DNA of 33,535 nt from Treponema sp. (GTDB lineage Bacteria; Spirochaetota; Spirochaetia; Treponematales; Breznakiellaceae): assembly GCA_009785215.1 (NCBI GenBank), contig WQWU01000029.1, positions 1-33,535 on the forward strand. The letters are read 5' to 3'. The translations under genes were made by a program, and so were the position numbers. Of this stretch, positions 1-33,535 are shown piece by piece; within the stretch, counting starts at the first letter, position 1; each line of letters starts with the position of its first letter. A model generated the notes under the pieces. The model was not told where the DNA came from. It did not search any database and saw only the letters and a list, made by a program, of their open reading frames with translations.

Positions 1-37
1 TACAGCAAAATCTTTTAGTTTCCGCCCCGGCTGCCAT
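1..37 (-). CDS. 5' end of an unidentified gene (partial)
   Basis: Reading leftward, an ATG at 37-35 opens a frame beginning MAAGAETKRFCC that runs off the window edge. A ggag motif lies 6 nt before the ATG, and a plausible promoter lies 32 nt upstream of it, so this looks like a real gene start rather than a chance ATG. Only twelve codons are visible and the product cannot be identified. Confidence 0.45.
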   Translation of the reverse strand, partial: MAAGAETKRFCC

Positions 38-68
38 CGATGTCTCCAAAAATGTTTTATCACTTATT

Positions 69-96
69 ATTATAACGCATTAATAGCATAAATCAA
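69..96 (-). promoter_or_regulatory. promoter for the partial gene at the left edge
   Basis: On the minus strand TTGATT (91-96) and TATAAT (69-74) are separated by 16 bp, upstream of the gene starting at 37. The surroundings are very AT-rich, which raises the chance of spurious -10 matches. Confidence 0.4.
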
Positions 97-307
97 TTAT
101 TATAAATTTGCAAACATTTTTTTTATTATTTTGTGTATTATTTATTATTTTAACCTCTCAGATTATTTTTTTTCGCTCTTGGTTTGTAATGTGTTCAACC
201 GCATTGGTTTTTACTCACTTTGTTAACATTTTAAGAGCAAATCTTTTTCTGACATAAATAAATTATATGTCAGAAAGTTCGTTTTTACTCATAAGCAGCT
301 TTTTTCT
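97..307. other. AT-rich intergenic region without a gene
   Basis: The stretch between the left-edge promoter and the accA stop is AT-rich and carries no convincing reading frame. Its only clear structure is the inverted repeat at 246-276. Confidence 0.6.
246..276 (-). terminator. inverted repeat after accA, possible terminator
   Basis: The 11-nt arms tttctgacata (246-256) and tatgtcagaaa (266-276) are perfectly complementary around a 9-nt loop, 32 nt past the accA stop. A terminator for the acc/fab operon is the natural reading. However, the leftward transcript would have an A-rich stretch after the hairpin rather than a U-run, so it may be an mRNA-end stabiliser or a protein-binding palindrome. 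Confidence 0.4.
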
Positions 308-1231
308 CTACTCGCCTACTGCTTCGTTCCAGTGTCCGATTGTTCGAATCTTTTGGTTTCGGTAACGTACCAGAACACTCGGGTTGCGGCTGCAAATATC
401 ATCAAGGTCTTTAACAAGAATATCCTTGATCGATTTTGCAGTTGCATCTGGATCGATATGAGCGCCGCCTGCAGGTTCAGGAATAATACCATTAATTACC
501 TTAAATGCAAGAAGATCTTTAGAAGTTATTCTAAGCATTGCAGCGGCATCTTTTGCTTTTGAGGCATCACGTAAAAGAATAGAAGCGCAGCCTTCCGGGC
601 TTATAACAGAATATATTGCATTTTCCAGCATATAAATTTTATCGCCAACGCCAAGTCCTAATGCTCCGCCCGAACCGCCTTCGCCGATTATAATACAAAT
701 TACAGGCGTTAAAAGCTGAGAGAACTCCATTAAGTTTCTGGCAATAGCTTCGCCGATTCCTCGTTCTTCTGCTCCCAAACCGGGATATGCGCCTGATGTA
801 TCTATTAATGTAATTACAGGTCTGCGGAATTTTTCTGCATCTTTTGCAAGACGAAGCGCCTTGCGGTAGCCTTCGGGATTTGCCATTCCATGATTACGCA
901 ATACATTTTCTTTTAATGTGCGTCCTTTCTGATTCGCAATAATTGTTACAGGTCTAGAGTTTAAAAACGCAAGCCCTCCAACAATAGCAGGATCATCGCC
1001 GTAAGCGCGATCTCCGTGCAATTCTATAAAATTATCAAATATTCTATTGATATAATCTAACGAATACGGCCTATCGGGATGGCGTGCAAGCTCTACTTGT
1101 CTCCAAACTTTTTCGGATTTTGACTGCGAGCGGATTTTTTCTTCCAATACAGAGAGTTCATCGCTTGCCTCAATACCCGATTCGTTCATAAGGTTTTTTA
1201 ATTCTTGTATTTTATCTTCAAGTTTAATCAT
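308..1231 (-). CDS. accA: acetyl-CoA carboxylase carboxyltransferase subunit alpha
   Basis: AccA (307 aa) forms the carboxyltransferase with AccD and moves the carboxyl group from biotin on AccB to acetyl-CoA, giving malonyl-CoA in the cytosol. The protein opens with the family's helical region and continues with the crotonase-like core, including ELHGDRAYGDDPAIVGG near 70-86 and the glycine-rich GEGGSGGALGLGVGD near 182-196 that shapes the acyl-CoA site. Length is normal for the family (about 310-320). The ATG overlaps the accD stop as ATGA, with ggagag just upstream, so translation is probably coupled. It is the last gene of the ten-gene operon. Confidence 0.96.
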   Translation of the reverse strand: MIKLEDKIQELKNLMNESGIEASDELSVLEEKIRSQSKSEKVWRQVELARHPDRPYSLDYINRIFDNFIELHGDRAYGDDPAIVGGLAFLNSRPVTIIANQKGRTLKENVLRNHGMANPEGYRKALRLAKDAEKFRRPVITLIDTSGAYPGLGAEERGIGEAIARNLMEFSQLLTPVICIIIGEGGSGGALGLGVGDKIYMLENAIYSVISPEGCASILLRDASKAKDAAAMLRITSKDLLAFKVINGIIPEPAGGAHIDPDATAKSIKDILVKDLDDICSRNPSVLVRYRNQKIRTIGHWNEAVGE

Positions 1232-2016
1232 GATACTCTCCTTGTTTCGCTTCGGCGATGAAGGTCTATTAAAGCAGAAATTGTTTTTTTCTGTTCATCG
1301 CGAGGAACAATGATATCAACAAAACCTTTATCCATCTGAAACTCTGCACGCTGAAATCCTTCGGGAAGAGTTTGCCTGATTGTACCTTCGATAACACGAG
1401 GACCTGCAAACCCAATTAATGCACCGGGTTCTGCCATTGTTACATCGGCAAGCATTGCAAAAGAAGCGGTAACGCCTCCTGTTGTAGGATCACAAAGAAC
1501 AATAAAATACGGTATGCCTGCTCTTGCAAGTTCTGCAGCAGCGCTTGATGTTTTTGCCATTTGTAAAAGCGAAAAGATACCTTCCTGCATTCTGGCTCCG
1601 CCCGATGTTGTATAAATAATTACAGGTTTTTTTTCTGCAGCGCCTTTTAAAAGAGCTCTTGTTACTTTTTCTCCGACAACCGATCCCATAGAACCGCCCA
1701 TAAAGTTAAAAGACATAACTCCAAGAACAACAGGTTTTCCGTCTATCGTACAAGTTCCTGTGATAACTGCATCTTTCATTTGCGCCTTTGCTTCCGCCTC
1801 AGAAAGTTTTTCCTGATACCCTGATAAGTCAATCGGATTTAAAGAACGCAAACTTTGAGAGAACTCTACAAAGCTTCCCTTGTCTGCAAGATATTCAATT
1901 CTTTCTTTTGGTTCCATTCTGTAATGAAAACCGCATCCGGGACAGGTATTAAGATTTGCGCTAATTTCTTTTTCGCTGTAAACACCGCCGCACTTTTGAC
2001 ATGATTTATCTGCCAT
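1228..2016 (-). CDS. accD: acetyl-CoA carboxylase carboxyltransferase subunit beta
   Basis: AccD (262 aa from the ATG at 2016) is the partner of AccA in the carboxyltransferase. An N-terminal zinc ribbon is visible (C6, C9, C25, C28: CQKC and CPGC), followed by the crotonase-like domain with TTSGGARMQEG and a PTTGGVTASFAMLAD stretch. A TTG two codons upstream also lies in frame, but aaggaag is spaced 7 nt from the ATG and would abut the TTG, so the ATG is preferred. The start lies inside the end of accC (11 bp overlap) and the stop overlaps the accA start, indicating tight coupling. It is slightly shorter than many AccD proteins at the C-terminus. Confidence 0.95.
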   Translation of the reverse strand: MADKSCQKCGGVYSEKEISANLNTCPGCGFHYRMEPKERIEYLADKGSFVEFSQSLRSLNPIDLSGYQEKLSEAEAKAQMKDAVITGTCTIDGKPVVLGVMSFNFMGGSMGSVVGEKVTRALLKGAAEKKPVIIYTTSGGARMQEGIFSLLQMAKTSSAAAELARAGIPYFIVLCDPTTGGVTASFAMLADVTMAEPGALIGFAGPRVIEGTIRQTLPEGFQRAEFQMDKGFVDIIVPRDEQKKTISALIDLHRRSETRRVS

Positions 2017-3364
2017 TTTCAACTTCCTTTTCTATAACTCCATACCATGATGTACTAAAATTACCGCTTCTAAAAACAGGATGATTAATAATCCACCGCT
2101 GTCTTTCTATGTTTGTTTTAATTCCTTCTATTACCAGCTCACGTAAAGCCCTGTCCATTCGAGCAAGAGCATGATTCCTGTCTGTTCCGTGAACAATTAA
2201 TTTTGCTATCATGGAATCGTAAGTAGGCGGAACAGTGCATCCTGCATACAAGAAAGAATCAAAACGAATTCCAATGCCGCCGGGTATTTCTAAATGCGTA
2301 ATTTTTCCCGGGGTATGAGCATTAATTCTGCATTCAATAGACCAGCCGTTAAAATTAATTTTTTTAGGATCGATTTCCATACGGCCTTCTGTTGCAGCAA
2401 GTATCTGCTGACGAATAATATCTACATTAGTAACATATTCGCTGACAGGATGTTCAACCTGAACACGTGCGTTTACTTCCATAAAGTAAAACGATTCACC
2501 CTCTACAAGAAACTCTATCGTACCTGCTCCACGGTATTTTAATTCCTTAAACATCGGAACTGCGCCAGCCGCCATTGCAGCCCGCATTTTATCGGTAACT
2601 CCGGGAGACGGACTTTCTTCGATCAATTTTTGATGATGCTTTTGCACGGAGCAATCACGTTCGCCAAGTACAGCAACATTACCGTTTCCGTCTGCAAGAA
2701 TTTGTAATTCAACATGACGGGGATTTTCTAAATATCTTTCTATAAAAACAGTTCCATCGGCAAAGTTTGATTCAGCTTCGCTGCTTGCAATAGTAATATT
2801 TTCTTCCAAGTCTTCGGCCTTGCGGACAATGCGCATACCTTTTCCGCCGCCGCCTGCAGCAGCTTTAATAATTACAGGGAAGCCAAGTTTTTTGGCGGCT
2901 TCTACTGCTTTGCCGTCTTTTGCATTAACAGCGCCTGTTCCCGGCGTAATTGGAAGACCGTATTTTTGTGCGGTTTCTCTAGCTTTTACTTTGTCGCCTA
3001 ACAGTTCGATTACATCAGGATCAGGACCAATAAATATTATTCCATTCTCTTTTACCAAACGGGCAAACTTTGCATTTTCGGAAAGGAATCCTACGCCAGG
3101 GTGGATTGCTTCGCATTGTGTACTTTTTGCCGCCATAACAAGACTTTCCATAAGCAAATAACTTTTGGAAGAAGGCGGCGGACCAATACAAATTGCTTTG
3201 TCTGCAAGCCGAACATGAAGATTATCTTTGTCTGCGGTTGAATAGACCGCTACAGTTTCTATACCCATTTCTCTGCAGGTGCGAATTACACGGACTGCTA
3301 TCTCGCCTCGATTAGCAATAAGAATCCGTTTTACTTTCGTCTGCGGATTATTCTTGTTTAACAA
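2006..3364 (-). CDS. accC: acetyl-CoA carboxylase biotin carboxylase subunit
   Basis: AccC (452 aa) carboxylates the biotin on AccB using ATP and bicarbonate. The N-terminal domain has the typical ILIANRGEIAVRVIR; the ATP-grasp domain has the glycine-rich loop KAAAGGGGKGM (167-177), RDCSVQ near 237 and EVNARVQVEH (296-305), which carries metal and bicarbonate site residues. Length matches the family (about 450). The start appears to be TTG: ggag lies 6 nt before it and the gap from accB is 10 bp. All catalytic motifs are intact. Confidence 0.96.
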   Translation of the reverse strand: MLNKNNPQTKVKRILIANRGEIAVRVIRTCREMGIETVAVYSTADKDNLHVRLADKAICIGPPPSSKSYLLMESLVMAAKSTQCEAIHPGVGFLSENAKFARLVKENGIIFIGPDPDVIELLGDKVKARETAQKYGLPITPGTGAVNAKDGKAVEAAKKLGFPVIIKAAAGGGGKGMRIVRKAEDLEENITIASSEAESNFADGTVFIERYLENPRHVELQILADGNGNVAVLGERDCSVQKHHQKLIEESPSPGVTDKMRAAMAAGAVPMFKELKYRGAGTIEFLVEGESFYFMEVNARVQVEHPVSEYVTNVDIIRQQILAATEGRMEIDPKKINFNGWSIECRINAHTPGKITHLEIPGGIGIRFDSFLYAGCTVPPTYDSMIAKLIVHGTDRNHALARMDRALRELVIEGIKTNIERQRWIINHPVFRSGNFSTSWYGVIEKEVENGR

Positions 3365-3374
3365 GCCAGACTCC

Positions 3375-3830
3375 TTAATTTCTTTTTACAGTAAAAAGCG
3401 CTTGTCCGTATTCAACAAGGTCAGTGCTTTTTGCATGAACTGCAACAATTTCGCAGTCAAACTCAGCTTCTAGATGGTTCATCATTTTCATTGCTTCTAA
3501 TATACAGAGTGTCTGCCCTGCTTTAACTTTTGATCCAACTTTAACAAACGAAGGAGCATCTGGGCTGGGGGATGAATAAAAAGTTGCCACAATCGGACTA
3601 TTTATTTTTTCGCCTTCGCCGGAAGAAATTCCAAGGTGAACATTTTGTTCAGCCTGTGCGCTGCTGCCGGAAGCGGCACCAGAAGCACCGCTTGCTGCAG
3701 TTGATTTAACAACAGAGCCGCCGCCGTCTTTGCGTAATACAAAACGAGTAGATCCATCGCTAAACTCAAGCTCCGAAATTGCGGCCGAATTAAACTTGTC
3801 GACCATTGCTAAAAAGAATTTGTCATCCAT
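3375..3830 (-). CDS. accB: biotin carboxyl carrier protein of acetyl-CoA carboxylase
   Basis: AccB (151 aa) carries the biotin that shuttles between AccC and the AccA/AccD carboxyltransferase. The layout is standard: an N-terminal part (1-37), a flexible Ala/Ser/Gly-rich linker (about 40-62), and a C-terminal biotinyl domain with EAMKMM, in which K115 is the predicted biotinylation site. It lies 10 bp upstream of accC and 30 bp downstream of fabV, on the same transcript by arrangement. Confidence 0.95.
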   Translation of the reverse strand: MDDKFFLAMVDKFNSAAISELEFSDGSTRFVLRKDGGGSVVKSTAASGASGAASGSSAQAEQNVHLGISSGEGEKINSPIVATFYSSPSPDAPSFVKVGSKVKAGQTLCILEAMKMMNHLEAEFDCEIVAVHAKSTDLVEYGQALFTVKRN

Positions 3831-3860
3831 AATTACATCCTCTCTTAAAATTGTTTATTA

Positions 3861-5054
3861 TTATACTTCTTTATCATAATCAACGCCAGCGACATCAAAA
3901 CCATGAACTTCCAAAAAGTCATGTTTAACACCGTTTATGTCGGTTACTTGATATACATTTTCTGTATTTGTACTTTTCATTTTTTCTGCAACAGCTTTTT
4001 GCACATCATCACGCATTTCCCAGTCGTCTATACGGATTCTATTTTCGCTGTCTACAGCAACTTTACCGTCAGGTGAATAGAGCCTGTCTTTATACAAGCG
4101 TACAATTTGTTCTATGCAGCCTTCGTGTAAATTCATTTCCTTCATAATTTTAAAAAGACAGGTAAGATACAACGGGATAGATGGAATTACCGAACTAGAA
4201 CGTGTTACAAGCGCTTTATTTACAGATACCCATGCGCCTGCAATTTTATTCTGATTTGTGAACTTATTATTTATGTCACGGCCTGCACGTTCAAGATCTT
4301 CTTTTGCTTTTCCAATTGTTCCGTTTTTATAAATTGCCCATGATGATTCAGGACCAATATATGTATAAGCAACAGTTCGTGTCTGCGGCGAAAATAATCC
4401 TTTGCCGTCCAGAGCATCCATCCATAATTCCCAATCTTCGCCGCCCATAACTTTAACAGTGTTGGAAATTTCTTCATCTGTTGCAGGATCAATACTAAAT
4501 GAGCCGAAAGTTCCGTCCATCATGTTAAGCGATTCGCCGCTAATTCCAGAACCGATTGGTTTAATTACAGATTTATACATGACGCCGTCTTTTGGATCTG
4601 TTCTTACAGGAGAAGCAATCGAATAAACAAATAAATCGATTTTTGCAGGAATGCCGGCTTTTTCGGCAGCTTGTTTAACAGCCTCTGCAGTTTTTACTTT
4701 CATTTCGTTAGAGAACGCATCGCCGTTTAAAGTAATAGAAACAAGTCCTGATTTTTCTGCTTCTTTATCGAACGTTTCGTTATTATAATACCCGGGAGTA
4801 CCGCTTCGTTTTTCTGATGGTTCATTTTCGAATGACAAACCAACTGTAGCTGCCCCGTACCCAAAACCTGCGCTAATGCGGCTTGCAAGGCCATAACCAA
4901 TTGAGCAGCCAACAACTAAAACTAACTTAGGAGAGTTAGTATCCTTAGACATATTTTTTTTAACATATTCAATTTGATTTAACACACTAGCGGCGCAGCC
5001 AGCAGGATGCGCATTCAAGCAAATATTATTTCTAATCATCGGTTTAATTGACAT
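3861..5054 (-). CDS. fabV: FabV-type enoyl-ACP (trans-2-enoyl-CoA) reductase
   Basis: This 397-aa protein is a FabV/TER family enoyl reductase, which performs the NAD(P)H-dependent last step of each elongation cycle. The Rossmann fold carries VVGCSIGYGLASRI (48-60), and the family signature Tyr-x8-Lys is present as Y242 and K251 (IYKNGTIGKAK). Length fits the family (about 400). The start has ggag 7 nt upstream. No fabI, fabK or fabL is in the cluster, so this is the operon's enoyl reductase. The closely related T. denticola enzyme is known to act on crotonyl-CoA, so a CoA substrate is possible, but its place between fabZ and accB argues for fatty acid synthesis. Confidence 0.95.
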   Translation of the reverse strand: MSIKPMIRNNICLNAHPAGCAASVLNQIEYVKKNMSKDTNSPKLVLVVGCSIGYGLASRISAGFGYGAATVGLSFENEPSEKRSGTPGYYNNETFDKEAEKSGLVSITLNGDAFSNEMKVKTAEAVKQAAEKAGIPAKIDLFVYSIASPVRTDPKDGVMYKSVIKPIGSGISGESLNMMDGTFGSFSIDPATDEEISNTVKVMGGEDWELWMDALDGKGLFSPQTRTVAYTYIGPESSWAIYKNGTIGKAKEDLERAGRDINNKFTNQNKIAGAWVSVNKALVTRSSSVIPSIPLYLTCLFKIMKEMNLHEGCIEQIVRLYKDRLYSPDGKVAVDSENRIRIDDWEMRDDVQKAVAEKMKSTNTENVYQVTDINGVKHDFLEVHGFDVAGVDYDKEV

Positions 5055-5075
5055 CTAACATCTCCATAATAATTT

Positions 5076-5141
5076 GTGGAGTTTTGCTGCAAGCAAAACT
5101 CCTAATGATAGGACAAAAAGCTATGCTTTTTGGCCTATCAT
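5076..5141 (-). repeat. two consecutive hairpins between fabZ and fabV
   Basis: Hairpin one has arms 5107-5121 and 5125-5139 (gatagg / cctatc outside, caaaaagc / gctttttg inside, one mismatch) and spans the fabZ stop codon. Hairpin two has perfect 11-nt arms ggagttttgct (5078-5088) and agcaaaactcc (5092-5102) with a 3-nt loop. This is the longest gap in the operon (66 bp). No U-run follows, so a complete terminator is unlikely; RNA processing, stabilisation or partial attenuation fit better. Confidence 0.7.
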
Positions 5142-5543
5142 ACACATCCATTCGGCTTCGGCGGCAACTTCTTCGCCGACATATGCCTTACCGCGCTGCT
5201 TAATCATCTTAGGTGACACACGCAAGTTTTCAATTTCGCAGCGCACTTCATCGCCAGGACGAACCTGCCGTCTGAATTTAACTTTATCGACAGTGGCAAA
5301 AAAGAACAAGGCATCATCGCCTAGCACTCCAAGCTGACGAAGCCCCGCTCCGCCTGATTGTGCCATTGTTTCTACAAGGATAACTCCCGGCACCACAGGG
5401 TACTCGGGAAAATGTCCTTTAAAAAAATATTCACTTTCTGCAAACATTCGCTTTGTAACAATCTTCTCGTTCGACGCCTCTATAATCTCATCAACAAAAA
5501 GAAACGGCTCTCTATGCGGTAAAAGTTTTTCTATATCACTCAT
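5121..5543 (-). CDS. fabZ: 3-hydroxyacyl-ACP dehydratase
   Basis: FabZ (140 aa) dehydrates beta-hydroxyacyl-ACP to trans-2-enoyl-ACP. The hotdog-fold signature is complete: IEKLLPHREPFLFVDEI at the N-terminus and KGHFPEYPVVPGVILVETMAQ in the middle, with catalytic H44 and E58. A gggag ribosome site precedes the ATG, and 15 bp separate it from fabF. Its last codons lie in the first of two hairpins that separate it from fabV. Confidence 0.96.
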   Translation of the reverse strand: MSDIEKLLPHREPFLFVDEIIEASNEKIVTKRMFAESEYFFKGHFPEYPVVPGVILVETMAQSGGAGLRQLGVLGDDALFFFATVDKVKFRRQVRPGDEVRCEIENLRVSPKMIKQRGKAYVGEEVAAEAEWMCMIGQKA

Positions 5544-5558
5544 TACACAATCTCCCTG

Positions 5559-6830
5559 TTATCCATTGTACTTCTTAAAAACCACAACGCCGTTATGACC
5601 GCCGAAACCAAGCGAACCTGATGCAGCAACATTAATCTCGCCGTACTGCGCTTTGTTAGGTACATAATCCAAATCACATTCAGGATCAGGATTATCAAGA
5701 TTGATGGTCGGCGGATAAAACCCGTCACGCATTGCAAGAATACAAGCGATAGCCTCAACACCGCCTGCAGCTGCGATACAATGGCCATGCATTCCCTTTG
5801 TACTGGAAATTTTCATTTTGTAAGCATGATCGCCAAATGCAATCTTAAGCATCTTTGTTTCTGTAGGATCGTTTATTTCTGTAGATGTGCCATGCGCATT
5901 ATAATATTGAATGTCTTCCGGTTTAAGACCTGCATCGGCAATTGCGTTTTTAACAGCTAATGCTCCGCCCTGACCTGTCGGATCCGGCGATGTTATGTGA
6001 TATGCATCTGCAGATACGCCGTATCCTGCAAGTTCTGCGTGAATTTTTGCTCCTCTTGCTTTTGCATGTTCTTCGCTTTCAAGAATTAAAATACCTGAGC
6101 CTTCGCCCATAACAAAACCGTCACGATCTGCATCAAACGGGCGGGATGCTTTTGTTGGATCATCGTTTCTTTTTGTAGAAAGCGCTTTTAACATCTGGAA
6201 ACCGCCGATTGAAAACGGAATAACAGAAGCTTCTGTACCGCCGGCAATAACTACATCACATTTGCCGCAGCGGATTAAATCCAATGCCTGCCCCATTGCG
6301 TCTGTACCTGCAGCGCATGCAGTAACCTGAGTATAAGCAGGCCCCTTTGTGCCGAAAAGCATCGATATATTTCCTGCCGCTTCGTTTGGAATCATCATTG
6401 GGATTGTAAGAGGCGGCATTCTTTTTGGACCGTCATTAAATAATTTTTTAAATGCTTCTGCAACAACATCAAAGCCGCCCTGACCGTTTCCAATAACAAT
6501 ACCGATTCTTTCGGCATTGCATTTAACAGGACGTTTTCCGTTTTCTTCGATATCGCCGACAAGCCCTGCATCCAAAAGAGCCTGCGTTGCTGCAGCGACT
6601 GCAAGCTGTGTAAAACGCGCCATTTTGCGCGCTTCTTTTTTATCCATCCATAAACTAGGATCAAAGTTTTTAACTTCGCCTGCGATTGTAACATCAAAAC
6701 CTGTGGTATCAAACGATTCGATTTTTCCAATTCCGCTCTTTCCTTCTTTTAAAGCTGCGCAAAAATCTTCTACATTTGTTCCGATAGGACAAAGAACACC
6801 CATTCCAGTTACTACAACTTTCTTTTTCAT
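5559..6830 (-). CDS. fabF: beta-ketoacyl-ACP synthase II
   Basis: FabF (423 aa) condenses malonyl-ACP with a growing acyl-ACP. The Cys-His-His triad is present: C172 in TACAAGTDAMG, H313 in NAHGTST, and H350 in STKGMHGH, with K345 nearby. Length is slightly over the usual 410-415, mainly from an insertion around DIEENGKRPVKCNAE (93-107). aggag lies directly upstream of the ATG, and fabG ends 12 bp before it. No separate fabB is in the window, so this enzyme probably does all elongation condensations. Confidence 0.97.
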   Translation of the reverse strand: MKKKVVVTGMGVLCPIGTNVEDFCAALKEGKSGIGKIESFDTTGFDVTIAGEVKNFDPSLWMDKKEARKMARFTQLAVAAATQALLDAGLVGDIEENGKRPVKCNAERIGIVIGNGQGGFDVVAEAFKKLFNDGPKRMPPLTIPMMIPNEAAGNISMLFGTKGPAYTQVTACAAGTDAMGQALDLIRCGKCDVVIAGGTEASVIPFSIGGFQMLKALSTKRNDDPTKASRPFDADRDGFVMGEGSGILILESEEHAKARGAKIHAELAGYGVSADAYHITSPDPTGQGGALAVKNAIADAGLKPEDIQYYNAHGTSTEINDPTETKMLKIAFGDHAYKMKISSTKGMHGHCIAAAGGVEAIACILAMRDGFYPPTINLDNPDPECDLDYVPNKAQYGEINVAASGSLGFGGHNGVVVFKKYNG

Positions 6831-6842
6831 ATTTACTCCTCT

Positions 6843-7577
6843 TTAGAAAAACATTCCGCCGTCTACAGGCAATACTTGCCCTGTTATATATGATGAAATA
6901 TCAGATGCAAAGAAAAGCGCAGCCTGCGCAATATCTTCTGCTTTTCCTGTCCGCTTTAATGGAATAACATCGATCATTTTTTGTTTAACATCATCGGATA
7001 ACACTGCAGTCATATCTGTTTCTATAAAACCAGGGGCAATTGCATTAACCCTAACCCCGCGGCTTGCAACTTCCGATGCCAAACTTTTTGTAATGCCGAT
7101 TAAACCCGCTTTGCTTGCAGCATAATTTGCCTGCCCACCATTGCCATGAATGCCAATGATGCTGGACATATTAATAATTGAACCTGCTCTCTTGCGGATC
7201 ATATCTCTTGCTACTGTGCGGGCAACAAAAAAAGCCGCGGAAAGGTTTACATCTATTACTTTCTGCCACTCTTCTATCGACATTCTAAACGAAAGATTAT
7301 CTTTGGTTATGCCTGCATTGTTTACAAGAATATCAAAACCGCCCGATTCTTTTACAGCGCTTTCTATAACCGCATCAACTTCATTTAACTTTCCCAGGTC
7401 TGCACAAATCCAGTGCAGCTTACCTGCAGATTTTTCAATTCGTTCTTTTAAATCATCAGGTTCTTTTGTACCAAGACCCCAAACTTCTGCGCCTGCTGCC
7501 AGGAAACAATCAGTGATTGCTTTTCCAATTCCGCGCCCGGCTCCAGTAATTAATGCTTTTTTTCCGTTTAAATCCAT
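6843..7577 (-). CDS. fabG: 3-oxoacyl-ACP reductase
   Basis: FabG (244 aa) is the NADPH-dependent short-chain dehydrogenase that reduces beta-ketoacyl-ACP. It shows the TGAGRGIG cofactor loop (11-18), NNAG (86-89), and the catalytic S139, Y152 and K156 (YAASK). The C-terminus SYITGQVLPVDGGMFF is typical. Its length is standard. aagga is placed 7 nt before the ATG and 17 bp separate it from fabD. Confidence 0.96.
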   Translation of the reverse strand: MDLNGKKALITGAGRGIGKAITDCFLAAGAEVWGLGTKEPDDLKERIEKSAGKLHWICADLGKLNEVDAVIESAVKESGGFDILVNNAGITKDNLSFRMSIEEWQKVIDVNLSAAFFVARTVARDMIRKRAGSIINMSSIIGIHGNGGQANYAASKAGLIGITKSLASEVASRGVRVNAIAPGFIETDMTAVLSDDVKQKMIDVIPLKRTGKAEDIAQAALFFASDISSYITGQVLPVDGGMFF

Positions 7578-7594
7578 TTAATTTTCCTTTATGA

Positions 7595-8572
7595 TTACAA
7601 TTGTAAATTATTAATATCTTCCATTGTACCGGCGGTAAAAACCGGTATCTGGCTGTCTGTATCTTTCCATAAACCCTGTAAAACTTTACCGGGACCAACT
7701 TCGAGACAAACATCAATTCCGTTTTCTGCAGCAATCGATGCTTCTTCTTCTACCCAGCGGACAGGGTTGGTAATTTGCTGTACTGCAAGTTTTTTTGCTT
7801 CTGCACCCGATGAAATCTTTTTACCTGTAACATTGGAAAAAATTGTAATTGACGGGTCGTTAAATGTAATAGTTTCAAGCACGGGAACAAAATCTTCCAA
7901 TGCATCTGTCATAAGCGGCGAATGGAAAGGACCTGCAACTGGTAAACGGATTGCACGTTTTGCTCCGGCTTCTTTAAATCTATTTTCTGCTTCTGTTAAT
8001 GCTGCGGCGGTTCCTGCAACTACAACCTGTTTTTGCGAATTTATGTTAGCTGCATATAAATCTTTTATTTTCCATTGTACAATTAATTCTTCTACAGTGC
8101 CGGGAGTAAGTCCTACAATCGCTGACATTCCGGGGGCTGTAATAGCTTCGCTATTTACAACTTCGTTGTTTACTATGTCACCGCCAGCGGCACTGCGGAG
8201 TTTATCAGCAGTTTTCTGCATTGCCTCTCCTCTTATTTTAACAAGACGGAAGCAATCAGCGGCGCTGATAATATTTGCGCACACTAAAGCGGCATATTCG
8301 CCAAGGCTGAAGCCTGCGCAGGCGGAAGGAGTAAAACCTTTATCTGAAAGATAAAACATCGCCGCCAAATTAGCTGTTGTAATTGCAGGCTGAGAAATAT
8401 CTGTGCGCTTTAAGGTATCAGCATCAGAATTAAGAAGTTCTTTAATATCCTTACCTAGAATATCAGATGCAGTTTCAAAAAGTGTTTTTACTGAATCGGA
8501 TTCCAATAAATCCATCGCCATACCCGAATACTGCGCTCCCTGCCCCGGAAATAAATACACAAGTTTTTTCAA
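7595..8572 (-). CDS. fabD: malonyl-CoA:ACP transacylase
   Basis: FabD (325 aa from a TTG at 8572) loads malonyl onto acyl carrier protein. LFPGQGAQ opens the protein; the nucleophile elbow GFSLGEYA and the catalytic-His motif GPFHSPLM are intact. The TTG is chosen because caggag lies 7 nt upstream and translation then begins KKLVYLFPGQG, as in the family; a longer in-frame TTG at 8596 would overlap the fabH end and has no ribosome site. The segment between MQKTADK and MSAIVGL is longer than usual and contains a repeated VNNEV-VNSEA peptide (see findings). Confidence 0.95.
   Translation of the reverse strand: MKKLVYLFPGQGAQYSGMAMDLLESDSVKTLFETASDILGKDIKELLNSDADTLKRTDISQPAITTANLAAMFYLSDKGFTPSACAGFSLGEYAALVCANIISAADCFRLVKIRGEAMQKTADKLRSAAGGDIVNNEVVNSEAITAPGMSAIVGLTPGTVEELIVQWKIKDLYAANINSQKQVVVAGTAAALTEAENRFKEAGAKRAIRLPVAGPFHSPLMTDALEDFVPVLETITFNDPSITIFSNVTGKKISSGAEAKKLAVQQITNPVRWVEEEASIAAENGIDVCLEVGPGKVLQGLWKDTDSQIPVFTAGTMEDINNLQL
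8146..8175 (-). repeat. 15-bp imperfect tandem duplication inside fabD
   Basis: Two adjacent 15-nt units, cttcgctatttacaa (8146-8160) and cttcgttgtttacta (8161-8175), match at 12 of 15 positions and encode the peptides VNNEV and VNSEA in frame. They sit where FabD proteins usually have a short loop before the AAI/SAIVGL strand. Confidence 0.6.
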
Positions 8573-8589
8573 AATATTTCTCCTGTTTC

Positions 8590-9633
8590 CTACCAAATAA
8601 TAATATTGCCGCCATAAGTAAGGCCACCGCCGAATCCAACAGTAAAAATTAAATCACCTTTTTTAATTTCACCGCTTCTGTTCAGCTCATCCAATGCAAT
8701 CGGGATTGTTGCCGACGATGTGTTGGCATATTCCTCGATATTCATATAAATTTTTTCAAAAGGAATTTTTAACCTTTTTGCCGCAGCTTGAACAATTCTT
8801 AAGTTTGCCTGATGCGGTACAATTCTGGTTATATCATCCATTTTAATTTCTGCATAACCATCAATTTTAGTTTTCATAAGCGCCCCGATTGTATCGGTTA
8901 CAGCTTTTACCGCAAAATTGTAAACTTCCTGACCGTTCATCTCGACACAAATACCAGTATCGATTACTTCTCCTTTTTTAAAAGGATAACGTGTGCCGCC
9001 TCTTCTGAATAAAAGACTTTCATGACCTGAACCATCAGCAGACATAAGTGTATGTTTTAAACCGCCGCTTCCATCAGTCTTTTCTATTAATGCAGCTCCG
9101 GCGCCATCGCCGAATAAAACACAAGTTGCCCTATCATCCCAGTTTATCATTTTACTAAGCAGTTCGGCTCCTATCACCAAAGCACGTTTTCTCTGCGGGT
9201 TTACACTCAAAAGCCCTGCTGCAGTTTCAAGACCGTAAACAAAACCGGTACATCCTGCAATTATGTCCATAGCTGCGGCATTTTTAGCTCCGATTTTTTC
9301 CTGAACGATACATGCTGCAGACGGAGTACCGAAATAATCCGGAGTAACTGTTGCTAAAACGATCATATCGATAGTTGGGGCTATCTCGGCGGCAGCTTTG
9401 TTCCTTTCTGTCAGGTCTTCTCCGGTGTAACCTGCCGCCATTGCCATTGCATTTCTGGCTGCTTCTGCCGCTAAATCACTGCAAGTAATATTTTCATCGG
9501 CAATATGCCGGTTTCCTATTCCCGTGTGGGATCTTATCCATTCATCGCTGGTATCAAGCTGAGCAGCTAAATCATCATTGCTGACCCTTTTGGGCGGTAC
9601 AGCCCTGCCTGTTCCAATAAAATTAATAGCCAT
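8590..9633 (-). CDS. fabH: beta-ketoacyl-ACP synthase III
   Basis: FabH (347 aa) starts fatty acid synthesis by condensing an acyl-CoA primer with malonyl-ACP. The triad is visible: C128 in AGCTGFVYGL, H274 in VPHQANLRI and N304 in NTSSATIP. It is about 20 residues longer than typical FabH; the extra length is mostly around 68-88 (GYTGEDLTERNKAAAEIAPT), ahead of the conserved MIVLATVTPDY. It is the first gene of the operon: a consensus promoter lies 15 nt upstream and gggag lies 9 nt before the ATG. No acpP follows it, unlike many Firmicute fab clusters of similar order. Confidence 0.96.
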   Translation of the reverse strand: MAINFIGTGRAVPPKRVSNDDLAAQLDTSDEWIRSHTGIGNRHIADENITCSDLAAEAARNAMAMAAGYTGEDLTERNKAAAEIAPTIDMIVLATVTPDYFGTPSAACIVQEKIGAKNAAAMDIIAGCTGFVYGLETAAGLLSVNPQRKRALVIGAELLSKMINWDDRATCVLFGDGAGAALIEKTDGSGGLKHTLMSADGSGHESLLFRRGGTRYPFKKGEVIDTGICVEMNGQEVYNFAVKAVTDTIGALMKTKIDGYAEIKMDDITRIVPHQANLRIVQAAAKRLKIPFEKIYMNIEEYANTSSATIPIALDELNRSGEIKKGDLIFTVGFGGGLTYGGNIIIW

Positions 9634-9647
9634 ATCTTTATTCTCCC

Positions 9648-9676
9648 AGTATTTACAAAATCGAGGATTTTGTCAA
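9648..9676 (-). promoter_or_regulatory. promoter of the fab/acc operon
   Basis: On the minus strand a perfect TTGACA (9671-9676) is followed after 17 bp by AATACT (9648-9653, 4 of 6 matches), then gggag and the fabH ATG at 9633. With no comparable gap until fabZ-fabV, this probably drives the whole ten-gene unit. Confidence 0.7.
9656..9672. promoter_or_regulatory. perfect palindrome inside the fab promoter, candidate operator
   Basis: caaaatc-gag-gattttg is a 7-bp perfect inverted repeat with a 3-bp centre. It fills the spacer and touches the -35 of the fabH promoter, where a bound repressor would block polymerase. It also lies just before a rightward TATAAT (9679-9684) that could serve the radical SAM gene. 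It does not resemble the FapR or FabT operators as I know them. Confidence 0.5.
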
Positions 9677-9766
9677 GTTATAATCTTTAACTTTTTGGAC
9701 ACATCATAAAACATAGGGTTGCATAAAGGGTATCAAACACTGCTGGCTTGAAAATCCGGCAGAAAT

Positions 9767-10759
9767 ATGCAAATAATAGAAAAAACCATGATAAACCACT
9801 ATAAAAAATGCATTTTGTGCCCCAGAAACTGCAAGGTAAACCGCACAAATGGAGAAATTGGCGCTTGCGGGGAAACAAACAGGCTTCGTATTGGTTCTGC
9901 AGTTATTCATAAAGGAGAAGAACCGCCGTTAGTAGGTTTTGGCGGCTCTGGCACAATTTTTATTACTGGCTGTAATCTTGGCTGCTCTTTTTGTCAAAAT
10001 TACCAGGTTTCACAGGGTAATGCCGGGAGTATTAGTCTTGGAAGAGATGTTTCCCCGGAAGAATTTGCTTCCATCTGTGCGGCGCTTCAGGATAAGGGAG
10101 CAGAGAACATCAACATAGTAACAGGAAGCCATGTTGTACCGTCTCTTATAGAAGGATTTAACGCCGCTCGAAAAATAGGCGTTCTAATACCCATTTTATG
10201 GAACTCATCCGGTTATGACGGCATTTTATCGCTTGAACTTTTAAAAGACCATGTTGATATTTACCTGCCGGATCTTAAAACACTGGACAGCGAAATTGCC
10301 GGCAAATATTTTAAAGCGCCGGATTATCCGGAAGCTGCAAAAGCAGCCATCTTAAAAATGATTGAAATGGTTCATGAAAAGAACATTGAAGACGCACAGG
10401 AAAAAATAATTATACGTCACCTTGTTTTACCGGGATACCTGGATTCTACCCGAAATGTTTTTAAATGGTTTGCAGAAAATATCAAAGATAAAGCAATGTT
10501 ATCATTAATGACACAGTATACACCCATTCCAAACAGATTAACGAAAGACGGGAAAAAATTGCCAATGCCGGATAGATATATTTCGCAGGAAGATTATGAA
10601 ACAGTATTATATTGGGCAAAGGAATTTAATATAGAAGACGGCTTTTGCCAGGAACTTGTTACAGGCAGCGACTGGCTTCCGGATTTTAGGAAAAAAAATC
10701 CGTTTCCATCCGAACTTTCAGTACCAGTATGGCATTTCTCTTCTACCAGCCAAATCTGA
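9767..10759 (+). CDS. radical SAM protein of the PflX type (COG1313)
   Basis: This 330-aa protein has a radical SAM CxxxCxxC motif (C69, C73, C76 in GCNLGCSFCQNYQ) and a four-cysteine N-terminal region (C15, C18, C22, C34: CILCPRNC ... GACG), the layout of the PflX-like family once annotated as putative pyruvate formate-lyase activating enzymes. The true partner of that family is not established; no glycyl radical enzyme is adjacent. The start could be either ATG 9767 or ATG 9788 (MINHYKKC); no clear Shine-Dalgarno decides it. Its 3' end overlaps the convergent gene at 10743 by 17 bp. Confidence 0.85.
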   Translation: MQIIEKTMINHYKKCILCPRNCKVNRTNGEIGACGETNRLRIGSAVIHKGEEPPLVGFGGSGTIFITGCNLGCSFCQNYQVSQGNAGSISLGRDVSPEEFASICAALQDKGAENINIVTGSHVVPSLIEGFNAARKIGVLIPILWNSSGYDGILSLELLKDHVDIYLPDLKTLDSEIAGKYFKAPDYPEAAKAAILKMIEMVHEKNIEDAQEKIIIRHLVLPGYLDSTRNVFKWFAENIKDKAMLSLMTQYTPIPNRLTKDGKKLPMPDRYISQEDYETVLYWAKEFNIEDGFCQELVTGSDWLPDFRKKNPFPSELSVPVWHFSSTSQI

Positions 10760-11966
10760 TTCCGGTTTTGAATCCAACTCCGCCTGCTTGCCAGCTTTTA
10801 ATAAAATTCTGCGATCTCATGTCGATTCCAAAATCAAATTGAAAAGCTCTAAGATTAAATGCAAAATCCAGGCTGTTTATCCATGTTCGATCCGTATAGT
10901 TAATTCCCGCAGTTGTAATAAATAGATTAAAAAGATCGATTCTTGCATTAAAACCCGCTTCTACAGAGAAAGGATCATCATAAATCTGATTCACAGAGAA
11001 TCCAAGCAACGGTTTAAAAGTAAATAACTGGTTTCCAAAAAAAGGCCGCCAGTTTGCCCATAATAATACTTTAAACGGACGCTGAAATCTAATTATTTTT
11101 TCTCCGTATGTTGTAATGTCTTCGGAAATAAACTCTGCATCGTCATTATCATCACCTAAAATATAAATGGAACCATTTGTGCCCATTCTTGAATAAATAC
11201 GGGAATAATCCCTTAATGTTGATGAAAAAACAGGGATATTTACAAAATCGAGCCCTACATCAAAATCCAGAAATGAATACTTTTCATTTAGTCCTATTTC
11301 TTTAGATAAAGGATACTCCAATCCAAAGCTAAAATCGAAACCTGGTGTTGCAGTTAATCCGGAACTGCTTCCGTCTGCAGGCGCCGCTGTATAAAGATAC
11401 ATATCGTAGCCGATATTAAATTCTGTTCCTTTTGAACTATTGGAAAATGTATAAAACAGATCGGAAGTAAAATAAGCTATAGGATAATACACAGCCGGTT
11501 TAAAACTAACTTTAAATTTTTGTACCGGGAAAAAAGTATTTATTTCTGTTGTAGCAAATACAGCTCCGTTAAAGGAAGATTTATCGTCTTTTACTTCATT
11601 AAATAAAAGCAGATTTCTGGAAATATCAATAACCCCGGCTGCCTCTAAACCTGCAGATAAACCAAAACCCCATCCTTTTTTGCTGTCAAAATTAAAATAA
11701 AAAGGCGTTACGCCAAACCCAAAGGCTGCGTTAAAATTTTTGTCAAAATCATCAAGATCCAAAACAATTGTATCGGAAAAGATTTGCCTGATTGTAAGAT
11801 AATTATTGGAAAAATGAACATTGGCGCCCAAACCAATTTCAAAAAAACGATCCGGTATTCTAAATGGTTTTTTGGGATCCGCCCCGCTCTCTTCCGGTTC
11901 TTCATCTGCATAAAGAAAAGAAAATGCAAAAAATGAAATAAGCAGAAAAAATAAGAATTTTTTCAT
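10743..11966 (-). CDS. predicted outer-membrane beta-barrel protein
   Basis: The 407-aa product has a cleavable signal peptide (MKKFLFFLLISFFAFSFLYA, cleavage before DEEPEE). It is rich in alternating aromatic/polar strands such as NPALGFG-like and FNLRAFQFDFGIDM segments and ends in GFKTGIRFGW, a terminal aromatic residue as in outer-membrane barrels. I do not recognise a named family; it resembles the uncharacterised surface/barrel proteins found in treponemes. It follows the lipoprotein gene with 1 bp between stop and ATG, so the two are cotranscribed and may form an envelope complex. Function unknown. Confidence 0.65.
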   Translation of the reverse strand: MKKFLFFLLISFFAFSFLYADEEPEESGADPKKPFRIPDRFFEIGLGANVHFSNNYLTIRQIFSDTIVLDLDDFDKNFNAAFGFGVTPFYFNFDSKKGWGFGLSAGLEAAGVIDISRNLLLFNEVKDDKSSFNGAVFATTEINTFFPVQKFKVSFKPAVYYPIAYFTSDLFYTFSNSSKGTEFNIGYDMYLYTAAPADGSSSGLTATPGFDFSFGLEYPLSKEIGLNEKYSFLDFDVGLDFVNIPVFSSTLRDYSRIYSRMGTNGSIYILGDDNDDAEFISEDITTYGEKIIRFQRPFKVLLWANWRPFFGNQLFTFKPLLGFSVNQIYDDPFSVEAGFNARIDLFNLFITTAGINYTDRTWINSLDFAFNLRAFQFDFGIDMRSQNFIKSWQAGGVGFKTGIRFGW

Positions 11967-11967
11967 C

Positions 11968-13182
11968 TTAGTTTCCGCCCCCGCCGTTTAATTCAAATCT
12001 TGAATTAATTTTTGCAGAAAAAGAAACTTCTGTAAGCAGAAGCCTCATAGGCAGTGAAAATCTTGCGCCTGGTTCAAACTCAACCTGAATCCGGGGAACA
12101 AACGGGAAAGTATCATTTATTTTTTTTATTCCGCCTGAATCAATCGCAAAAGCAAGAGAATTGCCGTTTAAACTATTTCTGCTGACTACAACAGGCGTTA
12201 TATCTCCCTCTGTTACATTGGATAACAATAAATAATTATCACCTGTAAAAAGATTTCTGTTCATTTTAATTTCGAAATTCAGGTCTTCTATAAAATTGCC
12301 TATCGATTCTGATCCGTTTGATTCCCTGAAAAATATGTCCTGTCCTTCCGAAAACATCGAAGGAAAATCAAAAATAGCATTATTGCCTGCTATTAATTCC
12401 AATGGAAGCCATACGGCAACTTCCAGGGTAATTACATGTAAATCGGCAAGCCACAAAGGATTAATATTGCTGTCTGCAGGAATGCTTATATCAAAAACAA
12501 TTTCCAGTTCTTTGCCGTCGAACGAAAGCGGAATGTTTATTCCAGAAGGCAAGCTATTTCCTGTAAATACCGGCTCTTCGCCGAAAACTCCCAAATTACT
12601 TGGATATTTCCCCTTATAAGAAGGGCCAAGCTGAACAAAATCGCCATTATCATTTTTAAGATAAATATTAACAGTTAGAGCATCCGTTACATCGGAACCG
12701 GATAAATAAAGTCTTGCCGCTGTGGCTGGCGTTAAATAAAAATTCTGTAAAGCTTCTCCAAAATCTAAATTTGGCACTACCATGGGATCGCTGTACTGAT
12801 CTTCCTTTCTGACTATAGGAATATCAACTGGTGTTTTTCCTCCATTACTTTCCAATGCAGCTATTACTGCAGCAGGGGGAATACTAAGTCTGTTGGAAAA
12901 TATTGCTAAAAGATCAACAGGATCCATAGGAAGGATCATTCGGATTATATGAGTTCTAAGGGTTCTGTTCGTAGTAATTAGGGAAACATTATCATCTTCG
13001 CTGAACATATCTTCCAGGATTTCATCCATAAAGCTGCCTAAATCCACATTTGCCGCTAACCTGAGTGACCGGGTACCTTTAATTTCCATAGCGTCCGGTA
13101 TTTTCATATCACATGCAAAAAAGCTAAATATAAAAAGAGAAAAAATGAGTATAATAATGTGCCAGTTTATTAAACGTACCAC
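11968..13182 (-). CDS. lipoprotein of unknown function
   Basis: From the GTG at 13182 the product (404 aa) starts MVRLINWH and continues through a hydrophobic stretch to the lipobox SFFAC, so it is a predicted lipoprotein. The GTG is preferred over a TTG 18 nt upstream because a strong promoter lies exactly in front of it and overlaps the longer form. The remainder contains beta-rich segments (for example LEVAVWLPLEL and IQVEFEPGARF) and no motif I can name. It is followed after 1 bp by the barrel-like gene. A periplasmic or surface partner of that protein is a reasonable but unproven role. Confidence 0.7.
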   Translation of the reverse strand: MVRLINWHIIILIFSLFIFSFFACDMKIPDAMEIKGTRSLRLAANVDLGSFMDEILEDMFSEDDNVSLITTNRTLRTHIIRMILPMDPVDLLAIFSNRLSIPPAAVIAALESNGGKTPVDIPIVRKEDQYSDPMVVPNLDFGEALQNFYLTPATAARLYLSGSDVTDALTVNIYLKNDNGDFVQLGPSYKGKYPSNLGVFGEEPVFTGNSLPSGINIPLSFDGKELEIVFDISIPADSNINPLWLADLHVITLEVAVWLPLELIAGNNAIFDFPSMFSEGQDIFFRESNGSESIGNFIEDLNFEIKMNRNLFTGDNYLLLSNVTEGDITPVVVSRNSLNGNSLAFAIDSGGIKKINDTFPFVPRIQVEFEPGARFSLPMRLLLTEVSFSAKINSRFELNGGGGN

Positions 13183-13188
13183 AAAAAT

Positions 13189-13217
13189 ATTATACCCCAA
13201 ATTAAGAAAAATGTCCA
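13189..13217 (-). promoter_or_regulatory. strong promoter with -10 six nt before a GTG start
   Basis: TGGACA (13212-13217, 5 of 6 matches) and TATAAT (13189-13194) are 17 bp apart on the minus strand; six nucleotides later is the GTG of the lipoprotein gene. Transcription would begin at or next to the start codon. The -35 lies within the end of the upstream DUF4080-type gene. Confidence 0.75.
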
Positions 13218-14713
13218 GTTTCTATTTTTTCTATAGCTTTTTTTTGTAATATTTCCTTATCTATCCCCCAATTTCTGCCAAAATAAACCATTAACTCTTC
13301 TGAAAATTCCATAAATTTGTCAAAAACCGGCTTTTCTGTTAATTTTATCAGCTCTCTATTAATAATTAGTTCCCAAAAACGGGCAAAATTTTTGATTTTT
13401 TGCAAATCATTCGTAGAAATTAATGAATTTTCTTCAATTTCATAGGGCGGCAAGGGGTTGTACTGCATTTTATATGTTTCATTATGCCGGGAAATTGGCG
13501 TTCCAGGAAGAAATTTGAGTATTCCAAGCTGAATTTCGAATAAATCGCTGTCAATTTTTTTGTTTTTTCCGCCTAACGTTGTCCAGAGCTGATCAAATCC
13601 TTTACCAAACGAGGTAAAGTCTTCGCCAGGCAACCCTGCAATAAGATCGGCATGAATAATGGCATTGGTTTTCTCGCGCAGGAGACGCAGCGCTTCCAGT
13701 TCTTTTTCCGGCTTTGCTGGCCTGCCAATAAGTGCGGCTGTTTTCGGATTTAATGTTTGAATGCCAACTTCAAGCCGCAGGGTTCCTGGCGGAAAACGGG
13801 CAAGCGCTTCTAAAAGCTCAGGCGGAAAAAGCGAGGGAACCATTTCAAAGTGAACACACGGAGGCGCAGAGGAATTCATGGGAGAAGAGTTCACACAAAG
13901 ACACGGAGACACAGAGGACGCAGAGGGGAAAGAGTGCGAAGATGAGTTATTTATTTTACTAAGAAAGAATTCTATTATTTGCAGAGCTCGATTAATATTT
14001 GTGTTAAAGGAACGGTCTAAAAACTTGAAGGTTCGCACGCCGCGTTTAATTAATATTTCCATTTCTGCGAGGAATGGTTCTATGGGGAACTCTCTTACTT
14101 TGTTCGGTTTTACTTGTTCACTATTCTCTATTATTTGTTCACTGTTACTTGCCTTAACGGCGCTTAGGCAGAATTCACAGTTAAAAACACAGCCGCGCGA
14201 TGATTCTACGTATATCAATTTTTTTGTTACATCTTCATCTGTGTAAAGATGATATGCAGTTTTTATTTCGTTTACATTTACATCTTCTGCTGTAATAAAC
14301 TTGTTTGGTTCTTTTTCACCTTTCAGTAACTTTTCGCATAACAATCTAAAAGCTGTTTCTCCCTCGCCGCGAATGACATAACCGGCATATTGAAAAATCT
14401 CTGCATCTTCCGGCAGATGCGAAACTTCCGGCCCGCCGAGAATGATTATTGGTTTTTCATTAATCCATATCTTGTCCAGCTCTTTTAAAAGTTCAATAAC
14501 GGCAAGATGATTCCAGATAGAAACAGAAATTCCCAGTATAAACGGCTTTGCAATAAGGAGCGGTTCGGTTTTTTCAGCTAACGGCTGGCGCAGAGCAAAT
14601 TCCATTATTTCGCAGGATTCTTCCAGTGCGCCAAGATTGGCTTTTAATAGTCTCAGCGCCAAAGAGGGATGAATCCACTTTGCGTTAATAGCCGTAAGAA
14701 CAATTTTTTTCAC
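13202..14713 (-). CDS. B12-binding radical SAM protein, DUF4080 type, with repeat-derived insertions
   Basis: A 503-aa protein with an N-terminal cobalamin-binding-like fold (ILGGPEVSHLP near 91-101), a central radical SAM domain (C175, C179, C182 in SSRGCVFNCEFC) and a C-terminal region of the DUF4080 type. The family is widespread but its reaction is not established; related proteins include methyltransferases and methylthiotransferases. The start is GTG (14713). Two segments look foreign: residues 188-204 (repeated NSEQ, between CLSAV and KVREFP) and residues about 255-287, a Ser/Pro/Cys-rich stretch encoded by the dispersed repeat. Both fall between conserved blocks and keep the frame, so the protein may remain functional. 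It could use B12 imported by the operon at 20503-26155. Confidence 0.85.
   Translation of the reverse strand: MKKIVLTAINAKWIHPSLALRLLKANLGALEESCEIMEFALRQPLAEKTEPLLIAKPFILGISVSIWNHLAVIELLKELDKIWINEKPIIILGGPEVSHLPEDAEIFQYAGYVIRGEGETAFRLLCEKLLKGEKEPNKFITAEDVNVNEIKTAYHLYTDEDVTKKLIYVESSRGCVFNCEFCLSAVKASNSEQIIENSEQVKPNKVREFPIEPFLAEMEILIKRGVRTFKFLDRSFNTNINRALQIIEFFLSKINNSSSHSFPSASSVSPCLCVNSSPMNSSAPPCVHFEMVPSLFPPELLEALARFPPGTLRLEVGIQTLNPKTAALIGRPAKPEKELEALRLLREKTNAIIHADLIAGLPGEDFTSFGKGFDQLWTTLGGKNKKIDSDLFEIQLGILKFLPGTPISRHNETYKMQYNPLPPYEIEENSLISTNDLQKIKNFARFWELIINRELIKLTEKPVFDKFMEFSEELMVYFGRNWGIDKEILQKKAIEKIETGHFS
13852..13947. repeat. dispersed repeat copy A, within the DUF4080-type gene
   Basis: The + strand holds cacggaggcgcagagg, then ttcacacaaagacacggag and cagaggacgcagagg. 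These are the same building blocks as copies at 14734, 24111 and 25222. It lies wholly inside coding sequence, in frame and without a stop, adding about 32 residues. Confidence 0.75.
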
Positions 14714-14733
14714 TATAATTTTTAACCCTTTTT

Positions 14734-14868
14734 TTCTCTCGCAGAGGCGCAGAGATCGCAGAGATCGCAGAGATCGCAGAGGAGGAATAAGAGTTTAGAA
14801 AAAATTCTCTCCTTTAATTTCTTCTCCGCGTCCTCAGCGTCTCCGCGTCTCCGCGAGAACTCTTCTCT
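14734..14868. repeat. dispersed repeat copy B, with terminal inverted halves
   Basis: The left half is ctcgcagaggcgcagag followed by a 9-bp tandem (agatcgcag, three times). The right half, cttctccgcgtcctcagcg and ctccgcgtctccgcgag, is largely the reverse complement of the left-half type. A short AT-rich spacer separates them, so the element can fold into a long imperfect hairpin. It fills most of the 162-bp gap between the DUF4080-type gene and the nucleotidase gene. Confidence 0.8.
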
Positions 14869-14875
14869 AAAAAAA

Positions 14876-15487
14876 TTAAATCCCGAAAAGACCAACGGTG
14901 CCGGTGCGCCATTCTTCGCGGGCTTCCATTACTATCTTTTCTACCTCGAACCAGTCATTCGCGCGCGGCCCCGGAAGTTCGCGGTTTGTAGAATTACTGA
15001 ATACAATTGTTTTACATCCAAGTTTGCGGAGATTATTAATATTTTCCGGAGCGTCATCGATATAAACATGAGCGCCCACAGCTCCTTTATCATTCATAAA
15101 ACAAATATCCCAATAGGGAATGTCGTAATTATCCAGCCAGTCAACAGTTTGAGTAATTGTTGTACGATGAGAAAATTTTAAAAACAGCCTATGCGTAATA
15201 ATACGAATACGAATTCCCTGATTCGACAATTTTCTTAAAATTGCAGGAGCATGTTCGATTGGTTTCATATCGCCGAAAATATTACGCTGCGTTACAGCAA
15301 ACCTGTGCAGTCTGTCATAACCGCCTAACTCATCTATACCCCATTCGCCAAGGCCGAAAGAAACTTCCGGAGTAAGCGATTCAAGAGGTTTGTTTAACCA
15401 CTCAGCGGCGATAGTGCGAACCGCGCCGTAAAAATCTCCTACGACTCCGTCCAAATCAACGCCAAAAATAAATTTGCTGTTATCCAT
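14876..15487 (-). CDS. HAD-family 5'(3')-deoxyribonucleotidase-like protein
   Basis: A 203-aa HAD phosphatase with the nucleophile motif VDLDGVVGDF (D11 and acid/base D13), a later THR motif (IRIITHR) and a C-terminal acidic motif VYIDDAPENI that would bind Mg2+. The arrangement resembles the NT5C/5'-nucleotidase deoxy-pyrimidine group, which dephosphorylates (deoxy)nucleoside monophosphates; the substrate is inferred. It starts 2 bp after the glgX stop, with its aagga ribosome site inside the glgX end, so the two are translationally linked. Both lie downstream of the NrdR-box-like sites, which fits a role in controlling deoxynucleotide pools. Confidence 0.75.
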   Translation of the reverse strand: MDNSKFIFGVDLDGVVGDFYGAVRTIAAEWLNKPLESLTPEVSFGLGEWGIDELGGYDRLHRFAVTQRNIFGDMKPIEHAPAILRKLSNQGIRIRIITHRLFLKFSHRTTITQTVDWLDNYDIPYWDICFMNDKGAVGAHVYIDDAPENINNLRKLGCKTIVFSNSTNRELPGPRANDWFEVEKIVMEAREEWRTGTVGLFGI

Positions 15488-15489
15488 GA

Positions 15490-17643
15490 TTATCCTTCTT
15501 TGGATATCAATATTACAATGCTTCGGGCTTTTACAGGATAACTGCGCTGAGAAGCCAGCGGTTCTTCGTTCCCCGAAGAAAGTATTTCGTTAGGAGAAGG
15601 AAGCCCTGTATCTACAACGCGATACCAGTGCTTTTTATGGGGCGGTTCAGCCAGTACAAATGATTGAATATCGATATCTGAATTAAACATAATATAAAAA
15701 TCATTATCATCTTTATCTGCTAAAGTATCAGCTTTGCTCCCAAGAAGACGTAATGCAAGATAATAACCTACATCATCCCAATCGGGAACAATTCCTTTTT
15801 CATCGAACCAGCTAATGTCAGGAATTGCCTTATATGCACCTCCCCTGCCGGTATAAAATTCAGGACGCATAAAACCGGGATGACTAAGGCGGAAAGCAAT
15901 CATTTCTTTTGCAAACCGGTATAATTCGGCATTTTTTTCCAATAGCGACCAGTCAAACCACGAAATCTCATTATCCTGACAATAAGCGTTATTGTTTCCT
16001 TTCTGAGTCCGCCCGAATTCATCGCCGCCAAGAAGCATTGGCGTTCCCAGCGAAACCATTAATGTTGCAATAAAATTCTTTATCTGCCGTTCCCGCAGAA
16101 TTTTAACAACGGGATCCCTTGTAGGCCCTTCTGTTCCGTAATTGTAGCTAAGGTTATTGTCGCTTCCATCCCAGCTGTTTTCGCCGTTGTCTTCGTTGTG
16201 CTTGTGGTTGTACGAAACAAGGTCTTTCATTGTAAAACCATCGTGGCTTGTAATAAAATTGATGGAATGAAACGGCTTTCGTCCATCCCGCAGATAAAGG
16301 TCAGAACTGCCTGCTATGCGCGTTGCAAGATAGCGGGTTTCTTTGGGGTCGCCTCTCCAGTATTTACGCACATTGTCACGGTACATATCGTTCCATTCTG
16401 CCCAGCGCCCTCCGGGAAACCAGCCAACCTGATAAGCTCCGCCTGCATCCCATGCTTCTGCAATTATCTTTGTTGAGTTCAAAACAGGATCTTCTGCAAT
16501 TTGTTCAAGAGTAGGAGGATTCTCCATTATTCTTCCGTTTTGGTCGCGCCCAAGAATCGATCCAAGATCAAACCGGAATCCGTCAACATGCATTTCTGTT
16601 ACCCAATAACGCAGACAATCCATGATGAATGTGCGGACAACAGGATGATTGCAGTTAACAGTATTTCCGCAGCCGGAATAATTTTGATAGTAGCGTTTGT
16701 TTTCGTTAAGGATATAATAAATTGAGTTATCAAGACCGCGGAAAGAAAAAGTAGGCCCTTGTTCATTACCCTCTGCTGTATGATTAAAAACAATGTCAAG
16801 AATAACTTCTATTCCTGCTTTATGCAGTTCCCTTACCATTTCTTTAAATTCATTTACCTGTCCGCCGGGAGTTTTATCCGAAGCATACGATCCTTTTGGA
16901 GCAAAAAATGCCGCAGTTGAATAACCCCAGTAGTTGGTAAGTTTTTCTCCTGTCCGCGGATTATGCCTGATAATTTCATTTTCATTAAATTCCTGAACCG
17001 GCAAAAACTCGATGCTTGTAATTCCCAAATCCTTAAAGTACGGAATCTTTTCTATTATTCCGCGGTAAGTTCCAGGATGCTCTACTCCCGAGTTTGGATG
17101 AGCGGTAATTCCCTTTACATGCGCTTCGTAAATTACGCTAAAACGAAGCGGATAGTTAAGAGGGGTGTCACCCTGCCAGTCAAAATTATCATCTATTACA
17201 ATACCTCTTGCTTGATGCGTTATATCATCATCATAGGAATATGTTAAATCTTTGCCGGGTTTTTCATGATCATAACCTGCGCACTTTCCATAATCCCAAT
17301 TACTTATATCTGTTAATGCTTTGGCATACGGATCCAAAAGTGTTTTATGCGGATTAAAACGCTGACCCTTTTCAGGAAAATACGGCCCGTCTGCACGGTA
17401 AAGATAACACGTTCCTGCTTTTAATCCCCTAATGAAACAATGCCAGATATTGCCTGTTTTGTGTTCTCTTTTGTCTAAAGGGATTTCTACCCACGGACTG
17501 TTTTTTTCTGGAGATTCAAAAATAATCAGCGTAACAGATGTGGCGTGCCTTGAAAAAATCGCAAAGTTGACGCCGTCATTTACCAGCGAAGCTCCAAGAG
17601 GCAGCGCTTTACCTGTTTCAGCCACAAGGTTGCAGAGTATCAT
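15490..17643 (-). CDS. glgX: glycogen debranching enzyme (GH13, GlgX/isoamylase type)
   Basis: From the ATG at 17643 the 717-aa enzyme begins MILCNLVAETGKALPLGAS, matching the family start. It has an N-terminal CBM48-like domain (GVNFAIFSRHATSVTLIIF) and a GH13 barrel: IEVILDIVFNHTAEG, the nucleophile region DGFRFDLGSILGRD, the acid region IIAEAWDAGG and FITSHDGFTM. It hydrolyses alpha-1,6 branches of glycogen or limit dextrins. A TTG at 17691 could extend it by 16 residues, but that codon overlaps a TATAAT and the extension has no homology-like features. No other glycogen genes are adjacent; the neighbours are nrdDG and a nucleotidase. Confidence 0.9.
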   Translation of the reverse strand: MILCNLVAETGKALPLGASLVNDGVNFAIFSRHATSVTLIIFESPEKNSPWVEIPLDKREHKTGNIWHCFIRGLKAGTCYLYRADGPYFPEKGQRFNPHKTLLDPYAKALTDISNWDYGKCAGYDHEKPGKDLTYSYDDDITHQARGIVIDDNFDWQGDTPLNYPLRFSVIYEAHVKGITAHPNSGVEHPGTYRGIIEKIPYFKDLGITSIEFLPVQEFNENEIIRHNPRTGEKLTNYWGYSTAAFFAPKGSYASDKTPGGQVNEFKEMVRELHKAGIEVILDIVFNHTAEGNEQGPTFSFRGLDNSIYYILNENKRYYQNYSGCGNTVNCNHPVVRTFIMDCLRYWVTEMHVDGFRFDLGSILGRDQNGRIMENPPTLEQIAEDPVLNSTKIIAEAWDAGGAYQVGWFPGGRWAEWNDMYRDNVRKYWRGDPKETRYLATRIAGSSDLYLRDGRKPFHSINFITSHDGFTMKDLVSYNHKHNEDNGENSWDGSDNNLSYNYGTEGPTRDPVVKILRERQIKNFIATLMVSLGTPMLLGGDEFGRTQKGNNNAYCQDNEISWFDWSLLEKNAELYRFAKEMIAFRLSHPGFMRPEFYTGRGGAYKAIPDISWFDEKGIVPDWDDVGYYLALRLLGSKADTLADKDDNDFYIMFNSDIDIQSFVLAEPPHKKHWYRVVDTGLPSPNEILSSGNEEPLASQRSYPVKARSIVILISKEG

Positions 17644-17649
17644 ATTCAA

Positions 17650-17679
17650 ATTATAATACAAAAAATGAAAAAAAGGAAA
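17650..17679 (-). promoter_or_regulatory. glgX-proximal -10 element six nt before the ATG
   Basis: TATAAT (17650-17655, minus strand) ends exactly 6 nt before the glgX ATG; the best -35 is a weak TTTCCT (17674-17679, 18 bp away). No Shine-Dalgarno precedes the ATG, so leaderless initiation is possible. Confidence 0.45.
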
Positions 17680-17690
17680 GGTGTCTTTCA

Positions 17691-17722
17691 ATTATACAAT
17701 ATGTAGTGTTGTGCACTGTCAA
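17691..17722 (-). promoter_or_regulatory. upstream glgX promoter overlapping NrdR-box-like sites
   Basis: A perfect TTGACA (17717-17722) and a perfect TATAAT (17691-17696) lie on the minus strand, but 20 bp apart, longer than the 17 bp optimum. Such a promoter may be weak or need an activator. The -10 overlaps the proximal NrdR-like site and the -35 sits between the two sites. Confidence 0.45.
17694..17709. promoter_or_regulatory. NrdR-box-like site, proximal
   Basis: atacaatatgtagtgt matches 14 of 16 positions of the published NrdR consensus acaCwAtATaTwGtgt as I recall it. It overlaps the -10 of the upstream glgX promoter. Confidence 0.6.
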
Positions 17723-17725
17723 TAA

Positions 17726-17741
17726 ACACCATATATAGTGT
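17726..17741. promoter_or_regulatory. NrdR-box-like site, distal
   Basis: acaccatatatagtgt matches 15 of 16 positions of the NrdR consensus. It lies 16 bp from the proximal site (32 bp start to start, about three helical turns), the paired spacing known for NrdR operators. Confidence 0.7.
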
Positions 17742-17763
17742 CCTACCCGTATTTGTTTAAGTT

Positions 17764-18261
17764 TCAGGTGTATAAGACGATTTCGCCTTTTTTGTCTGTC
17801 TCTTTCATATTTATCATACGTTGATTTGAAGAGCCGCGGAACTGCAATCCTGCAGAACGAAGTTCGTGAATATATTTTCCGTCTATCAATATATCAGTTG
17901 CAGAAAGAAGTGTTTTTATATCTATATTGTTATTTCCAGATTCAATCAATTCTTCGTATGTATAACCGGAATATGTCACAACATCCAGGCCGATTTTATG
18001 AGCCGCAAGCGCAATCTCTGCAAATTCTCCTGCCTGTAAAAACGGCTCTCCCCCGGAAAAAGTAATACCCTGTATAGTTTTTTTTTGCTTCTTTAAAAAA
18101 CGAATTATCTGCTTTACAGAAAACTCATCTCCTGCACCGGAATCCCAGCTGGCAGGATTATGGCAAAACGGACAGTGATGAAAGCAGCCTTGCGCAAAAA
18201 TTACATATCTTATCCCCGGGCCGTCAACAATACTTTCCGGCGTAATTCCGTATAACCGCAT
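17764..18261 (-). CDS. nrdG: anaerobic ribonucleoside-triphosphate reductase activating protein
   Basis: NrdG (165 aa) is the radical SAM activase that installs the glycyl radical on NrdD. The N-terminus MRLYGITPESIVDGPGIRY and the cluster motif CFHHCPFC (CxxxCxxC) followed by HNPASWD are diagnostic; GITFSGGEPFLQ is also present. Length is typical. It lies 21 bp downstream of nrdD. No Shine-Dalgarno is visible; instead TATAGT (18268-18273) lies 6 nt before the ATG, so it may also have its own leaderless start in addition to nrdD read-through. Confidence 0.95.
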   Translation of the reverse strand: MRLYGITPESIVDGPGIRYVIFAQGCFHHCPFCHNPASWDSGAGDEFSVKQIIRFLKKQKKTIQGITFSGGEPFLQAGEFAEIALAAHKIGLDVVTYSGYTYEELIESGNNNIDIKTLLSATDILIDGKYIHELRSAGLQFRGSSNQRMINMKETDKKGEIVLYT

Positions 18262-18282
18262 TTTATAACTATAACAAAGTCT

Positions 18283-20394
18283 TTAAACTTGATGAACCTG
18301 ACGATGCTGAATTTCTGCAAGTTTACTGTCATTAAACCGGTCAAGCGTTGATAAATAACCTGTGATTCTCCGCACACGGTTAATTCTGTTTCCGCCGCAC
18401 TTGGGGCATATATCTTCGTTTATGACACCGTTTAATCCGCACTCACAGCAAATATCAACAGGAAAATTAACTGCACCGTACCCAATATCTGCATCTGCCA
18501 TCGCCCTAATTATCGATTCAAACGCTTTAAGATTATTCTCCGGCGCCGACTTTAGTTCTACATAAGTAATATGTCCTGCATTGCAGCACTTATGATAAGC
18601 GCCTTCTATTATTACTTTGTCCAAAGCGTTAATCTGATATTCTACGGGAACATGAAACGAGTTGGTATACCATTGTTTATCTGTTACTCCCGGAATTACG
18701 CCGTATTTTTCAATATCAAGCTGGGTAAATTTTCCGCTTAACTGCTCTGCAGGCGTTGCAAGCAGCGTAAAATTTAATCCGTATTTTTTTGTAGCTTCAT
18801 CGCATCTTCTCCGCATATGACTGATAATTACTACTCCAAAAGCCTGCGCTTCCGGGCTTTCGCCGTGATGTTTTCCCATAAGCGCAATAAGACATTCTGC
18901 CAGCCCTATAAACCCAATGCTAAGCGTGCCATTACGGATTGCTTTTTCGATTGTATCGTTAGATGAAAGATTCTCGCTGTCAACATAAAGTTTTTGACCC
19001 ATTAAAAACGGAAAATCTTTTACTTTTAACTGTTTTTGAACATTATAGCGGGTTAATAACTGTTCTACGCAAAGATCGAATATTTCATCCAGATATTTCC
19101 AGAATACTGATATATCTTTATCTGCGCGAATGCCGATACGCGGAAGATTGATGGTTGTAAATGAGAGATTACCTCTGGAGTTTGTCGCATCTTTTCCGTT
19201 ACAGTTTGATATAACGCGCGTCCGGCAGCCCATATACGCGACTTCTTCGCCGCGGAAAGGTTTATTAAAACTTGAATCCATAAAAGAATAAGTAGGGAAA
19301 AGGCGTTTGCACGCAACGCGCATACTTAACTGAAACAAATCGTAATTGGGATCTCCTTCTTCAAAGTTAATATCTTCTTTTAACTTAAAGCACACATTCG
19401 GAAATAAAGGCGATTCGCCTTTTCCCAATCCTTTTTCATAAGCGAGCAGAAAATTTTCAGAAATCATTCTGCCGGCTTCTGTTGTATCAGTGCCGAAATT
19501 AATGCTGGAAAAAGGAACCTGAGCTCCTGCTCTTGAATGCATTGTATTAAGATTGTAGATAAAACCTTCCATTGCCTGATAAATTTCTTCGTTGGTGCGA
19601 TCGTATACAAGTTTTTTTATTTTTTCTTCATCTGCTGTTAATCCCAGTTCTTTTAGATTTTCTCTGATTAATTTTTCCTGTCTGGTTTTTTCCAATTCGG
19701 CATATACAGCCAAATCTCTGTCAAAATATGCAAAAGACTGTCCGCCGTGCATATCATTCTGATTACTCTGCAGAATTATTGCTGCAAGAGATGCAGCTGT
19801 TTTTATGCTTTTCGGAGAACGTATATAACCGTGCCCGTTATTAAAACCTTCGCGCAGAAGGCGATCCAGCGGTATCTGCAGACAGGTTAATGTTTTGCCG
19901 TACCACGATAAATCATGAATATAAATATCGCCGTTTAAATGCGCATTGGCTTCTTTTTCCGGAAGGACACGTTTTAAATAATAATTTTTGGAGGCAAGTT
20001 CTGATATTTGCAGTACCTTTGCAGAGGGGGAATTGCCTACATTGGCATTATCGCGGTTTGTTTCCTGTACGATTTCCGAAACTGCATTCATTAGTTCGCT
20101 TCGCGCTTCTCTTAATCTTGAACGGTTCTCGCGGTATAAAATATATGCTTTGGCTGCTTTAGTAATGCCATGTTCAATTAAAACTGTTTCTGCAATATCC
20201 TGAACATCTTCGACTGTATAATTATCTTCCTTATACTGTTGTTTTATTTTTTTTATTACTTCCAGCGTTAGTTCCATTGCCTTCTGCCGGTCTGTCTCTC
20301 CTACAGCCTGCAGGCACTTAAACAACGCATCTGTTATTTTATTTTCATGAAATTCCTGTGTTCTTCCGTCTCTTTTAATGATTGATGCGAACAT
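18283..20394 (-). CDS. nrdD: anaerobic ribonucleoside-triphosphate reductase
   Basis: NrdD (703 aa from ATG 20394) makes deoxynucleotides from NTPs without oxygen. It has an N-terminal ATP-cone (MFASIIKRDGRTQEF to about residue 95), a catalytic barrel including MGCRTRVISNCNG, a C-terminal zinc site (C649/C652 and C663/C666) and the glycyl-radical loop RRITGYLS with G679. The ATG is preferred over a TTG 57 nt upstream because that TTG is part of the -35 TTGACA of the gene's own promoter, while gaagggg lies just before the ATG. It is coupled with nrdG. No NrdR-like box is visible at its promoter, which is unusual given the boxes after nrdG. Confidence 0.96.
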   Translation of the reverse strand: MFASIIKRDGRTQEFHENKITDALFKCLQAVGETDRQKAMELTLEVIKKIKQQYKEDNYTVEDVQDIAETVLIEHGITKAAKAYILYRENRSRLREARSELMNAVSEIVQETNRDNANVGNSPSAKVLQISELASKNYYLKRVLPEKEANAHLNGDIYIHDLSWYGKTLTCLQIPLDRLLREGFNNGHGYIRSPKSIKTAASLAAIILQSNQNDMHGGQSFAYFDRDLAVYAELEKTRQEKLIRENLKELGLTADEEKIKKLVYDRTNEEIYQAMEGFIYNLNTMHSRAGAQVPFSSINFGTDTTEAGRMISENFLLAYEKGLGKGESPLFPNVCFKLKEDINFEEGDPNYDLFQLSMRVACKRLFPTYSFMDSSFNKPFRGEEVAYMGCRTRVISNCNGKDATNSRGNLSFTTINLPRIGIRADKDISVFWKYLDEIFDLCVEQLLTRYNVQKQLKVKDFPFLMGQKLYVDSENLSSNDTIEKAIRNGTLSIGFIGLAECLIALMGKHHGESPEAQAFGVVIISHMRRRCDEATKKYGLNFTLLATPAEQLSGKFTQLDIEKYGVIPGVTDKQWYTNSFHVPVEYQINALDKVIIEGAYHKCCNAGHITYVELKSAPENNLKAFESIIRAMADADIGYGAVNFPVDICCECGLNGVINEDICPKCGGNRINRVRRITGYLSTLDRFNDSKLAEIQHRQVHQV

Positions 20395-20421
20395 TTTCCC
20401 CTTCCCCCCGGTAAGTTTGTG

Positions 20422-20451
20422 AGTATAGGGTTCTTTCGCAAGTTTTGTCAA
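20422..20451 (-). promoter_or_regulatory. nrdDG promoter
   Basis: On the minus strand TTGACA (20446-20451) and TATACT (20422-20427) are 18 bp apart. Transcription would start about 20415, giving a 20-nt leader with a gaagggg ribosome site before the ATG at 20394. It is back to back with the B12 operon promoter, the two -35 boxes being 16 bp apart. Confidence 0.75.
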
Positions 20452-20467
20452 GTAGCGTATTATACTA

Positions 20468-20496
20468 TTGACATTTCAAAAAAATTTATTTAAACT
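20468..20496 (+). promoter_or_regulatory. promoter of the cobalamin uptake operon
   Basis: TTGACA (20468-20473) and TAAACT (20491-20496) are separated by exactly 17 bp. The predicted transcript start near 20503 coincides with the first bases of the riboswitch P1 stem. Confidence 0.75.
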
Positions 20497-20502
20497 GCAA
20501 AT

Positions 20503-20689
20503 GTATATTTCAAAGGAAGTGGGGTGCGGAATAATATTTCCAATTCCCCCGCTAACCCGTAACTGTAATTGGGAAGATTCTGTCAGGAACTTTAGTTCCA
20601 TAACAGCCACTGTCCGGCCGCTTGATTCAAGCAGCTGAATGGGAAGACTGACAGGAAAAACGCCCATAAGTCAGGAAACTTTGGTATAC
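20503..20689 (+). ncRNA. cobalamin riboswitch aptamer
   Basis: Conserved cobalamin-riboswitch blocks occur in order: ggggtgcggaa, cccccgctaacccgtaactg followed by taa, then the B12-box core cagccactg (20607 region), tgggaag and aagtcaggaaac. P1 can form between GTATA/CAAAG (20503-20515) and CTTTG/TATAC (20679-20689). It precedes a terminator and an operon of B12 transport genes. By family knowledge, adenosyl- or other cobalamins bound here lower expression. Confidence 0.93.
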
Positions 20690-20717
20690 TCGCTTTCGTA
20701 GGAAGCGTATATTTTTT
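20685..20717 (+). terminator. rho-independent terminator of the riboswitch expression platform
   Basis: A 7-bp stem (CGCTTTC 20691-20697 with GGAAGCG 20701-20707, one G-U pair) with a 3-nt loop, extended by TATA/TATA outer pairs, runs into attttttc (20711-20718). Its outer left arm (20685-20688) overlaps the 3' strand of aptamer P1, so ligand state could shift the balance. Confidence 0.7.
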
Positions 20718-20736
20718 CAAGGTTCGAGGAAAACCT

Positions 20737-21246
20737 GTGAAAAGCCGATTATACCCGCAAGAAATTTTATTCTCTAATATTGCAGTGTTATTAATTGTTA
20801 CTCTATTTGCCGGATGCCCGATGGAAGAAAGCGATATAAGCGGCGGATCGCTTCATGGAACATGGAAGAATAACTGGGGAGAAGTATTCAATATCAATCT
20901 TGGCAGTAACTCATTTGAATATAACGGAGGTTTTCCAGGGTTTCATTACAAGGGAGATATTCATGAAATTGTCTATATAAACAACAGCGGTTCTGCAGGA
21001 TTTATTTTTATTGAATATACTGATATAGGTGATTTATGGAGCGTTAAAGAAGAAAACGGAAAAATAACCGCAGTTAATTTCACTTTTCTTGCAGATAACA
21101 TTTTAGATCTTCGCAGCGCTGTTGATGTAACAAGTAATGACGGAGAAACACTCACAGCCAAAAATCTGGAAATAGCAAAAGCTGTGTTTACTGCAGGAAC
21201 ATTGGGAAACTATTTTGCATTGGGGTCTGTATGTATAAAGCAATAA
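20737..21246 (+). CDS. small lipoprotein heading the B12 uptake operon, unknown function
   Basis: A 169-aa product with a signal peptide ending in the lipobox LFAGC (about C27), so it is a predicted lipoprotein. The mature part is small and beta-rich: a WKNNWGEVFNINLGSNSFEYN-type start, then ITAVNFTFLADN and a C-terminal ALGSVCIKQ. This suggests a lipocalin- or calycin-like sandwich, but I do not recognise a family. It starts at GTG with gagga 7 nt upstream, is the first gene after the cobalamin riboswitch, and overlaps btuB by 16 bp. Riboswitch control and position suggest a role in capturing cobalamin or aiding the receptor; this is inference. Confidence 0.8.
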   Translation: MKSRLYPQEILFSNIAVLLIVTLFAGCPMEESDISGGSLHGTWKNNWGEVFNINLGSNSFEYNGGFPGFHYKGDIHEIVYINNSGSAGFIFIEYTDIGDLWSVKEENGKITAVNFTFLADNILDLRSAVDVTSNDGETLTAKNLEIAKAVFTAGTLGNYFALGSVCIKQ

Positions 21247-23222
21247 TCAACATATACTTTATTTCTGCATTGTTTTTTTCTGTTTTTCTTTTTTCTGTGT
21301 CCGCTGATGATATTATTTTAGTTGAAAACGAAGGTATCACAATTACAGGAACAGTACCAACAAGCCAGCAGATTTCCATTGTAGAAAAAGAACAGATCGA
21401 GAATAGCAGCGCATCTGACCTTGCAGATATTTTGCATGAAACACTGGGGTTAAACATTGTCCGCTACGGCGCTTACGGGAATCAGACAGGCATTAATTTA
21501 CGCGGATTTGATTCAAAACGAATTGCATTTTTAATAGACGGCATTCCAGCCAATTCATCGATAGACGGCAGATTTGACATTAATCAGATAGACATAAATT
21601 CAATCGAACGTATCGAGGTAATTCACGGCGGTTCAGATTCAAAATACAATGTATCAGGCGCATTCGGCGGTGTAATAAATATTATCACTATTAAAAAACA
21701 AAAAAAAGGATTACGTTTAACCGCATCTGTTTCCAATACTTCGGTTAAACCGGGGAAATACAGGAACCGCAGCGGAGAAATGCAGGAGCCGCACTGGGAA
21801 GACCTTTTTGATACGCAGAATTATTCTCTTTTTGCCGCATACGGGGGCGAAGCAGTTTCGGTTACAGCAAACTTTTTTGCAAACCGCGCGGAAAATCATT
21901 TTATTTTTCTTGATCGGATTAACAGGCTTCGCAGGAAAGACAATAACGAAATATGGGATACCGGCGCCGGAGCATCTTTTGTATGGGAACTGCAGGATCT
22001 GACAAAACTTATTTATTCTGCAAATTTTTATTATAGTGACAGCAATTTTCCGATGTCCGGTTTTTCCAGCAGAGCCGGAAATCAAATTGATTTTTCTGCA
22101 AAACAAAGTTTTATGATTGATAAACCGCGAATTTTTCACGATGATATTTCTGCAGAATTTTCTTTTACATGGCGGTTTCACAAACGCGATTATACTTCTC
22201 CTCTGGATTTGACATCGATTCATTATCAAAATAACCTATTTGTTATAAACCGCTGGAACTGGTATGCAGGGGATCTTTTAATTCTAAGAACCGGCGCCGA
22301 TTACAGCTGCATTTTTCTTGATTCAAATGATATTGGAAAACATAACGGGTTTAACGGCGGTTTTTATTTAACAATAGAGTACAAACCTGTTAAATCGTTT
22401 CTAATAATTCCTTCGTCAAAAATTGTTTTTTCCAGTACAGGATCGGATAATTATGCAGTTATACCAAAACTTGGTCTTTTATGGAATGTTACAGATAACT
22501 TTTCCGTAAAAAACAATTATTTCAGGAATTTTAAATTTCCGGATTTTGAAGAGTTATACTGGAACAGCAGTGCAGGCAGCAATACCGGCGGCGCAGCTTA
22601 TGGCACCGGTAATCCCAACCTGCGGCCAGAGGACGGCTGGGGCGCTGATATAGGTTTAACATGGAAAATAATAGAATCGATACTAATTGAATGTGTTTTT
22701 TTTGCACAAAGCATACAGAATTCCATTCATTGGTTTTCCAGAAGCGGCGGTATTTGGCAGCCGGAAAATGTGGGAGAAGCCGCTATTTTTGGAGGAGAAT
22801 TAAAAACAGTTTTAGATATTCCTGTATCAATCTGGCGGTTTAAAAAAATAACAACATCACTTTCGTACCGGTATTTATTATCTTATCTGCTCAGTTATGG
22901 TTATACATTTGATTCAAATAAAAGAATTCCGTACAACCCTGAACATACTATCTATGGTTCACTGGATTTTTCCTGGGATAGCGGTCTTTTATCTTTTACC
23001 GGGCATTATGAAAGTTTACGTTACCATGATACTACAAACTGGATAACACTGGATCCTGTTTTCCTTCTTGGGTTAAAATTTAATCAAAAAATTGGAAACA
23101 ATCTTACTGCTTTTGGCGCTCTGCGGAATATACTTAACACTTCTTATGAATCGTTTTATGATTATCCAATGCCGGGGATTACACTTACTCTTGGCTTAAG
23201 AGCAAATCTGGAGTTCAAATGA
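21231..23222 (+). CDS. btuB: TonB-dependent outer-membrane receptor, BtuB-like
   Basis: A 663-aa outer-membrane receptor with a signal peptide (cleaved near SVSA-DDI), a TonB-box-like segment (EGITITGTVPT), a plug domain (about 45-150: DILHETLGLNIVRYGAYGN, INLRGFDSKRIAFLIDGIP, IDINSIERIEVIHGG, GGVINIITI) and a 22-strand-type barrel ending LTLGLRANLEFK. Cobalamin is the inferred substrate because the gene lies downstream of a cobalamin riboswitch and is joined to BtuFCD-like genes. It overlaps the lipoprotein gene by 16 bp and the next gene by 4 bp (ATGA). No TonB/ExbBD genes are in the window. Confidence 0.88.
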   Translation: MYKAIINIYFISALFFSVFLFSVSADDIILVENEGITITGTVPTSQQISIVEKEQIENSSASDLADILHETLGLNIVRYGAYGNQTGINLRGFDSKRIAFLIDGIPANSSIDGRFDINQIDINSIERIEVIHGGSDSKYNVSGAFGGVINIITIKKQKKGLRLTASVSNTSVKPGKYRNRSGEMQEPHWEDLFDTQNYSLFAAYGGEAVSVTANFFANRAENHFIFLDRINRLRRKDNNEIWDTGAGASFVWELQDLTKLIYSANFYYSDSNFPMSGFSSRAGNQIDFSAKQSFMIDKPRIFHDDISAEFSFTWRFHKRDYTSPLDLTSIHYQNNLFVINRWNWYAGDLLILRTGADYSCIFLDSNDIGKHNGFNGGFYLTIEYKPVKSFLIIPSSKIVFSSTGSDNYAVIPKLGLLWNVTDNFSVKNNYFRNFKFPDFEELYWNSSAGSNTGGAAYGTGNPNLRPEDGWGADIGLTWKIIESILIECVFFAQSIQNSIHWFSRSGGIWQPENVGEAAIFGGELKTVLDIPVSIWRFKKITTSLSYRYLLSYLLSYGYTFDSNKRIPYNPEHTIYGSLDFSWDSGLLSFTGHYESLRYHDTTNWITLDPVFLLGLKFNQKIGNNLTAFGALRNILNTSYESFYDYPMPGITLTLGLRANLEFK

Positions 23223-24184
23223 AAAAAATATTAATAGTGATAGCAATTATATTACTTACAGGCTGCAATGCAGCAAAGGGTAAGCTTGCAACAGCGGGAA
23301 ATTTTACTAGAGTGATTTCTACTGCGCCGTCGAACACGGAAATAATCGTTGACCTTGGGCAGGCATTTAAACTTGTCGCTATCGATAAACATTCTGCGGA
23401 TATCGACGGCATTCCTGCCGATCTGCCGCTGCTTGATTTTTTCTTTCCTGATGCAGAAGTGATAATAAACCTAAATCCGGATTTAATTTTAGCAAGCGGG
23501 CATAATCCGACAGGCAGCGGCGAAGACCCGTTCCGCCTGCTCCGCGAGATGAACATCCCCGTGGTTTATATTTCTATGAGCAAAAGTATTAATGACATTT
23601 ACGATGACATCGCATTAATAGCAGAGTTATTGCAAGCGGGGTTAGAGGGTGAAATTTTAATAGCTGCAATGAAAAGGCAGGTAGAAGACATAACGGATAA
23701 AACTTCGCAAATTATCTCAGCGGAACAAGCCGATGGGCAATTTGTTTCCAGAACTGTTTATTTTGAAATATCCTCAGCGCCGCAGATGATGAGTTTTGGT
23801 AAAGACAGTTTTATTCATGATATGATTTCTATAATCGGCGCAAGGAATATTTTTGAAAATGAAAATTGGCTTGTTCAGCCGGGAGCGGAAACAATTATAA
23901 CTTTAAACCCGGATATTATTCTTACAAACGTAAATTATATTGATGACCCAATCAGCGAAATAAAAAACCGCCCGGGTTTTAATCATATAAACGCAGTAAA
24001 AAATAATCGTATCTATTATATTGATACCAATTCATCGGTACGGGCTTCTGCTAGAGTTGTATTGGCTCTGCAGCAAATGAGCGAGGCTGTGTATAATGAT
24101 ACCGATATTTCCCTCGCAGAGACGCAGACCTCGAACCAAAGGTTCGGCAGGGAACGCAGAGAAGAATTAGGAAAGAGGGATTAA
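23219..24184 (+). CDS. btuF: cobalamin ABC transporter substrate-binding lipoprotein, BtuF-like
   Basis: A 321-aa lipoprotein (lipobox LLTGC) of the helical-backbone metal/B12 receptor class (TroA/BtuF-like): VISTAPSNTEIIVDLGQAFKL, then LNPDLILASGHN, a central helix, and LNPDIILTNVNY with PGFNHINAVKNNRIYYID in the second lobe. It delivers substrate to the adjacent BtuC/BtuD-like pair; cobalamin is inferred from the riboswitch. ggag precedes the ATG. The last ~23 residues (299-321) are encoded by dispersed repeat copy C and have no counterpart in the fold, so they look like an acquired charged tail. An iron-siderophore ligand is the alternative but fits the context less well. Confidence 0.87.
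   Translation: MKKILIVIAIILLTGCNAAKGKLATAGNFTRVISTAPSNTEIIVDLGQAFKLVAIDKHSADIDGIPADLPLLDFFFPDAEVIINLNPDLILASGHNPTGSGEDPFRLLREMNIPVVYISMSKSINDIYDDIALIAELLQAGLEGEILIAAMKRQVEDITDKTSQIISAEQADGQFVSRTVYFEISSAPQMMSFGKDSFIHDMISIIGARNIFENENWLVQPGAETIITLNPDIILTNVNYIDDPISEIKNRPGFNHINAVKNNRIYYIDTNSSVRASARVVLALQQMSEAVYNDTDISLAETQTSNQRFGRERREELGKRD
24111..24180. repeat. dispersed repeat copy C, forming the 3' end of btuF
   Basis: ccctcgcagagacgcagacc and gggaacgcagagaagaa flank a small perfect hairpin cgaacc-aaa-ggttcg (24132-24146). The block supplies the last codons and stop context of the BtuF-like gene, and its end gagaggga-type sequence (aaagaggga) is the only ribosome site for the btuC GTG at 24187. 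Confidence 0.7.
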
Positions 24185-24186
24185 AA

Positions 24187-25209
24187 GTGAATAGCAACAA
24201 GCGGGTTATAATTGGAGCTACCATTTCTCTGTTTGTCATAATCATGGCGGTGTCTTTGGGCAGCACAGGAATCAACTTTTTTGATACTGTACGAATAATA
24301 TTGCATAAAGTTTTTGGATTAGCGCTTTCGGAAAATGTTTCGCCGCAGAATGTTTCTATCGTGTGGCTATTACGTCTTCCCCGTGTACTGCTTGCGTTCC
24401 TTATCGGCGGATGCCTTGCAATGAGCGGCGCTGTTTGTCAGTCAATTCTCCGCAATCCCTTGGCATCACCTTTTATTCTCGGCGTATCATCGGGAGCATC
24501 GCTGGGTGTTGGAATAATTATAATTAGCGGAGTCACCCTCCCATTTTTATTCGGATTTTCTCTGCCATTAACAGGTTTTTTGTTTGGGCTTGTAACCGTT
24601 TTTTTTGTTTCGTCATTTTCTTCACGTATCGATAAATCGATGTCTAATAATACAATCATACTTTGCGGTATGGTATTATCGCTTTTTTTAAATGCGCTGC
24701 TTACAACTCTTAGCGCAATTTTTTCCGACGACCTGCGCCGCATTGTCTTGTGGCAGATGGGTACCTTTGCAATGCGCGGCTGGTCTTATGTTGGACTCTT
24801 ATTGCCATTTTTTATAATTGGAACAACAGGAATTTTACTGCTCACAAAAGAAATGGATTTATTAAGTTTTGGCGATGAACACGCAAAATCTGCAGGTGTA
24901 GAGACTACCTCCTTGCGGAAAAAACTTTTAGCTCTTTGCGCAGTATTAACAGGCGCATCTGTAGCTCTTAGCGGAGTAATTGGTTTTGTTGATTTAATTG
25001 CTCCTCATGCGGCGCGGCGAATCATTGGATCAAAGCATAAATATGTAATACCAATGTCATTTATAATCGGCGGCACATTAATGGTCTGCACGGATTTATT
25101 GGCAAGAACGGTTATTGTTCATTCGGAATTACCGGTGGGTGCGATAACAGCGTTGATCGGCGCGCCTTTCTTTGCATGGGTGTATTTCAGGAGAGGAAGA
25201 AGAATATGA
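24187..25209 (+). CDS. btuC: cobalamin ABC transporter permease, BtuC-like
   Basis: A 340-aa FecCD/BtuC-family permease with about ten membrane segments. Typical motifs are visible: LRLPRVLLAFLIGGCLAMSGAVCQ, LRNPLASPFILGVSSGASLG, a cytoplasmic LWQMGTFAMRGW, GVIGFVDLIAPHAARRIIG (the coupling region) and ELPVGAITALIGAPFFAWVYFRR at the C-terminus. It starts at GTG; agaggga lies 6-7 nt upstream and comes from repeat copy C. Two bp separate it from btuF. It forms the membrane channel with BtuD. Confidence 0.92.
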   Translation: MNSNKRVIIGATISLFVIIMAVSLGSTGINFFDTVRIILHKVFGLALSENVSPQNVSIVWLLRLPRVLLAFLIGGCLAMSGAVCQSILRNPLASPFILGVSSGASLGVGIIIISGVTLPFLFGFSLPLTGFLFGLVTVFFVSSFSSRIDKSMSNNTIILCGMVLSLFLNALLTTLSAIFSDDLRRIVLWQMGTFAMRGWSYVGLLLPFFIIGTTGILLLTKEMDLLSFGDEHAKSAGVETTSLRKKLLALCAVLTGASVALSGVIGFVDLIAPHAARRIIGSKHKYVIPMSFIIGGTLMVCTDLLARTVIVHSELPVGAITALIGAPFFAWVYFRRGRRI

Positions 25210-25221
25210 AATTTATACAAA

Positions 25222-25396
25222 ATTCTTCACGCAGAGGCGCAAAGGCGCAGAGTTCGCGGAGCTGTTGTTCGCAATCTTACATTATTAACAAGAAATCTAT
25301 GAATAATAATAAATATTTCTTAATTAAGAGAGAAGAATTCGGAAAAAAACTCTGCGTTCTCAGCGTTCTCTGCGTCTCTGCGAGAAAAAAAGAGTT
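25222..25396. repeat. dispersed repeat copy D, between btuC and btuD
   Basis: The left part reads cacgcagaggcgcaaaggcg and cagagttcgcggag; the right part reads ctctgcgttctcagcgttct and ctgcgtctctgcgag, the inverse orientation, giving an imperfect hairpin across an AT-rich middle. It fills almost the whole 190-bp gap in an otherwise tight operon, and its end aaagag lies 5 nt before the btuD ATG. No gene is supported here. Confidence 0.8.
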
Positions 25397-25399
25397 ATT

Positions 25400-26155
25400 A
25401 TGCTAGAAGTCAAAAATTTGTTTGCTGGGTATGGCGGCGATGATGTAATATTCGATATTAATTTTAATGTGAATGAAGGCGAGAGTCTTTGTGTCTTGGG
25501 GCCGAACGGGTGCGGGAAAAGTACTTTGTTAAAATCGATAATACGTTTAATCGACTACCGCGGAAGTATATTAATGAACAATACAGACATTTCTGCAATA
25601 CCCCGAAAAAAACTTGCAAAAAAAATTGCATTATTAAGCCAGAGCGCACAAGTTTATTTTCCCTATACAATTTATGAAACCGCTGCTATGGGCAGATATG
25701 CATATTCAGAAAATATTTTCTCCAATCTTTCCGCCAAAAACAAAGATATTATAGAAAACATTTTAAAAAAACTTGATATATGGGATATTAAAGACAGATT
25801 GATCGATGAGCTTTCCGGCGGAACACTGCAAAGAGTATTCCTCGCAAGAACATTAATTCAAACCCCGGATTTAATTTTACTTGACGAACCTGCCAATCAC
25901 CTGGATTTAAAACACCAGATAGAACTTTTGGAATTTATAAAAACATGGGTTACAGATAATAATAAAATGCTCATTGGCGTTTTCCATGATTTAAACATGG
26001 CACGCCTTTTCGGCGATACGGCAATCGTAATGAACAATGGAAAAATTGCTGCTAACGGAAAAATAAACGATGTATTAAACAGCGGCATCCTAAGCGATGT
26101 TTACGGGATTGATATTCGTAAATTTATGAAAGAAGCGCTGGAAAAGTGGAATTAG
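25400..26155 (+). CDS. btuD: cobalamin ABC transporter ATP-binding protein, BtuD-like
   Basis: A 251-aa ABC ATPase with Walker A GPNGCGKST (34-42), Q-loop (ALLSQSA), signature LSGGTLQRVFLAR, Walker B LILLDEPANHLD and the switch histidine in GVFHDLNMA. It belongs to the FepC/BtuD group that powers BtuC-type permeases. It is the last gene of the B12 uptake operon and is separated from btuC by repeat copy D, so its expression could depend on read-through of that hairpin-forming element. Confidence 0.92.
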   Translation: MLEVKNLFAGYGGDDVIFDINFNVNEGESLCVLGPNGCGKSTLLKSIIRLIDYRGSILMNNTDISAIPRKKLAKKIALLSQSAQVYFPYTIYETAAMGRYAYSENIFSNLSAKNKDIIENILKKLDIWDIKDRLIDELSGGTLQRVFLARTLIQTPDLILLDEPANHLDLKHQIELLEFIKTWVTDNNKMLIGVFHDLNMARLFGDTAIVMNNGKIAANGKINDVLNSGILSDVYGIDIRKFMKEALEKWN

Positions 26156-26200
26156 TTCTCAGGTTATCACGTGTTGTAACAAAAAGGTTTTCAGCTCCAT

Positions 26201-26222
26201 AAAAAAGCACTACCCTTTTTTT
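26201..26222. terminator. possible bidirectional terminator between btuD and glnS
   Basis: aaaaaag (26201-26207) and cttttttt (26215-26222) flank a 7-nt loop in the 54-bp convergent gap; a T-run follows on the + strand and, reading leftward, another on the minus strand. The stem is almost all A-T, and the right arm lies in the last codons of glnS, so support is modest. Confidence 0.4.
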
Positions 26223-27949
26223 GCGATCTTACCCCATGTGTCACGAAGACCGACAGTTCTGTTAAAAACTTGCTGACCTTCATTCTCTGCTAGCTGTGAC
26301 GTATCAGGATCTTTTGTAAAATAACCAAGGCGTTCAAACTGATACGACTGTCCAAGCGCTGCATTTGAAAGTGCAGCTTCGCCCCATGCGTTAACAACTT
26401 CTAATGAATCGGGGTTAAAATTATCAATAAACTCACCAGGACTGCCGTCTGCGCGTTTTATTACGTCCATTGGGCGTTCAGTTTTAAATAAGTAATCGTA
26501 AAGCCGTACTTCTAACGGAACTGCGTCAGAAGCATTAACCCAGTGGATCGTGCCTTTTACTTTGGCGCCGCTGCTGGAAGATCCGCTTTTTGTTTCGGGA
26601 TCATAAGTACAGCGCACTGCAGTAATATTTCCGTTTACATCTTTATCAAAACCTGTGCAGGTGACAACATATGCGTAACGAAGACGCACAGAGTTTCCCG
26701 GGAATAATCTAAAATATTTCGGCGGAGGAACTTCTTCAAAGTCATCACGCTCTATCCAAAGTTCGCGCGAGAAAGAAACTTTTCGTTTTCCTGCGCTTTC
26801 ATCTTCGGGATTATTTACTGCTTCCAATTCTTCGACCTTACCTTCACCCCCCCCTTGCGGGTAGTTTTCGATTATCAATTTAAGCGGACGTAAAACTGCC
26901 ATAACACGTAATGCATGTTTGTTTAAATCTTCACGAAGACAATATTCAAGGAAAGCAATGTCTACCAGGCTGTCGGTTTTTGCAATTCCAATCTGCGAAA
27001 CAAAGTTTTTGATTGCCTGCGGTGTATATCCGCGCCTTCTAAGCCCTGCGATTGTCGGCATTCTTGGATCGTCCCAGCCCGAAACATATTTTTCCTGAAC
27101 AAGCCTTAAAAGCCAGCGTTTGCTTAAAACAGTGTAAGACATATTTAAACGTGCAAACTCAATCTGGCGTGACGGAAAAACTTCGGCTTCTTTTATAAAC
27201 CACTCGTAAAGCGGACGATGTATCTCGTATTCCAGCGAACAAAGCGAATGAGTAATACCTTCTTTTGCATCAGATAACGGATGCTGAAAATCATACATTG
27301 GATACATACACCAGGAATCACCTACACGGTAATGATGTTCACGGCGGATGCGGTACATTACAGGATCACGCATTACAAGATTAGGATGCGCCATATCAAT
27401 CTTTGCACGTAATGTTTTTGCGCCGTCAGGAAATTCACCCGCACGCATTCTGGCAAAAAGATCAAGATTTTCTTCTATAGATCTATCCCTGTAAGGGCTG
27501 TTCCTGCCGGGAGGTGTTTCTGTTATGTTCTTCTTATCGGCTACTGCTGTGCCGCGATATTCCCTGATTTCTTCGTCCGTTAGATCATCAACATAAGCGT
27601 TTCCTTTTTTGATAATCTTAACAGCCATATCGTACAGATATTCAAAATAATCGGATGCGTAATATTCACGGTCTTCCCAGTCTATGCCCATCCATTTTGT
27701 GTCACGTTTGATTGCCTCGACATAAGAGATATCTTCTTTTTCGGGATTGGTATCGTCAAAGCGCAGATTGCATTTGCCGCCGAAAGCCAATGCCATATTA
27801 TAATCAATAAAAAACGCTTTAGCATGGCCAATGTGCAGCCAGCCGTTCGGTTCAGGCGGCAGGCGTGTATGCACGTAACTAAAACGTCCGGAAGCCAAGT
27901 CTTCTTTTATAAATTCACTGATAAAATCTGTTCCAATAGAGTCAGACAT
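26210..27949 (-). CDS. glnS: glutaminyl-tRNA synthetase
   Basis: GlnRS (579 aa) charges tRNA-Gln with glutamine. The class I signatures are present: TRLPPEPNGWLHIGHAKA with HIGH, FDDTNPEKED, and the KMSKS-type loop as VLSKR. The C-terminal anticodon-binding beta-barrels follow (WVNASDAVPLEVRLYDYLF). Length is usual. aaggaag lies just before the ATG. A run of eight G (26847-26854 as C on the + strand) encodes part of the GGGEGK insertion in NYPQGGGEGKVEELEA. GlnRS in spirochaetes is thought to be of eukaryote-like, transferred origin. Confidence 0.96.
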   Translation of the reverse strand: MSDSIGTDFISEFIKEDLASGRFSYVHTRLPPEPNGWLHIGHAKAFFIDYNMALAFGGKCNLRFDDTNPEKEDISYVEAIKRDTKWMGIDWEDREYYASDYFEYLYDMAVKIIKKGNAYVDDLTDEEIREYRGTAVADKKNITETPPGRNSPYRDRSIEENLDLFARMRAGEFPDGAKTLRAKIDMAHPNLVMRDPVMYRIRREHHYRVGDSWCMYPMYDFQHPLSDAKEGITHSLCSLEYEIHRPLYEWFIKEAEVFPSRQIEFARLNMSYTVLSKRWLLRLVQEKYVSGWDDPRMPTIAGLRRRGYTPQAIKNFVSQIGIAKTDSLVDIAFLEYCLREDLNKHALRVMAVLRPLKLIIENYPQGGGEGKVEELEAVNNPEDESAGKRKVSFSRELWIERDDFEEVPPPKYFRLFPGNSVRLRYAYVVTCTGFDKDVNGNITAVRCTYDPETKSGSSSSGAKVKGTIHWVNASDAVPLEVRLYDYLFKTERPMDVIKRADGSPGEFIDNFNPDSLEVVNAWGEAALSNAALGQSYQFERLGYFTKDPDTSQLAENEGQQVFNRTVGLRDTWGKIAKKG

Positions 27950-27972
27950 ATATTCTTCCTTCTTATTTATTA

Positions 27973-28557
27973 TTAAAAATTAGTCAGATAACAAAGGCCA
28001 AGAAGCATAACTGCCCATAAAACTTTGTCGCTTTTATCGGCGTTGTTTTTATTTATCTCATCTAACAATGCAAGCTTGCCGCCATACCACCAAAAAAGAC
28101 CCATTTGCGCATCAATGCGGAAGGTATACTCTGTAAAATCTTCTACTTCACTCTGCTGTCCGAAAAACAGATATGCAAGTTCATCAAGTATTATGCTAAA
28201 TTCGTTTATGGCAGATGTAAAATCCGCCTGTTCTATTGTTAACATGAGTTTAGGAACATCATTCTGAAGTTTTCCTTTTCGGTTTTCATCGGATTTATCG
28301 ACCCATGTTTTTTTTATAAGCAAGTCCAGATTATTCTGAAAATGATCAAGGAAAGTCCGCAGTTCACCTGAATTTTTATCCAATGCAAGCAAACGCTGAA
28401 ACTCAATACCTATACCAAGAACCTTGGCAAATTCGCCAATGGCTTTTAAATCTGGCTTATATCCTTTGTTAAATCCATCCTTTGGGAACAAACGTTCTGC
28501 CGCTTTCCGGTATTCACCAGGCATAGAGAAATTGGAAGCAGGATTACCTCGGTACAT
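27973..28557 (-). CDS. conserved-looking hypothetical protein upstream of glnS
   Basis: A 194-aa protein I do not recognise. It is mostly charged and helical (for example DHFQNNLDLLIKKTW and LDEINKNNADKSDK), with no signal peptide and a single hydrophobic C-terminal stretch (VLWAVMLLGLCYLTNF) that could be a tail anchor. It lies 23 bp upstream of glnS on the same strand, and codon use looks like that of its neighbours. A weak TTGACT (28587-28592) precedes it, and no clear ribosome site is visible. Function unknown. Confidence 0.7.
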   Translation of the reverse strand: MYRGNPASNFSMPGEYRKAAERLFPKDGFNKGYKPDLKAIGEFAKVLGIGIEFQRLLALDKNSGELRTFLDHFQNNLDLLIKKTWVDKSDENRKGKLQNDVPKLMLTIEQADFTSAINEFSIILDELAYLFFGQQSEVEDFTEYTFRIDAQMGLFWWYGGKLALLDEINKNNADKSDKVLWAVMLLGLCYLTNF

Positions 28558-28584
28558 ATGTTTAATTTGATAAGAAAATGCAAT

Positions 28585-29124
28585 TTAGTCAAGGATGCCA
28601 AGATAGGCTTTTACTGCCTTGACCGTAGAAGGGAAGGCAAAATCGGAATAATCGATCTCCTGCGGCTTAAGAAATCGCACACCGGAAATCTCGGCCTTTT
28701 CAAGGATTAAGTCTTCCGGTTTCAGTCCGGGAGCAGAAACAGAAAAATACATATCACATGTATTGTAGTCTATGCCTTTATATTTATACACATTTGAAAA
28801 AGAAGAAAAGAGAACCGGAGTTATAGGCGGTGTCCAGCCAATTTCTTCCTGCAGTTCACGGTATAAACCTTCTATAATACCTTCGCCGATATCAACAAAA
28901 CCGCCGGGTAAATCCAGTTTGCCAATTGCCGGTTCTTTACCGCGGACAAGAAATACAAGTTTTTCTCCGCCGGCCTGCCCTGAAGAGCATGATACAGCAA
29001 TTAAACAGCCGGTTGCCGCAGATATATTATGAAAATACACAAAACCGCAGTCCGGGCAGCAAAATTCCTTGCCGTCTTTAAAGGTAATATTTTTTGACGC
29101 GCACTTTGGGCAATAATTGAACAT
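28585..29124 (-). CDS. Nudix hydrolase with N-terminal zinc ribbon
   Basis: From ATG 29124 the protein (179 aa) begins MFNYCPKCASKN with a CPKC...CPDC zinc ribbon (about 5-26), followed by a Nudix domain whose box GGFVDIGEGIIEGLYREL continues QEEIGW, matching Gx5Ex7REUxEExGU. Such enzymes cleave nucleoside diphosphates linked to another group; the substrate here is unknown, although zinc-ribbon Nudix proteins of the NudC/ADP-ribose type are the nearest idea. A longer start at 29163 would overlap the divergent thioesterase gene and lacks support. TATACT lies 5 nt before the ATG. Confidence 0.88.
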   Translation of the reverse strand: MFNYCPKCASKNITFKDGKEFCCPDCGFVYFHNISAATGCLIAVSCSSGQAGGEKLVFLVRGKEPAIGKLDLPGGFVDIGEGIIEGLYRELQEEIGWTPPITPVLFSSFSNVYKYKGIDYNTCDMYFSVSAPGLKPEDLILEKAEISGVRFLKPQEIDYSDFAFPSTVKAVKAYLGILD

Positions 29125-29145
29125 ATAGAAGTATATCAGTATAAT
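29117..29145 (+). promoter_or_regulatory. thioesterase gene promoter with -10 six nt before ATG
   Basis: TTGAAC (29117-29122) and TATAAT (29140-29145) are exactly 17 bp apart, and the ATG begins 6 nt later. No ribosome site precedes the ATG. This is one of the clearest leaderless-type starts in the window. Confidence 0.75.
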
Positions 29146-29158
29146 TGAATAATGGAAA
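29130..29158 (-). promoter_or_regulatory. Nudix gene promoter, start-proximal
   Basis: TTTCCA (29153-29158) and TATACT (29130-29135) are 17 bp apart on the minus strand, with the -10 ending 5 nt before the ATG at 29124. The -35 falls in the first codons of the divergent gene, so the two promoters overlap. Confidence 0.5.
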
Positions 29159-29544
29159 CACAATGCACATTAAGGGTAAGAACCTATGAATGCGATAGTT
29201 ACAATCATGTAAATAACGCAAATTATCTTAATTATCTGGAATATGCCCGTTATGAATTTTTAAAGGAAATAGGCTTTGATTACGAAAGAGCTGTTAAAGC
29301 AGGTTATGGAACATATATTTCCAAAATTGAAATTGAGTATAAAAGACCCGCTTTTACAGATGATACTCTGGTGATTAAATCGAAACCAGTTAAAATGGGC
29401 GCAGTCAGCGGCACTATTTCTCAGGAAATTTGGCGCGGCGATGATTTAATTATCAATGCAAGGGTAACATGGGCATTTGTTGATTCAAAGGGCATGCCGA
29501 CAAAAATTCCTGCCGAGTTTGATGTACCGGGTTTAAAACCATGA
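29152..29544 (+). CDS. acyl-CoA thioesterase of the 4HBT/YbgC type
   Basis: A 130-aa hotdog-fold thioesterase. The family signature with catalytic Asp is seen in TYECDSYNHVNNANYLNYLE (D about residue 14), and the second half has IEIEYKRPAFTDDTLVIKS. It would hydrolyse short or medium acyl-CoA esters; the in vivo substrate is unknown. The gene starts a two-gene unit with the DUF218 protein (ATGA overlap) and diverges from the Nudix gene. Confidence 0.85.
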   Translation: METQCTLRVRTYECDSYNHVNNANYLNYLEYARYEFLKEIGFDYERAVKAGYGTYISKIEIEYKRPAFTDDTLVIKSKPVKMGAVSGTISQEIWRGDDLIINARVTWAFVDSKGMPTKIPAEFDVPGLKP

Positions 29545-30332
29545 AATGGCTTATTTTTCTAAAACTCATTTTTGAAATATTCATAAAAATCTCGCTTGTA
29601 GTACTGGGAATGATGATCATTATCTATGCATTTAATATATCAAAATTATGGAGCAGGTTTGATATTTTTATCTTTCTTGCCGGAGTGTCGGGAGTATTGC
29701 TGATAATTGCAGTAATTAAACTCGATAGAATTATACATATAACAAGAAGATTTCCAAAACGTATTAAAATTGCAGGTTTTGTTCTTTTTTTCATTGGATT
29801 AGTATCATTTATTATTGTTCAGATATTTATCTTGTCCAATATGCGCGGCAAACCGCCTGTTAATGAAGTTGATTATGTTATTGTTCTTGGATGTCAGGTT
29901 GTTGGTATCTATCCTTCGTTTCCGCTGGTTAGGCGGATAAACACATCATCGGTTTTTTTGAATGAACATTCAGATGTAAAAGCGATAGCATCGGGCGGTC
30001 AGGGGCCAGGCGAAGATATTACCGAAGCAGAAGTAATAAGAAGATACCTGATAGAAAACGGAGTAAATAGAGACAGAATATTGATGGAAGACAAATCAAG
30101 AAATACGCTGGAAAATTTAAAATTTTCAGATGAATTATACGATTTAACAGACAAGAATATATTAATTGTCACAACGGACTACCATATGTTCCGCTCAATG
30201 ACGGTTGCCAGAAAACTTGGATACAAAAATGTTTCGGGGCTCCCCAGCAGAAGCCAGCGATCTGTACTGCCGATATATCTATTGCGGGAATATGCTTCTG
30301 TAATGCTTTATGCACTAATGGGGCGGATTTAA
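29541..30332 (+). CDS. DUF218 (YdcF/ElyC/SanA-like) membrane protein
   Basis: A 263-aa protein with three N-terminal membrane segments (about 5-30, 40-60 and 75-97) and a C-terminal DUF218 domain: VDYVIVLGCQV, AIASGGQGPGEDITEAEVI, RILMEDKSRNTLENL and ILIVTTDYHMFRS, which are the hallmarks of this fold. Related proteins (ElyC, SanA, YdcF) act in envelope or peptidoglycan-precursor physiology, but the reaction is unclear. The ATG overlaps the thioesterase stop by 4 bp, so the pair is coupled. Confidence 0.88.
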   Translation: MKWLIFLKLIFEIFIKISLVVLGMMIIIYAFNISKLWSRFDIFIFLAGVSGVLLIIAVIKLDRIIHITRRFPKRIKIAGFVLFFIGLVSFIIVQIFILSNMRGKPPVNEVDYVIVLGCQVVGIYPSFPLVRRINTSSVFLNEHSDVKAIASGGQGPGEDITEAEVIRRYLIENGVNRDRILMEDKSRNTLENLKFSDELYDLTDKNILIVTTDYHMFRSMTVARKLGYKNVSGLPSRSQRSVLPIYLLREYASVMLYALMGRI

Positions 30333-30383
30333 CCGGAATTTATATACACAATACCTGCAGCTGCTGTATAATAAATTAAGGGC

Positions 30384-30412
30384 TTGCTTTTTTAATCGTT
30401 ATATGCTAGAAT
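30384..30412 (+). promoter_or_regulatory. promoter of the zinc-ribbon protein gene, -10 six nt before ATG
   Basis: TTGCTT (30384-30389) and TAGAAT (30407-30412) are 17 bp apart; the ATG at 30419 follows after 6 nt with no ribosome site, matching the leaderless-type arrangement seen elsewhere in the window. Confidence 0.6.
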
Positions 30413-30418
30413 AATAAT

Positions 30419-30727
30419 ATGTCAGAACCAGCAGAAAGAAGAAAAACATATCTTAAAAGAAAGAAATCCGGGCTTTGCCCCCGATGCGGGGAAAAGTTAA
30501 AAAAAACCTGCAAGTACAAGATGTGCGATAATTGCCGGGAATACTTCAGAAATTACAATACTGAAATTTCTGAAAGCCAGAATCAGATTAAAAGGGAACG
30601 ATACGCAGAGCGAAAAGCAAAAAACTGCTGTCCTCGCTGCGGGGAAAAACTGGGAAAAAAATCACCGAATATTTTATGTTCTCAATGTTTGAAAAAGCAA
30701 TACGGTTATAATAACAGCAAAAAATGA
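30419..30727 (+). CDS. small basic protein with two tandem zinc ribbons
   Basis: A 102-aa Lys/Arg-rich protein built from two similar halves: GLCPRCGEKL...CKYKMCDNC and NCCPRCGEKL...ILCSQCLKK, each with two CxxC pairs. The repeated CPRCGEKL suggests internal duplication. The basic character and zinc fingers point to nucleic-acid binding or a protein-interaction role, but no family is recognised. It stands alone behind its own promoter; a DUF975 gene follows 28 bp later with its own aggagga-type ribosome site. Confidence 0.75.
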   Translation: MSEPAERRKTYLKRKKSGLCPRCGEKLKKTCKYKMCDNCREYFRNYNTEISESQNQIKRERYAERKAKNCCPRCGEKLGKKSPNILCSQCLKKQYGYNNSKK

Positions 30728-30755
30728 ACCCATAACTGTATAATTCGGAGGAAAA

Positions 30756-31589
30756 ATGCTTTGCCAGAAATGCGATGCAGAAATAGCGCTAGATTCAGAG
30801 TTTTTATATAATAGTGAATTTTCCTGTCCTAAATGCGGTTATATTATTAAAAGCGTATCCGGTGAAAGCGAAAGAAGTGCTTTCACGATTCTGCAGAATA
30901 GCGAGTTAAAAGCAATTTCAAGAAAACAATTGCAGGGTGTATGGGCAAAAATGGCTTTTGCTTTTCTCATTTACAGTTCGATTGTTTCATTTGCTCCGCC
31001 GTTTTTTTCTGAAATTGGGCCTTTTTACAATTCAGCAATTTCTTCAATTTTAACATCATTAACACTTGTTTTATACGGGCCGTTTTTCCTGGGTTTTGCA
31101 GGATACTTCCTAAAAAGAATCCGCAATGAAGAAATATTTACAAAGAATATTTTTGATGGATTCAAAAAATTCTTTCCAGGTTTTTTATTGGGATTTTTTA
31201 AAATATTATTTATCATACTATGGTGTATTTTGTTTATTATCCCTGGAATAATAAAGATTATGGGATATTCTATGTCATTTTACATAATGTATGACAACCC
31301 TGGAATAAAACCGTTAAAAGCATTAAAGAAAAGTCAGATTATGATGAACGGATACAAATGGAAACTTTTTACTCTCTACTTAAGTTTTTTTGGATGGTAT
31401 ATACTTGCTTTTATGCCGTTTATTTTAGGACCATTTCTTAATCTCCCGTTTTTTGCGGATGTTTTAATATCAACTTTTGTACTTATATGGCTGTATCCGT
31501 ATATTTATCTTTCAGAAGCAAATTTTTATGAAAACCTAAAGCAAAATCAGGAAACTACTGACGTTACTGCCACTCCCATGAATCAGTAA
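30756..31589 (+). CDS. zinc-ribbon DUF975-type membrane protein
   Basis: A 277-aa protein with an N-terminal zinc ribbon (CQKC...CPKC, residues about 3-26) followed by a DUF975-like integral membrane domain with roughly five to six hydrophobic segments (about 65-85, 95-125, 145-180, 207-230, 232-252). Typical features include FLGFAGYFLKRIRNEE, an amphipathic stretch with GFKKFFPGFLLGFFK, and KALKKSQIMMNGYKWKLF. Function unknown. A cggagga ribosome site precedes the ATG. Its 3' end overlaps the convergent nucleotidyltransferase gene by 26 bp. Confidence 0.8.
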   Translation: MLCQKCDAEIALDSEFLYNSEFSCPKCGYIIKSVSGESERSAFTILQNSELKAISRKQLQGVWAKMAFAFLIYSSIVSFAPPFFSEIGPFYNSAISSILTSLTLVLYGPFFLGFAGYFLKRIRNEEIFTKNIFDGFKKFFPGFLLGFFKILFIILWCILFIIPGIIKIMGYSMSFYIMYDNPGIKPLKALKKSQIMMNGYKWKLFTLYLSFFGWYILAFMPFILGPFLNLPFFADVLISTFVLIWLYPYIYLSEANFYENLKQNQETTDVTATPMNQ

Positions 31590-32319
31590 AATTATTCATA
31601 ACAACATTATGATCCCTGGGGTAATTATAGGATGTCCAAATTTCATAACTATCGATTATTGCTTTGCAATCTTCGTCTGATAAAGTTTTCATTAACTTAT
31701 GGCATTTTCCGATAATATTTTCCGGCTTATTCGGCGCATTTATTACGTATTCTTCCAGTTTTCTCATAGAAGGAAAAAGTATCTCATTTTCTATCAATAT
31801 TAAACGGTAAAGATTATAAATCATTCCATCTATTACATGGTGGCGGAAAAATCCTTCGGGTTTGCAGGCTGTCCAAAAATAACTGTAATACATTTTTAAA
31901 GTGCAATAAAACTTAAACTGCCTGGATGCCGCTTCTTCTTTTTTAAACACAGGGATTTTTTCCGCTAATTCTTCGCAGGCGGGATCATCGCAGAAAAGAG
32001 TAACAGCGCAGGAAAACATATTCCGCACCGGCTCCGATCCGCTTTTATTAATTTTTATTAAGTCTTCATACGTCATGTAATGAATATTAAAGTAGCCGCC
32101 TTCATATGTGCATTTGCCGTAGTAAACTTCCTCCAGCCCCTCATTGTTTTTTCTATGGTTGTAATATTCCTGCGATACAATTGCAACTCCGTCTATATCG
32201 GAATCAGGACGCGCAGTTCCTGTTGCAACGGAGCCTATCAAAAACAAAGCCTTAATTTCTTTGTTTTCCCGGTAAAAACTGGTCATGTTTTCTATTGATT
32301 CCTTATGATGTTCCAACAT
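31564..32319 (-). CDS. nucleotidyltransferase-domain protein
   Basis: A 251-aa cytosolic protein with a polymerase-beta-type nucleotidyltransferase motif FLIGSVATGTARPDSDIDGV (GSx...SDxD), the catalytic Asp pair being in SDIDG. The rest is helical and ends SYNYPRDHNVVMNNFTDSWEWQ. It resembles standalone NTase proteins of the aminoglycoside-nucleotidyltransferase-like or MNT type; target unknown. No HEPN partner is adjacent, so a classical MNT-HEPN toxin system is not evident. It has an aaaggggg ribosome site and an upstream TATAAT. Confidence 0.78.
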   Translation of the reverse strand: MLEHHKESIENMTSFYRENKEIKALFLIGSVATGTARPDSDIDGVAIVSQEYYNHRKNNEGLEEVYYGKCTYEGGYFNIHYMTYEDLIKINKSGSEPVRNMFSCAVTLFCDDPACEELAEKIPVFKKEEAASRQFKFYCTLKMYYSYFWTACKPEGFFRHHVIDGMIYNLYRLILIENEILFPSMRKLEEYVINAPNKPENIIGKCHKLMKTLSDEDCKAIIDSYEIWTSYNYPRDHNVVMNNFTDSWEWQ

Positions 32320-32342
32320 ATAAAACCCCCTTTAAGTTTTTA

Positions 32343-32371
32343 ATTATACTATTGATTTATTTGATAATAAA
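32343..32371 (-). promoter_or_regulatory. promoter of the nucleotidyltransferase gene
   Basis: TATAAT (32343-32348) with a weak TTTATT (32366-32371) 17 bp upstream on the minus strand; the leader carries aaaggggg before the ATG at 32319. Confidence 0.45.
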
Positions 32372-32414
32372 TGAGCTTTATTGCTTACCTGCGCCTTTTT
32401 ATGGAAGTTTTTTA

Positions 32415-32443
32415 TTGCATTAATGATTATTCTTTGTTAAAAT
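32415..32443 (+). promoter_or_regulatory. promoter of the ABC importer
   Basis: TTGCAT (32415-32420) and TAAAAT (32438-32443) are 17 bp apart, about 95 nt upstream of the ATG at 32538. The ~90-nt leader holds agaggag before the start; no known riboswitch consensus is recognised in it. Confidence 0.5.
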
Positions 32444-32537
32444 CTTAATATAGTTTTGTTTTGATCATATCCAACATATTTCTGTGCTTTCAAGAGCAAA
32501 CTGGCATAAAATTATACAAACAAGAGGAGAAACTATT

Positions 32538-33521
32538 ATGAAAAAGAGCATCCTTCTATTTATGATCCTGTCTTTAATTTTAAGTATAACCCTGACCGCC
32601 TGCGGCAAAAGCGAGAAACGTACCATCGTTATCTATACCAGTGCTGAAGAAAACCGCTACAAGGCGATGCAGGCAGACCTCGATGCCAGATTTCCGAATT
32701 ACATCATTAAAGTCGAATATTATTCAACCGGCGATCTGCTCGCCAAGCTTCTGGCCGAGGGCACAGATACCGAATGCGATATCATCGGCGAGATGGAATA
32801 TGCTAATCTTGACAGAATAATTGATCTATTGGCAGATTTATCCGCTTATGACACAAGTATTTACAGCGCCGATATGATTCCGAAAGAACCAAGATACCTG
32901 CCATGGTACCGTAACGGCGGTTGTATCGCTGTTAACAGAATTGTACTTTCAGAACGAGGTCTGCCTATACCAGAAAGTTATACTGATTTATTAAATCCCA
33001 TATACCGAGGGCTTATTTCTATGCCTAATCCTTCATCGTCCGGCACGGGTTATATGTTTTTAAAAAGTCTTGTTAATGCCTGGGGCGAAGAAAGGGCATT
33101 TAATTACTTTAATGCGTTGTCACATAATATTTTGAGTTTTACCAGTTCTGGTTCCGGCCCTGTTAATGCATTAATAGAAAGAGAGGCAGCAATTGGTTTT
33201 GCCATGACAGCGCAGACGGTTAGTGCAATAAATGACGGTTATCCGCTTCGTATACATTTTTTTGAAGAAGGCTCGCCTTTTTCGCTGTATGGTATCGGTA
33301 TGATTAAAGGAAAAGAAACCCGCCGCGAAGTTAATGAAGTTTTCGCTTATATCGTAAACGTGTGGACAGAGATGGACAAGTTATTATTTTGCCCCGAAAG
33401 AATTTTTAATGACAGAGAATTTACGCTTCCCAATTATCCGGTAAGCATCAGATATGCTGATATGTCGAATAATACCTCCGGAGAAAAGGAGCGGCTTCTG
33501 GAGAGATGGGCAAACAGATGA
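32538..33521 (+). CDS. ABC transporter substrate-binding lipoprotein (iron(III)/AEP-like family)
   Basis: The ATG at 32538 follows gaggaga and gives MKKSILLFMILSLILSITLTAC, a clean lipoprotein signal; an upstream GTG extension would spoil it. The 327-aa product is a family 1 type binding protein related to FbpA/FutA-like iron(III) and 2-aminoethylphosphonate receptors: IVIYTSAEENRYKAM, CDIIGEMEYANLD, PRYLPWYRNGGCIAVNR, LISMPNPSSSGTGY and a late GLPIPESYTDLLNP block. The ligand is not settled from sequence. The stop overlaps the next ATG (ATGA), so it heads an importer operon that continues past the window. Confidence 0.85.
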   Translation: MKKSILLFMILSLILSITLTACGKSEKRTIVIYTSAEENRYKAMQADLDARFPNYIIKVEYYSTGDLLAKLLAEGTDTECDIIGEMEYANLDRIIDLLADLSAYDTSIYSADMIPKEPRYLPWYRNGGCIAVNRIVLSERGLPIPESYTDLLNPIYRGLISMPNPSSSGTGYMFLKSLVNAWGEERAFNYFNALSHNILSFTSSGSGPVNALIEREAAIGFAMTAQTVSAINDGYPLRIHFFEEGSPFSLYGIGMIKGKETRREVNEVFAYIVNVWTEMDKLLFCPERIFNDREFTLPNYPVSIRYADMSNNTSGEKERLLERWANR

Positions 33522-33535
33522 GCATTAAAAAAACA
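33518..33535 (+). CDS. 5' end of the next ABC transporter gene (partial)
   Basis: An ATG overlapping the stop of the binding-protein gene (ATGA) opens MSIKKT and runs off the window. By operon logic it should be the ATPase or permease of the same importer; six codons are too few to say which. Confidence 0.5.

Follow-up and report, generated by a model that had tools for sequence, protein, structure and literature searches.

We analysed a 33,535-bp stretch of Treponema sp. DNA (contig WQWU01000029.1), referred to below as the window, which is contig C29 of an assembly (G000) of 1.9 Mb in 54 contigs, 75% complete. On its minus strand the window carries an NT5C-type 5′-deoxynucleotidase gene (14876..15487; PF06941, E 7.3e-41), glgX of the glycogen debranching enzyme family (15490..17643; PF00128/PF02922/PF21331), nrdG for the class III ribonucleotide reductase (RNR) activase (17764..18261; Fer4_12/Radical_SAM) and nrdD for a class III RNR with an ATP-cone (18283..20394; PF13597, E 1.4e-194; PF03477). 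A minus-strand promoter, TTGACA-18-TATACT (20422..20451), precedes nrdD, and a cobalamin riboswitch (20461..20699; RF00174, 46.7 bits) lies on the plus strand ahead of TonB/btu genes. The nearest named relatives of this glgX are Treponema metagenome assemblies, such as WQXI01000039.1 (isolate Emb289P3bin15), a series that presumably comes from termite guts.

Between nrdG and glgX, 22 bp past the nrdG stop and 50 bp ahead of the glgX ATG, we found two NrdR-type boxes, to which no strand was assigned. Scored against ACACWATATATWGTGT, which we take to be the 16-mer NrdR consensus, box 1 on the glgX side (17694..17709; ATACAATATGTAGTGT) matched at 14/16 positions and box 2 on the nrdG side (17726..17741; ACACCATATATAGTGT) at 15/16, and the 16-bp gap between them (17710..17725, likewise unstranded) contained a minus-strand TTGACA (17722-17717). 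The boxes, their match scores and their gap were as described in an earlier sequence-only reading of this DNA, and two 16-bp boxes this close to ACACWATATATWGTGT have the sequence expected of an NrdR operator. We then scored the boxes with a genus matrix built from 51 pairs in the nrdR and nrdJ promoter regions of relatives, with G000 excluded from training; the consensus of this matrix was ACACTATATATAGTGT, the canonical NrdR box. Box 1 scored 14.3 bits, box 2 scored 22.1 bits and the pair reached 36.4 bits, compared with maxima of 13.6 bits (15-bp gap) and 16.5 bits (16-bp gap) in 6 Mb of simulated first-order Markov DNA. In the 1.9-Mb assembly itself, the window boxes were the sole two sites that departed from ACACWATATRTWGTGT at no more than one position. 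When up to three mismatches were allowed, this single-box pattern was not enriched in the assembly (51 matches on the forward and 45 on the reverse strand, the reversed control giving 62 and 69), so the strength of the signal lies in close matching together with pairing. A degenerate paired pattern with a 16-bp gap had the window pair as its only zero-mismatch match in the assembly and none in the reversed control, and the runner-up (C27:5560-5607) carried three mismatches. Pattern uniqueness and the simulated-DNA scores ruled out a chance match as the origin of the pair.

The NrdR operators of RNR operons in Listeria, Streptococcus and E. coli are described in PMC12051234 as two 16-bp palindromes, mostly 15-16 bp apart, that overlap or lie near the promoter. 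Compared with the operators in that description, the window pair showed the same layout and the same kind of consensus, and its 16-bp spacing falls within the 15-16 bp required there; however, it is situated between nrdG and glgX rather than upstream of an RNR gene, and it overlaps the promoter of neither an RNR gene nor nrdR. By its sequence, the window pair resembles a canonical NrdR operator. Among the matches listed from the open-licence literature, none described NrdR boxes ahead of glgX or in treponemes of termites.

We next examined the presumed operators of the genus. Pairs of at least 25 bits were present in 25 of 30 nrdJ and 25 of 29 nrdR promoter regions (one of the latter through rounding), most of these regions having also trained the matrix, and the score of the window pair was comparable to theirs. 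Of the 35 genomes with an nrdJ match, 30 had their nrdJ region scored. The training pairs had been picked by a consensus pattern (at least 26 of 32 positions), so their matrix scores are partly circular, and the reversed-sequence control of the pattern overlapped the real range (nrdR: 23-28 against 22-31; nrdJ: 22-28 against 22-30). The best box pair overlapped the nrdR ATG in 9/29 genus genomes (e.g. L007, L008, L032, L043), where the box sequence therefore also codes for the protein start. One relative that is 100% complete (G032) had no nrdR match and showed weak pairs at nrdJ (6.3 bits) and between glgX and nrdD (11.2 bits), which is what a dependence of the sites on NrdR would predict. 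Three genomes speak against a simple rule tying nrdJ pairs to nrdR: G010 and G033 had nrdR yet no pair at nrdJ, and G001 (an 83% assembly) had a 37.2-bit nrdJ pair without an nrdR match.

The gene nrdR itself was found in 51/59 genomes searched and in 29/36 within the genus, the genome of the window being among the seven misses. Both the canonical look of the boxes and the commonness of nrdR in the genus bear out the earlier reading of the pair as an NrdR operator. In the 75%-complete assembly of the window, neither nrdR nor the two genes that flank it in G008 and G020, a priA-like gene and a glycosyltransferase gene (the latter named by eye), gave a match. The priA control query matched 31/35 genomes, and its four misses (the window's genome, G001, G004 and G018) were all without an nrdR match too. 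Since the flanking genes were missing as well and every priA miss was also an nrdR miss, the nrdR block of this genome is probably unassembled. Loss of NrdR from this lineage is thought unlikely, because the nrdR neighbourhood was missing as a block and the genome's own nrdJ region (class II RNR, contig C50) keeps a 33.6-bit pair with a 15-bp gap.

The sequence-only reading had placed a TTGACA/TATAAT promoter between the boxes. The TTGACA does sit in the gap and faces glgX, and TTGAC was also found inside the gap of 14/29 best nrdR-promoter pairs; the strong pair near glgX in the relative G014 lacked such a TTGACA. The TATAAT (17691..17696, minus strand; read 17696-17691) overlaps the outer edge of box 1, but it stands 20 bp from the TTGACA, a spacing that is long for a sigma-70 promoter, and only a loose and weak promoter geometry results. 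A second TATAAT (17650..17655, minus strand) ends 6 bp ahead of the glgX ATG, and relatives have a TATAAT-like -10 at this place too, a few bases ahead of their ATG, whether or not they carry boxes; from this position the glgX mRNA is probably leaderless. A TTG start for glgX at 17691 was considered and rejected, the ATG at 17643 being common to the relatives. At nrdD, the promoter at 20451-20422 indeed carried no NrdR box pair, as had been claimed, and it lies 2.7 kb from the window pair.

To follow up the proposal that NrdR control reaches glgX and the nucleotidase, we searched up to 1 kb upstream of glgX (414-1000 bp each) for strong pairs, defined as at least 25 bits, in 29 genus genomes. 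glgX was present in 35/39 genomes; the 29 scored were 28 of these plus G021 (taken from L166), leaving out G025, with 37 bp upstream only, and G003, G004, G009, G023 and G029, for which no locus was available. Paired boxes upstream of glgX were recovered in 3/29 genomes (the window, G014 and G010), every one with nrdDG as neighbour, and the other 26 had no strong pair there. A strong pair thus accompanied glgX in 3/5 genomes with nrdDG adjacent and in 0/24 without (Fisher P = 0.003, ignoring phylogeny). In this count, "not adjacent" means no nrdD on the glgX contig, and some contigs end a few kb from glgX (shortest upstream stretch, 414 bp), where adjacency could be missed. The two nrdDG-adjacent genomes without a strong glgX pair were G032 (11.2 bits) and G033 (no pair, though nrdR is present). 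Further named glgX loci, down to about 60% identity, gave nothing above 6.2 bits. As a conserved trait, NrdR control of glgX and the nucleotidase is therefore unsupported.

It may still be that NrdR represses a promoter into glgX and the nucleotidase in this lineage, an arrangement gained here through rearrangement that would link dATP to dNMP breakdown and glycogen use. The window pair is intact, its TTGACA between the boxes and TATAAT at the box 1 edge recall the nrdR promoters, and no more than 200 bp separates glgX from the nucleotidase gene in 32/53 relatives' loci, all of which favour this reading; the 20-bp spacing of the boxed promoter, the conserved glgX -10 that lies outside the boxes and is kept in box-less relatives, and the 26/29 genomes without a strong pair argue against it, and we consider it rather unlikely. 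Control by NrdR outside RNR genes has a precedent in topA of P. aeruginosa, which is described in PMC4409342 as activated through a single box; by comparison with that description, the window has a putative operator of paired boxes. A strong operator beside a gene need not mean regulation of that gene, and here orientation and synteny point to a stranded operator instead.

Gene order in relatives was examined. An nrdD match was found in 15/39 genus genomes. In G014, G010, G032 and G033, nrdD lies on the same contig as glgX and diverges from it, whereas in the window the two genes run in the same direction. In 2/4 of these divergent relatives (G014 and G010) a strong pair was located between glgX and nrdD, upstream of nrdD; in G014 its distance is 57 bp to the glgX ATG and 77 bp to nrdD. 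We checked up to 1.5 kb around nrdDG in eight relatives, seven of them with upstream sequence (G028 had none and G027 617 bp). A strong pair lay upstream of nrdD in three of them (G014, 77 bp; G010, 310 bp; G023, 52 bp, the last with a distant nrdD type), and 0/8 had a strong pair within 1.5 kb downstream of nrdG, the position it occupies in the window. The G029 pair resembled that of G023. Within 330 bp upstream of nrdD in 10 relatives' copies, a full pair was found in G014 only. Moreover, nrdDG was co-directional with the TonB gene in the three relatives with both on the fetched sequence (G010, G022 and G013), and the two are opposed in the window.

Among eight nrdD loci of relatives scanned with Rfam, a cobalamin riboswitch stood directly ahead of nrdD in five (G032, G010, G022, G013 and G025; L131, L132, L134, L135 and L139) and not in G014, G033 or G024, which suggests, from the sequences, B12 control of class III RNR where B12-dependent class II RNR is present. 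In G008 and G020 the riboswitch lay directly beside glgX, facing away from it. The nrdDG genes of Propionibacterium acnes are shown in PMC3848588 with NrdR boxes and an annotated cobalamin riboswitch. Like P. acnes nrdDG as given there, nrdDG of G010 is preceded by both NrdR-type boxes and a cobalamin riboswitch; unlike it, the nrdD of the window has neither control upstream in its own direction.

The window was thus the odd one out both in nrdDG orientation and in the position of the pair, two departures that a single local inversion accounts for. What we observed directly were the boxes with their statistics, the synteny and the gene orientations; with a probability of roughly 55% we interpret the window pair as an nrdDG operator stranded by such an inversion. 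Of the proposals made in the sequence-only reading, its alternative of an ancestral gene order since rearranged agrees best with these results. In the ancestral order, glgX and nrdD would have been divergent with the operator in between, the window pair being a genuine NrdR operator that formerly served nrdDG. The nrdDG block (about 17742-20455) would then have flipped in this lineage, and the nrdD core promoter (TTGACA-18-TATACT) seems to have moved along with its gene. The operator would have stayed in place, now past the end of nrdG and 50 bp ahead of glgX. That NrdR binds the pair and that an inversion took place is inferred from this comparison, as is every effect on expression. After the flip, nrdDG is predicted to be freed from repression by the dATP/ATP-sensing NrdR, so that class III RNR would have escaped NrdR in one lineage, and nrdJ would retain its NrdR operator. 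At the old site, NrdR might at most block a weak internal promoter or read-through into glgX and the nucleotidase.

Several observations count against the inversion. A strong pair was present in just 2/4 divergent relatives, and G033 has nrdR but no pair. G010 and G033 also lack a pair at nrdJ, and G014 alone showed a full pair in the 330 bp ahead of nrdD. The TTGACA that faces glgX in the window pair has no counterpart in the G014 pair. The nearest glgX relatives of the window (G008, G021, G020, G016 and G012) had no nrdD match, and glgX of G008 and G020 adjoins the riboswitch, so several losses, or an independent reversed insertion, must be allowed. The nrdD tree lacked resolution and decided neither way. 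The box gap contains an 8-bp repeat, TGTCAATA, but an inversion by way of it was considered unlikely, since the pair would be split.

Another explanation is an error of assembly or binning, with nrdDG in the living organism still under the control of the boxes. Such an error would be in keeping with an incomplete assembly (75%, 54 contigs). Against it, the junction zones contained no exact inverted repeat longer than 8 bp, and the arms found near both junctions were imperfect (73% over 22 nt and 81% over 16 nt). A misjoin through a repeat is therefore unlikely, and we regard an artefact as very improbable.

Box searches across the genus also brought to light NrdR-operator-like pairs as a dispersed family, which was unexpected. 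In 24/39 genomes, ACGCTATATATAGCGT occurred at least once with no more than one mismatch. Around 70 distinct sites, nearly the whole list of ACGCTATATATAGCGT matches (71 forward matches listed), a partner of at least 12/16 occurred at offsets of 32 bp (33%), 31 bp (21%) and 30 bp (20%), compared with 0-13% at other offsets (17-69 bp). The sequence GGTGNCNGNCACC (at least 8/10) flanked a box with a spacing of exactly 1 bp in 17 cases, and no other spacing from 0 to 44 bp had more than two; these counts come from 105 distinct pairs of at least 22 bits in fetched loci, many found via box searches, and are not genome-wide rates. Complete elements have two NrdR-like boxes 16 bp apart, each flanked on its outer side, after 1 bp, by the palindrome GGTGNCNGNCACC, as at G000:C27:5560-5607 (L050), L034, L049, L284, L286 and L295. 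Some dispersed pairs outscored the nrdR and nrdJ sites as NrdR operators, reaching 44.0 bits in L270. Genes of the Y1_Tnp (RAYT-like) family with box-like repeats beside them were seen at G000:C2:154-1573, with boxes at 154 and 1070 and the transposase gene at 1238-1573, and at G002:C48:1446-2995. The family occurred in 17/39 genomes and was absent from the pair-rich G022, so the link between pairs and transposase is merely suggestive. CGTC-type repeats are mentioned for Spirochaetes in PMC3733652. Like REP/REPIN elements with their RAYT transposases, the genus has dispersed dyad palindromes, some beside Y1 transposase genes; unlike them, each unit contains an NrdR-box-like 16-mer at operator spacing.

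The window pair could then be a member of this REPIN-like family that landed close to glgX without any particular connection to nrdDG, which we judge possible but doubtful. Pairs are scattered in several genomes, and the distance between partners is mostly 31-32 bp. Some have GGTGNCNGNCACC as a flank at exactly 1 bp and some lie beside Y1 transposase genes. The glgX-side flank of the window pair matches the palindrome at 7/10 at the right distance of 1 bp, and that of the G014 pair at 7/10 at 0 bp. However, the other flank of the window pair matches at 3/10, so that, without the palindrome on both sides, it is not a full member of the family. The box-less G020 has GTCATCTTTC beside glgX where the window has GACACCTTTC, and the half match to the palindrome may accordingly be native sequence. 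The single Y1_Tnp match of G000 lies on C2 and not on the window contig C29. Other pairs in the same genome scored lower than the 36.4 bits of the window pair (four REP-like sites at 9-20 bits, one pair at C10 with 27.3 bits and the full C27 element with 29.2 bits), but in other genomes such pairs go up to 44 bits, and score alone does not decide the matter. A bolder reading joins the two histories: termite-gut treponemes may carry mobile REPIN-like NrdR operators, dyads of two boxes 15-16 bp apart between outer palindromes, which move to new genes. The window pair would be one of these, used at first by nrdDG and, since the nrdDG flip, putting glgX and the deoxynucleotidase under dATP control. 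This reading appears improbable to us.

Further pairs were noted elsewhere in the genus. Two strong pairs, L045 (G023:C86) and L046 (G029:C172), lay, as judged by eye, within apparent small elements whose ends are inverted and of the type GAGGCTGTCG-AAAAGT. In two other genomes, box pairs were situated 130 bp (L030, G021:C26) and 196 bp (L039, G022:C11) upstream of an ORF that is followed by a dnaK-like gene, named by eye.
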